DNA from: Streptomyces sp. ICBB 8177
GTDB taxonomy: Bacteria > Actinomycetota > Actinomycetes > Streptomycetales > Streptomycetaceae
Assembly (NCBI RefSeq): GCF_003144095.1
Contig: NZ_NSKH01000004.1
Coordinates: 166,727 to 230,726 of the forward strand
Length of the DNA stretch: 64,000 nucleotides
Direction: 5' to 3'
The position numbers and the translations under genes are program-made. This document shows, piece after piece, positions 1-64,000 of this stretch. Position 1 is the first letter of the stretch; each line of letters begins with the position of its first letter. The notes under the pieces were generated by a model. The model ran no database searches. It had not been told where the DNA came from and saw only the letters and a program-made list of their open reading frames with translations.

Positions 1-3000
1 ATCAGCGAACCGCACCGCATCACGCACCTGATCCGTCCAGTACTCCGGATCCGACCACGAACGCCCCACACCCACCGCCGGCTCATACGCCACCACCGGC
101 TCACGAAACTCCACCGACGCCAACTCCGCCCGAAAACCATCCAGCACCGGCTCCATCAACGGCGAATGAAACGCATGACTCACCGGCAAACGAGACACCC
201 GACGCCCCCGAGACACCCACCCCCCAGCAACCGCCTCACACACCCCCACCTCCCCCGAAATCACCACATCAGACGGACTGTTCACCGCAGCGACGGCAAC
301 ACGACCCTCCAACCCCACCAGCGAACCACGCACCTCCTCCTCACTCGCCGCCACCGCGAACATCCCCCCACCCGACGCCAACCCCTGCATCAAACGACCC
401 CGCGCCACCACCAACCGCGCCGCATCCGCCACACCCCACAACCCCGCCACACACGCCGCAGCGAACTCCCCCACCGAATGACCCGCCACCACACCCGGCA
501 CCACACCCCACGACCCCAACAACCGGAACAACGCCACCTCGAACGCGAACAACCCCGGCTGCGTGAACCCCGTCTCATCCACCAACCCCGCACCCACACC
601 TCCAGGAACAGCCCACAACACCTCCCTCAACGACCGCCCCAACAACCCGTCAACCACCCCACACACCTCATCGAACGCCCCCGCGAACACCGGAAACGCC
701 TCATACAAACCCCGCCCCATCCCCAACCGCTGACCACCCTGACCCGAGAACACCACCGCGAGCCGGGGGTCACGGTGTGCGGTCGAGGTGATCAGGCCGG
801 GGGCCGGACGGCCGTCGCGCAACGCGTGCAGTGCGTCGAGGAGTTGGGCGGCATCCGTGCCGAGGGCCACCGCCCGCCGCTCGAAGCGCGTTCGGGCCGC
901 GAGGGTCGCCGCAACACCGTCCGGGTCCTGGCCGTCGTACCATCGCGCGATCCGCCCGGCCTGGGTGCGCAGGGATTCCTCTGTGCGCGCGGTCACCGGC
1001 CAGGCGGTGAGCGTCCCGCTGGGCCGCGGGGCGGCCGGGAGGGCGGCGGTGTGACCGGGCTCCTCCAGCACGACGTGGGCGTTGGTGCCGCTGATGCCGA
1101 ACGAGGACACCGCGGCCCGCCGCGTTCCGTCCTCACGCCTCGGCCATCGCTGATCCGCCGTCAGGAGCCGCACGTTGCCGTCGCCCCAGTCGGCCTTGGT
1201 GGTCGGCTCGTCGGCGTGGAGGGTGCGGGGCAGGATCTCGTGGCGCATCGCCTCCACCATCTTGATGACGCCCGCGACCCCGGCCGCCGCCTGGGTGTGG
1301 CCGATGTTGGACTTCACCGAGCCCAGCCACACGGGGTGTTCGTCGTCGCGCCCGGCGCCGCGCCCGTAGGTGTCGATGAGGGCGTTGGCCTCGATCGGGT
1401 CGCCCAGCGCGGTGCCGGTGCCGTGTGCCTCGATCGCGTCCACGTCGCCCGCGCCCAGGCCCGCGTCCGCGAGCGCCTGTCGGATCAGCCTGCGCTGCGC
1501 CTGACCGTCCGGCGCGGTCAGCCCGTTGCTCGCGCCGTCCTGGTTGATCGCGGTGCCGCGGATCACGCCGTGCACCGGGTGCCCGGCACGTACCGCGTCC
1601 GACAGCCGCTCCAGTACCAGCACTCCGCAGCCCTCGGCGAACGAGGTGCCGTCGGCACCAATGGAGAACGCCTTGGCCCGGCCGTCCGGGGCAAGGCCGT
1701 TCTGCCTGCTGAACTCGACGAGGTTGCCTGGAGCGGCCATCACGGTGACGCCGCCGGCCAGGGCCATCGGGCACTCGCCGCGCCGCAGGGACTGCACCGC
1801 GAGGTGCACGGCGACCAGGGAGGACGAGCAGGCGGTGTCGACGGTGAGCGCGGGGCCGGTCAGGCCGAGGGTGTAGGCGACCCGTCCGGAGGCGACGCTG
1901 AGGGCCGTGCCGGTGAGCAGGTGGCCGTCCCCTGCGCCCGACGGGGCGGAGAGCCTGGGGCCGTACTCCGCGGCCATCGCGCCGACGAAGACGCCCACGG
2001 GCCTGCCGGAGAGCGCGGCCGGGTCGAGGCCCGCGCGTTCCAGGGCCTCCCACGAGGTCTCCAGCACCAGCCGCTGCTGCGGGTCCATGGCGAGTGCCTC
2101 GCGCGGGCTCAGCCCGAAGAACGCGGCGTCGAACTGCGGCGCGTCGTGCAGGAATCCGCCGTACGCGCTGGTGAGCCGGCCGGGCCCGTCGCCGAGGAGG
2201 GTGTCGAGGTCCCAGCCCCGGTCGGCGGGAAGGTCACTGATCGCGTCCGTCCCCTCGGCCACCAGCCGCCACAGCTCCTCCGGTGTGGTGACGCCGCCGG
2301 GGTAGCGGCAGGCCATGCCGACGATCGCGATGGGATCGCCCGCATCGGCCGGTGTGTTCTGAGCGGGCCGCGGTGCGGGGGCGGGGGCGGCGGCGGGGGA
2401 ATCGCCGTCCAGGAGGTCGTGGAGGCGGGCGGCGAGGCGCTCGGGGGTGGGGTGTTCGTACGTCACGGTGGTCGGCAGCGGCAGGCCGGTGAGCGTCCTG
2501 AGCCGGTCGCGCAGTTCGACGGTTCCCATCGAGTCGAGTCCGAGGTCGCGGAAGCTGCGCGCGGGATCGAGGGCGGTGCCGTCGGCGTGGCCCAGGACGG
2601 CGGCTGCGGCGTCGGTGACGGTGCGCAGGAGTGCGGCCGGGGTGGGAAGCGGCCGGGGGCGGTCGTCCTTCGAGGGCGCGGCGGCAGGGGTCGTCGCCGC
2701 GCGGGGGCGCGGTGCCTCCCCGATCCAGTGGCGTTCGCGCTGGAAGGCGTAGGTGGGCAGGTCGGTGAGGCGGGCGCCGGGGACGTCGTGCTCCGGGCTC
2801 CAGTCGACGGGCGCGCCGTGGGTGAACGCCTCGGCGAGGCTGCGGCGCAGCCGGTCCCGGCCGCCTTCGTCCCGTCGCAGGGTGCCCACTGCGGCGGCTT
2901 CGCGGTCGGCCTCCTCCGCGGTCTCCTGGACGGCGCCCAGCAGGATGGGGTGCGGGCTGCACTCGACGAAGAGCGTGCATCCGGCGTCGAGCGCGGCGCG

Positions 3001-5361
3001 GGTGGAGTCGGCGAAACGCACCGGCGAGCGCAGGCTGCGGTACCAGTACTCCGCGTCGAGGGTCGCGGTGTCGACGGGCTGCCCGGTGATGGCGGAGTGG
3101 AACGGGATGTCGGTGGAGACGGGGGCGATGGGGGCGAGGGCGGTCAGGATCTCGTCGCGTACGGCCTCCACCGCGGCGGTGTGCGAGGCGTAGTCGATGG
3201 CGAGGGGGCGGCTGCGCACTCCCATGGCCTCGAACCGCTCGCGCAGCACGGCGAGTTCGTCCTGCGGTCCGGCGAGCACGGTGGCGCGCGGGCTGTTGAC
3301 GACTGCGACGCCGACGGCGCCGGACGCGGGCAGTTCGGCGGCCACGACGTCACGTGGAGCGGCCACCGACAGCATCCTGCCGCCCGCGACGCGGGAGAGC
3401 GCGCGGGCACGCAGTGCGACGACACGGGCGGCGTCGGGCAGCGGCAGGGCGCCGGTCACCGTGGCGGCGGCGATCTCGCCCTGCGAGTGGCCCAGCACGG
3501 CGCAAGGACGCACGCCACGGGAGCGCCAGACCTCGGCGAGGCCCACCATGACGGCCCACAGCGCGGGCTGCACGACGTCCACCCGCTCGTGGCCGGGGGC
3601 GTCGGGCTCGCCGCGCAGGACGGCGAGCAGGTCGTAGTCGACGTAGGGGACGAGCGCTTCGGCGCACTCGGCGATGCGGGCGGTGAACGGGCCGGCCTCG
3701 GCGAGGAGTTCGCGGGCCATGCCGGCCCACTGGGAGCCCTGCCCGGGGAAGACGAAGGCGCAGCCGCCCGTGGTCGCGCGTCCCGCGATCACCTGGGCGC
3801 CGGGCCGGTCGTCCGCCAACTCCTGTACTACTGCGACGAGTTCGGCACGATCGGCGCCGAGCAGTACGGCACGCTGTTCGAAGAGGGTGCGGGTGCGGGC
3901 GAGGGAGAGCGCGACGTCGGCGGGGCGGGCGTCCGGCCGGTCGGCGAGGTGGGTGGCGAGGGCGCGGGCCTGGCCCCGCAACGCGTCATGGGATCGCGCG
4001 GACAGGATCCAGGGGGCGGGCTCGCTCGCGGCCTCGACGCCGTCCGGCGCACCGCCGTCCCCGCGGTCCGTAGCCGGTTCGACGGAGGCCAGCACCAGGT
4101 GGCAGTTGGTGCCGCCCATGCCGAACGCGCTGACTCCGGCCACCAGTTGCCCGGTCTCGCCGGGCCAGTCGCGTACAGTCCGCACGACTTCGAGGCGCAG
4201 GTCGGCCAGCGGGACGCGGTCGGAGGGCGTCTCGAAGGTGGGAGTGGGGACGAGGGTGCGGTGGCGCAGGGTCAGGGCGACCTTGATCAGGCCGGTGATG
4301 CCCGCCGCTCCCTCCAGGTGTCCCACGTTGCCCTTGGCCGATCCCACCAGCAGCGGGGATCGGGCGGCGCGGCCGATGGTGAGGGCGGCGCCGAGGGCCG
4401 TCGCCTCCACGGGATCGCCCACCGCGGTGCCGGTGCCGTGCAGTTCGACGTAGCGCACGGAGCCCGGGGTCACGCCCGCCTCGCGGCAGGCGGCGCGCAC
4501 GACCTCTTCCTGGGCCCGCGCCGACGGCACGGTCAGGCCCTCGCCGCCGCCGTCGTTGTTGACGGCGCCGCCGAGGATCACGCAGTGCACGGGGTCGCCG
4601 TCGGCGAGGGCGGCGGACAGCGGCTTGAGGACGACCATGCCGCCGCCCTCGCCGCGCCCGTAGCCGTTGGCGCGGCGGTCGAAGGTGTGGCAGCGGCCGT
4701 CGGGGGAGAGTGCGCCGAACCTGCCGAGCGCGGCGCTGGTCTCGGCCAGCAGGTTGAGGTTGACGCCGCCGGCCAGGGCCAGGTCGCAGGCACCGCGCCG
4801 CAGTTCCTCACAGGCCAGCCGGACCGCCACCAGGGACGAGGACTGGCCGCTGTCGACGACGAGGCTCGCGCCGCGCAGGCCGAACAGGTACGAGACGCGG
4901 TTGGCGATCAGGCTGCGGTGGGTGCCGGTGACGGAGTGGCGGCTCAGCGCCGACTCTCCCAGCCTGTCGTGCAGTTGGGCGTAGTCCCCGGAGATCGCGC
5001 CGACGAAGACGGCGGTCGGGGTGTCGCGTACGGATTCCGGGAGGAGGCGGGCGTCCTCCAGCGCCTCCCAGGCCAGTTCCAGCGTCAGCCGCTGCTGCGG
5101 GTCCATGGCGGCGGCCTCGGCCGGCGGGATGCCGAAGAACGCGGCGTCGAAGCGGTCGGCGTCCTCGATGAACCGTCCCCGCTCGTGCTCCTCGGCGCCG
5201 CCCTCGGCCAGCCGTCCGGCGGGAGCCGTGCCGTCCGCCTCGCCTCCGGCGCGCAGCAGCTGCCAGAACTCCCGCGGGCTCGCGGCTCCGGGCAGTCGGC
5301 AGGACATACCGATGACGGCGACCGGCTCGGCGGTCCGTGACCGTTCATCCACGGAAGACAT
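1..5361 (-). CDS. Modular type I polyketide synthase, loading module plus start of module 1 (partial)
   Basis: This is the first protein of a modular PKS; it loads a starter acyl unit and begins chain extension. Reading down the minus strand from ATG 5361, domains are KS (residues about 17-425), AT (about 530-830), ACP (phosphopantetheine Ser 944 in LGLDSM), KS (about 1007-1425) and an AT cut by the window edge near residue 1787. The first KS has Gln 173 (VDSGQSSS) in place of the active Cys, the hallmark of decarboxylating KSQ loading domains. KS1 has a normal Cys 1178 (VDTACSSS). The loading AT carries GHSQGE (Ser 626) and YASH (724-727), the methylmalonyl signature; AT1 carries GHSVGE (Ser 1629) and HAFH (1729-1732), the malonyl signature. 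The expected starter is therefore propionyl, then an acetate-type extension. Only about 16 residues precede the KS, with no docking helix, as expected for a first subunit. The five active-site codons checked all lie in one frame. An in-frame ATG at 5379 is the alternative start; 5361 has AGGTGG upstream. Confidence 0.95.
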
Positions 5362-5790
5362 CGACCCACCTATCGTCATGCCGCCATTCCCGTTCTCGGC
5401 GGGAACACGGAAGGGATCGGGAAAGGAGCAGCGGGAAATCGCGAGGGGCGCCGCGAGGTGCCGCGGTCGGCCGGCGGGCCGCGTCGGCCGGGGGTGTTCC
5501 GGCCGGTCGTCCCGGGGTGCGCCACCGAGCTTCCCCGGGGCGACGTCGCTGGTCAAGGCGGTACGGGAGGGTGGGCGGTGGCAGTCAGTGCCGGTCAGAA
5601 GCTGCCAGCGCGGGCGCGTTGACCAAGGGTGCGGGCGCATGGGTAAGTGGGTGCCATACCGGCTTCCCCGACGCGTCGCGGAAAGGGCTGGGAATCGCGG
5701 AAGCGCAGGCGCGGAACTGCCCCGCGTCCGTCCACCTCCGCTTCCGGTGTCCGAATCCGTCGCGTCCTCCACGGAAAGGGGGTGGCAGCC
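5362..5790. other. Divergent intergenic region, PKS / condensation gene
   Basis: This stretch separates the minus-strand PKS start from the plus-strand leader peptide and condensation gene. It must hold the PKS promoter and the promoter of the leader transcript. I find no convincing -10/-35 pair or coding frame in it; the open frames present are GC-driven and match no family. Confidence 0.5.
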
Positions 5791-5847
5791 ATGCGCATGG
5801 TGGTCTGTACGAAGACCGCGCGCCGGCGCGGCATCCGCCGGGGCTGA
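5791..5847 (+). CDS. Putative 18-aa leader peptide (uORF)
   Basis: A short frame, MRMVVCTKTARRRGIRRG, starts at ATG 5791 behind a purine-rich AAGGGGG stretch about 9 nt upstream and ends at TGA 5847. Six of its last eight sense codons or so are Arg or Gly, with a CGC-CGG-CGC run. It sits 123 nt upstream of the condensation-domain gene, and a 15-bp perfect stem-loop lies between the two. This order (RBS, tiny ORF, GC-rich hairpin, structural gene) is that of a translational attenuator. That it is translated is inference; a second in-frame ATG lies at 5797. Confidence 0.45.
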   Translation: MRMVVCTKTARRRGIRRG

Positions 5848-5885
5848 CGCAGGCCTCCCGGCTCCGGGGCGACCCGGGCTCTCTT

Positions 5886-5931
5886 CGCCCCCGCGTCCGG
5901 CGCGCCGCACGGCGTCCCGGACGCGGGGGCG
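5886..5931 (+). terminator. Strong hairpin in leader of the condensation gene (possible attenuator)
   Basis: A perfect 15-bp inverted repeat (5886-5900 with 5917-5931, 16-nt loop) rich in G and C ends 39 nt before the ATG at 5971. It could terminate the leader transcript or be a conditional attenuator for the downstream gene. Confidence 0.6.
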
Positions 5932-5970
5932 GGCCGGTGGCAACCAGACGACCCACGTACGGGAGGGATT

Positions 5971-7404
5971 ATGCCCATCGACGCCCCGCTGCACTTCGGG
6001 CAGTTGTCGACCTGGCGTTCCATCGAGACCTTCGCCGCCGACCGGCTGATGGAGGTGAACGTCCCGGGCTCCTGGGACGTGACCGGACTGGACGAGGCAT
6101 GCATCCTGCGTGCACTGCGCTGCCTGACGGAGCGTCACGAGGCGTTGCGGACCACGTTCCACACCGCGGGCGAGGTGCCGTTCCAACGCGTGCACGCGCA
6201 ACTTGAGCCGCGTGTCCACCGGTTCGAGGCACCCGACGCCGAACCCGGTACCGTGACGACCGCCCTGCGGGCCCTGCACGGCCGCGCGTTCCCGGTGACG
6301 GACGATCCCGGGTGGCACGTGGCGCTGCTGCGGGTGGGCGGGCGGCCGCGCAGGCTGCTGGTGTCGCTGTCCCACATGGTGGTCGACGTGTGGGCGGTGC
6401 GCCAACTGGAGGCCGAGTTCCGCGTGTTCGCCACCGGCGGGGTGCCCGGCGGTGAACCGGCGGCCCACCCTCGTGACCTGGCCGAGGCGCAGAGTGGTGA
6501 CGGCTGGGCGTCCCGTCGGCGCGGTGCGCGCACGTACTGGAACCGGGTGCTGGACGGGGGCCCGGGGCGCAACCTGCCCGTCCCTCCCGCGCGCACCGAC
6601 GAGTGCCGTATCCAGGCGACGTTGCGTTCGCACCGGCTGGCGGAGCTGACCCGTCAGGCGGCGACGGCGCACGGGGTGTCGCCGCAGAGTGTGCTGACCG
6701 CGATGACGGCCGCGGCGCTCGCGACCGTGCTGCGGCGCGACCGGGTCGTGCTCAGTGTGATGTGCGCGAACCGCTTCGACCCGCGCTGGCAGTCCATCGT
6801 CAGCACGATGAACCAGCTCGTCCCGCTGGTGTGCGCCACCGGCCCGGACACCGCGCTCGGCGCCTACCTCAAGCGCGTCCACCTGGGCGCCCTGCTCGCC
6901 TACCGGCACGGCTCCTACGACGTGGACATGGCAACCGAGCTGGCCGAACAGCGCGTCGGCGGCGTGTCCTTCGCGCACGACTGCTGGTTCAACTACGTCA
7001 CCGGCCCGGACGCGCCGCCTTCCGGTCCGCCGGGCACGCCGCCGCCTGCCGCGTTCGCCTGGACCCCGCCGCCGCGCCATGCGGGTCATCCCTTCTACGT
7101 GAGGGTCAACGGGGACGGCGACACCAGCGTCGAGATCACCCTGCGCGCCGATCCCGACCTGCTGCCCGCCGGGGCCGTGGTGACCGCGCTGCGCACGATG
7201 GTGCTGGGGGTGCGACGGGCGGCCACCTCCCCGGACAGCACGCTGGGTGAGCTGTCCGACGTGGCTGATCTGCCGTCACCTGCCGTTGCGGGGGCGGAAC
7301 TCGACGCCGGCCTCTTCCCGCCCGAGGTGCCGGCGGCACCACGGGTGAACCGGGGACCGGAGGCGTCGCGTCGGCCGCGGACGCTTCAGCTCACGCCGCG
7401 ATAG
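5971..7404 (+). CDS. Stand-alone condensation-domain protein (NRPS C-domain / acyltransferase superfamily)
   Basis: A 477-aa single-domain member of the CoA-dependent acyltransferase/condensation superfamily, which joins a carrier- or CoA-bound acyl group to an amine or alcohol. The N-terminal part (LTERHEALRTTF) matches the C-domain core. The active-site motif is SHMVVDVW near residue 133: the catalytic second His and the Asp of HHxxxDG are kept, while the first His is Ser and the Gly is Val. No adenylation or carrier domain is attached. ATG 5971 has GGGAGGG 4-10 nt upstream. The gene stands divergent from the PKS and probably acts in trans on its product (ester or amide formation), as PapA-like enzymes do; substrate and role are inference. 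Its last 19 bp overlap the convergent gene at 7386-7721. Confidence 0.85.
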   Translation: MPIDAPLHFGQLSTWRSIETFAADRLMEVNVPGSWDVTGLDEACILRALRCLTERHEALRTTFHTAGEVPFQRVHAQLEPRVHRFEAPDAEPGTVTTALRALHGRAFPVTDDPGWHVALLRVGGRPRRLLVSLSHMVVDVWAVRQLEAEFRVFATGGVPGGEPAAHPRDLAEAQSGDGWASRRRGARTYWNRVLDGGPGRNLPVPPARTDECRIQATLRSHRLAELTRQAATAHGVSPQSVLTAMTAAALATVLRRDRVVLSVMCANRFDPRWQSIVSTMNQLVPLVCATGPDTALGAYLKRVHLGALLAYRHGSYDVDMATELAEQRVGGVSFAHDCWFNYVTGPDAPPSGPPGTPPPAAFAWTPPPRHAGHPFYVRVNGDGDTSVEITLRADPDLLPAGAVVTALRTMVLGVRRAATSPDSTLGELSDVADLPSPAVAGAELDAGLFPPEVPAAPRVNRGPEASRRPRTLQLTPR

Positions 7405-7721
7405 CTCAGACAGGAGTGCGAGGAGACCACCAGCGGCAGATGCAGGTCCGCCACCGGGTCGCTCACCCGGAACTCCACGATGGCCCGCGGGTGCAGCGGC
7501 ACCGTGCCGAGGATGGCGTAGTAGCCGTCCAGGTCGCAGACGAGCTGGTAGACCCCTGACTCCAGGGGCGCGCCGCTCCACACCGCGAGGGTGCCGTCCG
7601 CCCCCGTCCGGCCGCGTACGAGGTCCTTCCAGCCGCCGTCGACGTGGCACCTGAGCAGGACGTCGACGTCCGCCGCGGCGACGCCGAAAGCGCTGTCGGT
7701 GATGTGGATCGAGAGCTTCAT
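7386..7721 (-). CDS. Transthyretin-like / 5-hydroxyisourate hydrolase family protein
   Basis: A 111-aa protein of the HIU-hydrolase/transthyretin fold. The family landmarks are visible: His 6 in SIHITD, an Arg in GRTGADG, His in DLHLPL near the C-terminus, and a tail SYRGVS in place of the usual YRGS. HIU hydrolase opens 5-hydroxyisourate in urate breakdown, but no uricase, OHCU decarboxylase or other purine gene is nearby. The gene sits next to the PKS and the free condensation protein and converges on the latter with a 19-bp overlap. Either it is a purine enzyme by chance here or it is a repurposed member of the fold; the altered tail favours caution. ATG 7721 is preceded by GAGGAA. Confidence 0.75.
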   Translation of the reverse strand: MKLSIHITDSAFGVAAADVDVLLRCHVDGGWKDLVRGRTGADGTLAVWSGAPLESGVYQLVCDLDGYYAILGTVPLHPRAIVEFRVSDPVADLHLPLVVSSHSCLSYRGVS

Positions 7722-8025
7722 CGGGACACCGTTCCTCGTTCGGGCGCGGAAGGACCGCGGGTACCGGCCCACGGTTGGCTGCGCCGGTATCGTCCGGCTA
7801 TCGATCCGCCTTCGCCCACGGGCCGGCTCCCTTCGGGGAACGCCGAAGTCACGCCGGGCCGGACCGGCGGAGGCCGCGGTTCCGCCGACGGCGGCCGCCA
7901 CTCGAGTCGCGCTCGATAGCGGTTCGAGGACGCGGGGGAAGCCGGACGAAAGCCCCCCGGCGAACCATCGAAGCCATCGACCGCCGGGCCCCGGACGGCG
8001 GTCCCCACCACAGGAGTTGGCTTCG
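7722..8025. other. Divergent intergenic region
   Basis: This region lies between the minus-strand HIUase-like gene and the plus-strand small secreted peptide gene. It must hold two outward promoters. No clear consensus hexamers, strong inverted repeat or coding frame could be picked out. Confidence 0.4.
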
Positions 8026-8229
8026 ATGTCCCCTTACGCCCTGCGCCGCCTCGCCGTCTGCGCCACCCTGCTCACCGCTCTCGCGGGCAGCGCGGCGGCC
8101 GTCGCACCCTCCGGCTCTCCCGCCCACGCCCCGCGCACCGCGGTCCTCACCGCCGACGGCGGCAGCACTCCGGCCCCGACCGGCACGCCCACCCCGGCGC
8201 CCGCCCCCGGCAACACCCAGTGGGACTGA
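8026..8229 (+). CDS. Small secreted Pro/Thr-rich peptide
   Basis: A 67-aa product with a classical signal sequence: RR at residues 6-7, then a hydrophobic stretch (LAVCATLLTALAGSAAA) and a likely cut after AHA near residue 35. The mature tail is short and low in complexity (STPAPTGTPTPAPAPG). Start ATG 8026 has AGGAG 8-12 nt upstream. No family is recognised. It lies between the PKS-associated genes and the convergent SARP regulator gene. It may be a cell-wall-associated or processed peptide; function unknown. Confidence 0.6.
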   Translation: MSPYALRRLAVCATLLTALAGSAAAVAPSGSPAHAPRTAVLTADGGSTPAPTGTPTPAPAPGNTQWD

Positions 8230-8301
8230 CCCGCGCCTCGATCGCGACTTCTGCGGCGGGACCGTCCGCCCGACCCGCCCGATCCCGCTCAGCCGATCCG
8301 C

Positions 8302-11300
8302 TCACACCACCTGGTCCGCGCAGGACATCTCGTCCGCCCGCGTCAGCGTCCCGGCCTCCCCGGCGGCCTCGCCCGGCAGCGCGGCCAGCCGCCGGTTCAG
8401 CTCACCGACCAGCGCCATCGCACCCTGGTCGAGCCGCAGCCCGGACAGCATCCCCTTCGCCGCCCGCCAGTCGTCCCTGGCCGCCTCCGGGTCGCCGCCC
8501 TGCGCCCGTATCCGGCCCCTGACGCCCAGCGCCCTGGCCCTGAACAGCGTCGCCCCGATCGCCTCGAAGCCCCGCAGGGCGTGCTCCGCGTGGGAGGCGG
8601 CCGCCTCGGGACGCGCCACCATGCAGGCTTCCGCGAGCGCGAGGGTGATCCGGCTCTCCGCCATCCGCGCGCCCTCCTTCACCGCCAGGCGCAGCGCCTC
8701 GGTCAGCGTCTGAGTCGCGGCGCCGTGGCCGCCGCTGCGCATCTCGACGGTGGCGAGGCCCAGGAGCGCGTAGCACTGCCCTACCTTGTCGCCCGCCGCG
8801 CGCACGCTCTCCAGCACCGCCTCGTAGGCACGCCGCGCGCCGTCGAGGTCGCCGCCGCCGAGGCACAGCTCGCCGAGGCGGTTGCGGACCTGGGCGGCCA
8901 CCCGTTCGTTGCCGACCTCCTCGCAGATCTCCCCCGCCCGCTCCAGCAGGCGCAGCGCCGCGTCCGGTTCCCCGCAGTCCTGGCGCACCCGGGCCATGCG
9001 CTGGAGCACGTGGGCCTCGGCGACGCGGTCGCCGGTGACCTGGAAGACGCCGAGCGCCTCCTCCCACCGGCCCATGGCGGACGTGACGTCGCCCTTGAGC
9101 CAGTCCTGGTAGGCCATGTTGCGGGCGACGAGCGCGGCGCCGTGGTGGTCGTCCATCCGCCGGTAGAGCGCGTACGCCTGCTCGAACTGGCGCATGGCGC
9201 GGTCGGAGGCGTGCTCGAAGGAGTGCAGCGAGCCCAGGGAGTAGCGCATCGCGGCCTCGCCGCGCCGGTCACCGGCACGGCACGCCGCCTTGAGCGCCAC
9301 TTCGTGGGTGTCGCGCCAGTCGTCGAAGTAGGAGTTCGCCTCGAACAGCGTCACCGAGCTGAGCGCCAGGTCCCAGGCATGGTCGACCAGTCCGCCGGCC
9401 GCCGCCTGGCGCACCGCCGCGACGAGGGACGTGCGCTCCTGCTCGTACCAGCCGAGCGGGTTGGCCATCAGCCGGTCGACGAGCCGTCGCGGCAGTTGCC
9501 AACGGCTCGCCGGGCTGCGCAACTCCAGGTAGTCGCCCGCGTACTGGCGGCGGTGGGCCTCGCCGGTGAGCGACAGCAGGGCACCGAGCCAGCGTTCCAG
9601 GGCGCCGCGCCGCTCCCCCGCGTCCTCCTCGACCAGACGCTCCCGGGCGAACGGACGCATCATGTCGTGGAAGCTGTAGCGCACGTGGCCGCCGGGGCCC
9701 GGCTTGGCGTTGATCAGGTAGGCCTCGGCCAGCACCTCCAGCGCCTCCTGGGCGCGCGGCGCGTCGACCTCGAGCAGCGGGGCTCCCACCCAGTGGGCGA
9801 AGCTCGGCACGTCGAGCAGCGCGAGGCGGCGGAAGAGCAGGCGGGCGTCGTCGGACAGCCCGTCGTAGGTGAGCGAGATGGAGGCGCGCACCTCCAGTTC
9901 GCCGTGGTTGAGTTCGTCCAGGCGCCGGGACTCGTCCACCAGGCGGTCCACCAGGTCGGCCACGCTCCAGTGCGGGCGGGCCGCGAGCCGGGCGGCGCAG
10001 ATGCGCAGTGCCAGCGGAAGGTTTCCGCACAGCCGGCTCAGTTCCGCGACGTCTTCGGGCTCGGCGCCGATGCGTTCCTCGCCGACGATGCGGGAGAGCA
10101 GTTCCGCCGCGCCGCCGTCGCTGAGCGCGCCGATCTCGACACGGGCCGCCGACGGCAGCCCGGTGAGTCTTCGGCGGCTGGTGACGATCACCGAACTGCC
10201 CGCGGTTCCCGGCAGCAGCGCGGCGACCTGGCGCTCGGTCATCGCGTCGTCCAGCACGATCAGCATCCGGCGTCCGCTGACCAGGTCCCGGAAGAGTTCG
10301 GCGCGCTCCTCCAGGCCCTTGGGCAACGCGGGGCCGCTCACCCCGAGCACCCGCAGGAAGCGCTCCAGGATGTCGGCGGGACTCGCCGGCCGGTCACCGG
10401 TGCGCAGGTGGGCGTAGAGCTGGCCGTCGGGGAAGTCCTGCGCGAGCAGGTGGGCCACGTGCACGGCGAGCGTGGTCTTGCCCGCGCCGCCCTGTCCGAC
10501 GACCACGCACACCCGTACCGCGTGCTCGGTGCCGCCGTCGCCCTTGCCGCCGACCTGGCGGAGGATCAGCTCGATGGTCTCGCGGCGTCCGGTGAAGTCG
10601 GGTATGTCGGCGGGCAGCAGGCTGGGGGTACGCGCCTGCGGCCAGGCGTGGGTCGTTAACCCGGTTTCCGGGGTGGGGGGTTCGGCGCCGGTGCCTTCGG
10701 TGACGGCTTCTGCCACCGGATCGGTCGTCGCGCCCGGGGCGGACGTCACGGCGGAGGCGCCGGTCGGCAGGGCCGCCAGGGACTGCGAGGGCGCCTCGGG
10801 GGTGCGGGACGACGCGACGTCGGAGGTGGGGGCGTGCTGCCGAGCGGCGGGCTCGGCGGCAGAGGCGGGAGCCGGGCCGTGTGACGGGGGAACGGCGCCC
10901 GGCGGGGCGGGGGTGAACTCCCCCGCCAGCATGCTCTGGTGGAGACGGCGCAGCTCCTCGCCGGGCTCGATGCCGAGTTCGTCCATCAGCACGTGGCGGG
11001 CGCGCCGGTACTCCTCCAGCGCCTCCGCCTGCCGCCCCGCCCGGTACAGCGCGGTCATCAGCAGCGCCTTGAAGTGCTCCTGGAGCGGGTGTTCCACCAC
11101 AAGTGACTGCAACTCGCCGATCAGTTCGCGGTGTTCACCGGAGAGCAAGCTGCATTCCAGGCATTCGCCCAGGACGGTCAGCCGCCGCTCGTCGAGTCGC
11201 GCCGCGCCCAGCCGCACCAGCCGGCTGTCGACGTCCGCGAGCGCGGGGCCGCGCCACAGTGCCAGTGCCGACCGCAGCTCCGTGACGGCCCGCGCGGGGC

Positions 11301-11649
11301 GGGATCCGGTCATGGCGGCCCGCCCCTCGGCGACCTGCTGCTCGAAACGGTGCAGGTCGAGGGTGCCGGGCTCGACGCGGATGCGGTAGCCGGGGTTGCG
11401 CGTCTCGATGGGATCGGGACCGCTGAGGGTGATGCGGCGGCGCAGGTTGGATATGCAGATGTGGATCTGGCCGCGCGCGGTCGCGGGTGGGTCCTCGCCC
11501 CAGACCGCGTCGATCAGCCGGTCCACCGGGATCACGTGGTTGGCCTCGAGCAGCAGCAGCGCCAGTACGGCTCGCTCCCGCGGGCCCCCGAGCGGTACCG
11601 CGGTCCCCGCCCGGAAGACTTCGAGGTGCCCAAGGATGCAGTACTCCAC
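8302..11649 (-). CDS. AfsR/SARP-type transcriptional regulator with NB-ARC and TPR domains
   Basis: A 1115-aa large SARP activator. Order of parts: OmpR-type winged helix (residues 1-95, including GPRERAVLALLLLEANHVIPVDRLID), bacterial transcriptional activation domain (about 98-245), a Pro/Ala/Thr linker (250-350), an NB-ARC ATPase with P-loop GQGGAGKTT near residue 385, and C-terminal TPR repeats (about 700-1090). Such proteins bind direct repeats near -35 elements and switch on secondary-metabolite genes. Its position beside the PKS makes it the likely pathway activator. Codon 331 (10657-10659) is TTA, so translation should need the bldA leucyl-tRNA. The start is GTG 11649 behind a G-rich SD. 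The family call is certain; the target genes are inferred from position. Confidence 0.93.
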   Translation of the reverse strand: MEYCILGHLEVFRAGTAVPLGGPRERAVLALLLLEANHVIPVDRLIDAVWGEDPPATARGQIHICISNLRRRITLSGPDPIETRNPGYRIRVEPGTLDLHRFEQQVAEGRAAMTGSRPARAVTELRSALALWRGPALADVDSRLVRLGAARLDERRLTVLGECLECSLLSGEHRELIGELQSLVVEHPLQEHFKALLMTALYRAGRQAEALEEYRRARHVLMDELGIEPGEELRRLHQSMLAGEFTPAPPGAVPPSHGPAPASAAEPAARQHAPTSDVASSRTPEAPSQSLAALPTGASAVTSAPGATTDPVAEAVTEGTGAEPPTPETGLTTHAWPQARTPSLLPADIPDFTGRRETIELILRQVGGKGDGGTEHAVRVCVVVGQGGAGKTTLAVHVAHLLAQDFPDGQLYAHLRTGDRPASPADILERFLRVLGVSGPALPKGLEERAELFRDLVSGRRMLIVLDDAMTERQVAALLPGTAGSSVIVTSRRRLTGLPSAARVEIGALSDGGAAELLSRIVGEERIGAEPEDVAELSRLCGNLPLALRICAARLAARPHWSVADLVDRLVDESRRLDELNHGELEVRASISLTYDGLSDDARLLFRRLALLDVPSFAHWVGAPLLEVDAPRAQEALEVLAEAYLINAKPGPGGHVRYSFHDMMRPFARERLVEEDAGERRGALERWLGALLSLTGEAHRRQYAGDYLELRSPASRWQLPRRLVDRLMANPLGWYEQERTSLVAAVRQAAAGGLVDHAWDLALSSVTLFEANSYFDDWRDTHEVALKAACRAGDRRGEAAMRYSLGSLHSFEHASDRAMRQFEQAYALYRRMDDHHGAALVARNMAYQDWLKGDVTSAMGRWEEALGVFQVTGDRVAEAHVLQRMARVRQDCGEPDAALRLLERAGEICEEVGNERVAAQVRNRLGELCLGGGDLDGARRAYEAVLESVRAAGDKVGQCYALLGLATVEMRSGGHGAATQTLTEALRLAVKEGARMAESRITLALAEACMVARPEAAASHAEHALRGFEAIGATLFRARALGVRGRIRAQGGDPEAARDDWRAAKGMLSGLRLDQGAMALVGELNRRLAALPGEAAGEAGTLTRADEMSCADQVV
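10657..10659 (-). promoter_or_regulatory. In-frame TTA codon in the SARP gene (bldA dependence)
   Basis: The minus-strand codon at 10659-10657 is TTA, in frame with GTG 11649 (Leu in ETGLTTH, residue 331, inside the linker). In Streptomyces TTA codons need the bldA tRNA and tie expression to development. Confidence 0.85.
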
Positions 11650-12238
11650 CGCTCATCCCCCCGAAACGACCAGCCCCCAGTCGCGACGCCACGTTGATGG
11701 CCCGTCCCCCGAGTCGCGTGTGGTGTCCAAACATATGCAGGGGAACACGGAGGCGACAAGGCGTGGGGCTCAAGCGGGAGTTGGGGCGCGAACCCTGTGT
11801 GATCGGCAAGCCACGGCCGCGGGCGGCTTCGCGGCGGCTCGGTCCCCGGTGGAAAGCGGAAGGAGCGGGGCGACCGGTCCGGTCCCGGATGACCGTGCCG
11901 GCCGCCCCGTTCGCGTGATCGTCGTCATCCTTCCGCCGCCGTGAGCAGGCGAACCGGCGTCGGCCCCGACCGCACTCGAAGGCGTGAACCCGGCCCGCCG
12001 GGGTTTCGCCGCGGACCGGGCAGCTTCACGCAGCGGCCGGGTGCGACGCGGGCCGGTACGACCGTGCGGCTGCCCCCCGGCGACTTCACGGGCGAGCGTT
12101 CGGGATCGTCCGCGAATCCCGAACGCTCCCGTCCTGACGCCCCAGCTCCCCCGACGTGGTGTGGCATCCCGCATCCCCGCCGATCACGTGGACGGCGAAC
12201 CGCGCCGTGCCCGGGGGTCACGCGATTCCGCGGCGGCC
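11650..12238. other. Intergenic region with one hairpin
   Basis: The region lies between the SARP gene start and the end of the SRAP gene. It should contain the SARP promoter at its left end. The only clear structure is the hairpin at 12094-12128; no gene is supported. Confidence 0.5.
12094..12128 (-). terminator. Hairpin terminator downstream of the SRAP gene
   Basis: A perfect 13-bp inverted repeat (12094-12106 with 12116-12128) with a 9-nt loop lies about 110 nt past the SRAP stop codon. There is no T run, as is usual in this group of organisms. Confidence 0.6.
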
Positions 12239-12994
12239 TCACGCGCCCCGGAACGGCTCGACGTCGACCGCGGTCAGCAGCTCGGGGCCGTTGTTGCGCA
12301 CGTTGTTGACCGCCGTGGTCACCGCCTGGGCGTCGAGCCTGCCTCCGGCCGGAGGCGTCAGCAGCTCGCGCAGTTCCTCCGGGTCCTGGCGGGCCGGGTC
12401 CAACCAGGCGTCCCAGTCCCCGGCGGCGATCGCCAGCGGCATCCGGGGATGGACCCGCCCGGCCGCGTCCGTGGCCTCGGTGGTGATGATCGTGCACGAG
12501 GCCAGCCAGGCCCGCGGGTCGTCGTCCTCGGCGACCTGCGGGTCGCGCCAGAACTCGTACAGTCCCGCGAACGCCATCAGCGACCCGTCGGCCGGGCTGA
12601 TGAGGTACGGCTGCTTGTACGGCTTGCGGTCCTCGCGGGCGGGCATGCCCTGCCACTCGTAGAACCCGTCGGCGGGCAGCAGGCAGCGGCGTTTGACGAA
12701 CGCGCGCCGGAACGCCGGCTTCTCCCCCACGGTCTCCATCCGGGCGTTGATCATCCTCGCCCCGACGGTGACGTCCTTGGCCCAGGACGGGACCAGGCCC
12801 CAGCGCAACGGCCGCAGCCGCCGGGTCACCTCGCCGGTCCCGCGGTCCGCGCGTTCGAGCACCGACCAGACCTCGTCGGTCGGCGCCACGTTCCACGAGG
12901 GGCCCGGCGCGTCGGCCGACGCGGGAGGCTCGGCGGTGTGGAAGACGTCGGCGAGGTCCCTCGGGCTGCGAGTGGAGACGTAACGGCCGCACAT
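12239..12994 (-). CDS. SOS response-associated peptidase (SRAP/HMCES/YedK family)
   Basis: A 251-aa SRAP domain protein, which covalently caps abasic sites in single-stranded DNA through its N-terminal Cys. All the hallmarks are visible: MCGRY at the start (Cys 2 is the nucleophile after Met removal), the conserved Asn in WNVAPTD, Glu in FYEWQ, and His in RVHPRMPLA. The start is set by the need for Cys at position 2: ATG 12994, with GGTGGGAG just upstream. It is divergent from the SDR gene. DNA repair housekeeping role, not linked to the neighbours. Confidence 0.95.
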   Translation of the reverse strand: MCGRYVSTRSPRDLADVFHTAEPPASADAPGPSWNVAPTDEVWSVLERADRGTGEVTRRLRPLRWGLVPSWAKDVTVGARMINARMETVGEKPAFRRAFVKRRCLLPADGFYEWQGMPAREDRKPYKQPYLISPADGSLMAFAGLYEFWRDPQVAEDDDPRAWLASCTIITTEATDAAGRVHPRMPLAIAAGDWDAWLDPARQDPEELRELLTPPAGGRLDAQAVTTAVNNVRNNGPELLTAVDVEPFRGA

Positions 12995-13060
12995 GCTCCC
13001 ACCTTGCCACGCCGCACCCCGCCGGGCGGCGGCCTCGGCGGTCGTACCGCTCGTGTCACC

Positions 13061-13091
13061 TTGCGTTGGAGCGCGCTCCAATTCCTAGTCT
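13061..13091 (+). promoter_or_regulatory. Promoter with MerR-like operator in a long spacer (SDR gene)
   Basis: A perfect 16-bp palindrome, TTGGAGCGCGCTCCAA (13066-13081), lies between a possible -35 TTGCGT (13061-13066) and -10 TAGTCT (13086-13091). The 19-bp spacer with a centred dyad is the usual design for MerR-family activators. The ATG at 13099 is only 8 nt past the -10, suggesting a leaderless or nearly leaderless mRNA. No MerR gene is in the window. Confidence 0.55.
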
Positions 13092-13098
13092 CGACGTC

Positions 13099-14070
13099 AT
13101 GACGACATCGAAGGCAACACCGCAGCACAGGATCGGATCGGGGTTCGGCGCCGACAGCACGGCGGCCGAGGTGCTCGACGGGGTCGACCTGACGGGCAAG
13201 CTGGCCATCGTCACCGGCGGGTACTCGGGCCTGGGTCTGGAGACCACCCGGGCGCTGTCCGCCGCGGGAGCCCACGTGGTCGTGCCCGCCCGGCGGCCCG
13301 AAGCGGCCCGTGAGGCGCTCGCGGGCGTCGACCGTGTCGAGGTCGAGCGGATGGACCTGGGCGACCTCGACAGCGTCCGGGACTTCGCGGAGCACTTCCT
13401 CGCCTCCGGCCGCGACGTGCACATCGTCATCGACAACGCCGGGATCATGGCCTGCCCCGAGACGCGGGTCGGGCCGGGGTGGGAGGCGCAGTTCGCCACC
13501 AACCACCTCGGCCACTTCGCCCTCGTCAACCGGCTGTGGCCGGCCATCGCGGCGGGCCGGGCCCGGGTGGTGTCGGTCTCCTCGACCGGGCACCACAACT
13601 CCCCCATCCGCTGGGACGACCTGTGGTTCGAGCGCGGCTACGACAAGTGGGAGGCGTACGGCCAGTCCAAGACCGCGAACGTGCTGTTCGCGGTCCGCCT
13701 CGACGCGCTCGGCAGGGACGCCGGTGTACGGGCGTTCGCGGTGCACCCCGGCGGCATCCTCACCCCGCTCCAGCGGCACCTGACCCAGGAGGAGATGAGG
13801 GAGCGCGGCTGGATCGACGACAACGGCGAACCGGTGCCGGACCTCGGCTTCAAGACGCCTCAGCAGGGCGCGGCCACCCAGGTGTGGGCGGCGACCTCCC
13901 CCCGACTGGAGGGCATGGGCGGCGTCTACTGCGAGGACTGCGACATCGCCGAGCCCGCCCGAGCCGACGGGCCCCGCACCGGCGTGCGCGACTGGGCGCG
14001 CGACCCGGAGCAGGCGGCCCGTCTGTGGGAGCTGTCGGCGCGGCTGACCGGCGTCGACGCGTTCGCCTGA
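13099..14070 (+). CDS. Short-chain dehydrogenase/reductase
   Basis: A 323-aa SDR with a Rossmann NAD(P) site (TGGYSGLGLE, near residue 38), NNAG-type IDNAGIM, catalytic Ser in VSSTGHH and the YGQSK Tyr/Lys pair. It is longer than the 250-aa classical type and resembles the retinol-dehydrogenase-like oxidoreductases of actinomycetes; the substrate is unknown. ATG 13099 was chosen over an in-frame ATG at 13066 because the latter lies inside the operator palindrome. It stands alone, divergent from SRAP and convergent with the ECF operon. Probably induced through the 16-bp dyad upstream. Confidence 0.9.
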   Translation: MTTSKATPQHRIGSGFGADSTAAEVLDGVDLTGKLAIVTGGYSGLGLETTRALSAAGAHVVVPARRPEAAREALAGVDRVEVERMDLGDLDSVRDFAEHFLASGRDVHIVIDNAGIMACPETRVGPGWEAQFATNHLGHFALVNRLWPAIAAGRARVVSVSSTGHHNSPIRWDDLWFERGYDKWEAYGQSKTANVLFAVRLDALGRDAGVRAFAVHPGGILTPLQRHLTQEEMRERGWIDDNGEPVPDLGFKTPQQGAATQVWAATSPRLEGMGGVYCEDCDIAEPARADGPRTGVRDWARDPEQAARLWELSARLTGVDAFA

Positions 14071-14088
14071 CCGGTGAGGCCCCCGGCC

Positions 14089-14105
14089 GGGCGCGGACCG
14101 CGCCC
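14089..14105. terminator. Short GC palindrome between convergent genes
   Basis: Eight-base arms (14089-14096 with 14098-14105) around one base, between the SDR stop and the stop of the minus-strand membrane protein gene. It may serve as a compact bidirectional terminator. Confidence 0.35.
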
Positions 14106-14476
14106 TAGCCGGGGCTCCGGGTGGGGGACGCGCTGCCGATGTGCGGCGACGCGCTCACCGGCGTCGGCACCGACACGCCGCTGGGTGAGTGGTCCGGGCT
14201 CGCCGGGCCGACGCTCGGCGGGCTGAGCGGCACAGGACGGTGCTGCGGCTGCGCGCCCGGCAGGGCGGCCACGGCGGTGGCCGTCAGCGCGACGAACAGC
14301 ATCGTGCCCGTGGCCGAGAGCGCCAGGCGCCGGCGCCGTGTTCGTCGTCCGCCCGCGACGGCGGCGTCGACGGCATCGGCGACGTCGCGCGCGGCGGGCT
14401 CCCCCGCGGCGTCGAGGATCTGCTCGAAGGCGGTCCGCACGACGTCCCCTTCCTCCCCGTTCATCTCCCTCCTCAT
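14105..14476 (-). CDS. Small single-TM protein coupled to ECF sigma factor (putative anti-sigma-like)
   Basis: A 123-aa protein with a charged cytoplasmic N-terminus (about 45 residues), RRTRRRR positive patch, one membrane span (LALSATGTMLFVALTATAVAAL) and a Pro/Ser/Thr-rich outer tail. Its ATG (14476) overlaps the sigma stop as ATGA, so translation is coupled; a second ATG at 14464 lies behind AGGAGG but too close. The layout (N-in, coupled to an ECF gene) is that of an anti-sigma factor, but I see no zinc-finger anti-sigma motif (HxxxCxxC). The sensor role is therefore inference. Confidence 0.65.
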   Translation of the reverse strand: MRREMNGEEGDVVRTAFEQILDAAGEPAARDVADAVDAAVAGGRRTRRRRLALSATGTMLFVALTATAVAALPGAQPQHRPVPLSPPSVGPASPDHSPSGVSVPTPVSASPHIGSASPTRSPG

Positions 14477-14982
14477 CTCCGGCTCGTCTCCTCGGCGAGG
14501 TCCCCGACGAGTTCCCGCAGCCGCGCGAGCCCCCGGGCGCTCTGGCTCTTGACCGTACCCGTCGACACGCGCAGTGCCTCCGCCGTCTGCTCCACGCTCC
14601 AGTCCTCCCAGTACCGCAGGACCAGCACGGCACGGTAGCGGGGTGGCAGCCGCATCAGCGCCGAGCGCATCACGAGGCGCAGTTCCGGCGCCTCCGGGCC
14701 GGTCGACGGCGGCTCGGCCAGCTCTGCGAGCGGCTCCTCGCGCCAGCGGCGTCTGCGGTGCTGGTCGATGAAGGTACGCGTCAGGATGGTGCGGGCGTAT
14801 CCGTCCACGTTGCCGTCCTTGCGGACCCGCCCCCAGGCCGCGTAGAGCTTCATCAACGTGACCTGGACCAGGTCCTGCGCCTGGTGCCAGTCCCCGCACA
14901 GCAGGTACGCGCTGCGTCTGAGCTGCGGCTGCCGTGCCTCGGCGAACGCCCGGAACTCCCGTTCACGGACTTCTTCCCTCAC
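14473..14982 (-). CDS. SigE-family ECF RNA polymerase sigma factor
   Basis: A 169-aa ECF sigma factor of the actinobacterial SigE-type group. Region 2 is seen in FAEARQPQLRRSAYLLCGDWHQAQDLVQ and the following YAAWGRV; region 4 helix-turn-helix in LPPRYRAVLVLRYWEDWSVEQTAEAL followed by VSTGTVKSQSARGL. GTG 14982 was preferred to GTG 14988 because GAAGG lies 7 nt before it but only 1 nt before the other. It is the first gene of a two-gene unit with the coupled membrane protein. Confidence 0.93.
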   Translation of the reverse strand: MREEVREREFRAFAEARQPQLRRSAYLLCGDWHQAQDLVQVTLMKLYAAWGRVRKDGNVDGYARTILTRTFIDQHRRRRWREEPLAELAEPPSTGPEAPELRLVMRSALMRLPPRYRAVLVLRYWEDWSVEQTAEALRVSTGTVKSQSARGLARLRELVGDLAEETSRR

Positions 14983-15192
14983 ACACACGCCTTCCGTCCG
15001 CGAACCGTCTTCCGTCCTGGTAGTGGTACGCGAGCGGACTCCCGGCAGGTTGCACGCGAACGGGAACGAGATCCCTCGGCCTCGCGTGCAACCCGTCCTG
15101 TGGCCGGTCCCGTACTCCTCTCATGCCAGGGCCATGGCCCAGGTCAACGGCTGAGCGGTCCCGCTCGGCCCCGTGGTTAGGAGTTCAGCTCA

Positions 15193-15615
15193 ATGCATCG
15201 CAAGTCCTCACAGCGCACGCACCGAGTCCGTCGTCTGCTGCTCGGCGTGACGGCGGGCACCGCGGTCGCCGCGGCGGGCTGGGGCGCCGTGGCCAACGCG
15301 GCCGCCAACCCCGCCAGGCCGGCGGCGCCGGGGCACAGCGCCTCGCCCACTCCCGTGGCCCCCGCTCCCGTCCGCAGCGCCTCGCCGGTCCCGGGAGGCG
15401 TGGCGACCGCCAGCCCCGTCCCGGGTGGCGGCGGCGCCGCGACGCCCGCTCCGGTGCGCAGCGCGTCCCCGGTGCCGGGTCACGGTGCCTCCACGCCGGT
15501 GCGCACCCCTTCGCCGGTCCCGGCGCGCGGTGTCGCCACGCCCACGCCCGCGGGCAGCGCCTCCCCCGTTCCCGCACCCGTCAGCGCAGTCGCGACGCCC
15601 GCGCCGCGCGGCTGA
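15193..15615 (+). CDS. Secreted Pro/Ala/Ser repeat protein
   Basis: A 140-aa protein with signal sequence (RRLLLGVTAGTAVAAAGWGAVANAAA) followed by about 100 residues of low-complexity repeats built on SASPVPG and ATPAP units. At least five copies of SPVP occur. No enzyme domain. It is divergent from the ECF operon and may belong to its regulon; such tails are seen in wall-spanning or surface proteins. The start ATG 15193 has AGGAGTTC upstream. A strong terminator follows at 15628. Confidence 0.65.
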   Translation: MHRKSSQRTHRVRRLLLGVTAGTAVAAAGWGAVANAAANPARPAAPGHSASPTPVAPAPVRSASPVPGGVATASPVPGGGGAATPAPVRSASPVPGHGASTPVRTPSPVPARGVATPTPAGSASPVPAPVSAVATPAPRG

Positions 15616-15627
15616 CGCGCCGAACGC

Positions 15628-15675
15628 CGCCTGCGGGGCGTCGCGCTCCTTCGGGGGCGGGGCGCCCCGCAGGCG
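15628..15675 (+). terminator. Terminator after the Pro-rich protein gene
   Basis: A perfect 13-bp inverted repeat (15628-15640 with 15663-15675) and 22-nt loop, 12 nt after the stop codon. Confidence 0.7.
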
Positions 15676-15935
15676 AACAGAACCACACACGCCCCTTGCG
15701 CCATTATGATGGAGTCCGTGCTTATTGAGGACGCCACCCGGAGGTGCGGGCAGGTCGTCCAGGGGTGGGCCGTCGTGGCGCCGCGACGCGTCCTGCCGAC
15801 CGGTGGCACGGGTGGCGGGCGCGAGCCGCCCATCCGTCCCGAGCGGCGCGGGCCCCACACCGCGTCGCCCGGGGACGCCGACACGCGGCGTGAGGAAGGG
15901 AGTTGAGCATCGGCCGGTGTGGGGGGCGGCCCCGG

Positions 15936-16331
15936 TCACAGGTCGGCGGAGCGCTCCAGCGGCAGTTGTTCGGCGTGGTCGAGCGCCAGCCGGACGGCGC
16001 CAAGGACCGCGCACTCCTCGCCGAGCGTCGAGGCCTTCACCTCGGGCGTCCGGACGCACACGCGGTTCAGTTCGGTCACCAGCGGCTCGACGAGCAGATC
16101 CGCCGCCTCGGAGAACTCCCCTCCCAGTACGACGAGTTGGGGGTCGAGAGTGAGCACCAGGGCCGAGGTGCCGACGGCCAGGTCCCGTACGTACCGGCGC
16201 ACGGCCGCCGCGGCCGACCGGTCGCCCTCGCGCGCCGCGGCGAAGACCCGCTTCGGATCCTGCCCGGCGTCCGCGTCCGGGGCGTGTTCCCCCGCCCACG
16301 CGGTGAGGTGGCCGGGCGCGTCGCGACTCAT
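15936..16331 (-). pseudogene. Truncated ROK-family gene (C-terminal part only)
   Basis: The 131-aa frame matches the C-terminal third of ROK sugar kinases/repressors: the alternating REGDRSAAAAVRRYVRDLAVG helix, then LVLTLDPQLVVLGGEFSEAADLLVEPL and the closing ECAVLGAVRLAL. Full ROK proteins are 300-400 aa. The N-terminal helix-turn-helix or ATP site (DxGxT) and the zinc motif (CxCGxxGCxE) are missing, and no frame upstream supplies them. An ATG with GGGGAG 5 nt before it still opens the frame, so a short product might be made. I read it as a gene remnant. Confidence 0.7.
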
Positions 16332-16646
16332 GAACGCTCCCCGTCAGCGGCCCGAGGGCTTCGGGCGTCCTGGGCGGATATAAGGCGGACTCCACCATAA
16401 GACAGGCACGCCACCTCACACACCACGAGGGGTGCCGGAGCCCGCTGTTGGCAGTGGCCCGCCGGACACCCGTGCGTCAACGCCCTCCAGGGCAGACCGC
16501 GGGCTGCGCCAAGGTCTGAAGCGAGCACGCCGACCTGCTGCCGCACCACAACGGCGGCGTATGCCCGGTGTCGTCGAACTCGCGGACAACGCGTGTCCCG
16601 GCGGACAACGCGTGTCCCGAACGGGCCCGTCCGTCTCGCCGCGTGC
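16332..16646. other. Intergenic region with tandem dyad repeats
   Basis: Between the ROK remnant and the S53 terminator. It holds the tandem repeat at 16582-16619 and no supported gene. Confidence 0.45.
16582..16619. repeat. Two tandem 19-bp copies, each with internal dyad
   Basis: GCGGACAACGCGTGTCCCG occurs twice head to tail (16582-16600 and 16601-16619) with no mismatch. Each copy contains GGACA-N5-TGTCC, an inverted repeat of operator type. It lies downstream of the S53 gene and upstream of the ROK remnant. Confidence 0.75.
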
Positions 16647-16684
16647 CACGGGCCCCGGCCGCGGGGTGGCGGTCGGGGCCCGTG
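16647..16684 (-). terminator. Terminator of the S53 protease gene
   Basis: A perfect 11-bp inverted repeat (16647-16657 with 16674-16684), 16-nt loop, beginning 17 nt past the protease stop codon. Confidence 0.7.
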
Positions 16685-16700
16685 CGCGATCGGCGGAGGG

Positions 16701-17957
16701 TCAGCCGGTGAAGGCCTTCAGGCCGTTGGGCGTGCCCAGGCCGGTCGGGCCGTCGTAGCCGGGGCCCGCGGTGCACAGGTACGTGCCGTTGCAGTCACCG
16801 TTGGAGCCCGAGGTGACGTCGTTGAGCGCCGAGGTGTTCTTGTACGGGAACGACGCCGGGTTGCTGCCCGACGACGGGGCGCCCGCGTCGGCGTACACCG
16901 AGGCGATGATCGGTGACGAGGCGCTGGTGCCGCCGATGACCTGCCAGCCGCCGGACTGGTAGCTGTCGTAGACCGCGACACCGGTGGCCGGGTCGGCGAC
17001 CGCCGAGACGTCCGCGACGGCCCGCTTCGAGCAGCCGGTGTCCTTCTGCCACGACGGCTTGGTCTCGATCGTCGAGCAGCCGGAACCGGTGCCCTCGCTG
17101 CTGCTGGTGTTCCACACCGACTCCGACCAGCCGCGCTGGCTGGAGTCCTTCTTCAGCGACGTGCCGCCCACCGCCGTGACGTCGGGGGAGGCGGCCGGGT
17201 ACTCGACGCCGTAGCCGGAGTCGCCCGCCGACGCGGTGATGACCACACCGGGGTGGTTGAAGTACTGGCTGTCGGCCTGGGTGTCCGAGGCGTCCTCGGA
17301 GCCGCCGTAGCTGTTGGAGACGAACTTCGCGCCCTGCTTCACGCCCTGGTTGACGGCCGCGCCCAGGTCGCTCATGTTGGCGGAGTTGGCCTCGACCAGC
17401 ACGATGTGCGCCTTGGGGGCGATGGCGGAGACCATGTCGAGGTCGAGCGAGATCTCACCGGCCCAGCCGGAGTCGGCGGTCGGGTAGCTGCTGCCGCCGT
17501 TCTGGTCGACCTTCTTGAAGCACCCGTTGGCGGTGGTGCAGTCCGGCAGGCCGAACTGCTTGCGGTAGGCGCCGAGGTCCTTCTCCGCGTTGGGGTCGTC
17601 CTGCGCGTCCACGATGGCGACGGTCTGCCCGGCACCGCCGTCCGACGGCAGGTCGTACGCGCTGCGCAGGTCCGACGGGCCGAAGCCGGACGGGGCGTCA
17701 CCCGGGGCCACGGCGTGCTTGGCGACGATGTCGGTGCGCTCCAGCGCGTTGCAGGCCATCTCGCCCGGCTTGTCGGGCTGCGAGCACAGCCGCTTCACGT
17801 GCGGCCCCACGGCGGCGGACACCGTCGCCGCGCCCGCGGGGGCGACGATGGCGTAGGTCCCGCCGACCACGGCGGCCGCCGAGACGGCGGCGATGAGGGA
17901 CTTGCGCATGCCGCTCTTACGGCGATGCGTACGCACCTCGGGAGTCGATATCTGCAA
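16701..17957 (-). CDS. Secreted S53 (sedolisin-type) serine peptidase
   Basis: A 418-aa exported acid-type protease. The signal peptide (RKSLIAAVSAAAVVGGTYAIVAPAGAA) is followed by the catalytic domain. The S53 triad and oxyanion Asp are all visible: Glu and Asp in GEISLD, Asp in SAGDSG, Ser in GGTSASSP. The C-terminal calcium site is also visible (DVTSGSNG, then GYDGPTGLGTP). The long pro-kumamolisin propeptide usual for the family is absent; only about 60 residues lie between signal peptide and catalytic start. TTG 17957 was chosen because GGGAGGG sits 8 nt upstream; ATG 17909 (402 aa) has a weak SD and is the alternative. A terminator follows. Confidence 0.9.
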   Translation of the reverse strand: MQISTPEVRTHRRKSGMRKSLIAAVSAAAVVGGTYAIVAPAGAATVSAAVGPHVKRLCSQPDKPGEMACNALERTDIVAKHAVAPGDAPSGFGPSDLRSAYDLPSDGGAGQTVAIVDAQDDPNAEKDLGAYRKQFGLPDCTTANGCFKKVDQNGGSSYPTADSGWAGEISLDLDMVSAIAPKAHIVLVEANSANMSDLGAAVNQGVKQGAKFVSNSYGGSEDASDTQADSQYFNHPGVVITASAGDSGYGVEYPAASPDVTAVGGTSLKKDSSQRGWSESVWNTSSSEGTGSGCSTIETKPSWQKDTGCSKRAVADVSAVADPATGVAVYDSYQSGGWQVIGGTSASSPIIASVYADAGAPSSGSNPASFPYKNTSALNDVTSGSNGDCNGTYLCTAGPGYDGPTGLGTPNGLKAFTG

Positions 17958-18674
17958 TGAACGGCCCTCCCTGGGGGGATGGGACCGGCGCGCTCGGACC
18001 CGGGTGGGCCCGGGGACGCACGCCGACCCGGGATCAACCACCACTCGGTCCCGTGCGGTTCCGGTCGCGTGGGGCACACCGGGTGGGGGTGGCACGGAGG
18101 GGAGACGGCGTTCCGCCCTGCGCGCACGGCCCTGGGACACGCCGTGACGCACGGGGGAACGGCTGCCACCCCGCCAAGTGGTGGCTGATCGGGGAAGTTA
18201 GTGGAATCGAAAGCGGGCTCACAAGGTCGGCCAGTTGTGCGGTCCACAGATTTCGTCCACACAACCTCCCACCGGTGACGGTCTGAACGGTCCGCCAGTG
18301 GGAACGCGGCCATCCGGCGCCACGGGGCCCGACACCGGTTTCACAGCGGCGTCAAAGGCACCGCACAACCTCGCACGGACCACGGTTGACGTGCGCCGCG
18401 GCCACGCCGGCAGCGAGGACGGAACTCCGTCCGCGGCGCACCCCTCCCTCAGCGGGCAGACGCCGACTTGCGGCGATAAACGGACCCAACTCCCATGTCG
18501 GGTCATTCAGTCGCGAAAGCGGAACGCGCTCTTCACGGATTCCTCACGAGACGGTTTCGAGGCAACGGGGCAGGTACGGACCAGGCCGGGGGCGGAACAT
18601 CACGCCATACCGCGGCGAAAACCAGACTGGTCCAACCAGTTGACCGGTCCCGCACACCGGTTGATGCTGTGCTC
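17958..18674. other. Divergent intergenic region, S53 / GntR
   Basis: About 717 bp with promoters for both outward genes. Directly before the GntR start are two short dyads, CTGGTCCAACCAG near 18628 and an ACCGGT pair, likely GntR operator sites. No gene is supported in the rest. Confidence 0.4.
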
Positions 18675-19391
18675 ATGACAGGACGCGCCATTCGGCGGAC
18701 TTCCGTGTCGGAGCAGACGTTCGTGATCCTGCGCGATCGCATCGTCGCCGGGGACCTCGCTCCGGGCCAGCCTCTGCCTGCTGAAAGGGAGTTGGCGCAG
18801 GAGTTCGGAGTCAACCGGCACGCCGTGCGGGAGGCGCTGCGGCGGCTCCAGCAGGCACGGCTGGTCGAGGTGTCCCACGGCGGGCGCACCATCGTGCTGG
18901 ACTGGCGCCGCACCGCCGGGCTCGACCTGGCGGTCGGCGGCGCCGGTGGCTCCGGCCCCGTGGACCTGCCGGGCCTCGAACAAGGCGCGTGGGAGATGCG
19001 CGCCTGCGTGGGCGCGGACGCGGCCCGGCTGTGCGCCCTGCGCGCAGACCGGTCCACGACCGACGCCATCACCGCGGCGACCGACCGCTACGCGCGGTCC
19101 CAACCCGACCTGGAGGCGCTGGGCGCGGCCGATGTCGCGTGGTGGCGCCTGATCGTCGAGGGGTCCGGCAACCTGGCCTACCTGCTGGCGTTCAACACCC
19201 TCGTCCAGGGCGCTCTGGCCGAGGCCGGGCCACCGACCGCGACCCGCACCGCCGAACTCCTGGACGTGGCCGCCCACCGGCAACTGGCCACGCTCATCGC
19301 CTCGCACGAACCGGAGGCGTCCTGGCGCCTCGCCCGCGACCTGCTGTCGCGCAGTCTGATCCCCTCCCGGACAGGAGAACGGGTCCGTTGA
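18675..19391 (+). CDS. GntR-family (FadR/FCD) transcriptional regulator
   Basis: A 238-aa regulator: N-terminal winged helix (ILRDRIVAGDLAPGQPLPAERELAQEFGVNRHAVREALRRLQ, ending near residue 58 with a GGRTIV wing) and an all-helical C-terminal ligand domain. Its stop codon overlaps the TTG start of the membrane hydroxylase gene (TTGA), so the two are one operon. It probably controls its own promoter through the dyads upstream and senses a ligand related to the hydroxylase reaction; the ligand is unknown. Confidence 0.9.
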   Translation: MTGRAIRRTSVSEQTFVILRDRIVAGDLAPGQPLPAERELAQEFGVNRHAVREALRRLQQARLVEVSHGGRTIVLDWRRTAGLDLAVGGAGGSGPVDLPGLEQGAWEMRACVGADAARLCALRADRSTTDAITAATDRYARSQPDLEALGAADVAWWRLIVEGSGNLAYLLAFNTLVQGALAEAGPPTATRTAELLDVAAHRQLATLIASHEPEASWRLARDLLSRSLIPSRTGERVR

Positions 19392-20248
19392 TTCCCGCGA
19401 TCGTCTACGCCATTCCCCTGTTCGTCGTCCTGGTCGCCCTCGAAGCGCTCTCCTACCGCTTCCTGCCGGACGACGACGAACGCGGCTACGAGGTGAGGGA
19501 CTCCGCCACCAGCCTGACGATGGGCGCGGGCAGCCAGGTCATCGCGATCCCCTGGAAGGCCTGCACCGTCCTGGTCTACGCGGCGGCGTGGACGGTCGCC
19601 CCGGTGCGCCTGTCGGCCGCCTCGCCGTGGACCTGGGTCCTGCTGTTCTTCGCCGACGACCTGGCCTACTACGCCTACCACCGCGCCCACCACCGGGTGC
19701 GGGTGCTGTGGGCGAGCCACGTGGTCCACCACTCCAGCCTGCACTACAACCTCTCCACCGCCCTGCGCCAGAGCTGGACACCGATGACGGCGCTGCCGTT
19801 CTGGCTGCCGCTCGCCCTGCTCGGCGTCCCGCCGTGGATGATCCTGCTGGAGCAGGCCGTCAGCCTCCTCTACCAGTTCTTCCTGCACACCGAACGCGTC
19901 GACCGCCTGTGGCGTCCGCTGGAGCAGGTGCTCAACACCCCGTCCCACCACCGGGTCCACCACGGCTCCAACTCCGCCTATCTGGACCGAAACTACGGCG
20001 GCATCCTCATCGTGTGGGACCGCCTCTTGCGCACCTTCGAGCCGGAGGGCGAGCGTGTGGTGTACGGCCTGACGAAGAACATCGGGTCCTTCAACCCGGT
20101 GCGGGTCGCCTTCCACGAGTACCAGGCCATCTGGCACGACGCGCGCCGGGCGGACCGCTGGCGGGACGTGGCCGGCTACGTGCTGCGCCCGCCCGGCTGG
20201 TCGCCCGCGCCCGCGACGCCCCGGGCGGAGGTGGGTTCCGTGGTGTGA
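19388..20248 (+). CDS. Fatty acid hydroxylase / sterol desaturase family membrane protein
   Basis: A 286-aa integral membrane di-iron enzyme of the sterol desaturase superfamily. The His clusters that hold the iron are all present: YHRAHH, HVVHHSS and PSHHRVHHG, plus the later FHEYQAIWHD. Four or so hydrophobic spans are visible (LFVVLVALEAL, AIPWKACTVLVYAAAW, WTWVLLFFADDLAYY, FWLPLALLGVPPWMILL). The start is TTG 19388, overlapping the GntR stop, with AGGAGA about 9 nt upstream. It would oxidise a lipid carbon; substrate unknown. It converges on the Gfo/Idh gene with an 11-bp gap. Confidence 0.88.
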   Translation: MIPAIVYAIPLFVVLVALEALSYRFLPDDDERGYEVRDSATSLTMGAGSQVIAIPWKACTVLVYAAAWTVAPVRLSAASPWTWVLLFFADDLAYYAYHRAHHRVRVLWASHVVHHSSLHYNLSTALRQSWTPMTALPFWLPLALLGVPPWMILLEQAVSLLYQFFLHTERVDRLWRPLEQVLNTPSHHRVHHGSNSAYLDRNYGGILIVWDRLLRTFEPEGERVVYGLTKNIGSFNPVRVAFHEYQAIWHDARRADRWRDVAGYVLRPPGWSPAPATPRAEVGSVV

Positions 20249-20259
20249 CGGGCCGCCCG

Positions 20260-21327
20260 TCACTCCCCCGGGTACCTCACCCCGAGCCTTCCGCGCACGT
20301 CGTCCAGCATCCGCATCAGCCGCAGTGTCTCCTCCAACGGCATCAGCTGCGACTCCAGGCGCCCCCCGGCGACACAGCGCGCGGCCTCCGCCGCCTCGTA
20401 CGCGTAGCCGTCGTCGGAGACGACCGGGCGGTAGGAGTCCACCAGGCGCCCGGCGCGGTCGAAGAGATCCATCGTGGTGGGCGTGTGGAACTCGCCCCGC
20501 AGCTCAAGCCTGCCGAGGGAGCCGCATATCGACGCCGTGGTCGGTGTGCGCGCGTACATCGTGGTGTGCACGATGCCGTGGGCGCCGTCGTCGTTGACGA
20601 GGATCACCGACGCCTCCCCGTCGACCCCGGTGTGCGTCGCCGAGCCCGCGACGGACGCCACCGAGCACGGGCCCAGTGCCATGGACGCGAAGGAGAGCGG
20701 GTAGACGCCCAGGTCGAGCAGGGCGCCGCCGGCCAGTTCGGGGGCGAAGCACCGGTTGGCCGGGTCCGGGTCCATGCGGCGCCCGAGGTCGGCGAAGACC
20801 GCGCGCACCTCCCCCAGCGCCCCGCTCTCCAGGCACTGCCGGACCACGTCGGTCTGCGGCAGGCACCGCGTCCACATGGCCTCCATGAGGAAGACGCCAC
20901 GCGAGCGCGCCGCCGCGACGAGTTCTTCCGCCTCCCGCGCGTTGCGGGTGAAGGCCTTCTCCACGAGCACGTGCCGACCCGCCTCGATCGCCGCCTTCGC
21001 GTGCGCGAAGTGCTCGGAGTGCGGGGAGGCGACGTAGACGATGTCGACCCGGTCGTCCGCGAGGAGGCCGGCGTAGCTGCCGTGGGCGGCGGGGATCGCG
21101 AACCGGCGGGCGAACGCCTCGGCCCGCTCGGCACTGCGCGACCCCACCGCCACGACCTGTTGGTGCGTGTACGTGCGCAGCGCCTCGACGAAGGTCGCGG
21201 CGATCCCACCGGGACCGAGCACCCCCCACCTGAGCACCGGGGCCGATCGCGGCGACAGGGTACGCGGCGCGGACAGCCCCGCGACCGGCTCGCCGTTCAC
21301 GGCCGCCTCGGATCCCTCAGCACTCAT
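20260..21327 (-). CDS. Gfo/Idh/MocA family oxidoreductase
   Basis: A 355-aa NAD(P)-dependent dehydrogenase, probably on a sugar or cyclitol. The N-terminal Rossmann site is WGVLGPGGIAATF near residue 34. The family motifs SPHSEHFAHA and VEKAFTRNAREAEEL follow; the Lys of EKA is the catalytic lysine. The C-terminal alpha/beta domain carries GGALLDLGVYPLSFA. The start ATG 21327 has GGAGA 6 nt away. It stands alone on the minus strand. Confidence 0.92.
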   Translation of the reverse strand: MSAEGSEAAVNGEPVAGLSAPRTLSPRSAPVLRWGVLGPGGIAATFVEALRTYTHQQVVAVGSRSAERAEAFARRFAIPAAHGSYAGLLADDRVDIVYVASPHSEHFAHAKAAIEAGRHVLVEKAFTRNAREAEELVAAARSRGVFLMEAMWTRCLPQTDVVRQCLESGALGEVRAVFADLGRRMDPDPANRCFAPELAGGALLDLGVYPLSFASMALGPCSVASVAGSATHTGVDGEASVILVNDDGAHGIVHTTMYARTPTTASICGSLGRLELRGEFHTPTTMDLFDRAGRLVDSYRPVVSDDGYAYEAAEAARCVAGGRLESQLMPLEETLRLMRMLDDVRGRLGVRYPGE

Positions 21328-21538
21328 CGCTGCTCTCCCACTTCCTGCGTAGTGACGGAGTGCTCCGTCGTGACGGCATCCTCCGTGGCCGGCTTCCTCC
21401 GTGGTGCGGTTCCGAGGGATCTACCCGCCCAACGGGCCGTAAGACCAGGGGGTTTCCCCGGGTCGCCCGGGACGCTGCGCGGCCATGCTGGACGGCGGAT
21501 CCCCGACCAGGCCCCCACCACTGACCCGGAGGAACGGG

Positions 21539-21850
21539 ATGCTGCGCACGATGCTTCGGATCCGCGTCTTCGAGGACCGGTTCCGAGGCCTCGCGCACAG
21601 TCTGCCGGGAACCCTTCCGGCGAGCTGCCGCGGCGGTGCGGAGGGCGTGGTGGCAGGAGTGTGCTGCGCGCTGCGTCCGCCGGACCGGGTCTTCACCCCG
21701 GCCGACCCGCACCGGCGGCTGCTCGCCAAGGGGTTCGACCCGACCGTCGTCGTGCGGGAAGCGCTCGGTTCCGAGGACAGCCACACGCTGGGCAAGGGCG
21801 GGTGGGCCGATGTCGTCGACGCCTCGCGCGGTGTGTTCCCCTGCGGCGGT
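21539..21850 (+). pseudogene. Fragment of a thiamine-diphosphate dehydrogenase E1 alpha subunit
   Basis: From ATG 21539, which keeps a good RBS (GGAGG, 7 nt), about 100 residues follow the N-terminus of pyruvate/acetoin dehydrogenase E1 alpha: MLRIRVFEDRF, GVCCALRPPDRVF, LLAKGFDPTVVVREAL, HTLGKGGWADVVDASRGVF. Similarity stops near 21850, before the TPP-binding GDG motif, and the frame runs on as GC-rich noise to 22417. A full subunit has 320-370 residues, and no E1 beta or E2 gene is next to it. It is read as a 3'-truncated remnant. Confidence 0.6.
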
Positions 21851-23144
21851 GAGGCCGCCGCCCCGCGCCCGGCCGCCATGCTCAGGAGCCCAGGGCCTCG
21901 CTGCGGAACGGCCCCGCGGGAGTCCGCAGGACGGCCTCGCGGTGTCGCCCGCCCCCCTTCCCGGTCCTGTCGCTGCACGCCCCGCACCCCGGGACCCGCG
22001 CCCCTGCTCCGTCCACGAGTGACAGTAACGCTTGCGGCTGACAAGGGAGGTGACGGGCCGGGGAGGCGGCAGGCCGACGCCGTAGGACGCAACCCCAAGT
22101 CCCTTGTGTCCGAACGCTGTAGACGACTTCGGCGGCAGTACGCGACCGCTCACGAGACGCACGAGAACGCCACCCGGCGCTGCCGGTCCTTCACGATCAT
22201 TTCCGCCGCGGACGCGTTCCGCGGGCGCCGCGAATGCGCTCCGCAGCATGCGGTGGAAGTTCGCGACGCACGCGGGCGGCCCACGCGGCGCAGCGGGCGG
22301 CACATTTTCCCGCACCATCCGTTTCCTCATCCGACGGGCGGAAGAATCGAGGCCGCCGCGCACTGGGAACACGCTTTCTGCCCTGCCAAGTCCGACGGCC
22401 GGCTCGCCCCCGAATGAATCCCACGGCTACATGTGGGATGACCTACGGAGGTCTCGAAACAACTCGGCGCCCGCCCGCGCAGAAGTACATCAGGGAATTG
22501 CGGATGACACCACAATTCCCTCCGCGTCATCTAGCCGGTGCCGCGAGGGGGGCGACAGGCGTCTCCTCATTCCAGGATTGGCCGCACGCGGCATCCGCGG
22601 TCGTCCCGAAATCCCTGGCACCCAACCTGAACCGCATCCCGGGGCACCCCACCGGGTCGCACGCCCCGCCCCACCACCCGCGCCCACGTCCGCCAACGCG
22701 CTTCCGCCGGTCACCGCAGACGCCCCGGCCTCCGCCCGGCGCCTCGCGCCGCCCGCTCGCGACACCCCACCGTTCATCTGGCATTCAACAGTCGACCCGA
22801 TCCGATCAACCATCGCACCACGGATGTCGAATACGTCACACCCGCTGTCATCTTCAGGTAAATTCCACGCTTGTCAAATCAGGGCAGGCGGCCAGCTGCG
22901 CCGTGGCCGAAAAGCTACTCTTCGCGATGCAGTGTGCACGTCATGGCGGAAACGCGGCCAACCCTTGGTGAGTTGTTTGCGCAAACGAAGGAACGGGGCA
23001 CGGGTGTCCGGCCATCCTTAACCACGGACATGAAGCCACATGCCGAGCGGCCCCTCGACACCCGCACGGCCGGCGCCGTCGCCCGTGACGAGTAAGGGCA
23101 GCGAGCAGCGCCGTCACGCACAGACTACTCACAAGGAAATGTCG
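21851..23144. other. Long non-coding stretch before the Pls/PosA gene
   Basis: About 1.3 kb with no supported gene. The right half (about 22400-23140) is visibly richer in A and T than its surroundings, as upstream regulatory DNA often is here. It contains the inverted repeat at 22492-22521. The Pls/PosA promoter must lie in the last few hundred bases; no clear hexamer pair was chosen. Confidence 0.45.
22492..22521. promoter_or_regulatory. 9-bp inverted repeat in AT-richer DNA (operator or hairpin)
   Basis: AGGGAATTG (22492-22500) is repeated in inverted form at 22513-22521 with 12 nt between. It is unusual for its low GC in this genome and lies about 620 bp before the Pls/PosA start. Confidence 0.4.
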
Positions 23145-26100
23145 TTGACCACCTCACCGCGTTACCCGGGCACACCCGGAGCGGAGCGTCCCCGGCGGAT
23201 CACCGATACCGCGCACTCATCCACCACACCGGCAGTCGGCGCCTGGTCACCCACACCACAGGCATCCGCGCCGCAGGCACAGTCACCGCAGGCACAGTCA
23301 CCGGCACCGACGCCGCAGGCACCGGCATCCGCAAAGGCAGCGGCACAAGCCGCCGCGCCGCGGTCAAAGCCGCAGACGCCGGCGCCGCAGGCCCCCGCAC
23401 CGCTGAGCCCGCCGCGGCTCCACACCCCGCACACCACGGGCCACGCCCTGTGGCCCGCGCGCCAAGCGGCCCCCGTGCGCACGCTGGTGGACATCCTGGA
23501 GGAGACCGCCCGGCGCCACCCGACCGCGGCGGCGCTCGATGTCGACGGCGTGGTCCTCGACTACCGCACGTTGCTCCGTCAGGTGTCCGAACTCGCGGAC
23601 CAGCTGGGCGGCTTGGGCGTCGGCCGCGGTGACCGGGTCGGCATCAGGGTGCCGTCCGGCACGTCCGACCTGTACGTGGCCGTCCTCGCCGTGCTGTGGG
23701 CCGGAGCGGCCTACGTGCCGGTCGACGCCGACGACCCGGACGAGCGAGCCGCGATGATCTGGTCGGAGGCCTCCGTGTGCGCCGTCGTCGGCGCCGGACA
23801 GACCGTCCGGCTCCGGCCCGAGGCCCCGCCGCGCGGCCGGGCGGAGGGCCCCGCGTCGCGCCCCGGGCCCGATGACGACGCCTGGGTCATCTTCACCTCC
23901 GGGACGACCGGACGTCCGAAGGGCGTGGCGGTCAGCCACCGGTCCGCCGCGGCGTTCGTCGACGCCGAGGCACGGCTGTTCCTCCAGGACCACCCGCTCG
24001 GCCCCGGGGACCGGGTGCTCGCCGGACTCTCCGTCAGCTTCGACGCCTCGTGCGAGGAGATGTGGCTCGCGTGGCGGCACGGCGGTTGCCTGGTCCCGGC
24101 GCCGCGTTCGCTGGTGCGCGCGGGGACGGACCTGGGCCCGTGGCTGGTCGAGCGGCGGATCAGTGTGATCTCCACCGTGCCGACCCTCGTCGCGCTGTGG
24201 CCGGCCGGGGCGCTGGACGCCGTGCGTCTGCTGATCGTGGGCGGCGAGGCCTGTCCGCCGGATCTGGTGGACCGGCTTGCCGGGGGCCGCGAGATGTGGA
24301 ACACCTACGGACCCACCGAGACGACCGTGGTGGCCTGCGCCGCGCTGCTGTCCCCCGGCGAACCGGTGCGTATCGGGGCGCCGTTGGACGGCTGGGCGCT
24401 GGCCGTGGTGGACGGCGAGGGGCGGCCGGTGCCGTGGGGCGGCACCGGTGAACTGGTCATCGCCGGTGCGGGGACGGCACGTTACCTCGATGCCGCCAAG
24501 GACGCCGAGAAGTTCGCCGCCCACAGCGCGCTGCCGTACGACCGCGCCTACCGCAGCGGTGACCTGGTGCGTGCGGAGCCCGAGGGCCTGGTGTTCGCGG
24601 GCCGCGCGGACGAGCAGGTGAAGATCGCGGGCCGTCGCGTCGAACTGGGGGAAATCGACGCGGCGTTGCAGTCGCTCGCCGGGGTCAGGGCCGCCGCAGC
24701 GGCGGTGCGGCGCACCCCGGCCGGTGGCCAGCTCCTGGTCGGATACGTCGTCCCCGACCGCGGTCCGGACGGCCGTCCGGTGGAGTTCGACGTCTCCACC
24801 GCGCGGGAGGAGTTGCTCGGCCGGCTGCCGCAGCCGCTCGTCCCGATGCTCGCGGTCGTCGACGACCTGCCGACCCGTACCTCGGGCAAGGTCGACCGCG
24901 CCGCCCTGCCGTGGCCGCTGGAACGCGACGGCGGCGCCTCGTCCGCGCTGGAGGGCACCGCGGCCTGGCTCGCCGGGCACTGGCACGCGCTGCTGGGGCT
25001 GCCCGTCGAGGCGGACAGCGACTTCTTCGCGCTCGGCGGCAACAGCGTGGCCGCCGCGAAGCTGGTCGCCGCGTTGCGCGAGCGGCACCCTCAGGTGTCG
25101 GTCGCGGACGTCTACCGGCATTCCCGGCTCGAGGCGCTGGCCGCCCGGCTCGACGCGTTCGGCGGACGCGCGCAGGTGCGGCGGGAGATACGCCCGGTGC
25201 CTCGCCGGGCCGCGGTCGTCCAGACCCTGGTGCTACTCGTGCTGTCCACCGTGACGGGGTTGCGCTGGCTGGTGGCGCTGGCCGCCGTGGACGACCTCGT
25301 GGGGCTGCCGTGGGCGCCGCACGTGTCGTGGTGGGCGGTCGGCGCCGGGTGGCTGGCCCTGTACAGCCTCCCGGCCCGGCTGGGCGTCGGCGTGGGCTGG
25401 GCCCGTCTGCTCACCCGCGGACTGCGCCCGGGCACGTACGCGCGCGGTGGCCGGGAGCATCTGCGGCTGTGGGCGGCGGAGCGGATCGTCGCGACGTTCG
25501 GCGTCGCCGAGGTGCTGGGCACGCCGTGGGCCCCGGTGTACGCGCGCGCCCTGGGCTGCTCGGTCGGCGATTCGGTGGATCTGCACACCATGCCCCCGGT
25601 GACCGGCATGGCGGAACTCGGCGACGGCTGCGTGGTGGAGAGCGAGGCGGACCTGTCGGGATGGTGGATCGACGGCGACCTGCTGCGCCTGGGCGGCGTG
25701 AGAGTGGGCGAGGGCGCCCGGGTCGCCGCGCGCGCCACCTTGATGCCGGGGGCCGAGGTGAGGGCGGGCGCCGAGGTGCTGCCGGGCGCGTGTGTCGACG
25801 CGGTGGTGCCCGCTGGGCAGCGCTGGACGGGCAGCCCGGCGCGTCCCGCCGGGCCCGGTGAGCCGGACGCGTGGCCCGCGCCGCGCTCCGTGGGGCTCGC
25901 CAAGTCCCGTGCCCGGTACGGCCTTTCCCTGGTGGCGCTCAACCTGATGCCGCTGCTGTCGGTGGTCCCGGCGCTGGTGGTGCTGTACCTGGTCTCGCGC
26001 GGCGACGACGCCCTGCGCCCGCTCCTGGTCACCCTGCTGTGGAGCGCGGCACCGCTGACACTGCTCACGATGGTGTGCTACGCGGGTCTGCTCGCCGGCG

Positions 26101-27350
26101 CGGTACGGCTGGCGGGGCGGCGGCTGCGGCCGGGCGTGCACCGCGCGGACGGCACCGAGGCGTGGTGCGCGTGGCTGACGCTGCGTCTGACCGGGGCCGC
26201 GCGCGGAGCGCTCTTCCCGCTGTACGCGAGTCTGTTCACGCCCGTGTGGCTGCGGCTCCTCGGCGCCCGGGTCGGCAGGCGCGCCGAGGTGTCGACCACG
26301 CTCGGGCTGCCGTCGCTGATGACGGTGGAGGACGGGGCGTTCCTCGCGGACGACACGCTGGTCGCGCCGTACGAGATCCGCGGTGGCTGGATCCGGCTCG
26401 GCGCCTCCCGGGTCGGGCGGCGGTCGTTCGTCGGCAACTCGGGCATCGTGGGTCCCGGCCGCGATCTGCCGGACGGTTCCCTGGTGGGCGTGCTGTCCGA
26501 CGCTCCGGCGCAGGCCGAGCCCGGCAGTTCGTGGCTGGGCCGCCCCGGTGTGTCCGTGACGCGCGCGCCGGACGCCGGGGACCCCGAGCGCACGTACCGG
26601 CCCGCGCGGCGCCTGGTCGTGGCGCGCGCCGCCGTCGAACTGTGCCGGTTCCTCCCGCTGTTGTGCACGGCCGTACTCGGCGACCTGCTGTTCGTGGCGG
26701 TGCAGAGGATCGTGGACGTCGACGGCTGGACGGCGGCCGGTGCTCTCACCGGCGCGCTGCTGCTGGCGGCGGGGGTCGTGGCGTGCCTGCTGACGACCGC
26801 GGCCAAGTGGGTCCTGGTGGGCCGCTTCCGGCAGGGGCAGCACCCGTTGTGGAGTTCGTTCGTGTGGCGCAACGAGTTGTACGACACGTTCGTCGAGGAG
26901 CTGGCCATGCCCTGGCTGGGCGCCGCCATCACGGGTACGCCGTGGCTCAACGTCTGGCTGCGCACGCTCGGCGCGAGCATCGGGCGCGGGGTGTGGTGCG
27001 AGAGCCACTGGCTGCCGGAGACCGACCTGGTCGGTCTCGGGGACGGGGTGACCGTCAATCGCGGCTGTGTGCTGCAGACCCATCTGTTCCACGACCGGCT
27101 GATGCGGGTGGACGCGGTACGGATGGAGGCGGGCGCCACCGTGGGGCCGCACTCGATCGTGCTGCCGGGCGCCGCCGTGGGGCGCGGCACGGTGATCGGT
27201 GCGGCGTCACTGGTGATGCGCGGCGAGCGCGTACCGGCCGACACCAGGTGGCTGGGCAACCCGGTCGCCTCGTGGCCCGCGGCCGACGACGCGCCGCACG
27301 CGACCGGCTCGGCGGAGCACGGGCCCGTCTCCTCGGTCATGGCACCCTGA
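23145..27350 (+). CDS. Pls/PosA-family membrane non-ribosomal peptide synthetase
   Basis: A 1401-aa single-module NRPS of the epsilon-poly-L-lysine synthetase type. An adenylation domain (about 110-590) shows FTSGTTGRPKGVA, NTYGPTE, YRSGD and TSGKVDRA. A carrier domain follows (FALGGNSVAAAK, Ser near 633). Then come six membrane spans in three pairs, each pair followed by a soluble hexapeptide-repeat-like domain, which in this family carry out iterative condensation. There is no TE or classical HHxxxDG domain, as expected. The core motif SFDASCEEMWLAWR is typical of the family. The monomer (Lys, Dab, Dap or other) cannot be read safely. An extra N-terminal Pro/Ala/Gln-rich stretch (about residues 20-105) precedes the A domain. 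Start: TTG 23145 has AAGGAA at 6-nt spacing; ATG 23139 touches the SD. The M1 peptidase gene follows after 40 bp. Confidence 0.92.
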   Translation: MTTSPRYPGTPGAERPRRITDTAHSSTTPAVGAWSPTPQASAPQAQSPQAQSPAPTPQAPASAKAAAQAAAPRSKPQTPAPQAPAPLSPPRLHTPHTTGHALWPARQAAPVRTLVDILEETARRHPTAAALDVDGVVLDYRTLLRQVSELADQLGGLGVGRGDRVGIRVPSGTSDLYVAVLAVLWAGAAYVPVDADDPDERAAMIWSEASVCAVVGAGQTVRLRPEAPPRGRAEGPASRPGPDDDAWVIFTSGTTGRPKGVAVSHRSAAAFVDAEARLFLQDHPLGPGDRVLAGLSVSFDASCEEMWLAWRHGGCLVPAPRSLVRAGTDLGPWLVERRISVISTVPTLVALWPAGALDAVRLLIVGGEACPPDLVDRLAGGREMWNTYGPTETTVVACAALLSPGEPVRIGAPLDGWALAVVDGEGRPVPWGGTGELVIAGAGTARYLDAAKDAEKFAAHSALPYDRAYRSGDLVRAEPEGLVFAGRADEQVKIAGRRVELGEIDAALQSLAGVRAAAAAVRRTPAGGQLLVGYVVPDRGPDGRPVEFDVSTAREELLGRLPQPLVPMLAVVDDLPTRTSGKVDRAALPWPLERDGGASSALEGTAAWLAGHWHALLGLPVEADSDFFALGGNSVAAAKLVAALRERHPQVSVADVYRHSRLEALAARLDAFGGRAQVRREIRPVPRRAAVVQTLVLLVLSTVTGLRWLVALAAVDDLVGLPWAPHVSWWAVGAGWLALYSLPARLGVGVGWARLLTRGLRPGTYARGGREHLRLWAAERIVATFGVAEVLGTPWAPVYARALGCSVGDSVDLHTMPPVTGMAELGDGCVVESEADLSGWWIDGDLLRLGGVRVGEGARVAARATLMPGAEVRAGAEVLPGACVDAVVPAGQRWTGSPARPAGPGEPDAWPAPRSVGLAKSRARYGLSLVALNLMPLLSVVPALVVLYLVSRGDDALRPLLVTLLWSAAPLTLLTMVCYAGLLAGAVRLAGRRLRPGVHRADGTEAWCAWLTLRLTGAARGALFPLYASLFTPVWLRLLGARVGRRAEVSTTLGLPSLMTVEDGAFLADDTLVAPYEIRGGWIRLGASRVGRRSFVGNSGIVGPGRDLPDGSLVGVLSDAPAQAEPGSSWLGRPGVSVTRAPDAGDPERTYRPARRLVVARAAVELCRFLPLLCTAVLGDLLFVAVQRIVDVDGWTAAGALTGALLLAAGVVACLLTTAAKWVLVGRFRQGQHPLWSSFVWRNELYDTFVEELAMPWLGAAITGTPWLNVWLRTLGASIGRGVWCESHWLPETDLVGLGDGVTVNRGCVLQTHLFHDRLMRVDAVRMEAGATVGPHSIVLPGAAVGRGTVIGAASLVMRGERVPADTRWLGNPVASWPAADDAPHATGSAEHGPVSSVMAP

Positions 27351-27390
27351 ACCGGACGGCTCACACCGCCACCCCTGGGAGAGGATCGCA

Positions 27391-28809
27391 GTGACGCTCT
27401 GGACCCGCCGCGGGTTCGTCGCCGGAGCCCTGGCGCTGCCCGCCTCGGCCGCCCCGCAGGCCCCGGCGCGGGCCGCGGACGCGCCGGCGACGCCTCGGAC
27501 GCCCCCGCCGTACTTCCCGGCGCACGGCGATCCGCGCTTCCGCGTCGCGGAGTACGACCTGCGGCTGGACTGGCTGCCGTCGCGGTCGCGGCTGCGGGCG
27601 GTGGCCGTCGTGACCGGGGTCGTCGAAGAGCACACGCAGGGGCTGGGGTTGGACCTGGCGTCCACGCTCACCGTGCGGTCGGTGAGCGTGGACGGCGCTC
27701 GCGTGAGGTTCACCCACCGGGGCGACCGGGTGCGCGTCACGCTGCCGGAGCGGTACGCGCCGGGCCGTCCTTTCCGCGCGCAGATCACGTACGAGGGTCG
27801 GCCGCGCCCGGCGCGCACCGCGTACGGCGACGTGGGGTGGGACTACACGGACGCCGCGTCGTCCCACGTGCTCGTCGCGAGCGAGCCGTTGGGGGCGCCC
27901 TCGTGGTTCCCCTGCAACGACCGGCCGGACCGCAAGGCGGCGTACCGCGTCACGGTGGCGGTGCCGGACGGTCTCCAGGTGGTCGCCAACGGCACGCTGA
28001 CCGGCCGCGCGCCCGGACCGCGCGGCCGGCGGCTGTGGACGTACGCCCATCCGGGTCCCATGGCGACCTACCTGGCGACCGTCGCCATCGGCCGCTTCGC
28101 GTTCTCCACCCAGTCAGGTGGCCCGGTCCCGATCCGCAACGCCTGCCCGCCGGAGCACGCGGCGGCGTTCGCGCACGACTTCGGGCGGCAGCCGGAGATG
28201 ATGCGGCTGTTCGCGGGCCTCTTCGGGCCCTACCCGTTCGAGGTGTACGGGTCGGTGGTGGTGGACACCGCGCTCGACGACCCGGTGGAGAACCAGACGT
28301 ATTCACTCTTCGGCACCAACCACCTGGACGGCAGGCGCGGCAACGAGACGCTCGTCGCGCACGAACTCGCCCACCACTGGTTCGGCAACAGCGTCGGGAT
28401 CGCCGACTGGCGGCACATCTGGCTCAACGAGGGTTTCGCCACGTACTGCGAGTGGCTGTGGGCCGAGCACGCCTCCGGCACGCCGGCCGCCCGCACGGCC
28501 GCCGCGGCCCACGCCGCGCCGGCCTCGGCGCCGGACGGCGTCCGCATCGGCGACCCCGGCCCCGGCGACCTGTTCGACAGCACCGTCTACACCCGTGGGG
28601 CGTGCACGCTCCAGGCGCTGCGGACGACGGTGGGCGACGCGGCGTTCTTCGCCGTCCTGCGGGCCTGGGCGACCCGTCACCGCCACGGCACCGCGACGAC
28701 ACCCCAGTTCGTCTCCCTGGCCGAGCAGATCACCGGTCACGACCTGGCTCCCCTGTTCCACGCCTGGCTCTACGAGACGAGGCTCCCGCCGCTTCCCCGC
28801 CCCGAGTGA
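27391..28809 (+). CDS. M1 family zinc aminopeptidase, Tat-type signal
   Basis: A 472-aa exported metallopeptidase. The zinc site is complete: HELAHHWFGNSV, then NEGFATY 18 residues on, giving His, His and Glu ligands and the catalytic Glu. The M1 exopeptidase loop appears as DDPVENQTYSLFG, a variant of GxMEN. The N-terminus TRRGFVAGALALPASAA is a twin-arginine-like signal. GTG 27391 has GGAGAGG 7 nt before it. It lies 40 bp behind the Pls/PosA gene on the same strand, so it is probably co-transcribed. M1 peptidases are found with this NRPS family and are candidates for trimming or degrading the poly-amino acid, possibly self-protection (inference). Confidence 0.9.
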   Translation: MTLWTRRGFVAGALALPASAAPQAPARAADAPATPRTPPPYFPAHGDPRFRVAEYDLRLDWLPSRSRLRAVAVVTGVVEEHTQGLGLDLASTLTVRSVSVDGARVRFTHRGDRVRVTLPERYAPGRPFRAQITYEGRPRPARTAYGDVGWDYTDAASSHVLVASEPLGAPSWFPCNDRPDRKAAYRVTVAVPDGLQVVANGTLTGRAPGPRGRRLWTYAHPGPMATYLATVAIGRFAFSTQSGGPVPIRNACPPEHAAAFAHDFGRQPEMMRLFAGLFGPYPFEVYGSVVVDTALDDPVENQTYSLFGTNHLDGRRGNETLVAHELAHHWFGNSVGIADWRHIWLNEGFATYCEWLWAEHASGTPAARTAAAAHAAPASAPDGVRIGDPGPGDLFDSTVYTRGACTLQALRTTVGDAAFFAVLRAWATRHRHGTATTPQFVSLAEQITGHDLAPLFHAWLYETRLPPLPRPE

Positions 28810-28851
28810 CCGCGTTCACGTGACGAGCCGAGCGGGTCCCCGGCCACCGCG

Positions 28852-29205
28852 CTACGAGGTGGCGATCCGGTGCGCCAGCACCGGTGCGCCGATGAGCACA
28901 CAGCTGCCCGTCGAGGTGCCCGATCCGGAGACCGTGGTGCCAGGAACCCAGGAATCGATCAACTGGCCGCGGTAGTCGTACTGACACTCCACGTCCACGT
29001 ACCACTGCTGGCCTGCCGCCGCCTCGCAGGCCGCGGCCACGCCGTACACGCCCGAGGAGTCCGCGGTCGCGGTGTAGGCGCACCCGCCGGGCGCCGACGC
29101 GGACGGCCGCGCGGCGGCGGACGCTTCGCCGGGAGCGACGACAAGGCCGAAGACGGGGGCGGAGGCCGCGGTGAACAGGACGAGCAGGCGGATGATACGG
29201 CGCAT
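28852..29205 (-). CDS. Small secreted cysteine-containing protein
   Basis: A 117-aa protein with signal peptide (RRIIRLLVLFTAASAPVFGLVVAPGEASA) and an about 80-residue mature part holding four Cys (GGCAY, AACEA, VECQY, GSCVL), enough for two disulfides. The pattern resembles small beta-sandwich secreted proteins of streptomycetes; no named family is recognised. ATG 29205 has AAAGG 8 nt upstream; an in-frame GTG at 29214 is less likely. Convergent with the M1 peptidase, 42 bp apart. Confidence 0.7.
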   Translation of the reverse strand: MRRIIRLLVLFTAASAPVFGLVVAPGEASAAARPSASAPGGCAYTATADSSGVYGVAAACEAAAGQQWYVDVECQYDYRGQLIDSWVPGTTVSGSGTSTGSCVLIGAPVLAHRIATS

Positions 29206-29415
29206 CGGCAGCACCTTTCTGGCGAGGGTGGGTCACGTCGTGGGTTTCGGCGGGGTTTCTCGCACGTGCTGGTGGAGCGTGGCTGGAGCCGCCGGCCGGG
29301 TCTTCCCGGGCCGAACACGCGAGCGGGCCCGGGGCGTCGCGGCCGCGCTCGACAGCGTCGGACCACACGTCAGTGGCTCGAACCCATCGGTCGTCGGTCC
29401 CCTGCGGCGGGTCGA

Positions 29416-29429
29416 TCACCGTAAGGTGA
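29416..29429. promoter_or_regulatory. Short dyad before the DUF574 gene
   Basis: TCACCGTAAGGTGA is a 5-bp-arm inverted repeat 28 bp upstream of the assigned start. It could be an operator, or simply overlap the RBS region. Confidence 0.25.
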
Positions 29430-29457
29430 AGGCGAGTCGGCCTTGAGGCGTGAGGGG

Positions 29458-30306
29458 ATGGCCCGCGTGGACACACCGGAGTGGATGAGGGCGCGGCCGC
29501 GGACCGCGATCGACTTACGCACCGACCGGCCGCACGCGGCCCGCGTCTACGACGTGCTGCTCGGCGGTAAGACCAACTACCCCGCCGACCGCGCGCAGGC
29601 GGCGGCCGTCGCCGAGCGGATGCCCTCGGTGCGGATCGCCGCCCGCGTCAACCGGGCGTTCGTGATGCGTTCCGCCAGGGAGCTGGCTCGGGCCGGGATG
29701 CGGCAGTTCCTGGACATCGGCACCGGCATACCCATGGAGCCCAACCTGCACGACACCGTGCAGCGGATCGATCCCGCCTGCCGGGTGGTCTACGTCGACA
29801 ACGACCCGATCGTGCTGGCCCACTCGCGCGCCCTGCACACTTCCGACCCGCGTGGCCGCACCGCCTACATCGACGCGGACGCCTCCCGCCCCGAGACCGT
29901 TCTCGGCTCCGGCGAGGTCACCGCGACCCTGCGGCTCGACGAGCCCGTCGCGCTGTTCATGTGCCTGTTCCTGCACTGGCTTCCGGCCACCACCGACCCC
30001 TACGAGGTCGTCGGCCGACTCCTCGAAGCGCTCGCGCCGGGCAGCCATCTCGTCATCACCCACCTCGCGAGCGACATCACCCCGGCCACCGTCACCTCGG
30101 TCGAGGACACCTTCCAGGGTTCCGGGTCCGAGGTCCACGGCCGCGACCGCGACCAGGTCGCCCGTTTCTTCACCGGCCTGCGCCTCGTCGAGCCCGGTCT
30201 CGTCACCCCTCAGCACTGGCGGCCCGACGATGACCTGGCCGGCGTCGGCGGCGCGCCGGCCGACGACGCCGTGCCGGTGTGGGCGGGCGTCGCCGTCAAG
30301 CCGTGA
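29458..30306 (+). CDS. DUF574-type SAM-dependent methyltransferase
   Basis: A 282-aa member of the actinomycete DUF574 (Methyltransf_19) family. Family signs: RPHAARVYDVLLGGKTNYPADR near the N-terminus, the SAM-binding loop FLDIGTGIP, the acidic VVYVDNDPIVLAHSRAL and the later VALFMCLFLHW. Targets of this large family are mostly unknown. Residue 20 is Leu coded by TTA (29515-29517), so it may be bldA dependent. The start is uncertain: TTG 29443, ATG 29458 and GTG 29467 are all in frame, and GAGGGG touches ATG 29458. Confidence 0.88.
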   Translation: MARVDTPEWMRARPRTAIDLRTDRPHAARVYDVLLGGKTNYPADRAQAAAVAERMPSVRIAARVNRAFVMRSARELARAGMRQFLDIGTGIPMEPNLHDTVQRIDPACRVVYVDNDPIVLAHSRALHTSDPRGRTAYIDADASRPETVLGSGEVTATLRLDEPVALFMCLFLHWLPATTDPYEVVGRLLEALAPGSHLVITHLASDITPATVTSVEDTFQGSGSEVHGRDRDQVARFFTGLRLVEPGLVTPQHWRPDDDLAGVGGAPADDAVPVWAGVAVKP

Positions 30307-30337
30307 TCCCCGGCCGGCGCCTCGCGCCCGCCGGGGA
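30307..30337. terminator. Bidirectional hairpin between convergent genes
   Basis: Arms of about 12 bp with one mismatch (30307-30318 and 30326-30337) fill the 55-bp gap between the methyltransferase and chitinase stops. Confidence 0.55.
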
Positions 30338-30361
30338 CCGTTCCTCGCGGCCCACTCCGCG

Positions 30362-31702
30362 TCAGCTGGGCAGTGTCCACTGCTGGTTGGCGCTGTCGTA
30401 GCAGGTCCAGATCTGCAAGCGGGTGCCGTTGGCGGAACTCGGGCCTGTCGCGTCCAGGCACTTGCCCGAATTCGGGTTGACCAGCTCACCGTTGGACTGG
30501 TGCTGCCACACCTGCGCCGCCGTGCCGTTGCAGTCGTACAACTGCACCTGCGTGCCGTCCGACGTCCCCGCCGACGTCACGTCCATGCACTTGCCGAGCG
30601 CCCGCAGCGTCCCGTCGGAGGCCACCGTCCACTGCTGCGCGTTCGTCCCGTTGCAGTCGTACAACTGCACCGCCGTGCCGTCGGCGCTGTTGGCACCATC
30701 CACGTCCACGCACTTGCCGCCGTAGCCGGTGATCCGGCCGGTGCCGGACGGAGGCGGCGTGCTGCCGCCGCCCGTGATCTGGTTGAAGACGCGGGAGTAG
30801 GCGTAGCCGGTGGCCTTGTCGTAGGCGTCGACCTCCCAGAACGACAGCTCCTGGACGCCGTGGGATGCGGCGAAGCTCTCCAGGGTCTGGGCGTCCGCCT
30901 GCGAGAAGTACTCGTTGTCGTCGTTCTGGCCCGCGATCGGCGTGAGCCCGATCCGGTTGTAGGCCGCCGACGTGGGGATGCCGTAGAGCCCGGCCAGCTG
31001 ACCGGCGGCACCGGTCGCGGCGGACTCCGCGTCGTTCAGCGCGTTCTCCCCGTCGCCGAAGTCCATGGTCATGAGGTTGACGGCGCTGACGTCGACGCCC
31101 TTGCTCCTGGCGTCGCTGAGGACGCCGTACTCCTGCGAGGGCAGGCCATCCGGGGCGACGGCGAGGGTGTAGGACACCTGCACGGCCGGGTCCTGCGCCT
31201 GCAACGCCGCGAGCGCCTGGTCGCGGCGCTGGTTGGACGCCGTGTCGCCGAGGGTGCCGCCCTCGATGTCGAAGTCGAGGCGGGTGATGCCGTAGGTCTT
31301 GACGACGTTGAGGTACGCGGCCGTCAGGGACGGTACGGAGGTGCAGGTCTGCGCGAGTTCTCCGCCCTCGGCGCCCCCGAAGGAGACGATGGCCGTGCCG
31401 CCGGCCGCCGTGAGCGCGTTGATCTGGGAGGCGTACGCGCCGACCGGGTCGCCGCTGTCCTCCCACTGGGCGGTGCAGCCGGACTTCGGGATGAGGAAGG
31501 CGAGCGTGTAGTACTTCAGCCCGGTGGCGTTCAGGTCCGACGCCATGTCGCCGGCGGTGCCGCCGTCGACCTGCAGGTAGGGGGCGGCGAAGTGGGCGGG
31601 GAGTGCCGTCGCCGCGTGGGCCTCGCCCGCGGTGCCCAGGAAGGCGCCCGCGGTGGCGATGGTCATCGTGGCGACGGAGGCGATGGCATGTCTCAGACGC
31701 AT
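30362..31702 (-). CDS. Secreted GH18 chitinase-like protein with C-terminal RICIN (CBM13) domain
   Basis: A 446-aa exported protein: signal peptide (residues 1-30), GH18 TIM barrel (about 31-320), a Gly/Pro linker (GGGSTPPPSGTG) and a beta-trefoil RICIN domain with three QxW-type repeats (NAQQWTV, AAQVWQH, NQQWTLPS). The GH18 catalytic signature is LDFDIEGG near residue 142; it keeps the Asp-x-Asp-x-Glu core, so it should be active. The barrel resembles bacterial chitinases cutting chitin from inside or ends; exact specificity is not readable. ATG 31702 has GGAG 7 nt upstream. It pairs back to back with another RICIN protein. Confidence 0.9.
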   Translation of the reverse strand: MRLRHAIASVATMTIATAGAFLGTAGEAHAATALPAHFAAPYLQVDGGTAGDMASDLNATGLKYYTLAFLIPKSGCTAQWEDSGDPVGAYASQINALTAAGGTAIVSFGGAEGGELAQTCTSVPSLTAAYLNVVKTYGITRLDFDIEGGTLGDTASNQRRDQALAALQAQDPAVQVSYTLAVAPDGLPSQEYGVLSDARSKGVDVSAVNLMTMDFGDGENALNDAESAATGAAGQLAGLYGIPTSAAYNRIGLTPIAGQNDDNEYFSQADAQTLESFAASHGVQELSFWEVDAYDKATGYAYSRVFNQITGGGSTPPPSGTGRITGYGGKCVDVDGANSADGTAVQLYDCNGTNAQQWTVASDGTLRALGKCMDVTSAGTSDGTQVQLYDCNGTAAQVWQHQSNGELVNPNSGKCLDATGPSSANGTRLQIWTCYDSANQQWTLPS

Positions 31703-32289
31703 GCGTGGCTCCGTCCAGGCCGGAAGGTGGGGGTGTGTTCGGCCGAGCAGAACCGGAGTGAAGCCCCCGGTGTGACGCCTCGTCAAGACTTCTGACAGGA
31801 AACCTTACTGGCGAACACGGCCACACCATGCCTCTCCAGGGCGCCCCTTCATGGCAACTCCCCACCTGACCTGGGCTGTTCACAACATGGACAGGCGGCG
31901 CCTCTTTGCGGCATCTTGACTGCGGCCAACTCTTCAGGACTTGAACCGGTGGTGACCACGCGCCTCCCGCTGCCCCGCCCGCCGCGCCGGACCAGCCCGA
32001 CACCACGCCGATCGGCGCATCGCCGTCACCTCACCACCCGTGACCTGCCGCATCCCCGCAGAGCGCCAAATGCCGCCCCGCTCAAACCACTTGGCACGCC
32101 GCTCCGCAACGCACGCGGCCCACGGCGTCGCAACGCTTGACAGGTTCAGACCATGCTGCTTCTGTTTGTGAAACTCATGTTGTACGGGGCACCGCCCCCG
32201 CCCCGCCGCGCACAGCCCTGCGCCGACCCCGGTGCGACGGACTCACCCCGTCCCCACTCCATGCCATCCACCCGTTGCGAAGGGGCAGC
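31703..32289. other. Divergent promoter region, chitinase / RICIN beta-helix protein
   Basis: About 590 bp. TTGACA at 32137-32142 with TTCTGT at 32160-32165 is a possible promoter for the plus-strand gene. I looked for the DasR-type ACTGGTCTAGACCACT site and the chitinase direct repeat near the chitinase start and did not see them. No gene is supported. Confidence 0.4.
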
Positions 32290-34563
32290 ATGAACCGATT
32301 CCCAGGACGCGCCCGAATCCGCTCCGGCCCCCGTACCCGCTCGGTACGCCGAGTGGCCGGGGCCGCGACCGCCGCGGTGCTCACGGCCGCCGCGCTCTCG
32401 GTGGCGGGCGCCTCCAGCGCGCACGCCGACATCTCCTCCTCCACCTGGTACGACCTGGTGGCGGACAACAGCGGCAAGTGCGTCGACGCGGCGGCGGCCG
32501 GTACCGCCAACGGCACCGCGGTGCAGCAGTACACGTGCAACGGCACGACCGCCCAGCAGTGGCGGCTCGAACCGGCCGCCGACTCCGGCTACTACACCAT
32601 CGTCAACGCGAACGGCTCCCAGCCGGCCATCGACGTGGAGGGCCCGTCCACCGCGAGCGGTGCGCTGATCCACCTGTGGTCCGACGGCGGCTGGAGCAGC
32701 CAGGAGTGGCAACCGGTGCGGGAGACCAGCGGCCGGTACCACTTCGTCAACCACTACAGCGGCCTGTGCCTCGACGTGCCCGGCGCCTCGACCGCGGACT
32801 CGGTGCAGTTGCAGCAGTACACCTGCAACGGGACCGGCGCGCAGTCCTTCTCGCTCGACGCGGCGGACGGCACCGGTGGCACTCCCCCGCCGACCAACCC
32901 GGACAACCCCGACCTCGGGCCCGACGTCAAGGTCTTCACCCCGTCGATGTCGGCCTCCTCCATCCAGTCGGCCGTCGACTCGGTCTACGCCTCCCAGGAG
33001 TCCGACCAGTTCGGCACCAACCGCTACGCCCTGCTGTTCACCCCGGGCAGCTACGACGTCGACGTGCCGGTCGGCTTCTACACCGAGGTGGCGGGGCTCG
33101 GCGCCTCGCCGGACGACGTGTCACTGACCGGCGGCGGCGTTCACGTGGACGCGGGCTGGTCGGGCGGCAACGCCACCCAGAACTTCTGGCGCGACGTGGA
33201 GAACCTCTCCGACACCCCCAGCTCCGGGACGCTGGAGTACGCCGTCTCGCAGGCCGACCCGTTCCGCCGGGTCGACGTGCACGGCAACATGGTCCTGGAC
33301 GACGACACCTCGGGGAACTCCAGCAGCAACTGGTCATCGGGCGGGTTCATCGGCGACTCGCGGATCTCCGGGCAGATCAACTCCGGCACCCAGCAGCAGT
33401 TCCTGACCCAGGACACCTCCATGGGCAGCTGGACCGGCTCGAACTGGAACATGGTCTTCGTCGGCGACAAGGGCGCCCCCGCCCAGTCGTTCCCCACCTA
33501 CACCACGGTCGGCCAGTCGCCGACGGTGCGCGAGAAGCCGTACCTGTACGTGGACTCGACCGGCCTGTACAACGTGATGGTCCCGGGGTTGCGCACCAAC
33601 GCGAGCGGGCCGGACTGGACCGGCGGCTCGACCGCCGGGACGTCGATTCCGATCACCCAGTTCTTCGTGGTCAAGCCGGGTGACACCGCGGCCACCATCA
33701 ACGCGGCGCTGGCCGCAGGGAAGAACCTGCTCGTCACGCCCGGCGTCTACCACCTCAGCCAGAGCCTGGACATCACCCGCCCCGACACCGTGGTACTCGG
33801 CCTCGGCCTGGCCACCCTGGTCCCGGACAACGGCGTCACCGCGATCACCACCGCCGACGTGGGCGGCATCGACATCGCCGGACTGATCGTCAGCGCGGGC
33901 ACCACCAACAGCGACGCGCTGGTGCGCATCGGCCCGTCCGGCTCCTCGGCGGACCACGCGAGCGATCCCACCACCTTGCAGGACGTGTTCTTCCGCGTGG
34001 GCGGTGACGTGGCGGGCAAGGCCACCCAGTCCCTGGTGGTCAACAGCGCCGACACCATCGGCAGCGACCTGTGGATCTGGCGCGCCGACCACGGCAACGA
34101 CGGCACCGTCGGCTGGAACACCAACACCGCCGCCAACGGCCTGGTGGTCAACGGGTCCGACGTGACGATGTACGGTCTCGCGGTCGAGCACTACCAGAAG
34201 TACCAGACGCTGTGGAACGGCAACGGCGGCCGCACGTACTTCTACCAGTCCGAGATGCCCTACGACGTTCCGGACAACGGCAGTTGGACGCCGGGGGGCG
34301 GCGAGAGCGGCTATCCCTCGTACAAGGTCGCCGACTCGGTGACCTCGCACCAGGCCTGGGGACTCGGTGTGTACTGCTACTTCAGCACCAACTCGTCGGT
34401 CGCGGCGGACCGTGCCATCGAGGTGCCGGGCAGCGGCTCGTCGTTCCACGACATGGTGACCGTGTCACTGGGCGGCACCGGCACCATCCGGCACGTGATC
34501 GACGACTCCGGCGCCCAGGTCTCCGGTGGCTCCACGGTGGCCTATCTGACGTCGGGTCCGTGA
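32290..34563 (+). CDS. Secreted RICIN plus right-handed beta-helix protein
   Basis: A 757-aa exported protein. Signal peptide to about residue 45 (ASSAHA). A RICIN lectin domain (about 47-195) has CVDAAAAGTANGTAVQQYTCNG and QQW-type repeats. A linker rich in Pro/Asn/Gly and a long C-terminal domain (about 215-757) follow, with features of a pectate-lyase-like beta-helix: VKPGDTAATINAALAAGKNLLVTPGVYHLSQSL-type strands and repeated GxDIAGLIV or NGLVVNGSDVTMYG turns. I do not recognise a numbered glycoside hydrolase family with confidence; annotators sometimes call such proteins coagulation factor 5/8-like. It probably binds and cuts a wall polysaccharide. ATG 32290 has GAAGGGG upstream. Confidence 0.75.
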   Translation: MNRFPGRARIRSGPRTRSVRRVAGAATAAVLTAAALSVAGASSAHADISSSTWYDLVADNSGKCVDAAAAGTANGTAVQQYTCNGTTAQQWRLEPAADSGYYTIVNANGSQPAIDVEGPSTASGALIHLWSDGGWSSQEWQPVRETSGRYHFVNHYSGLCLDVPGASTADSVQLQQYTCNGTGAQSFSLDAADGTGGTPPPTNPDNPDLGPDVKVFTPSMSASSIQSAVDSVYASQESDQFGTNRYALLFTPGSYDVDVPVGFYTEVAGLGASPDDVSLTGGGVHVDAGWSGGNATQNFWRDVENLSDTPSSGTLEYAVSQADPFRRVDVHGNMVLDDDTSGNSSSNWSSGGFIGDSRISGQINSGTQQQFLTQDTSMGSWTGSNWNMVFVGDKGAPAQSFPTYTTVGQSPTVREKPYLYVDSTGLYNVMVPGLRTNASGPDWTGGSTAGTSIPITQFFVVKPGDTAATINAALAAGKNLLVTPGVYHLSQSLDITRPDTVVLGLGLATLVPDNGVTAITTADVGGIDIAGLIVSAGTTNSDALVRIGPSGSSADHASDPTTLQDVFFRVGGDVAGKATQSLVVNSADTIGSDLWIWRADHGNDGTVGWNTNTAANGLVVNGSDVTMYGLAVEHYQKYQTLWNGNGGRTYFYQSEMPYDVPDNGSWTPGGGESGYPSYKVADSVTSHQAWGLGVYCYFSTNSSVAADRAIEVPGSGSSFHDMVTVSLGGTGTIRHVIDDSGAQVSGGSTVAYLTSGP

Positions 34564-34615
34564 ACCGGGCCCGGCCACCGGGGTTGTTCCGCCTGACGGG
34601 CTCCGGCGCGTGAGT

Positions 34616-34654
34616 GCTCGGCCGGACACCGGTCCTCCCGGCGTCCGGCCGAGC
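34616..34654. terminator. Bidirectional terminator
   Basis: A perfect 12-bp inverted repeat (34616-34627 with 34643-34654) between the convergent RICIN/beta-helix gene and the membrane repeat protein gene. Confidence 0.7.
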
Positions 34655-34690
34655 GCTGTGCCGTGCGCGTTCCGCGTCGACCAGGTTCCG

Positions 34691-35794
34691 TTACGAGGGC
34701 GCGTCCGCGGAGCGGGGCACGCCTCCGGCGCGGCGGACCAGCACGGGCAGCGCCAGCAGTACCGCCACCGCGCCCGCGGCCATGGCGATCACGGCGGCGG
34801 CGTTCGCGCCGTGCCGGAAGGCCGCCCCGAGCGGGGACAGGTGCATCGCGCGGGCCACCGCGTGCACCGAGACGACGGCCGCGGCCGATCCGGCCACCGC
34901 GCACCACACGGCGATCGTGTCGCGCACCATCAGGCACACCACCAGCACCGCGCACACCAGGGCGATGGCAGCGCCGGCGCCTTCCGCCACGGTGAACGCG
35001 CCGGTGTGTGTCAGCACCGCGCGCAGGTGGACGAGGGCGCAGAGCGCGATCGCGAAGGCGGCGGGCCACCGCAGGACGGAACGCCGGGCCCCCGCCTCGC
35101 CGCCGGCCAGGGCTCGTTGACGCGACGCATGCCGCGAGGGGGCGTCGGCGACACGCGAGGAGGCGTCGGCAGCAGGCGAGGTGGCGTCGGTCGCGGGCGA
35201 CGAGGCGTCGCCGTCGGTGCGTGTCTGCGGCGCGCGCAGGTGCGCCAGGCGCCGCACGAGTTCCGCGACCTCGTGGACCGGGCGGCCCGTGGCGGCGGCC
35301 TCGATCGCCGTGTGCATGGTCTCGGCGTCGTGCGGCGGCCGGCTCAGGCACTCCACGAACTCGATCACTTCCTGCACCGGCCGGGCGGACGCCGCCATGC
35401 GGACCGCCTCGTCCGAGCTGCGGGGGTCGGCGGGCGGACGGCTGGCGAGGGCGGCGAGCTCGGCCGCCTCGGGCACCGGACGGTTCACTACGGCCGTGCG
35501 CAGCGCTTCCTCGCCCCACGCGGCGTCGGCGTGCGACTTGCGCAACTCCGTGACGAGGTCGAGGACGTCGTCCAGCGGACGCTCGACGACCGCTGCGTTC
35601 AGCAGCGCGTCGCACGCGCTGCCCTCGCCGGGTCCGGAGGACGCCCCTGTGCCGCCCGGCACCGGGGGCGCCTGCGCGTCCGGCGTCGGCGCTCCGCCGG
35701 AGACGTGTGTCGCCGGGTCGGGAGGACGGGAGCCGTCGGATATGGACCGGGGGTCGGTCGAGGGCTCTTCGGGGACTGCCGATATGGCGGACAT
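34691..35794 (-). CDS. Membrane protein with four RPV-type helical repeats
   Basis: A 367-aa protein of unknown function. After a Pro/Ser-rich N-terminus come four related 30-40-residue units, each with an Ala-rich helix, an Arg-Pro pair and an acidic/Leu helix: ERPLDDVLDLVTEL, NRPVPEAAELAAL, ARPVQEVIEFVECL and GRPVHEVAELVRRL. A Ser/Thr/Asp-rich spacer (DASSPATDATSP type) leads to four membrane spans at the C-terminus. The repeats look like a cytoplasmic alpha-solenoid on a membrane anchor, perhaps a protein-docking part. ATG 35794 has GGAG 5 nt before it; GTG 35818 is the alternative. Confidence 0.7.
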   Translation of the reverse strand: MSAISAVPEEPSTDPRSISDGSRPPDPATHVSGGAPTPDAQAPPVPGGTGASSGPGEGSACDALLNAAVVERPLDDVLDLVTELRKSHADAAWGEEALRTAVVNRPVPEAAELAALASRPPADPRSSDEAVRMAASARPVQEVIEFVECLSRPPHDAETMHTAIEAAATGRPVHEVAELVRRLAHLRAPQTRTDGDASSPATDATSPAADASSRVADAPSRHASRQRALAGGEAGARRSVLRWPAAFAIALCALVHLRAVLTHTGAFTVAEGAGAAIALVCAVLVVCLMVRDTIAVWCAVAGSAAAVVSVHAVARAMHLSPLGAAFRHGANAAAVIAMAAGAVAVLLALPVLVRRAGGVPRSADAPS

Positions 35795-36116
35795 GCATGC
35801 TCCATGGGTGTCGGGCACGCACCCATTGCCGCGTACCCAGTGGGTGACTTTCGGTGCACGCTATGAGACGGCGACGGCGCGGGCGACCTCACGCCACCCC
35901 GGTTCGCGGCACGCCGAGTGGTCTCGAAGGCCGCACGACCCATGGGGCACCGGGCCAGGACGGCCCGCGCGGGACGGCACGGCGTCCTGCTCCAGCGGGG
36001 TGAGCGCCCGGCCGCATCCGCTCGGGCCCCCGCACGCGCGGCCCTGATACGTTCGGGTCCCCGCGCCGGTCCGGGCGCGGTCGGGTGCCGGATGGAAGGC
36101 GGGACGAGGAGTGCGC

Positions 36117-36686
36117 ATGGACGGGACGGCGGTGCTGCGCTGGGATGATCTGACCGTCACGCCGTGGAAGAACGGCGGCGGTAGCACCCGTGGCCTCGCG
36201 TCCTCCCCCAGCGGGTCCACGTTGGCGGACTTCGACTGGCGCGTGAGCGTCGCCGAGGTCGGGGCTGACGGTCCGTTCTCGGCGTTCCCGCGGATCGATC
36301 GCGTGATCATGCTCGTCGACGGCGGCACGATGGTCCTCGACGTCGACGGCGTGGCGCACACGCTCGGGCGTTTCGACTCCCTCGCCTTCGACGGCGAGGC
36401 CGCGACGACGTGCCGCCTGCCGTCCGGGCCCACCCGCGACCTCAACCTCATGACCCGGCGTGGCCGCGCGCGAGGGTCCCTGGTCGCGGTCGACGTCGCC
36501 GGGCAGTACGAGACGGTCGTGGGTGAGGGCGACGTGGCCGTCCTCGTCGCCCTCACCCCGGGTCTGATCCTCGCGCCCGGCCGCGGACTCGGCGCCCTCG
36601 ACTCCGTGATGCGGGACCGGCCCGGCTCCCTGCGCATCAGCGGCACCGGCACCCTGGCCGAGATCCGGATCAGCCCGCAGCGGTGA
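36117..36686 (+). CDS. HutD/Ves family protein
   Basis: A 189-aa bicupin-fold HutD family protein. The N-terminal signature TPWKNGGGSTRGLA is diagnostic, with DFDWRVSVAEV, GPFSAFPRIDRVIMLVDGG and the CRLPSGPTRDLNLM block. HutD accompanies histidine-use genes in other bacteria, possibly binding a pathway intermediate such as formimino-glutamate; here no hut gene is adjacent. ATG 36117 is set by AGGAG with 6-nt spacing. Confidence 0.9.
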   Translation: MDGTAVLRWDDLTVTPWKNGGGSTRGLASSPSGSTLADFDWRVSVAEVGADGPFSAFPRIDRVIMLVDGGTMVLDVDGVAHTLGRFDSLAFDGEAATTCRLPSGPTRDLNLMTRRGRARGSLVAVDVAGQYETVVGEGDVAVLVALTPGLILAPGRGLGALDSVMRDRPGSLRISGTGTLAEIRISPQR

Positions 36687-36801
36687 AGCGCCGGTAGTTG
36701 ACGGTACGTCATCTTCACGCTGTCGACGGGTCATCCGGCCGGTCGAGGGACCGTCCGGTGCGCCTGGTGGCGGGCGCGAGGGGAGTGCACCGTCGACGGG
36801 C

Positions 36802-37431
36802 TCACGCGTCCTGGTCGGGTGCTCCCGCGCCCCGCAGGACCAGGTCGACGATCCGGCGGGTGTCGCGTTCGGGGTCGAGGTGGTCGGTGCTGCCGGACGC
36901 CATGCGGGCGAGGAGCGGGGAGACCAGTAGTTCCGCGACGAGGTCGAGGTCGGCGTCGCCGCGGATCTCGCCGCGTTCCGCGCCGCGCCGCAGTACGGCG
37001 TTCATGGCCTCCCGGCGGGGGGCGACGATCTCCTCGAAGTAGCGGCGGTGCAGTCGCGGGAAGGCGGCGGCCTCGGCGTTGAGGGCGCGCAGCACGCTGC
37101 TGGCCCGTTCGTCGACCACGCGGTCGGCGAGGGTGCGCAGAACGGCCACCAGGTCCTCGCGGGTGCCGGCACCCTCCGGCGCGGGCCTGGGCTCGTTGAT
37201 GGTGGCGAGCACGTCGAGGTAGAGCTCGTCCTTGGTCTTCCAGCGCCGGTAGACGCTGTTGCGCGAGACCCCGGCCTGCTTGGCGATGGCCACCAGCGAC
37301 AGGCCGGTGAGTGTCGCGCCCGCCGCCACCATGTCGAGGACGGCCTCGATGATCGCCGAGTCGGTGGCGGGGTCGCGCTGACGGCCGCCCTGGCGAGCCG
37401 CGGGTTCCTGGACGGCTGGTTGCTGGATCAC
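36802..37431 (-). CDS. TetR-family repressor, divergent from flavin monooxygenase
   Basis: A 209-aa TetR regulator: helix-turn-helix LSLVAIAKQAGVSRNSVYRRWKTKDELYLDV near residues 45-75 and an all-alpha ligand domain. GTG 37431 was chosen because a -10 (TATCGT, minus strand 37444-37439) would place the transcript start at the GTG, giving a leaderless mRNA, and because the longer frame to 37479 would swallow the operator. It almost certainly controls the divergent monooxygenase through two ACAGNNCTGT sites between them. Confidence 0.9.
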   Translation of the reverse strand: MIQQPAVQEPAARQGGRQRDPATDSAIIEAVLDMVAAGATLTGLSLVAIAKQAGVSRNSVYRRWKTKDELYLDVLATINEPRPAPEGAGTREDLVAVLRTLADRVVDERASSVLRALNAEAAAFPRLHRRYFEEIVAPRREAMNAVLRRGAERGEIRGDADLDLVAELLVSPLLARMASGSTDHLDPERDTRRIVDLVLRGAGAPDQDA

Positions 37432-37443
37432 ACCGTTAACGAT

Positions 37444-37453
37444 ACAGCGCTGT
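37444..37453. promoter_or_regulatory. Operator 1 (ACAGCGCTGT), TetR/monooxygenase promoter
   Basis: A perfect 10-bp palindrome at the tetR -10 and just before a -35-like TTGCGT of the monooxygenase promoter. It shares ACAGNNCTGT with the second site 43 bp away. Confidence 0.6.
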
Positions 37454-37484
37454 TGCGTTTCGTCACTCGGGCATGGCAATAATG

Positions 37485-37498
37485 GAACAGACCTGTTC
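37485..37498. promoter_or_regulatory. Operator 2 (GAACAGACCTGTTC), monooxygenase promoter
   Basis: A 14-bp dyad just downstream of the monooxygenase -10 (AATAAT, 37478-37483), at the expected transcript start. Its core ACAGACCTGT matches operator 1. The centres are 43 bp apart, close to four helical turns, so two repressor dimers would sit on one face. Confidence 0.65.
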
Positions 37499-37520
37499 TG
37501 TTTCCTTTGGAGGCCGTCCC

Positions 37521-39143
37521 ATGTCCGAGCACGTCCCGGTGCTGATCGTCGGCGGCAGCGTCGTCGGCGCCTCCGCCGCCCTCTTCCTCGCCGCCCGCGG
37601 CATCACGCCTGTCCTGGTCGAGAAGCACCCCGGGATCTCGACCCGGCTGCGGGCCAAGCTCTTCTATCCGCGCACCATGGAGGCGTACCGGGCGGTCGGC
37701 GCGGCGGACGACGTCTACGCGGTCGAGCGCCGGCATCCGCCCGCCGACCACGCGGCGCTCGTCACCTCGCTCGCCGGGCCCGAACTGCGCAGTTGGCCGC
37801 TGCCCGCCGCGCGCGACGTCAGCGCCGTCTCACCGTGCCGGTCCGCCTTCGTCAAGCAGGCCGACCTGGAGGAGGTCGTACGCGCCCACGCCCGCGCCGC
37901 CGGGGCGGACCTGCGCTTCGGCCACCGCCTCCTCGGCCTGCGCCCGTACGACGACCACGTGAGCGCCCTCGTCCGGGACGCCGACGGCGTGCTCCGCACG
38001 ATCACGGCCGACTACCTGCTCGCCGCCGACGGCAACGCCAGCGCCGTCCGCGAGAGCCTCGGCATCGGCCGCACCGGACCCGGGACCGTCGCGCACCTCA
38101 TGGAGTTCGGCTTCGAGGCCGACCTGCGCCCCGCGCTCGACGGCCGCCGTCTCGCGCTGGCCTTCACCGCCGAGCCCGACCACGCGTTCCTGTCCTGGGA
38201 CACCACGTGGCGCCGCGGCGCGGTCTCGGTGGCCTACGACCCGGCGACGACCGGCCCGGAGGCGTTCGACGACCTGCGACGGCTGGAGATCGTCTCGCGG
38301 GCGCTCGGCCTGCCGCCGTCGGCCATCGCGCTCACCGGCTCCCGGAACTGGCAGATGGACGGCTGGGTGGCCGACTCCTACCGCCGCGGCCGGGTGTTCC
38401 TGCTGGGCGACGCGGTCCACGTCACGCCGCCGACCGGCGGTTTCGGCGCCAACACCGGCATCCAGGACGCATGGAACCTCACCGCGAAGCTGGTGTCCGT
38501 GCTGCGCGGTCACGCCGGGCCGCGGCTCCTGGACGCCTACGACAAGGAACGGCACGCGATCGGGCGGATCACCGTCGAGCAGGCACTGCTGCGCGCCCGC
38601 GACCGCGCCCGGGTGCCGATCGAGGACCGGCCGCTGCTGAGCGAGGCGGCGGTGACACTCGGCTACCGCTACCCCCAGGGCGACGAGGACCCGGCCACCG
38701 CCGGCCTGCCGCTCGCCGACGAACCGGAGCGCTGGCGCGGCGAACCCGGCACCCGCCTGCCCCACGTTCCGCTCGCCGGCGGTCGCGGGGCCGCGTCCAC
38801 CCTCGACCTGGTCCGCGACGGCCGCCACCTGCTGCTCGTCGGGCCGGACGGCGAGGACTGGACGCGGGCCGCCCGCCGACTGGACCCGCACGGCACGTTC
38901 CTCGACACGGCGCCGCTCCCCCGCCACCCCGCCCCGCAGGCGCGAACCCGGCCCACCGACGCGTGCGGGATCGGGGACCGCGGCGCGCTGCTGGTCCGCC
39001 CCGACCACGTGGTGGCCTGGCGCGGCCCACAGGCCGTTCCGGACGCCCTCGCGGTCCTCGGGGCGGCGCTGCGGGAGGCGCTCGCGGGCGGCGGGGCCGA
39101 CGACCGTCCCGCAGGGCCGGAGCCGTCCGTCACCGCGCGCTGA
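37521..39143 (+). CDS. FAD-dependent aromatic monooxygenase (class A flavoprotein hydroxylase)
   Basis: A 540-aa flavin monooxygenase. The FAD Rossmann site is VLIVGGSVVGASAALFLAARG at the N-terminus, the DG fold motif is LLAADGNASAVRESLGI, and the second FAD motif is GDAVHVTPPTGGFGANTGIQDAWNL near residue 299. A thioredoxin-like C-terminal domain follows, as in PheA/RdmE/rifampicin-monooxygenase-type enzymes. It would hydroxylate an aromatic or polyketide substrate, for clearance or tailoring. ATG 37521 has GGAGG 7 nt upstream. Regulated by the divergent TetR; the likely inducer is the substrate or a related compound. Confidence 0.93.
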   Translation: MSEHVPVLIVGGSVVGASAALFLAARGITPVLVEKHPGISTRLRAKLFYPRTMEAYRAVGAADDVYAVERRHPPADHAALVTSLAGPELRSWPLPAARDVSAVSPCRSAFVKQADLEEVVRAHARAAGADLRFGHRLLGLRPYDDHVSALVRDADGVLRTITADYLLAADGNASAVRESLGIGRTGPGTVAHLMEFGFEADLRPALDGRRLALAFTAEPDHAFLSWDTTWRRGAVSVAYDPATTGPEAFDDLRRLEIVSRALGLPPSAIALTGSRNWQMDGWVADSYRRGRVFLLGDAVHVTPPTGGFGANTGIQDAWNLTAKLVSVLRGHAGPRLLDAYDKERHAIGRITVEQALLRARDRARVPIEDRPLLSEAAVTLGYRYPQGDEDPATAGLPLADEPERWRGEPGTRLPHVPLAGGRGAASTLDLVRDGRHLLLVGPDGEDWTRAARRLDPHGTFLDTAPLPRHPAPQARTRPTDACGIGDRGALLVRPDHVVAWRGPQAVPDALAVLGAALREALAGGGADDRPAGPEPSVTAR

Positions 39144-39269
39144 ACCGCCGCGCGAGGTGCCGGAGGGGGCGGGGATCCGCTGCCGGGCCTGATCGGTCGG
39201 CGAGCCTTAGGCTGGTCCGGAGCCCAGGACGTCCCGCGCCCCCTCACGGGCCACGAATCGGGAGCAGCC

Positions 39270-39743
39270 ATGACCTCACAAGCCGCACCGATCAGCGACG
39301 ACGCCCGCCAGGCGCTGGAGCGGGAACTCGCCGTACTGCGCGAGGAACGCGACGCGATCGCCGCCACGGTCCGGGACCCCTCCACGGACGTCGGCGACTA
39401 CGCGGACCGGGCGGACGAGCTGCGCCGCGCCACGGAGCTGGAGCGGCTGGACGCCCGCGTCGACGGCCTCGCCGCGCGGCTTCGCGGCGCCGGGACGGCG
39501 GGGCCGCCCGACCCGGACCGGGTGGGCATCGGCAGTTCGGTGACGGTGGAGTTCGCCGACGGTTCGCGCGAGAGAGTCGACATCGTGGAGGTCGTGGTGC
39601 CGTCCGACGCGCCGCTGGTCACCGACGACAGCCCGCTCGGCAAGGCCCTGCTGGGGCGCCGGGTCGGCGATCGCGTCGAGTACAGCGCCCCGGACGGCGA
39701 CACGACCGCACGGATCGTGTCGCTGGACTCCCGTACATCCTGA
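39270..39743 (+). CDS. GreA/GreB-family transcription elongation factor
   Basis: A 157-aa Gre-type protein: N-terminal coiled coil ([23 protein letters not shown] ... [22 protein letters not shown]) and C-terminal FKBP-like domain ([25 protein letters not shown] ... [21 protein letters not shown]). It would reach into the RNA polymerase secondary channel. The coiled-coil tip keeps acidic residues (STDVGDYAD), needed for transcript cleavage. It is probably a second Gre paralogue rather than the housekeeping GreA. ATG 39270 has GGGAG upstream. Confidence 0.88.
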
Positions 39744-40011
39744 CCGGGGCCTGGTGAGCACGTTCGGGCAGACGGGGGTCGAGCGCGGATGACCGGAGTG
39801 CCGACGACGCCCAAACGCCCCCGCGCCGCACGGCGTTGCGGCACGGCCGGGTCGAGAGACCTTCGACGCACGCGAAACGGCTTGCGGGACAAGCCGGATC
39901 GCGTGCAGTCCGTCGGTGCCAACCGCTCTCGGGCACCGGTTGCGGGCCATCCGAGGGGTTGTTTGAGTGGGAATCGGCCTGTTCGCCGCAGTCGCGTCCA
40001 CTGGAGCCCCC

Positions 40012-42516
<2,505 letters not shown>

Positions 42517-42577
42517 CGCGCCTGTACGCGCCCATCCGACCCATCCGACCCAGGCCGATCCGACAAGGGGAACGACG

Positions 42578-42748
42578 ATGGCTCATCACCACAAGTCCAA
42601 CAAGCAGGTCGAGCAGAACCCGGACACCGGCCACAGCCGCGGCATGCCGCGCCGGCCCGACGAGGAGGAGATGGACGAGCGCACCCGCGAGGACCGGGAC
42701 GAACTGCGTGAGGAGAAGCGGGAGGAACACGAGGAACGCGAGCGCTGA
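42578..42748 (+). CDS. Small highly charged hydrophilic protein (56 aa)
   Basis: A short frame with a strong RBS (AAGGGG, 7 nt) starts at ATG 42578, 61 bp after the Clp gene on the same strand. The product begins MAHHHKSNKQVEQNPDTG and ends with about 28 residues of Glu/Arg/Asp (DERTREDRDELREEKREEHEERER). It has no Cys or hydrophobic core and should be disordered or a single charged helix. Possibly co-transcribed with the Clp ATPase, as adaptor or stress-protectant; function unknown. Confidence 0.65.
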   Translation: MAHHHKSNKQVEQNPDTGHSRGMPRRPDEEEMDERTREDRDELREEKREEHEERER

Positions 42749-42792
42749 CACCGCGCGTCAGAGCGCGGTGAGGCACGGAGCGCCTGCCCCGG

Positions 42793-43140
42793 TCAGGGAC
42801 TGAGCGCTTGCCCGACCAACGCGGTCAGTTCGTCGTCCGTGATCGTTGCCGCGTCCTCGGGGCGTATGCGCAACGTGGCCTTGCCGAAGAGCAGTTCGGG
42901 GTGGCGGGCGGCGAAGTCCGCGTTGCGGTCGGGCTGCCAGCCGTAGAGCGAGACCCCGTGGCTCCACACGGCGAGGTGGAGCCTGCGCCTGCCGACCCGG
43001 TACGTGGGCATCCGGTAAGAGATGCCCACGCTCGCCTCCGGACGGGCCTGGAGGATCAGCCGGTGCACGCGGTCGAACAGCGGCCGGTACTCGGCCGGAA
43101 CGGCGTCGGCGTAGGCCTGGAACTCCTCGTTCACGTCCAC
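42793..43140 (-). CDS. DUF1801 / YdhG-type protein
   Basis: A 115-aa domain of the DUF1801 family, related to the frataxin-like iron-chaperone fold. Typical parts are QAYADAVPAEYRPLFDRVHRLIL, the ARPEASVGISYRMPTYR core and HLAVWSHGVSLYG, closing with KATLRIRPEDAATI. Function in actinomycetes is unknown. The start GTG 43140 (or in-frame GTG 43134) follows GGAGA. Confidence 0.85.
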   Translation of the reverse strand: MDVNEEFQAYADAVPAEYRPLFDRVHRLILQARPEASVGISYRMPTYRVGRRRLHLAVWSHGVSLYGWQPDRNADFAARHPELLFGKATLRIRPEDAATITDDELTALVGQALSP

Positions 43141-43192
43141 ACCGGCATTGTCTCCCCGGCCTCGGTCCCGCGCCGTCCCGGGACGCGGCCCG

Positions 43193-43591
43193 TCAGTCCT
43201 GCCGCGGCGGTGCGCTGCCGTAGGGGCGGGTGAGGATCTCCATGCCGTGTCCGGCCGGATCGAGGAAGTACAGGCCCCGGCCGCCGTAATGGTGGTTGAT
43301 CTCGCCCGGCTGCTTCAGGTGGGGGTCGGCGTAGTAGGTGATCCCGGCGTCGGTGATCCGTGCGAACGCGGCGTCGAACTCCTCGTCGGACACGAGGAAC
43401 GCGTAGTGCTGGGCGGTGATCGACGCGGAGTCCGCGGTGGCGAAGTCCAGGGTGACGCCGTTGGCGGTGGCCACGGGGACGAACGGCCCCCATTCGGCGC
43501 CGACTTCGAGCCCCAGGACATGGGCCAGGAACTCGGCGGACTCGTGCTTGTCGTGGGCGTGGACGATGGTGTGGTTCAACTCGACCGACAT
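43193..43591 (-). CDS. VOC-family (glyoxalase/bleomycin-resistance fold) protein
   Basis: A 132-aa VOC protein. A single chain with two beta-alpha-beta-beta-beta units: LNHTIVHAHDKHESAEFLAHVLGLE, and in the second half INHHYGGRGLYFLDPAGHGMEIL, with His and Glu metal-ligand candidates. Substrate unknown; could be a dioxygenase-like or resistance protein. ATG 43591 was chosen because the domain starts right there; frames further upstream are non-conserved. Confidence 0.88.
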   Translation of the reverse strand: MSVELNHTIVHAHDKHESAEFLAHVLGLEVGAEWGPFVPVATANGVTLDFATADSASITAQHYAFLVSDEEFDAAFARITDAGITYYADPHLKQPGEINHHYGGRGLYFLDPAGHGMEILTRPYGSAPPRQD

Positions 43592-43889
43592 GGGTGAAGT
43601 GCCTCCGCTGGGCAGCTCACGGGCACCTCCATGCCTCACCCGGTCGGTGACGGCACGCGATGCCGTGATCCGATCGTAGCCGCGCCGCCCCGGAAACGAC
43701 CATGCCACCCGCCGTGCGCGGCCTGGGCATTGACGACTTCCGGCCACGGTCGAAGATCGCCCGGGAGCAGGGCCGCCAGGCAGCCGAGGTTGGAACGCCG
43801 GGCCATCGCCTCGGTGCCGTCCGCGGCTCCGCCCTCCTGCTCGTGGGGACCTCAGGCAACGTTGCGGACAGGAATCGGGGGCGCGGGGT
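43592..43889. other. Intergenic region
   Basis: About 300 bp between two minus-strand genes. It must contain the VOC gene promoter. Nothing else was recognised. Confidence 0.35.
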
Positions 43890-44369
43890 TCAGGCGGGCG
43901 GTTCGACCTCGACGTGGCGGCGGCCGCGTGCGTCGCGGTACTCCAGCGCCGTCCACCCGGCCTCTTCCAGCACGGCGGCGCAGCGCTTCAGGGCCGCGGC
44001 GGCCTCGTGCGGGGCGCCGCTTCCCCTGGGGCCGACCCACTCGACGCGCACGACGCCCTCGCGCGGGGCCGAGACGAGGTATCCGGTCACGGCGGGGGCG
44101 CCGTCCGGGCCGACCGCGGACGGCTGGAGACCGTGCGCCTCCAGGGTCAGCGCGACCGCCCGCACCGCCTGCCGGGCCTCCCAGGGCGCGGGGAGCCGCA
44201 GCGGCTCCGGCACGTCGGCGTTCACCAGGCGGCGGATGTCCAGCAGGGCGGCGTAGGCGGCTTCGACCTGCCGCCGTCGACGGGCGTCGGGCGGCCCCGC
44301 CGGTTCGTGCCCGGTCGCCACGGGGAATCCGCCCACCGGGGCACCGCCCGGCCCTGCGGCATCGGTCAT
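43890..44369 (-). CDS. Hypothetical protein, 159 aa
   Basis: An unrecognised soluble protein. The N-terminus is Gly/Pro-rich; from about residue 30 a helical part (RRRQVEAAYAALLDIRRLVNADVPEPLRLP) leads to an alpha/beta part with strands (TGYLVSAPREGVVRVEWVG, WTALEYRDARGRRHVEVEPP). No signal peptide or membrane span. Codon use matches neighbours, so it looks like a real gene. Function unknown. Confidence 0.6.
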   Translation of the reverse strand: MTDAAGPGGAPVGGFPVATGHEPAGPPDARRRRQVEAAYAALLDIRRLVNADVPEPLRLPAPWEARQAVRAVALTLEAHGLQPSAVGPDGAPAVTGYLVSAPREGVVRVEWVGPRGSGAPHEAAAALKRCAAVLEEAGWTALEYRDARGRRHVEVEPPA

Positions 44370-44608
44370 TCCGTAAGCCTACGGCGGGGCATCGGACGCG
44401 TCGTCGGTCGCCCGCGCCGGCTCTCCGTCTCCCAGCCTTCCCGAGGCCGCCGTCAGCGGCTCCGTGCAACGACCTTCATGCGCACGACATTTCCTCAGTC
44501 CGACGTGTTCACGTCACGGACGAAGAGTGTCCTAATGCTGTGCGGCGCCTGCTACCCACCGGTAGCGCCGGTGCCCGCCCCTGCGCCTCGACACTCAGGA
44601 GATCTCGG

Positions 44609-46357
44609 ATGGCCGCATACAGCAGACGACAGTTCGTCACCGGCGCGTCCGCCGCTTTCGCCGCGGCGGCACTGACGCTGGGCGACGCCCGCTACGCTTC
44701 GGCTGCCGCCCGGGACCGCGCCCTGGCGCTGTCCGCCGCGCGGGCCGTACAGGCCGCGGGCACCACGCTGGAGCAGGTCGCCACCCCGTCCGCGGCCGGT
44801 CCGTACCACCGGCTGGCGGCGGGGCCCGGATGGCCGCTGGTCGTACGCACCGACCTGGTCGCGGGGCAGTCCGGACGCGACGACCGCCGTACCGGGCTCG
44901 CCTGCTTCGTCCAGTTCACCGACCTGCATCTGGCGGACACCGAGTCCCCGGCGCGCTTCGAGTACCTGGCGCAGTACGCGGACGGCGCGTACCGGCCGCA
45001 GGAGGCGCTGACCGTGCGCGGCGCCTCCTCGCTCGTCGAGCGCGTCAACTCCCTGCCCGGCGGCCCTTACACGGGCAGCCCCTTCTCCTTCGTCATCGCC
45101 ACCGGTGACAACGCGGACAACCACGAGCAGCTCGAACTCGACTGGTACCTCACGGTGATGAGCGGCGGCTCCATCACCCCCAACAGCGGCGACCTCACCC
45201 GGTACGAGGGCGTGCAGAACTCCGGTTCCACCGCGTACTGGAACCCGGAGTCCAGTCTTCAGGACGACTACAAGACGAAGGCCGGGTACCCGCAGATCCC
45301 GGGCTTCCTCACCGCGGCGGGCCGCCAGTTCGACGCGCCGGGGCTGCGGGTGCCGTGGTACACGACCGTCGGCAACCACGACGACAGCATCGAGGGGACC
45401 CTGCCCGACCTCGGTCTGCTCAACTCCCTCTACACCGGCGACCGCAAGCTCGAAGGCTGCGACGACGCGGACGCCGCCAAGCTCGCCGCGGCGCTGCGGA
45501 ACGACCCGGCGCAGGCGCTCACGCTCTTCGTCAAGCTGCTGGACAACGGGCCGGTGCGCCGCGTCACCCCCGACGCGCGCCGCGCGCCCTTCACCCCGGA
45601 GCAGTTCGCGCAGGCCCACCTCGACCCCTCGTACACCGGCGCGGGCCCGGTCGGACACGGCTTCACCGCCTCGGCGGCCTCCAGCGGGAAGCTGTACTAC
45701 ACCTTCCCGGTGGCGCCGGGGGTGCTGGGGGTCAGCCTGGACACCACCAACCGGGCGGGCTGGGCGGACGGTTCGGTCGGCACCGCGCAGCTCGACTGGC
45801 TGGAGTCGGTCCTCCAGGCCAACAGCACGCACTGGTACGACACGGACGGCAACGTGGTGCGCGCAGGCTCGACCGACCAACTGGTGGTCGTCTTCAGCCA
45901 CCACACCAGCTCCACCATGGGCAACCTGCTGCCCGACCCGTACAACCTGCTGGAGGCCAGGCACAGCGGCTCGGAGGTCGTCGCGCTGCTCCAGCGCTAC
46001 CCGAACGTCGTCGCCTGGGTGAACGGCCACACCCACGCCAACCAGATATCGCCGCACCCGCACGCGGTCCCGGAGCGCGCCTTCTGGGAGATCAACACCG
46101 CTTCGCACATCGACTACCCGCACCACGCCCGGGTGATCGAGATCGCGGACAACGGCGACGGCACGCTGTCGCTGTTCACCACGCTGATCGAGTCGGCGGC
46201 TCCGTACGCCACCGATTTCTCCGACACCTCCGACACCGGGCTCGCCGCCCTGTACCGGGAGTTGGCGTACAACGATCCCTACGCCACCCCCGCGCAGAAG
46301 CTCGGGGCCTCCGGCGACCACAACACCGAACTGCTGCTGGCGAAGCCCGGCGCCTGA
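44609..46357 (+). CDS. Tat-exported metallophosphoesterase (TIGR03767 type)
   Basis: A 582-aa secreted calcineurin-like phosphoesterase. The N-terminus SRRQFVTGASAAFAAAALTLG is a twin-arginine signal. The metal-site motifs are all visible: FTDLHLAD, ATGDNADNHEQ, TVGNHDD, VFSHHTSS and NGHTHANQ. The length and the inserted loops match the actinomycete family annotated as TIGR03767. It would hydrolyse phosphate esters outside the cell, perhaps for phosphate supply. ATG 44609 has AGGAGA 7 nt upstream; a 15-bp terminator hairpin follows. Confidence 0.92.
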   Translation: MAAYSRRQFVTGASAAFAAAALTLGDARYASAAARDRALALSAARAVQAAGTTLEQVATPSAAGPYHRLAAGPGWPLVVRTDLVAGQSGRDDRRTGLACFVQFTDLHLADTESPARFEYLAQYADGAYRPQEALTVRGASSLVERVNSLPGGPYTGSPFSFVIATGDNADNHEQLELDWYLTVMSGGSITPNSGDLTRYEGVQNSGSTAYWNPESSLQDDYKTKAGYPQIPGFLTAAGRQFDAPGLRVPWYTTVGNHDDSIEGTLPDLGLLNSLYTGDRKLEGCDDADAAKLAAALRNDPAQALTLFVKLLDNGPVRRVTPDARRAPFTPEQFAQAHLDPSYTGAGPVGHGFTASAASSGKLYYTFPVAPGVLGVSLDTTNRAGWADGSVGTAQLDWLESVLQANSTHWYDTDGNVVRAGSTDQLVVVFSHHTSSTMGNLLPDPYNLLEARHSGSEVVALLQRYPNVVAWVNGHTHANQISPHPHAVPERAFWEINTASHIDYPHHARVIEIADNGDGTLSLFTTLIESAAPYATDFSDTSDTGLAALYRELAYNDPYATPAQKLGASGDHNTELLLAKPGA

Positions 46358-46380
46358 GAGCAGGCGGGCACCCGGGGAAC

Positions 46381-46417
46381 GGCGGGCCGGCGGGGCGACC
46401 TCCCCCGCCGGCCCGCC
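46381..46417 (+). terminator. Terminator after the phosphoesterase gene
   Basis: A perfect 15-bp GC inverted repeat (46381-46395 with 46403-46417) with a 7-nt loop, 24 nt after the stop codon. Confidence 0.75.
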
Positions 46418-46508
46418 GGGGTCCGGCCGCCGGGAAGCGGACTCGTATATCCGGCATTCATCGCACTCCGTCAGCATGGTCGCATCGCCCATGCACAGCG
46501 GAGGTCGA

Positions 46509-47507
46509 GTGCCCGTGTACCTCGAAGACCCACCCCGGCGGCACCTCGAAACCCCCGGCGCGCCCGACGCGAGCGCCGAGCGGGAACACTGGTGGCCGAG
46601 TCTGGCCGATCCGCGCAAGCGTGCCACGTTCGCGAGCGTCAGTGCGGACCCCTCACTGGCGTTCGGCAGACCCCATCCCGCGCTGCTCCCCTACGTGCTC
46701 CAGTACACCGGCATCGCGGCCATGGGCGACGGCGCCGGCCTTCCCTCGGTGCAGCGTGTCCCGCCGGAGTGCGCGGTCATGCTGACCATCTCGCTGTCCG
46801 AGTCACCGCGCGGGAGCGTCATGGGGGCGGACGGCACCCGCGACCTGCCGGGGGCGGGACTCGCCGGGCTGCACGAGCGCTTCTACCTCATCGAGTACGC
46901 CGCCCGGCGCGGCAGCGCACTGCTGGTGGCCCTCACCCCGCCCGGCGCCTACGCGCTCTTCGGCTTGGCGATGCGTGAAGTGGCGAACGAACACGTGGCG
47001 TTGGGCGACCTGCTGGGCCGGCGCCGCGCGGACCGGCTCGTCGACGAGCTGGTGAGCGCGCCCACCTGGGACCACCGGTTCGCCGTGCTCGACCGCGTCC
47101 TGACCGCGCGCGCGTCCCAGGGCCGGGAGCCGGACGGCGTGCTGCTGCGGGCCTGGGAGGAGCTCGCGCGGTGTCAGGGCCAGGTGCGGATCGGGCGTCT
47201 CGCGGAGGAGCTGGGGTGCAGCCGAAGGTACCTGGAGAAGCGGTTCGGCGAGCAGGTCGGCCTCACGCCCAAGACGGTCGCCCGGATGTGGCGCTTCCAG
47301 CGGGCGACGCACCTGCTGATGGATCCCGGCGCGCCGACGTGGCGGGAGGTGTCGCACACCTGCGGCTACACCGACCAGGCGCATCTGGTGAAGGACTTCC
47401 GCCTCCTCGCCGGCTGCACCCCCACCCAGTTGCTCGGCCTGCACCCTCACCGGCCGGATCGAAGGCGTTCGCATTTTTCCAAGACCGGGCCGGACGAGCG
47501 CCGATAG
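46509..47507 (+). CDS. AraC-family transcriptional regulator
   Basis: About 332 aa. The C-terminal AraC DNA-binding domain is clear: RIGRLAEELGCSRRYLEKRFGEQVGLTPKTVARMWRFQRA (first helix-turn-helix) and WREVSHTCGYTDQAHLVKDFRLLAGCTPTQLL (second). The N-terminal part is an effector domain of the type found in DUF6597-like AraC proteins. The start is unclear: GGAGG lies 4 nt before GTG 46509 and 10 nt before GTG 46515, whereas ATG 46476 has no RBS. Target genes unknown; it is convergent with the sugar operon. Confidence 0.88.
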   Translation: MPVYLEDPPRRHLETPGAPDASAEREHWWPSLADPRKRATFASVSADPSLAFGRPHPALLPYVLQYTGIAAMGDGAGLPSVQRVPPECAVMLTISLSESPRGSVMGADGTRDLPGAGLAGLHERFYLIEYAARRGSALLVALTPPGAYALFGLAMREVANEHVALGDLLGRRRADRLVDELVSAPTWDHRFAVLDRVLTARASQGREPDGVLLRAWEELARCQGQVRIGRLAEELGCSRRYLEKRFGEQVGLTPKTVARMWRFQRATHLLMDPGAPTWREVSHTCGYTDQAHLVKDFRLLAGCTPTQLLGLHPHRPDRRRSHFSKTGPDERR

Positions 47508-47513
47508 CGTCGC

Positions 47514-47570
47514 GGCAGGCGGGTTCCCGGCCGGGGCGACGGGGGAACCCCGGCCGGGAACCCGCCTGCC
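47514..47570. terminator. Very strong bidirectional terminator (23-bp perfect stem)
   Basis: Arms 47514-47536 and 47548-47570 pair without mismatch around an 11-nt loop. It fills the gap between the AraC gene and the convergent sugar operon. Confidence 0.85.
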
Positions 47571-47588
47571 CTCGTCGTGGGCGGCGCG

Positions 47589-49223
47589 TCACGTACGCAG
47601 CCACACCGCGGTGTCCGGCGGCAGCCGATCCCCGTCCAGCGCACCGCTCGCCAGGAGCGGTGCGCGGTGCTCCGGGAGCCGCACGGCGTGCGGGGCGAGA
47701 TTGAGCACGCAGGCGAACGAGGCGTCCCGGCGGAAGGCCAGCACCCCGGGCCCCGCGTCCAACCACGTCAACGTGCCGTCACCCAGGGCGGGTTCGCGGC
47801 GGCGCAGGCGCAGGGCCGCGCGGTACAGCTCCAGCATGGAGTCCGGGTCGCCGCTCTGCGCCTCGGCGGTCCGCCCGGCCCAGTCGTCGGGCTGCGGCAG
47901 CCAGGGCTCCGCGCCGCCTTCGGGCCCGAAGCCGTAGGGGGGCCGCGTGCCGGACCAGGGCATCGGGACCCGGCAGCCGTCCCGTCCGGGGTCGGCTCCG
48001 CCGGTGCGCAGGTACATCGGGTCCTGACGGCGGTCCGCCGGGATGTCCTCCGCCTCGGGCAGTCCGAGTTCCTCCCCCTGGTAGAGGTAGACCGATCCGG
48101 GCAGCGCGAGCGTCAGCAGTGCGGCGGCCCGGGCCCTGCGGGTGCCGAGCGCCAGGTCGGTGGGGACGCCGTGGGCCTTGGTGGCGAAGTCGAAGCCGGT
48201 CTCCGCGCGGCCGTAGCGGGTGACCGTCCGCGTCACGTCGTGGTTGCACAGCACCCAGGTGGCGGGGGCGCCGACCGGGCGGTGCGCCGCGAGGGTGGTG
48301 TCCACGCACGTCCTGAGGCGTTCGGCGTCCCAGGGGCAGCACAGGAAGCCGAAGTTGAACGCGGTGTGCATCTCGTCGGGCCGCAGGTAGCGGGCGAACC
48401 GCTCGGGGTCGGGCGTCCACACCTCGCCGACGAGGATCCGGGCTCCGGGGTAGCCGTCGGCGACGGCCCGCCAGGAGCGGTAGATCTCGTGCAGGTCGTC
48501 GCGGTCGACGTACGGGTGCGGGTCGGGCTCGCCCCGCGCCGGCAGGTCGGGCAGCGCCGGGTCCTTCGTGAGCAGGGCGGCCGAGTCGACCCGGACGCCC
48601 GCCGCGCCCCGGTCGAACCAGAAGCGCAGCACCTCCTCGTGCTCTCGCCGCACCGCCGGGTGGGCCCAGTTGAGGTCGGGCTGGCGGGAGTCGAAGAGGT
48701 TGAGGTACCACTCGCCGGGGCTGCCGTCCGGTTCCGTGGTCCGGGTCCAGGCGGGGCCGCCGAACTGCGAGGGCCAGTTGGTGGGCGGCAGCTCACCGTG
48801 CGCGCCGCGGCCGGGGCGGAACCAGAACAGCTCACGGGCGGGGCTGCCGGGCCCGGCCGCGAGCGCCTCGCGGAACCAGGGGTGTTCCGCGGAGACGTGG
48901 TTGGGGACGATGTCGACGATGGTGCGCATGCCCAGGTCCAGCGCCTCCGCGATCAGCTTCTCGGCGTCGGCGAGAGTGCCGAACATCGGGTCGACGTCGC
49001 GGTAGTCGGCCACGTCGTAGCCGCCGTCGGCCATCGGCGAGGGGTACCAGGGGTTGAACCACAGCGCGTCGACGCCCAGTTCGCGCAGGTAGCCCAGGCG
49101 GGAGCGGACGCCGGCGAGGTCCCCGGTGCCGTCGCCGTCCGCGTCGGCGAAACTGCGCGGGTACACCTGGTAGATGACCGCGCCGCGCCACCAGGCGTCG
49201 TCGGTCGCGGAGATGTCTGCCAC
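47589..49223 (-). CDS. GH13 alpha-glucosidase (oligosaccharide hydrolase)
   Basis: A 544-aa cytoplasmic GH13 enzyme (no signal peptide). The four conserved regions are visible: DIVPNH (I), GVRVDSAALL with the nucleophile Asp (II), GEVW with the acid Glu (III) and LCNHDVTR (IV). The N-terminus WWRGAVIYQVYPRSFADADGDGTGDLAG is typical of alpha-glucosidase/oligo-1,6-glucosidase. It would split the oligosaccharides brought in by the ABC system just upstream, giving glucose. GTG 49223 has AAAGGA 6 nt before it. Last gene of the binding-protein/permease operon, 41 bp after the second permease. Confidence 0.93.
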   Translation of the reverse strand: MADISATDDAWWRGAVIYQVYPRSFADADGDGTGDLAGVRSRLGYLRELGVDALWFNPWYPSPMADGGYDVADYRDVDPMFGTLADAEKLIAEALDLGMRTIVDIVPNHVSAEHPWFREALAAGPGSPARELFWFRPGRGAHGELPPTNWPSQFGGPAWTRTTEPDGSPGEWYLNLFDSRQPDLNWAHPAVRREHEEVLRFWFDRGAAGVRVDSAALLTKDPALPDLPARGEPDPHPYVDRDDLHEIYRSWRAVADGYPGARILVGEVWTPDPERFARYLRPDEMHTAFNFGFLCCPWDAERLRTCVDTTLAAHRPVGAPATWVLCNHDVTRTVTRYGRAETGFDFATKAHGVPTDLALGTRRARAAALLTLALPGSVYLYQGEELGLPEAEDIPADRRQDPMYLRTGGADPGRDGCRVPMPWSGTRPPYGFGPEGGAEPWLPQPDDWAGRTAEAQSGDPDSMLELYRAALRLRRREPALGDGTLTWLDAGPGVLAFRRDASFACVLNLAPHAVRLPEHRAPLLASGALDGDRLPPDTAVWLRT

Positions 49224-49264
49224 GGGGAGTCCTTTCGTGTGCGGCCGGCCGGGCCGTGGGACGT

Positions 49265-50152
49265 TCAGCCCTTCAGGCCGCCGGCGGTGAGGCCGGACAT
49301 GATGTTGCGCTGGAAGAGCAGGAAGACCAGCAGGGTCGGCAGCGACGCGATCGCGAGGGCCGCGATCAGTTCGTTCTCGGTGACGCCGGTCGCCAGCGCG
49401 TAGATGCCGACGTTGAGGGTGCGGCGGGCCGGGTCGGGCTCGGTGAGCATCGGCCACAGGAAGTCCTTCCACACGTTGACGACGGCGAAGATGGACACGA
49501 CGCCGAGCACCGGCCGGGAGATCGGCAGCACGACCGAGCGCAGGGTGCGCAGTGGCGAGGCGCCGTCGATCGCGGCGGCGTCCAGCAGCTCCGTGGGAAT
49601 GGAGTCGAAGAACCGCTTGAGCAGGAAGATGGTGAAGGCGTTGGTGACCGAGGGCAGCCAGATCGCCCAGGGCGTGTCGAGCAGGTCGAGGTGCAGGAGC
49701 GGCAGGTCGAGCACGGTCAGGTACTGCGGTACGACGAGCACGGTGGCCGGGATCATCAGCGTCGCCAGCATCAGTGCGAGCACCACGTTGCCCAGTACCG
49801 GACGCAGCTTCGACAGCGAGTAGGCGGCGGCGACGTCCAGCACGAGTTGGAAGGCGAGCGCGCCGAACGCGTACCAGAGGGTGTTGACCAGCAGTCGGGC
49901 CAGGTCCAGGTCGCTCCATGCCTTGGCGTAGGTGGCCGGGTGCGGCTGGTGCGGGTAGAGGGTGGGCGGGTCCTGGATGATCTCGTGGGTGGTCTTCAGT
50001 CCTCCGGTGACCATCCAGTACAGAGGGCCGAGGAAGACCAGGGTGAAGACGGCGGTCACCAGGACGAACAGGGTCCAGTACAGCGCCTTGCCCCGCGGGC
50101 GGGCGAGCTGGACCGGGGAGATCAGGGTGCGGCTGTCGGGTGTGGTGGCCAT
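49265..50152 (-). CDS. Carbohydrate ABC transporter permease, MalG type
   Basis: A 295-aa inner-membrane permease with six predicted spans and the EAA loop (ELLDAAAIDGASPLRTLRSVVLP) that contacts the ATPase. The closing GLTAGGLKG is the usual C-terminus of this family. The gene follows the first permease after 6 bp, so they are co-translated. No ATPase gene is in the operon; in streptomycetes the shared MsiK ATPase encoded elsewhere usually serves such systems. Confidence 0.94.
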   Translation of the reverse strand: MATTPDSRTLISPVQLARPRGKALYWTLFVLVTAVFTLVFLGPLYWMVTGGLKTTHEIIQDPPTLYPHQPHPATYAKAWSDLDLARLLVNTLWYAFGALAFQLVLDVAAAYSLSKLRPVLGNVVLALMLATLMIPATVLVVPQYLTVLDLPLLHLDLLDTPWAIWLPSVTNAFTIFLLKRFFDSIPTELLDAAAIDGASPLRTLRSVVLPISRPVLGVVSIFAVVNVWKDFLWPMLTEPDPARRTLNVGIYALATGVTENELIAALAIASLPTLLVFLLFQRNIMSGLTAGGLKG

Positions 50153-50158
50153 GGTGTC

Positions 50159-51133
50159 CTAGTCCTGGTCCCGGCCGTCGCGGCTGAGTCGTACGTACAC
50201 GGCGGAGAAGAGGGCGAGCACGACGAGCAGCACGAGGCCGAGGGCCGCCGCGGCCCCGTAGTTGTCGAAGTTGAAGGCGTACTGGTACATGAGGTAGACG
50301 ACCGTCGTCGTGGAGCCCTGCGGCCCGGCGCCGCCGGTGAGCAGGAAGGGCTCGGTGAACACCTGCATCGTGGCGATGATCTGCATGAGCAGCATCAGCG
50401 AGAGGATCAGCCGGGTCTGCGGGACGGTGACGTGCCAGATCCGGCGCAGCAGTCCGGCGCCGTCCAGCTCGGCCGCCTCGTACAGTTCGCCGGGGATGCC
50501 CTGGAGCGCGGCCAGGTAGATCAGGGTGGCGCTGCCCATGTTCATCCAGGTGGAGGCGATGACCACGGACAGCAGCGCGGTGCCGGTCGACTGGAGCCAC
50601 TGCGACGTGGGCAGGTGCAGGGTGCGCAGGATGTGGTCGAACAGGCCGTAGCCGGGGTCGTAGAAGTACTTGAACAGCAGGACGGAGGCGACCGGTGGCA
50701 GCATCACCGGCAGGTAGACCAGCACCCGCAGGTAGCCCTGGCCGTGCCGGAACTCGTTGAGCAGCACGGCGACGAGGAACGGCACGACGAAGCCGAGCAG
50801 CAGGGCCAGGCACGTGTACTCGACCGTGTTGCGCCACGCCTGCCAGAACGCGGGGTCGTGCACGATCTGCCGGAGGTTGTGCCAGCCGGCCCAGGTGGTG
50901 CGCCCGCGGTGGGTGCGCTGGAAGGCGAGGACCACCTCGCGGACCATCGGGTACCAGGAGAAGAACCCGAAGCACAGCACGGCGCCGACGAGGAAGCCGT
51001 GCGCGGTCAGGTTGCGGCGCGCCGACCGCGCCAGGGCCGCCTTCCGTGACGCCTCGTCAGAATGCTGTGGTGGAGCGGTTGTCCGGGTCCCGGTGCGGCT
51101 GTCCTGGCCGCCGGGGACGACGAGTGCCGGCAT
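50159..51133 (-). CDS. Carbohydrate ABC transporter permease, MalF type
   Basis: A 324-aa permease. Basic cytoplasmic N-terminus, then six spans starting GFLVGAVLCFGFFSWYPMV, with the EAA loop ELYEAAELDGAGLLRRIWHVTVP. ATG 51133 is fixed by GGAGG 6 nt upstream, 17 bp after the binding-protein stop. It forms the channel with the MalG-type partner. Confidence 0.94.
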   Translation of the reverse strand: MPALVVPGGQDSRTGTRTTAPPQHSDEASRKAALARSARRNLTAHGFLVGAVLCFGFFSWYPMVREVVLAFQRTHRGRTTWAGWHNLRQIVHDPAFWQAWRNTVEYTCLALLLGFVVPFLVAVLLNEFRHGQGYLRVLVYLPVMLPPVASVLLFKYFYDPGYGLFDHILRTLHLPTSQWLQSTGTALLSVVIASTWMNMGSATLIYLAALQGIPGELYEAAELDGAGLLRRIWHVTVPQTRLILSLMLLMQIIATMQVFTEPFLLTGGAGPQGSTTTVVYLMYQYAFNFDNYGAAAALGLVLLVVLALFSAVYVRLSRDGRDQD

Positions 51134-51150
51134 GATGGTCCTCCGCCTCC

Positions 51151-52563
51151 CTACTGGCTGTTGGCCAGGACCTCGTCGACCTGCGCGGCGGCGGTGGACA
51201 GCAGCTTGTCCACGTTCGCCGAACGGTCGGTCAGCACGCCCGACATGGCGTTGTCCAGCACCTTGTAGATCTCCTGGGCGTTGGGCGGCTCCGCGCGGCC
51301 GGGCAGCGGATGAGCGGTGAACGCGGCGAAGTTGGCGACGGGCATGGTGGCGCTCGCGGCCTTGAGCCGGTCGTCGGTGGCCTTGGTGGCGCCGGTGTAG
51401 AACTCCGGCTGGGGTAGTCCCACGGGCAGCCCGTCGGCCTTGGTGCGGGCGTAGTCGAACTGGCCCTGCCCCTCTTTGAGGAACTTGAAGTCCAGCCAGG
51501 CGATGCCGGCCTTGATCTGGTCCGGGGTGTCGGACTTCTTGAACAGGTAGGCGTCGCCGCCGAGCAGGGTGCCCTTGCCGCCGGGCATCGGGCCCATCCC
51601 GTAGTCCTCGTAGTGGCCGCCGAGGGTCTCGACCATGTACGTGATGTCGTCCGGCGCCGCGATGAACATGCCGAGCTTGCCGGCCACCATCTGCTTTTGC
51701 AGGTCGCCCCACTTGAGCAGTTGGGTCTGACCCATGCTGTCGTCGTCCCAGCGCATGGCGTGCAGTGTGTCGAGGATCTGCCTGCCCTGGGCGTCGTCGA
51801 AGGTCGCCTTGGTGCCCGCGGCGTTGACGACGCTCGCGCCGAGGCCGTCCATCTCGGCCGTGAAGTGCCAACCGCCGTTGTTGCCCGCGCTGTAGTCGCC
51901 GTACCCGGCGATGCCGTGGCCGAGGGCGGCGATGGCCTTGGCGTCGGCGCGCACCTGCTCCCAGGTGGCGGGCGGCTTGTCCGGGTCGAGGCCGGCCTCC
52001 TTGAACAACTTGCGGTTGATCAGGATGCCCATGGTGTAGTCACTGGCGGGCAGCCCGTAGAGCTTGCCGCTGTCCTTCTCGACGTCGAGCACGTCGGGGG
52101 CGATGTCGTCGAGCGTGGGTACCGTGCGCCGGTTGACGTACGGCGTGATGTCGGCCGCCTGTCCGGCGTCGAGCACCTGCGGCAGGTCGGTGAAGTAGCT
52201 GTAGAAGACGTCCGGTTCCGTGCCGCCCTTCAGCTGCGCGGCGAAGGTCGCCGGGTCCTCGCACTGCCCGGTGGTGGACTTACCGTCCACGGTGACGTTC
52301 GGGTAGAGCTTGTGGAACGCGGCGACGTCCTCGTTCCACTCCTTCAGCTCCGGCTTCTTGGTGGCCGGCGGCATGCAGTCGATGGTGATCGTGACCTTGG
52401 TCTTCGGGTCGAGCGGCGCCGAGGCGTCGGCCGGTGCGGCGCCCGATCCGCTCGCGCCACCGGATCCGCCGGAGCACGCGACGCCGGTCAGCCCGAGACC
52501 GGCGACCACCACCGCGGCCACCAGCGCACGGCTGCGCCGTCTCGTCGTACGAGGTCTTGTCAT
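51151..52563 (-). CDS. Sugar-binding lipoprotein of ABC transporter
   Basis: A 470-aa extracellular solute-binding protein family 1 member. The signal ends in a lipobox GLTGVAC, so the protein is lipid-anchored, followed by a Gly/Ser linker. The periplasmic-binding fold begins at KVTITIDCMPPATKKPELKEWNEDVAAFHKLYPNV. It captures the oligosaccharides released outside, most likely by the divergent GH87 alpha-1,3-glucanase. ATG 52563 has AAGGGA 6 nt upstream. First gene of a four-gene operon controlled by the CTTGCGCAAG operator. Confidence 0.93.
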   Translation of the reverse strand: MTRPRTTRRRSRALVAAVVVAGLGLTGVACSGGSGGASGSGAAPADASAPLDPKTKVTITIDCMPPATKKPELKEWNEDVAAFHKLYPNVTVDGKSTTGQCEDPATFAAQLKGGTEPDVFYSYFTDLPQVLDAGQAADITPYVNRRTVPTLDDIAPDVLDVEKDSGKLYGLPASDYTMGILINRKLFKEAGLDPDKPPATWEQVRADAKAIAALGHGIAGYGDYSAGNNGGWHFTAEMDGLGASVVNAAGTKATFDDAQGRQILDTLHAMRWDDDSMGQTQLLKWGDLQKQMVAGKLGMFIAAPDDITYMVETLGGHYEDYGMGPMPGGKGTLLGGDAYLFKKSDTPDQIKAGIAWLDFKFLKEGQGQFDYARTKADGLPVGLPQPEFYTGATKATDDRLKAASATMPVANFAAFTAHPLPGRAEPPNAQEIYKVLDNAMSGVLTDRSANVDKLLSTAAAQVDEVLANSQ

Positions 52564-52611
52564 GAGCTGTCCCTTCCGCTGAGTGGCGTTGAACGTACAG
52601 AAGCCGAAGGG

Positions 52612-52621
52612 CTTGCGCAAG
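52612..52621. promoter_or_regulatory. LacI-type operator at the sugar operon promoter
   Basis: CTTGCGCAAG is a perfect 10-bp palindrome 49 bp upstream of the binding-protein ATG. A related CTTGCTTGCTTGCG run lies at 52660-52673 nearer the GH87 gene. Both fit the CTTGC/GCAAG half-sites known for maltose/alpha-glucoside LacI regulators in streptomycetes. Confidence 0.7.
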
Positions 52622-52659
52622 AAGTTGCGTTGATCCATCGCGGAATTTACGCACAGCAT

Positions 52660-52673
52660 CTTGCTTGCTTGCG
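52660..52673. promoter_or_regulatory. CTTG direct-repeat cluster at the divergent promoter
   Basis: CTTGCTTGCTTGCG holds three CTTG half-sites in a row, 113-126 bp before the GH87 start. Likely a second site for the same LacI regulator serving the GH87 gene. Confidence 0.5.
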
Positions 52674-52785
52674 AAGGGCGCTCCTATGGTGTGCACGCTC
52701 CTCCCCCACCGCACGCCGTGCGGCCGACGCGCGGGCGCCCCGCACGACGCCCCCGCCGAGACGTGAAGAAGGTGCAGCACAGGGC

Positions 52786-55053
52786 ATGGACACACACCGC
52801 AGAAAGACCCACCACCCCCCACGCCGACCGGTCACCGCCCGGCTGGTCGCGGCGGCGGCCGTCTGCGCGACGGCTGTCGCGCTCGCCTCCCCCGCCCACG
52901 CGGCCGGTTCCGGGCACCGTGCGCATCCGGCCGCAGACCGCCCCGCCGCGGTCACCGGCGGCCAGGGCGCGAGCGTCCCGTTCACCGAGTACGAGGCGGA
53001 GAACGCGGCCACCAACGGCACCGTCATCGGCCCCGACTACACCCAGGGCACCGTCGCCTCCGAGGCGTCAGGCCGCAGGGCGGTGCGGCTCAGCGGCCAG
53101 GGCCAGTACGTGGAGTTCACCCTCACCGCACCGGCGAACGCGGTCGACGTCTCGTACAACCTGCCGCAGGGCAGCAGCGGTTCGCTCGCCGTGTACGTCA
53201 ACGGCACGCGTGTCTCCAAGACGCTGCCGGTCACCTCGAAGTACTCCTACGTCAGTACGCCCAACATCGGCGGCTCCAAGACCCACCACTTCTTCGACGA
53301 CGCGCGGATGCTGCTCGGCCAGAACCTCCAGGCCGGCGCGAAGGTGAGGTTCCAGGTCGACTCCGACAGCACCGGCGGCCCGTTCACCATCGACCTCGCC
53401 GACTTCGAGCAGGTGGCCGCGCCCGCCGCGCAGCCGTCGGGCTCCCTGTCGGTGACCGACTACGGCGCGGACCCAAGCGGCCAGGGAGACTCGACCAACG
53501 CCTTCGACCAGGCCATCTCGGCGGCGCGTTCGCAGGGCAAGGAGGTGTGGATCCCGCAGGGCGTCTTCACCATCACCTCGCCCCTGCCGGTGGACGGCAT
53601 CACCCTGATCGGCGCGGGCGAGTGGTACTCCGAACTGCACGGCACCCACCTGATCGACATGTCCAGCGCGCAGGGCGACGTGAAGCTGGAGAACTTCGCC
53701 GCCATCGGCGAGGTGACCACCCGCAACGACAGCTCGCCGGACAACTTCGTCAACGGCAGCCTCGGTTCGGGCTCGGTCGTCTCCGGCCTGTGGATCCAGC
53801 ACGAGAAGGTCGGCCTGTGGCTGGAGGGCACCAACACGAACCTCCAGGTCACCGGCAACCGCATCCTGGACACCACGGCCGACGGCATCAACATCAACGG
53901 CACCGCGACCGGCGCGGTGATCAAGGACAACTACATCCGCAACACCGGTGACGACGGCCTGGCGATGTGGTCGCTGTACGCGCCGGACACCGACGACTCG
54001 TTCGTCGACAACACCGTCGTCCAGCCCAACCTGGCCAACGGCATCGCCCTCTACGGCGGCAAGGACCTCACCGTCCAGGGCAACTACGTGGCCGACACCA
54101 ACGCGCTCGGCAGCGGCATCGCCATCTCCAACCAGGCGTTCCTCCAGCCGTTCAACCCGCTGTCGGGCACCATCACCGTCGCCGACAACACCATCGAGCG
54201 CGGCGGCGCGATGAACCCCAACTGGAACCACCCGATGGGCGCGCTGCGAGTGGACTCCTACGACTACGCGATCTCCAACCCCGTTAACATCACCGACACC
54301 GTCATCAAGGACAGCCCCTACAGCGCCTTCGAGTTCGTCTCCGGCGGCGGCCACGGCTACCCGATCACCAACGTGACGGTCAAAGGCGCCTCGGTGACGA
54401 ACACCGGCACGGTGGTCGTGCAGAACGAGACGCAGGGCTCGGCGACCTTCTCCGACGTCACCGCGAGCGGCGTCGGCGCGGCGGGTGTCTACAACTGCCC
54501 CTACCCCTCGGGCAGCGGCACCTTCGCCGTGACCGACGGCGGGGGCAACTCCGGCTGGAGCAGCACCTGGAACGACTGCTCGACCTGGCCCACCCCGAAC
54601 GGCGGCAACCCCGGCGGCGGCACGCCCGGCACCGGCAACCTCGCCCTGCACCGTCCCGTCTCCGACACCGGCCACCAGGACGTCTACGTGGCGTCGAACG
54701 CGGTGGACGGCGACGCCAACACCTACTGGGAGAGCACCGACAACGCCTTCCCGCAGTCCTTCACCGTGGACCTGGGCTCGACGCAGGCGGTCGGACGGCT
54801 GGTGCTCAAGCTTCCGCCCAGCAGTGCGTGGGGCGCGCGGACGCAGACCCTCTCCGTGCTCGGCAGCACCGACGGCTCCGCCTACTCCACGCTGGTGGGA
54901 TCGAAGGGGTACACGTTCGACCCGGCGAGCGGGAACACCGCGACGGTGACCCTCCCGTCGGGCACCAGCACCCGCTACCTGCGACTGACGTTCACCGGGA
55001 ACACCGAATGGCCGGCGGGCCAGCTGTCGGAGTTCGAGGCGTACGCGCAGTGA
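52786..55053 (+). CDS. Secreted GH87 alpha-1,3-glucanase (mycodextranase type)
   Basis: A 755-aa exported enzyme cutting alpha-1,3-glucan (mutan or nigeran of fungal walls). Signal peptide to AHAA near 37; CBM6/35-like sugar-binding domain (YEAENAATNGTVIG, about 65-205); beta-helix catalytic domain (from VTDYGADPSGQGD, about 215-600); Gly/Pro linker; C-terminal F5/8 discoidin domain (LALHRPVSDTGHQDVYVASNAVDG, 620-755). Three Asp stand at 366 (TADGIN) and 389/390 (TGDDGLA), the 23-residue spacing I recall for the catalytic Asp trio of characterised GH87 enzymes. ATG 52786 has only a weak SD. Divergent from the ABC operon and probably co-controlled with it. Confidence 0.88.
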   Translation: MDTHRRKTHHPPRRPVTARLVAAAAVCATAVALASPAHAAGSGHRAHPAADRPAAVTGGQGASVPFTEYEAENAATNGTVIGPDYTQGTVASEASGRRAVRLSGQGQYVEFTLTAPANAVDVSYNLPQGSSGSLAVYVNGTRVSKTLPVTSKYSYVSTPNIGGSKTHHFFDDARMLLGQNLQAGAKVRFQVDSDSTGGPFTIDLADFEQVAAPAAQPSGSLSVTDYGADPSGQGDSTNAFDQAISAARSQGKEVWIPQGVFTITSPLPVDGITLIGAGEWYSELHGTHLIDMSSAQGDVKLENFAAIGEVTTRNDSSPDNFVNGSLGSGSVVSGLWIQHEKVGLWLEGTNTNLQVTGNRILDTTADGININGTATGAVIKDNYIRNTGDDGLAMWSLYAPDTDDSFVDNTVVQPNLANGIALYGGKDLTVQGNYVADTNALGSGIAISNQAFLQPFNPLSGTITVADNTIERGGAMNPNWNHPMGALRVDSYDYAISNPVNITDTVIKDSPYSAFEFVSGGGHGYPITNVTVKGASVTNTGTVVVQNETQGSATFSDVTASGVGAAGVYNCPYPSGSGTFAVTDGGGNSGWSSTWNDCSTWPTPNGGNPGGGTPGTGNLALHRPVSDTGHQDVYVASNAVDGDANTYWESTDNAFPQSFTVDLGSTQAVGRLVLKLPPSSAWGARTQTLSVLGSTDGSAYSTLVGSKGYTFDPASGNTATVTLPSGTSTRYLRLTFTGNTEWPAGQLSEFEAYAQ

Positions 55054-55111
55054 GCCGCAGGAGGGACTGACGCCGCGTCACCCACCTGACAGAGCTGACG
55101 AGGCGTCAACG

Positions 55112-55153
55112 CCGTGGCGTCGAGGGATCGTTACGCACCCCTCGACGCCACGG
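55112..55153. terminator. Bidirectional terminator between GH87 and LacI genes
   Basis: A perfect 15-bp inverted repeat (55112-55126 with 55139-55153) with a 12-nt loop in the gap between the two convergent genes. Confidence 0.85.
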
Positions 55154-55164
55154 CCGCGGGCGGT

Positions 55165-56169
55165 TCAGCGCACCGGCGCCGTGGAGCCCCGGACCACCAG
55201 CTCCGGTTCGAAGAGCAGCTCGTCGGCGGGGACGTGCTTGCCGTCGATCCGCGCGGTCAGCAGTTGCACGGCCGCCCGGCCCATCGCCTCGATCGGCTGA
55301 CGCACCGTGGTGAGCGGCGGATCGGCACAGTTCATGAAGGCGGAATCGTCGTAACCGACCACCGAGACGTCCTGCGGCACCCGCAGCCCCCGCCTGCGCA
55401 CGCCGCGCACCACACCGAGGGCCAGCACGTCGCTCGCGCAGATGACGCCGGTCACCCCACGCTCCAGCAGACGTCCCGCCGCGGCCTGGCCGCCCGCCTG
55501 GGAGAACATCGCGTGCTCCACCCGCTCCTCGGGCAACTCAAGGCCGGACGCCTTCGCGACCTCGTGGGCGGCGGCCAGCTTGCGGCTCGACGGCACGTGG
55601 TCGGGCGGGCCGAGCACCAGGCCGACGCGTTCGTGGCCGAGCGAGACCAGGTGGCGCCATGCCTGCTCGACGGCGACCGCGTCGTCGCAGGAGACCTGCG
55701 GGAACCCCAGGTGCTCTATGGCCGCGTTGATCAGCACCACCGGCAGGTTGCGCTCGGCCAGCAGCCGGTAGTGGTCGTGCGGGGCGTCGGCCTGGGCGTA
55801 GAAGCCGCCGGCGAAGACCACACCGGAGACGTGCTGCTGGAGCAGGAGCGAGACGTAGTCCGCCTCGGAGACGCCGCCGGTGGTCTGCGTGCACAGGACC
55901 GGGGTCAGGCCGCGCAGCGCGAGGGCGCCGCCGACGACCTCGGCGAAGGCGGGGAAGATCGGGTTCTGCAACTCGGGCAGCACCAGGCCGACCAACCGGG
56001 CGCGCTCGCCGCGCAGTTGACTGGGGCGCTCGTACCCCAGCACGTCCAGGGCGGTGAGCACGGCGGCGCGGGTGGAGTCGGAGACACCGGGCTTGCCGTT
56101 GAGGACCCGGCTGACGGTCGCCTCGCTGACCCCGACCTTCCGCGCCACCTCGGCAAGTCGTGGCGTCAT
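55165..56169 (-). CDS. LacI-family sugar regulator
   Basis: A 334-aa LacI/GalR repressor: N-terminal helix-turn-helix RLAEVARKVGVSEATVSRVLNGKPGVSDSTRAAV with the hinge helix near residue 55, and a periplasmic-binding-like effector domain ending in FEPELVVRGSTA. It should hold down the GH87/ABC/GH13 genes until an alpha-glucan oligosaccharide is present. An operator of the same type lies 25-37 bp before its own ATG, so it likely also limits itself. Confidence 0.95.
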   Translation of the reverse strand: MTPRLAEVARKVGVSEATVSRVLNGKPGVSDSTRAAVLTALDVLGYERPSQLRGERARLVGLVLPELQNPIFPAFAEVVGGALALRGLTPVLCTQTTGGVSEADYVSLLLQQHVSGVVFAGGFYAQADAPHDHYRLLAERNLPVVLINAAIEHLGFPQVSCDDAVAVEQAWRHLVSLGHERVGLVLGPPDHVPSSRKLAAAHEVAKASGLELPEERVEHAMFSQAGGQAAAGRLLERGVTGVICASDVLALGVVRGVRRRGLRVPQDVSVVGYDDSAFMNCADPPLTTVRQPIEAMGRAAVQLLTARIDGKHVPADELLFEPELVVRGSTAPVR

Positions 56170-56193
56170 GCCCGCAAGAATAACGCATGTGCT

Positions 56194-56206
56194 GCAAGCT
56201 GCTTGC
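56194..56206. promoter_or_regulatory. LacI-type operator, autoregulation site
   Basis: GCAAGCTGCTTGC is a 6-bp-arm inverted repeat around one base, directly upstream of the LacI start. It shares GCAAG/CTTGC half-sites with the operator at 52612. Confidence 0.65.
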
Positions 56207-56236
56207 GTAATCCGGCGATGGCGACCGCCGGGACGG

Positions 56237-56902
56237 CTACTTGCCCGCTCCCACCGGGTCCACGGTGATGTTCGGCCCGCCGGCGGTCACGGGGATGTTG
56301 ATGCCGAGGGGCATGGTGTGCGATTGCGTCTCGTTGGGCGGGGTCACGACGGCGGTGGTGAAGGTCACCCCGCTGCCGCCGGTGTTGTTCGGCGGGTAGT
56401 GCAGGGTGAAGTCGGTGGTCTGGCCGGGCGACAGCGTGACTGTGGGCACCTTCATCGTGCTGCGCGTCGCGCTCTCCGTGCCGTCCCGGCCCTTGAGGTC
56501 GACGCCGGGGAATCCGTGCATCGAGCAGGTGGTGGGGCCGACGTTCTTGAGGTTGATCAGTACCTCGCCCTGGGCCATGCCGCCGGAGCTGCTGAAGGAG
56601 AGGTTCGCGGTCTTGCACGCGGCACCCGCCGCGGAGCCCCCGCTCGCCCCGGAGCCGCCGCCCGCGCTCACTCCGGTCCCGGCCGAACCACCCGTGGCCG
56701 ACGAGCCACCCGAACCGCCCCCACCGGTGGTGGCCTGGCCGCCGTTGGCGGACTGGCCGGTGGTGGCCTGGCCGCCGGACGCGCTGGAGGAGGACGCGGA
56801 GGAGCCGGCGCCCGAGGAGTCGGGCCCGCACGCGGTCAGGGTCATCCCCGCGACGACGAGCACGGCGGTCGACAGGCTCCAACGGGCGGTCCTGGAACGC
56901 AT
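56237..56902 (-). CDS. DUF4232 lipoprotein
   Basis: A 221-aa lipoprotein. Signal and lipobox MTLTAC near residue 25, then a 65-residue Gly/Ser/Thr/Ala low-complexity arm with repeated GGQATTG units, and a beta-sandwich DUF4232 domain (ACKTANLSFSSSGGMAQGEVLINLKNVGPTTCSMHGFPGVDL). Two Cys in the domain could bond. The role of this actinobacterial wall-surface domain is unknown. Independent of the LacI gene. Confidence 0.88.
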   Translation of the reverse strand: MRSRTARWSLSTAVLVVAGMTLTACGPDSSGAGSSASSSSASGGQATTGQSANGGQATTGGGGSGGSSATGGSAGTGVSAGGGSGASGGSAAGAACKTANLSFSSSGGMAQGEVLINLKNVGPTTCSMHGFPGVDLKGRDGTESATRSTMKVPTVTLSPGQTTDFTLHYPPNNTGGSGVTFTTAVVTPPNETQSHTMPLGINIPVTAGGPNITVDPVGAGK

Positions 56903-57129
56903 GATGCACTTCTCCCACTGTCGAGACTGCCGCCTCCCGGGAGGCGGTGGAACGGTGTCGCCCCGGCATGCTCAAGATCACCGGGGCCGCACCAAGACAC
57001 AGTGCCACACCCCGATCCCCCACGTCAGCGCCTGTTACAGCCCCATGACGTAACGCCATAGCCATGACAACAATCCACACGAAAAGATCGCGCCCACCAC
57101 GACGGCGGCCCGCATCACGACCCGGGCAC

Positions 57130-57148
57130 GCCGGCTCCGGAAGCCGGC
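57130..57148 (-). terminator. Terminator of the XRE/membrane-protein operon
   Basis: A 7-bp perfect stem (57130-57136 with 57142-57148) next to a run of Cs on the plus strand, 9 nt past the membrane-protein stop. Confidence 0.6.
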
Positions 57149-57156
57149 CCCCCCTT

Positions 57157-57564
57157 TCACAACCGCTGGCGCAGCACGCCCACGCACGAGACATAGCTGA
57201 CGGCGGCGAGTCCCATCAGCCAGGAGAACGGAGAGCCACTCCGCCCTGCGACGAGTTCACCGATGAGGCCGCCGAGGTTCGCCACGGTCAGCACGACCCC
57301 CGTCGTCGCCCACGCGGACCGGCCCATCAGGGCGAAGCGTTCATCGGTCTCCCCGGTCACCCCTCGGTACGTTTCGCTACGGCGACCCAGCAGGACCAGG
57401 GCGAGACCGCAGACCGCCGCGCTCCCGAGCATCAGCAGCCCCAGTCCGGGACGGCCACCGACCGTGGCGGCCACCAGGCAGACGATGCCGACACCCAGGA
57501 AGAACAGGGGTATCGAGCGCGGGGCCGCCGCCTTGTCAGCCACCCGGCGAGTCGTCATCGACAT
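57157..57564 (-). CDS. Small membrane protein paired with XRE regulator
   Basis: A 135-aa protein with four hydrophobic spans (IPLFFLGVGIVCLVAATVGG, LGLLMLGSAAVCGLALVLLG, AWATTGVVLTVANLGGLIGELV, FSWLMGLAAVSYVSCVGVL). A short polar loop (RRSETYRGVTGETDERFALMGR) lies between spans 2 and 3; this TDERF-type loop occurs in small membrane proteins that travel with HTH regulators. The ATG at 57564 lies 29 bp inside the XRE gene and uses GAGGAG within it as RBS, so translation is coupled. Function unknown. Confidence 0.8.
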   Translation of the reverse strand: MSMTTRRVADKAAAPRSIPLFFLGVGIVCLVAATVGGRPGLGLLMLGSAAVCGLALVLLGRRSETYRGVTGETDERFALMGRSAWATTGVVLTVANLGGLIGELVAGRSGSPFSWLMGLAAVSYVSCVGVLRQRL

Positions 57565-57745
57565 GGAACATCTCCTCAATCCTGACCCCGAAGAACCTGC
57601 CCAGGGCGAAAGCGAGCGGCAGTGACGGCGTGTACCGCTCGGTCTCTATTGCGTTGACCGTCTGCCGGGAGACCCCGAGGGCGGCTCCCAACTGCCCTTG
57701 CGACAGCCCGCGCGCCGACCGCAGTTCTCTGACCCTGTTTCTCAC
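57536..57745 (-). CDS. Small XRE/Cro-type regulator (69 aa)
   Basis: A 69-aa single helix-turn-helix protein: VRELRSARGLSQGQLGAALGVSRQTVNAIETERYTPSLPLAFALGRFFG, then EEMFH, the standard YozG/immR-like short form. GTG 57745 has no SD, and a promoter (TTGACA, 17 bp, CATGCT) would start the RNA at the GTG, giving a leaderless message. A palindrome AAGCATGCTT overlaps the -10. First gene of a two-gene unit with the membrane protein. Confidence 0.88.
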   Translation of the reverse strand: MRNRVRELRSARGLSQGQLGAALGVSRQTVNAIETERYTPSLPLAFALGRFFGVRIEEMFHVDDDSPGG

Positions 57746-57750
57746 CTGTA

Positions 57751-57780
57751 AAGCATGCTTGTCACCTTCGGATATGTCAA
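57751..57780 (-). promoter_or_regulatory. Promoter and AAGCATGCTT operator of the XRE gene
   Basis: Minus-strand TTGACA (57780-57775) and CATGCT (57757-57752) are 17 bp apart. The 10-bp palindrome at 57751-57760 covers the -10, a natural self-repression site. Confidence 0.6.
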
Positions 57781-57830
57781 GCTCGCTTTACAGACGCCGC
57801 TTCGGGGGGCAGCGCCCTGGCGCACTCGGG

Positions 57831-57855
57831 CGGCCCGCGGGGGTGCCGCGGGCCG
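57831..57855 (-). terminator. Terminator of the secreted glycoside hydrolase gene
   Basis: A perfect 10-bp inverted repeat (57831-57840 with 57846-57855), 5-nt loop, 25 nt after the stop codon at 57880. Confidence 0.65.
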
Positions 57856-57879
57856 CGTGTCGGGTGGGTGGTCAGGGTG

Positions 57880-59892
57880 TCAGAACGTTTCGGGGCAGAG
57901 CCTGCGGGTGTGGTGGTCGCCGTGGAGGGTGGCGTCGACGCAGCCCCCGGGGAGCGAACCGTAGGGCTTGCTGCCGAAGTTGGCGGTGACGCGCAGCGTT
58001 CCGTTGCCGAAGACCGACTGTTGCACCGAACCGTCGGAGGTGACCCGCCGGAACCCGGTCATCGGCTCCGTCGCGGCGGCCTCGTGCAGCGGCGCGAAGT
58101 ACCTTTGGAGCGCGGCGAGTTCCTTGCCCTGCGAGGTGAGCGTCGGCCCGTCGAGCACCAGGTTGAGCGGCGTGTCGTAGAGCACCGCCAGCAGCGCGCG
58201 GGTCTTCTCCAGGGCCGGGAACTTGGTGTACGACAGCTCCCAGCGGTCGAGGTTGACCTGGGAGTCGTGCAACGCGGTCTCGTAGAGCGGGATCCGGTAG
58301 GCCGGGTCGAACATGGCCCTGGTCAGGTCGGCGGAGAGGGCGACAGGCTTGAAGTAGACGGCCGGCGCTCCCTGCGGCGCGTACCCGCCGAAGACGGACT
58401 TGTCCTTCTCCAGCGACCACAGGCCGTCCGCGACCGGCGTCTCGGAGCCGTGGCTGAAGTCGATGACCGGGCTCGCCCAGCTGCCGGCGCTCTCCGAGCC
58501 CAGGACGAGCTTGTCCTTGCCGGACAGGGTGCCCATCCGGGCAAGCCGGTTCGCCTCGTCCTGCCGCTGGTTCATGGGGTGCGCGGTGCTGTGGTCGTCG
58601 TACAGCTCGCCGGCCGCGTCCACGTCGAGGAAGTAGCTGTCGGCGCCGTTGGCGGTCATCTGCCGCGTGCGCTGCGCGAGGAAGTGGTCCTTGGACTCGC
58701 TCTGGGCGAACGCCTGGGAGCTGAGGTAGCAGCCCCGGTCGTGGAATCCGGCGAGCACCGAGCCGTCCGCCTGGCGCACGCAGTAGTCCGGGTAGACCGG
58801 AGACGGCCACGCGGAGGTGCTCGCGTCCGCCGACGTCGGGTCCTGCCCGTTGGCCCAGGAGTCGTACGGACCGACCAGGTAGCCCGCCTTCTTCGCCGCG
58901 GCCACCGCGTCAGCGGTCATCGGGTCGCCGTCCGCGTCGTAGCCCAGCCACATGCGGGTGAACCCGAGCGACTGCATCTGCCGCACGCCCTGCGCGGTGC
59001 GCGCGGCGCCCCAGGTGTAGGCGTGGAAGGCGCCCAGCAGCCGGGCGACGTCCGGGTTGGCGGCGATCTTCTGCTTGAGGGTGACCACGCCGCCGTGCGA
59101 GGCCAGCCAGGAGCGGTAGTCCTGCGCGGGCGCGACGGGTGACGGGGGGGTGAGGGCGAAGGTGACGGTGTAGTGGGATGTGTCGGCGCGTGCGGAGAAC
59201 GTGTGCACGCCGGTCGCGCGCAGCCGCTTGTCCACCGAGGTGAACCCCAGTTTCGTGCCCACCGGCTGCGGCACCAGGTAACTGACGCCCCGGTGGCCGA
59301 GGGTGTATCCCCACAGCGGCATGCTCATGTCCGCGGTCATGTCGTAGGTGTGGCCGGCCAGGCCGTCGGACGCCGTGTTCCACCAGTGGTCGGCGACCGG
59401 CACACCGAGTCCGTCGCCGATCGGCATCTGCACCTGCGAGGCGGACGCGTCGGTGCCGGTGACCGGCCAGGACAGCGTGGAGCCGTCCTTCGTGCCGTGC
59501 ACGTCGACCTTCAGCCTGCCCTGCTCGGCGCCGGCCGTGACGCTCAGGCCGACGGCGGGATACGTCCAGTGGGCGGAGCCGTCGTGCACCGACACCGGCC
59601 CCGGTGTGCCGAGCGACCCCGCCGCCGGGGCGGAGAGCGTGAGTCCGCCAGAGCCCGCGGTCCGCGCGCCCACGGCCAGCGAGTCCACCCGGACCTGCGC
59701 CGTGCCGCCGTCGACCGGCACGTCCACGGTGCCGTCGTGCACCCGTACCGAGGAGGCGGGTGAGCCGGAGGCGGTGGACCACAGCACTCCGGACAGCGTC
59801 ACCGCTCCCACACCGACCAGTGCCACCGCCGCCGCGCGCCGACGACGCGAACGGACCGCGCGATGGGAACGCCTCGTGTTCATGGATGTCAT
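57880..59892 (-). CDS. Secreted glycoside hydrolase, TIM-barrel type (family uncertain)
   Basis: A 670-aa exported protein. A very basic N-terminus (RRSHRAVRSRRRRAAA) and hydrophobic core form the signal peptide. An N-terminal beta-rich region (to about 270) leads into a barrel with FTRMWLGYDADGDPM, GYLVGPYDSW, ADSYFLDVDAAGELYDDHS (likely catalytic Asp) and LVLGSESAGSWASPVIDFSHG. The layout recalls the GH31/GH36/GH101 group and DUF5696-like proteins, but I cannot fix the family. Probably acts on a wall or host polysaccharide. ATG 59892 or 59883; neither has a strong SD. The 4 x 20-bp array lies directly upstream. Confidence 0.75.
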   Translation of the reverse strand: MTSMNTRRSHRAVRSRRRRAAAVALVGVGAVTLSGVLWSTASGSPASSVRVHDGTVDVPVDGGTAQVRVDSLAVGARTAGSGGLTLSAPAAGSLGTPGPVSVHDGSAHWTYPAVGLSVTAGAEQGRLKVDVHGTKDGSTLSWPVTGTDASASQVQMPIGDGLGVPVADHWWNTASDGLAGHTYDMTADMSMPLWGYTLGHRGVSYLVPQPVGTKLGFTSVDKRLRATGVHTFSARADTSHYTVTFALTPPSPVAPAQDYRSWLASHGGVVTLKQKIAANPDVARLLGAFHAYTWGAARTAQGVRQMQSLGFTRMWLGYDADGDPMTADAVAAAKKAGYLVGPYDSWANGQDPTSADASTSAWPSPVYPDYCVRQADGSVLAGFHDRGCYLSSQAFAQSESKDHFLAQRTRQMTANGADSYFLDVDAAGELYDDHSTAHPMNQRQDEANRLARMGTLSGKDKLVLGSESAGSWASPVIDFSHGSETPVADGLWSLEKDKSVFGGYAPQGAPAVYFKPVALSADLTRAMFDPAYRIPLYETALHDSQVNLDRWELSYTKFPALEKTRALLAVLYDTPLNLVLDGPTLTSQGKELAALQRYFAPLHEAAATEPMTGFRRVTSDGSVQQSVFGNGTLRVTANFGSKPYGSLPGGCVDATLHGDHHTRRLCPETF

Positions 59893-59929
59893 GCCGGACG
59901 AGCCTGCCGACCCGTTCTAAGAGACATGT

Positions 59930-60009
59930 GAGAGGTCGGGCGTAACGCTGAGAAGTCGCGTGTAACGCCGAGAGGTCGCGCGTAGCGCTGACAGGTCGCG
60001 CGGACCGCT
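59930..60009. repeat. Four tandem 20-bp repeats upstream of the glycoside hydrolase gene
   Basis: Units at 59930, 59950, 59970 and 59990. Read on the minus strand they are variants of AGCGTTACGCGCGACCTCTC, with one to several changes each and no spacer. The period of 20 bp is close to two helical turns, so all copies face one side of the helix. The array ends 38 bp before the ATG at 59892 and starts 17 bp after the kinase stop. Confidence 0.85.
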
Positions 60010-60025
60010 TCGCTCCGGCGTCGCC

Positions 60026-61561
60026 CTACGCGGTTCCTTCCGGGAAACCGGAGTCGTCCGCGTCCCCGGGGGCCGCGAAGGGGGACGTGGTCGTGGACAG
60101 CCGCAGCCGGAACAGCGCGCCCGCGCCCGCACCCGCCGGCCCGGCCTGGTCGCCGTCGGCTCCATCGCCACAGGCTCCGTCGTCGTGCGGTGGCGTCTCG
60201 GCGGTGAGTTCGGCGCCGTGCGCGAGGGCGATCTGGCGGGCCATGGCGAGGCCCAGGCCCGAGCCCGGCAGGGCGCGCGCGGCACTGGCCCGGTAGAAGC
60301 GGTCGAAGACATGGCGCAGGTCGGCGGGCGCGATCCCGGGTCCGTGGTCGCGCACCACCACGTCGAGGCTGTCGGGCGCCTGGGCGGGCACCCGCACCGC
60401 CACCTCCACACGGCCGCCCGGCGGGCTGAACTTGGCCGCGTTGTCGAGCAGGTTGCCCAGCAGCCGCGCCAGGCGCGCGGGCACACCGAGCACCGTCATG
60501 GCGGCCGCGTCGGCGGCGACCCCCAGCCGGAAGTCGACAGCGGGCCAGTGATCGCGTGCGGCGTCCACACACTGACGCGCCAACGCGGCCGGCGCGACCC
60601 GTTCCACCAACGGCCGCGGCTCCTCGTCCCGGGCCAACTCGACCAGGTCCGAGACCAGTTGCCCCACTTCCCGCACCTGCCGGTCCAGCGCGGCGGACGC
60701 CCGGTCCCGCTGGGCGGGGGTGAGCCGGTCGGCCCTGGCCAGCAGTTCGGCGTTGGTGCGCAACGCGGTCAGCGGGGTGCGCAGTTCGTGCGAGGCGTCG
60801 GCGACCAGGCGACGCTGGGCGGTCACGGAAGCGTCCAGCTCGGCCAGCATGGTGGTGAAGGCCCCGCCCAGCCGGGTCACCTCGTCCCGCCGTCCCGCGT
60901 TGCCCGGCGGCAGTTCGACCCGGTGGCGGGCGTCCCGGGTGGCGGCGATGCGCTCCACCACGCCGGTCAGCGCCGCCACCGGTGACAGTCCGGCACGCGC
61001 GGCACCGTATCCGAGCAGGCCCGCGAGCACCACGCCCACGCCGCCGACGGCGGCCATCAGCTCCCCGGCCTGCCGCGTCGCGTCATGCACACCGTCGGAC
61101 CGTACGGCGACCTGGAGCGCGGTGCGGTGCCCCGCGGGGGTGGTGAGCATACGGGCGGGTCTGCCCCTCAACGTGATGTCCGTCCAGCCGGCCGGGGAAC
61201 GGCCCGCCGCCACGGCGCGGGTCTCGCCGGTCACCGGCAGCAGGTACGGCTTCGACGGATCGCGCGCCGGGTCCGCCGGCACCACCTGGGCGCAGGCCGG
61301 AGCCGCGAGCCAGTCGCACTCCCCCTCCACCACCTGCGGGGCCGGATCGCCCTGCCGGACGATCTGGTGCGCCTGGCGAATCAGTTGCAGGTCGAGCTGC
61401 CGGGTGAGTTCGTAGCGCACGACGAAGAAAGCGGCCGCGCAGGCGCCCAGCAACACGACGGCCACGGTCGCCGACGTGATCCACGCCAGCCGGGTGCGCA
61501 GCGGCATGCGGGACCGAGCCCGTGTGGCGCGGTCCGCCCGTGCTGCGCGCGTGCGGCTCAT
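60026..61561 (-). CDS. Two-component sensor histidine kinase (OmpR-partner type)
   Basis: A 511-aa membrane kinase. TM1 WITSATVAVVLLGACAAAFFVV, an outer sensor loop with two or three Cys (GECDWLAAPACAQVV), TM2 LMAAVGGVGVVLAGLLGYGAA, HAMP, and the phospho-acceptor ADASHELRTPLTALR. The ATPase N box (NLLDNAAKFSPPGG) and G boxes (DHGPGIA, GSGLGLAMA) follow. Its ATG overlaps the response-regulator stop (ATGA), so the two are translated together. Signal unknown; the Cys-bearing loop may sense redox or envelope stress. Confidence 0.95.
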   Translation of the reverse strand: MSRTRAARADRATRARSRMPLRTRLAWITSATVAVVLLGACAAAFFVVRYELTRQLDLQLIRQAHQIVRQGDPAPQVVEGECDWLAAPACAQVVPADPARDPSKPYLLPVTGETRAVAAGRSPAGWTDITLRGRPARMLTTPAGHRTALQVAVRSDGVHDATRQAGELMAAVGGVGVVLAGLLGYGAARAGLSPVAALTGVVERIAATRDARHRVELPPGNAGRRDEVTRLGGAFTTMLAELDASVTAQRRLVADASHELRTPLTALRTNAELLARADRLTPAQRDRASAALDRQVREVGQLVSDLVELARDEEPRPLVERVAPAALARQCVDAARDHWPAVDFRLGVAADAAAMTVLGVPARLARLLGNLLDNAAKFSPPGGRVEVAVRVPAQAPDSLDVVVRDHGPGIAPADLRHVFDRFYRASAARALPGSGLGLAMARQIALAHGAELTAETPPHDDGACGDGADGDQAGPAGAGAGALFRLRLSTTTSPFAAPGDADDSGFPEGTA

Positions 61562-62322
61562 CGGGGCAGGTCCAGACGGTAGCCGACGCCGTGCACGGTG
61601 TGCAGCAGGCGCGGTTCGCCATCGGACTCCAGCTTCCTGCGCAGGTAACCGACGTACACCGCCAGGGAGTTGGAGGACGTCCCGACGTCCGCGCCCCACA
61701 CCCGGTCCACCATCACCTCGCGGGTCAGCACCCGTCCGGGGTGCCGCATCAGCAGCTCCAGCAGGGCCGATTCGGTACGCGTGAACTCCAGCGGACGCCC
61801 GCCCCGCTCGCCGGTGCGCGTCGACGGGTCCATCCGCAGGTCCGCGAAGACCAGTTCCTCCCGGGCCCCGTCCGGCCGGTCCGACGACCTGCGCAGCAGC
61901 GCCCGCACCCGGGCCAGCAGTTCGTCCAGCGCGAAGGGCTTGACCAGGTAGTCGTCCGCACCGGCGTCCAGCCCGTCCACCCGGTCCCGCACCGAGTCCA
62001 GCGCGGTGAGCACCAGCACCGGCGTGCGGTCACCCAGGGCGCGCAGCCTCCGGCAGACCGCCAGCCCGTCCAGGACCGGCATGAGCACGTCCAGGACGAT
62101 GGCATCCGGCTGCCACGCGGCCAGCTCGGCGAGGGCGGCGTGCCCGTCGGCGGCGCCCCGGACCTCGTAGCCCTCGATGGTCAGTCCGTCCTCCACGGCC
62201 GCGCGGACGTCCGGGTCGTCGTCCACCACGAGGACGCGCGCGGGCCCGGGGTCGGCGGCGCGACCGGTGCGGCGGGCGGGCTCAGGCGCGGTTTGCGGAG
62301 CGTCTCGGTCCATCTCGTGCAT
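61558..62322 (-). CDS. OmpR-family response regulator
   Basis: A 254-aa regulator: receiver domain (VLVVDDDPDVRAAVEDGL, phospho-Asp in IVLDVLMPVLDG, Lys in YLVKPFALDEL) and winged helix (LEFTRTESALLELLMRHPGRVLTREVMVDRVWG ... VYVGYLRRKLE). First gene of the pair with the coupled kinase. ATG 62322 has GGAG only 2 nt away, and ATG 62313 is a possible alternative. Confidence 0.95.
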   Translation of the reverse strand: MHEMDRDAPQTAPEPARRTGRAADPGPARVLVVDDDPDVRAAVEDGLTIEGYEVRGAADGHAALAELAAWQPDAIVLDVLMPVLDGLAVCRRLRALGDRTPVLVLTALDSVRDRVDGLDAGADDYLVKPFALDELLARVRALLRRSSDRPDGAREELVFADLRMDPSTRTGERGGRPLEFTRTESALLELLMRHPGRVLTREVMVDRVWGADVGTSSNSLAVYVGYLRRKLESDGEPRLLHTVHGVGYRLDLPR

Positions 62323-62480
62323 CGCTCCACCGTCTCAGACGCGGGGCCGACGACGGCAATCCGGTGCGCCGTGGGTCGCCGGACCCAGGCCCCACGCCCG
62401 CGGTTGCGGGCTCCCGCGAGGGTGGGCGGGACGCCCGGAAGGGGCGAGCGGACCGCGAGAAACGAGCCGACCGGGAGGGA

Positions 62481-62504
62481 GCCGGCCGCGAGAGGCGGGC
62501 CGGC
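62481..62504 (-). terminator. Possible terminator after the NarL-type regulator
   Basis: A 7-bp stem (62481-62487 with 62498-62504) lies 10 nt past the regulator stop codon. Weak but well placed. Confidence 0.35.
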
Positions 62505-62513
62505 CGCCCTTGG

Positions 62514-63170
62514 TCAGGAACCCGCGCGCCGCAAGGCGTAGCGGACCGCGTCGGCGCGAGAGTGCAGGTCGGCCTTGGTGAACAGGTTGTTGATGTGGGT
62601 CTTCACCGTCGCCTCGCTGATCACCAGCCTCCGAGCGATCTCCGGATTGCGCAGCCCCTCGCCGATCAGGCCCAGGATCTCGCGTTCCCGCGCGGTCAGG
62701 GCGACGCGTTCCTCCTCGGGCGGCGCGGCCGGGGCGGGCCGGGTCGCCAGAGCGAGCAGGCGCCGCTGGACCTCCGGGGCCAGTACGGTCTGCCCCTCGG
62801 CGGCGGTGCGCACCGCCTGGAGGATCGTGCCCCGATCGGCATCCTTGGTCAGATAGCCGCTGGCGCCCGCGCGCAGCGCGGCGAGGATCGACTCGTCGTC
62901 GTCGAACGTCGTCAGCACGAGGACGGTGGTACCGGGCGCCGTGCGATGGATGCGTTCAGTCGCCTCCACTCCGCCCATGACCGGCATGTTGAGGTCCATG
63001 AGGATCACGTCGGGACGGTGGCGTTCCACGGCCTCCACCGCTTCGGCGCCGTCGCTCGCGGTGGCCACCACGGTGACGTCCTCGGCCAGTCCGAGCATGA
63101 CCGCGAGCGCCTCGCGGACGGTCGCCTGGTCGTCGGCGACGGCGAGCGTGATCGTGCGGTCCTCGGTCAT
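62514..63170 (-). CDS. NarL/LuxR-family response regulator
   Basis: A 218-aa regulator: receiver domain (LAVADDQATVREALAVML, phospho-Asp in VILMDLNMPVMGG, GASGYLTKDAD) and C-terminal LuxR helix-turn-helix (LTAREREILGLIGEGLRNPEIARRLVISEATVKTHINNLFTKADLHSR). Its ATG overlaps the stop of the upstream kinase (ATGA). Confidence 0.95.
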   Translation of the reverse strand: MTEDRTITLAVADDQATVREALAVMLGLAEDVTVVATASDGAEAVEAVERHRPDVILMDLNMPVMGGVEATERIHRTAPGTTVLVLTTFDDDESILAALRAGASGYLTKDADRGTILQAVRTAAEGQTVLAPEVQRRLLALATRPAPAAPPEEERVALTAREREILGLIGEGLRNPEIARRLVISEATVKTHINNLFTKADLHSRADAVRYALRRAGS

Positions 63171-64000
63171 CGGGGCAGCTCCAGTTCCACGGTCCAGCCA
63201 CCCTCCCGGGTCGGCTCGGCCCGGAGGGTGCCGCCCAGAAGGGCGGCGCGCTCGCGCAGGCCGACGAGCCCGACGCCGGTGCCGCCGGTCAGGTCGGCGC
63301 GCGGTTCCTCGGGCGGCGGGCCGTTGCGCACGGTCAGCGTAACGTGATCGGCGGTGAAGGCCAGCTGTATCTCGCGGGGTGCGCCCGGTGCGTACTTGGC
63401 GGCGTTGGTGAGCGCCTCCTGCGCCGTGCGGACCATCGTGTGGGTCAGGTCCGCGGCGACGGCGACGGGGTCACCGGTCAACGTGAACCCGACGGCGTTG
63501 TGCTCGGCGAGCCGCCGCAGGGTGTCGGGCAGCGGCAGCGTGTCCTCACGCAGGGCGTGCACGGCGCGCCGGGTCTCGTTGATGCTGTCGACGGCCAGCG
63601 CCCTGGCCCTGCGGACAGCCGCGACGGCGTCCTGTTCGCGCCCGCTGTCGCGCAGCGCGTCGGCCATGTCCAGTTGCAGCGCGATGCCGGACAGCGAGTG
63701 CCCGAGGACGTCGTGGATCTCCCGGGCGATACGGCCCCGTTCGATCAGCGCCGCCTCCCGCGCCTCTGAGGCGGTGGCGCGTTTGGCCTCCTCTGCGGCG
63801 AGTTGGGCGTTGCGCAGCGCGTCCCGGCGGTCCCGGTTGGACATCCCGACGTAGACGGGGAGTGCCACGGTCAGCGACACCCACCAGGCCCACTGCGGCG
63901 CGTCGGGAGCCAGCCTCAGGACGACCTGGGTGGCAGCGGTCGCGGCGAGCGCGCCCATGACCGCCACGCCGATGGCCGCCTTGCGCGAGGCGAGCAGCCC
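63167..64000 (-). CDS. NarL-type sensor histidine kinase (partial, open at the right edge)
   Basis: The C-terminal 277 or so residues of a HisKA_3 kinase. The membrane part (MGALAATAATQVVLRLAPDAPQWAWWVSLTVALPVYVGM), the H-box AREIHDVLGHSLSGIALQLDMA and the ATPase (ALTNAAKYAPGAPREIQLA, GGTGVGLVGLRERAALLGG) are present. The frame stays open to 64000, so more membrane spans lie outside. It phosphorylates the coupled NarL regulator. Confidence 0.93.
   Translation of the reverse strand, partial: GLLASRKAAIGVAVMGALAATAATQVVLRLAPDAPQWAWWVSLTVALPVYVGMSNRDRRDALRNAQLAAEEAKRATASEAREAALIERGRIAREIHDVLGHSLSGIALQLDMADALRDSGREQDAVAAVRRARALAVDSINETRRAVHALREDTLPLPDTLRRLAEHNAVGFTLTGDPVAVAADLTHTMVRTAQEALTNAAKYAPGAPREIQLAFTADHVTLTVRNGPPPEEPRADLTGGTGVGLVGLRERAALLGGTLRAEPTREGGWTVELELPR

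Follow-up and report, generated by a model that had tools for sequence, protein, structure and literature searches.

Why should the codon style of a polyketide synthase (PKS) gene change abruptly at the opening of a single acyltransferase (AT) domain? The window, by which we mean the whole stretch of DNA analysed, comprises 64 000 nucleotides of Streptomyces sp. ICBB 8177 (genome G000, contig NZ_NSKH01000004.1, here C24) and starts at C24 base 166727 within the AT of PKS module 1 (AT1; Table 1). An earlier note on this DNA had placed a codon-use break at about 745, on the FSGQGGQ motif, and had proposed a transplanted or gene-converted AT domain with a changed choice of extender. The break is real and very strong. 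When a Dirichlet-multinomial change-point model is fitted to 1763 codons (5289 to 1), the switch falls at window position 759 (six best positions 747–765; log Bayes factor 203), three codons ahead of FSGQGGQ and within about 15 bases of the first placement; in the 5′ part the same model gives no second change point, the best further split scoring below 0. TTG makes up three of 160 Leu codons before the break and 19 of 21 after it (Fisher p = 1.3e-20; about 18 of 20 by the first count), and third-position C falls from 894 of 1510 codons to 15 of 253. After the break Gly is encoded by GGG (22), GGT (16) and GGA (1) and never by GGC, and Val by GTG in 37 of 42 cases, as had also been described. 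The 248 codons from 744 down end in G (173), T (60), C (14) or A (1). In 50-codon steps, usage is normal to about 790, with third-position C mostly about 0.5–0.7 from 5139 down, and then shifts suddenly. On the coding strand, GC skew and TA skew both reach about +0.6 in the two 250 bp segments lying fully within the tract, and around it they are near zero. The style of the tract is one that follows from a shortage of C and A on the coding strand. The upstream domains of the same gene have ordinary codons where these were counted, and the loading ketosynthase (KS) is one that we take, from its active-site motif, to be of the KSQ type.

Table 1. Features at the left edge of the window, in window coordinates and, where given, in those of contig C24.
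Feature	Window	C24	Strand	Basis	Remarks
PKS open reading frame	7089..1		-	Open reading frame	Open at left window edge
Skewed tract (putative GRINS), 5′ part, AT of module 1	1..759		-	Change point and skews	253 codons; cut by assembly gap
Pfam AT match of module 1		166721-167479	-	Pfam	Final bases fall inside N gap
AT2 copy of repeat, compared with window	1..138	up to 166716	-		2 mismatches in 138 nt
Stretch identical to end of contig C3, where AT2 begins	663..745		-	DNA search	83 nt
KS of module 1, N-terminal Pfam part	1594..2337	168320-169063	-	Pfam	Ordinary codons
Loading-module AT	2812..3756	169538-170482	-	Pfam	GHSQG/YASH type; ordinary codons, TTG 0/28
Loading KS	4609..5328	171335-172054	-	Pfam and translation	Gln in active-site motif VDSGQSSS

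The edge of the window adjoins a scaffold gap of 10 N (C24:166717–166726) and is therefore not the far end of the skewed tract. Left of the gap the AT continues, and the skewed style runs for about 240 nt more, ending in SSLSPRST directly before ATVTATARRD. The 3′ change point has a log Bayes factor of 35 left of the gap and of 4.6 in contig C3, where little of the tract is present. C3 (5105 bp) takes up the reading frame directly after the last codon of the window; the remainder of the module and a stop are followed there by a further gene encoding a KS, and the contig breaks off after the first 83 bp of a second AT (AT2), these 83 bp being identical to the start of the AT in the window. The same order is found without interruption in Streptantibioticus parmotrematis Ptm05 (genome G001, contig C45, NZ_JAINVZ010000005.1), a member of the same genus as ICBB 8177: window 5289..1 corresponds to C45:247520–252796 and C3 to 252798–257905 (89%), and the part of C24 left of the gap picks up again at 258433, matching at 92% over 30 kb. 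From this collinearity it follows that the scaffold omits C3 and about 527 bp of AT2, roughly 5.6 kb in all. The AT1/AT2 repeat is collapsed in the ICBB 8177 assembly, judging from these alignments, and a gene model that spans the gap would be chimeric. When the genome of ICBB 8177 was searched at the DNA level for more copies, only the copy in the window, a 137 bp piece left of the gap and the 83 bp piece at the end of C3 turned up. Elsewhere in this genome, contig C5:892–2829 encodes a KS and a partial AT, which by DNA search have no part in the skewed repeat.

In S. parmotrematis the cluster is free of gaps, with no N in the 60 kb read. By Pfam, one gene, with two ACPs in total, encodes a loading KS-AT-ACP followed by KS-AT-DH-KR-ACP; the gene after it opens with docking-KS-AT-DH. 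Skewed tracts of 843 bp (252035–252877) and 846 bp (257809–258654) lie in AT1 and AT2, respectively, with a GC skew of +0.52 and a TA skew of +0.57. Both begin within about one residue of the same ten-residue anchor (sequence not shown here) and end beside SLSPQST. From a point 15 nt ahead of the anchor to one 878 nt past it, the two copies differ at only three sites (offsets 749, 825 and 863), so that the identical stretch outruns the skewed one by about 50 nt at its 3′ end; outside the tracts the identity of the flanks falls to about 0.3–0.8 per 50-column window. This near-identity could be partly an effect of draft assembly, though the three differences exist and ICBB 8177 was assembled separately. 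We infer that ICBB 8177 has the same AT1/AT2 arrangement. Farther along the cluster, C45:266536–275493 of S. parmotrematis (L029:6536–15493), which matches C24 at about 151–159 kb, encodes one PKS protein with two KS and a single AT by Pfam, and one of its modules seems to be without an AT of its own. The module-3 AT of ICBB 8177 (C24:160770–161720) has neither GHSxG nor HAFHS by simple pattern and clusters with a distinct set of ATs.

AT1 and AT2 appear to evolve in concert, most simply by gene conversion. AT1 and AT2 of S. parmotrematis are 99.8% identical over 280 codons, whereas the AT1 of ICBB 8177 is 91.8% identical to the AT1 of S. parmotrematis and equally distant from its AT2. The two copies of ICBB 8177 are readable together in three pieces (83, 138 and 135 nt, with 0, 2 and 0 mismatches), and the identity of the full copies in this genome is inferred from these 356 nt. 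Over the same 356 nt the paralogues mismatch at two sites in ICBB 8177 and three in S. parmotrematis, whereas 30 sites (3, 11 and 16 in the three pieces) differ between the species yet agree between the copies within each. Copies diverging since before the species split would not give 30 such sites, which argues for homogenisation within each lineage. The gene-conversion half of the earlier proposal thus holds up: AT1 is near-identical to AT2, with three differing sites over about 894 bp in S. parmotrematis against 8% between the AT1 orthologues and the sharp fall in the flanks. In AT1 the two species differ at 20 of 141 four-fold sites; the corresponding counts are 174 of 952 for the sequence upstream and 130 of 582 for that downstream, so the tract is not unusually fast. 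As to which copy was the donor, 22 columns distinguish the AT1 clade from the AT2 clade, and at these S. parmotrematis agrees with AT1 at ten, with AT2 at eight and with neither at four; two clade tests gave p = 0.51 and 0.49, and an earlier tree placed the Streptantibioticus ATs toward AT1 with weak support (88/32).

Orthologues were sought by a protein search of the family (394 genomes; only a few candidates were scored in each, six in those listed, and at least 33 of the 394 gave a match at E = 1e-75 or better) and by a DNA search that scored 238 of the 394; genome names came from a scan giving the best 80 of 516. Among the matches listed, the closest ATs outside the genus are those of Actinacidiphila alni (G031), Streptomyces sp. 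CBMA29 (G129) and a third genome, G081. The order loading AT, AT1, AT2 is kept in A. alni and G081, and in CBMA29 AT2 lies on a separate contig. These orthologues resemble the Streptantibioticus domains in their place after the loading AT, in their malonyl-type motifs (all carry GHSVG and HAFH) and in belonging to one clade; they differ in being unskewed (−0.07 to 0.15) and in that AT1 and AT2 are not homogenised, with a protein identity of 59% in A. alni and 61% in CBMA29. In a tree with 33 other ATs, mostly picked by likeness to AT1, the eight AT1/AT2 rows come together as a single clade (99/97); an earlier tree with seven of the eight gave 100/98. In a tree that also included the loading AT of G081 (a very long branch), where the AT1/AT2 clade had 89/96, the AT1s and AT2s of the other genomes fell into two sub-clades (100/98 and 100/99), and the Streptantibioticus ATs into one merged type. 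The loading ATs of the two Streptantibioticus genomes group with those of A. alni and CBMA29 with moderate support (92/73), as expected of vertical descent. Among the ATs compared, the closest kin do not, then, lie outside the cluster's own orthologues, and the trees point to the module-1 AT as a resident domain recoded in its own lineage, a transplant being unsupported; the recoding probably arose in the Streptantibioticus lineage.

AT1 carries GHSVG and HAFHSPLM, and GHSVG and HAFH are present in AT1 and AT2 of the five genomes in which they were readable, except in the AT2 of ICBB 8177, the middle of which is missing from the assembly; the combination GHSxG and HAFH is one that we take to mark malonyl-CoA-type ATs. 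Both domains are thus predicted to be of the malonyl-CoA type, with no sign of a changed extender choice, the motifs being the same in skewed and unskewed genomes. Of the earlier reading as a whole, the codon break and the gene conversion stand; the transplant is not supported, as the nearest matches listed outside the genus are positional orthologues of the same cluster and join it in one clade, and neither, to judge from the motifs, is the extender change. A candidate for a true AT exchange at this position is seen in two other genomes with a related loading module and KS1, G017 (contig C102, L042, AT at 6562) and G154 (contig C1, L046, AT at 13547), the module-1 AT of which is of the GHSQG/YAAH type and forms a long branch near methylmalonyl-type ATs.

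In the account that we propose, a tract of roughly 845 bp that nearly coincides with the AT domain would have had its coding strand driven toward G and T in the ATs of modules 1 and 2, gene conversion would keep both copies near-identical, and a bias at the DNA level would have set the composition. A foreign AT, brought by horizontal transfer with the codon style of its donor and a new extender specificity, would suit the sharp borders, flush with the domain, and an exchange seems to have occurred at this very place in G017 and G154; we consider it very improbable, given the 99/97 clade of positional orthologues, the malonyl-type motifs throughout and the fact that no other AT is as skewed in a set of 149 distinct ones, most of them selected for their likeness to AT1, so that no donor with the style of the tract was seen among them. 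A chimeric contig at the window edge is scarcely credible: although the tract ends at the 10-N gap and the scaffold join there skips C3, no break interrupts the 5′ border in the window, and S. parmotrematis, assembled separately and free of N over the 60 kb read, has this border to within a few codons of the same place. An artefact is accordingly refuted for the tract itself and holds for the gap. The chance that the style belongs to the remaining gene cluster is practically negligible, since the skew stops about 240 nt left of the gap and other modules are unskewed; this candidate was rejected because only AT1 and AT2 are skewed in S. parmotrematis, the flanks and later modules being ordinary over 60 kb. 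The earlier note had itself named one style running through all later modules as the finding that would overturn it, and this does not hold.

Selection on codons, for translation speed or for folding at the domain border, could also have made the style, with conversion merely spreading it. Third positions are indeed hit hardest: against the AT1 of A. alni, the skewed AT differs in the A/C to G/T direction by 115:2 at position 3. At positions 1 and 2 of replaced residues, however, the differences lean the same way (77:13 toward G/T, p = 3e-12), and G- and T-ending codons are both used, 16 of the 20 four-fold differences between the AT1s of the two Streptantibioticus genomes being G/T swaps, which look like avoidance of C and A and not like the choice of particular codons. 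We therefore regard codon selection as improbable, and a bias at the DNA level as the likelier source of the composition of the tract. All ten comparisons of the two skewed ATs with five unskewed orthologues lean from A/C to G/T and none of five controls does; these counts record how the sequences differ and do not reconstruct changes, and the comparisons are not independent of one another. The protein composition differs too, Gly, Val and Trp together making up 0.35 of the AT1 of ICBB 8177 against 0.19–0.20 in AT1 and AT2 of A. alni and AT1 of CBMA29. Across the 149 ATs (13 of 162 rows removed as duplicates), among which the rows of the two Streptantibioticus genomes are the most skewed, third-position GC skew tracks a lower content of Pro, Thr, His, Gln and Asn (rho = −0.62, uncorrected for relatedness); in eight independent pairs the trend was not significant (median p = 0.25). 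AT fragments of fewer than 180 profile positions were dropped from the skew and motif table, and those of fewer than 220 from the set of 149. The AT1 of ICBB 8177 entered both with 257 residues, running through the N gap, was cut at N for the composition correlation, and was represented in the trees, identities, independent pairs and bias counts by the 248 residues ahead of the gap.

The tract is very probably a GRINS (genetic repeat of intense nucleotide skews) in AT1 and AT2, kept near-identical by gene conversion, as judged from composition and repeat structure. The name reportedly goes back to a 2021 paper in PNAS. Section 7 of one source describes elements of about 1 kb, with an identity often above 90%, skews above 25% and a suggested role in conversion (PMC10394414); a scan procedure and the example of azalomycin F are given in another (PMC9899208). 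As used here, the definition asks for a stretch no shorter than 500 bp (about 1 kb) that is more than 80% identical to a second one within the same PKS, and for GC and TA skews above 0.15 (in the scan of PMC9899208) or above 25% (in section 7 of PMC10394414). S. parmotrematis has two 900 bp regions with an identity of 0.99–1.00, and the skews are those given above for its tracts, 0.54 (GC) and 0.58 (TA) being the values for the AT1 of ICBB 8177; the host is an assembly-line cis-AT PKS of an actinobacterium, with KS-AT-DH-KR-ACP modules by Pfam in S. parmotrematis, and the paralogues are nearer to each other than to their orthologues. In the scan, in which BLAST identities substitute for the published pairwise alignment, no region of 300 bp or more other than the two AT tracts was found in 60 kb of S. 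parmotrematis. On C24 of ICBB 8177 it gave one skewed stretch (166470–167520) and no duplication reaching 300 bp, since most of AT2 is absent from the assembly. No other stretch of at least 300 bp passes both skew limits in C24:107700–230726 or in the 60 kb of S. parmotrematis. The tract shares with the GRINS so described a length of about 0.85–0.9 kb, a near-identical counterpart in the same PKS, skews above 25% for both GC and TA, a cis-AT actinobacterial PKS as host and a suggested link to conversion. It resembles the azalomycin F elements of modules 3 and 6 in that near-identical skewed repeats are common to two modules, and differs in that the repeat is described there in a KS-AT-DH-KR tetradomain and lies here in the AT alone; the account of azalomycin F interprets its repeats as duplication or conversion (PMC9899208). 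A literature search judged by titles found no paper on the present cluster. Further GRINS are likely in other PKSs of the family, those of G198 (contig C3, L045; ATs at 6432, 11640 and 17284) and G232 (L156), which have several strongly skewed ATs (GC skew 0.30–0.40); the skewed ATs of G198 span both the HAFH and the YASH types.

The skewed AT tract is thus very probably a further, well-resolved example of an already known element, GRINS, and it brings an error of assembly to light. Assembly failed at the repeat, and most of one module was lost from view, so that a product predicted from the genome of ICBB 8177 would probably lack one extension unit. A review connects GRINS with the diversification of ATs (PMC11907408), which the elements are said to speed; here two ATs of the same type were made alike and the extender motifs are unchanged. 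The broader proposition that a strand-asymmetric process at the DNA level, biased conversion or mutation, skews a domain-sized tract, overrides protein constraint so as to move amino acids as well as codons, and that the skew is kept by repeated exchange between these adjacent modules without extender change stands, in our estimation, at about an even chance; on this reading extender swapping would not explain why the element persists. Both skew and conversion mark these domains in the two Streptantibioticus genomes, and neither does in A. alni, CBMA29 and G081; this compact natural series lends itself to tracing the origin of the skew and its order relative to conversion.
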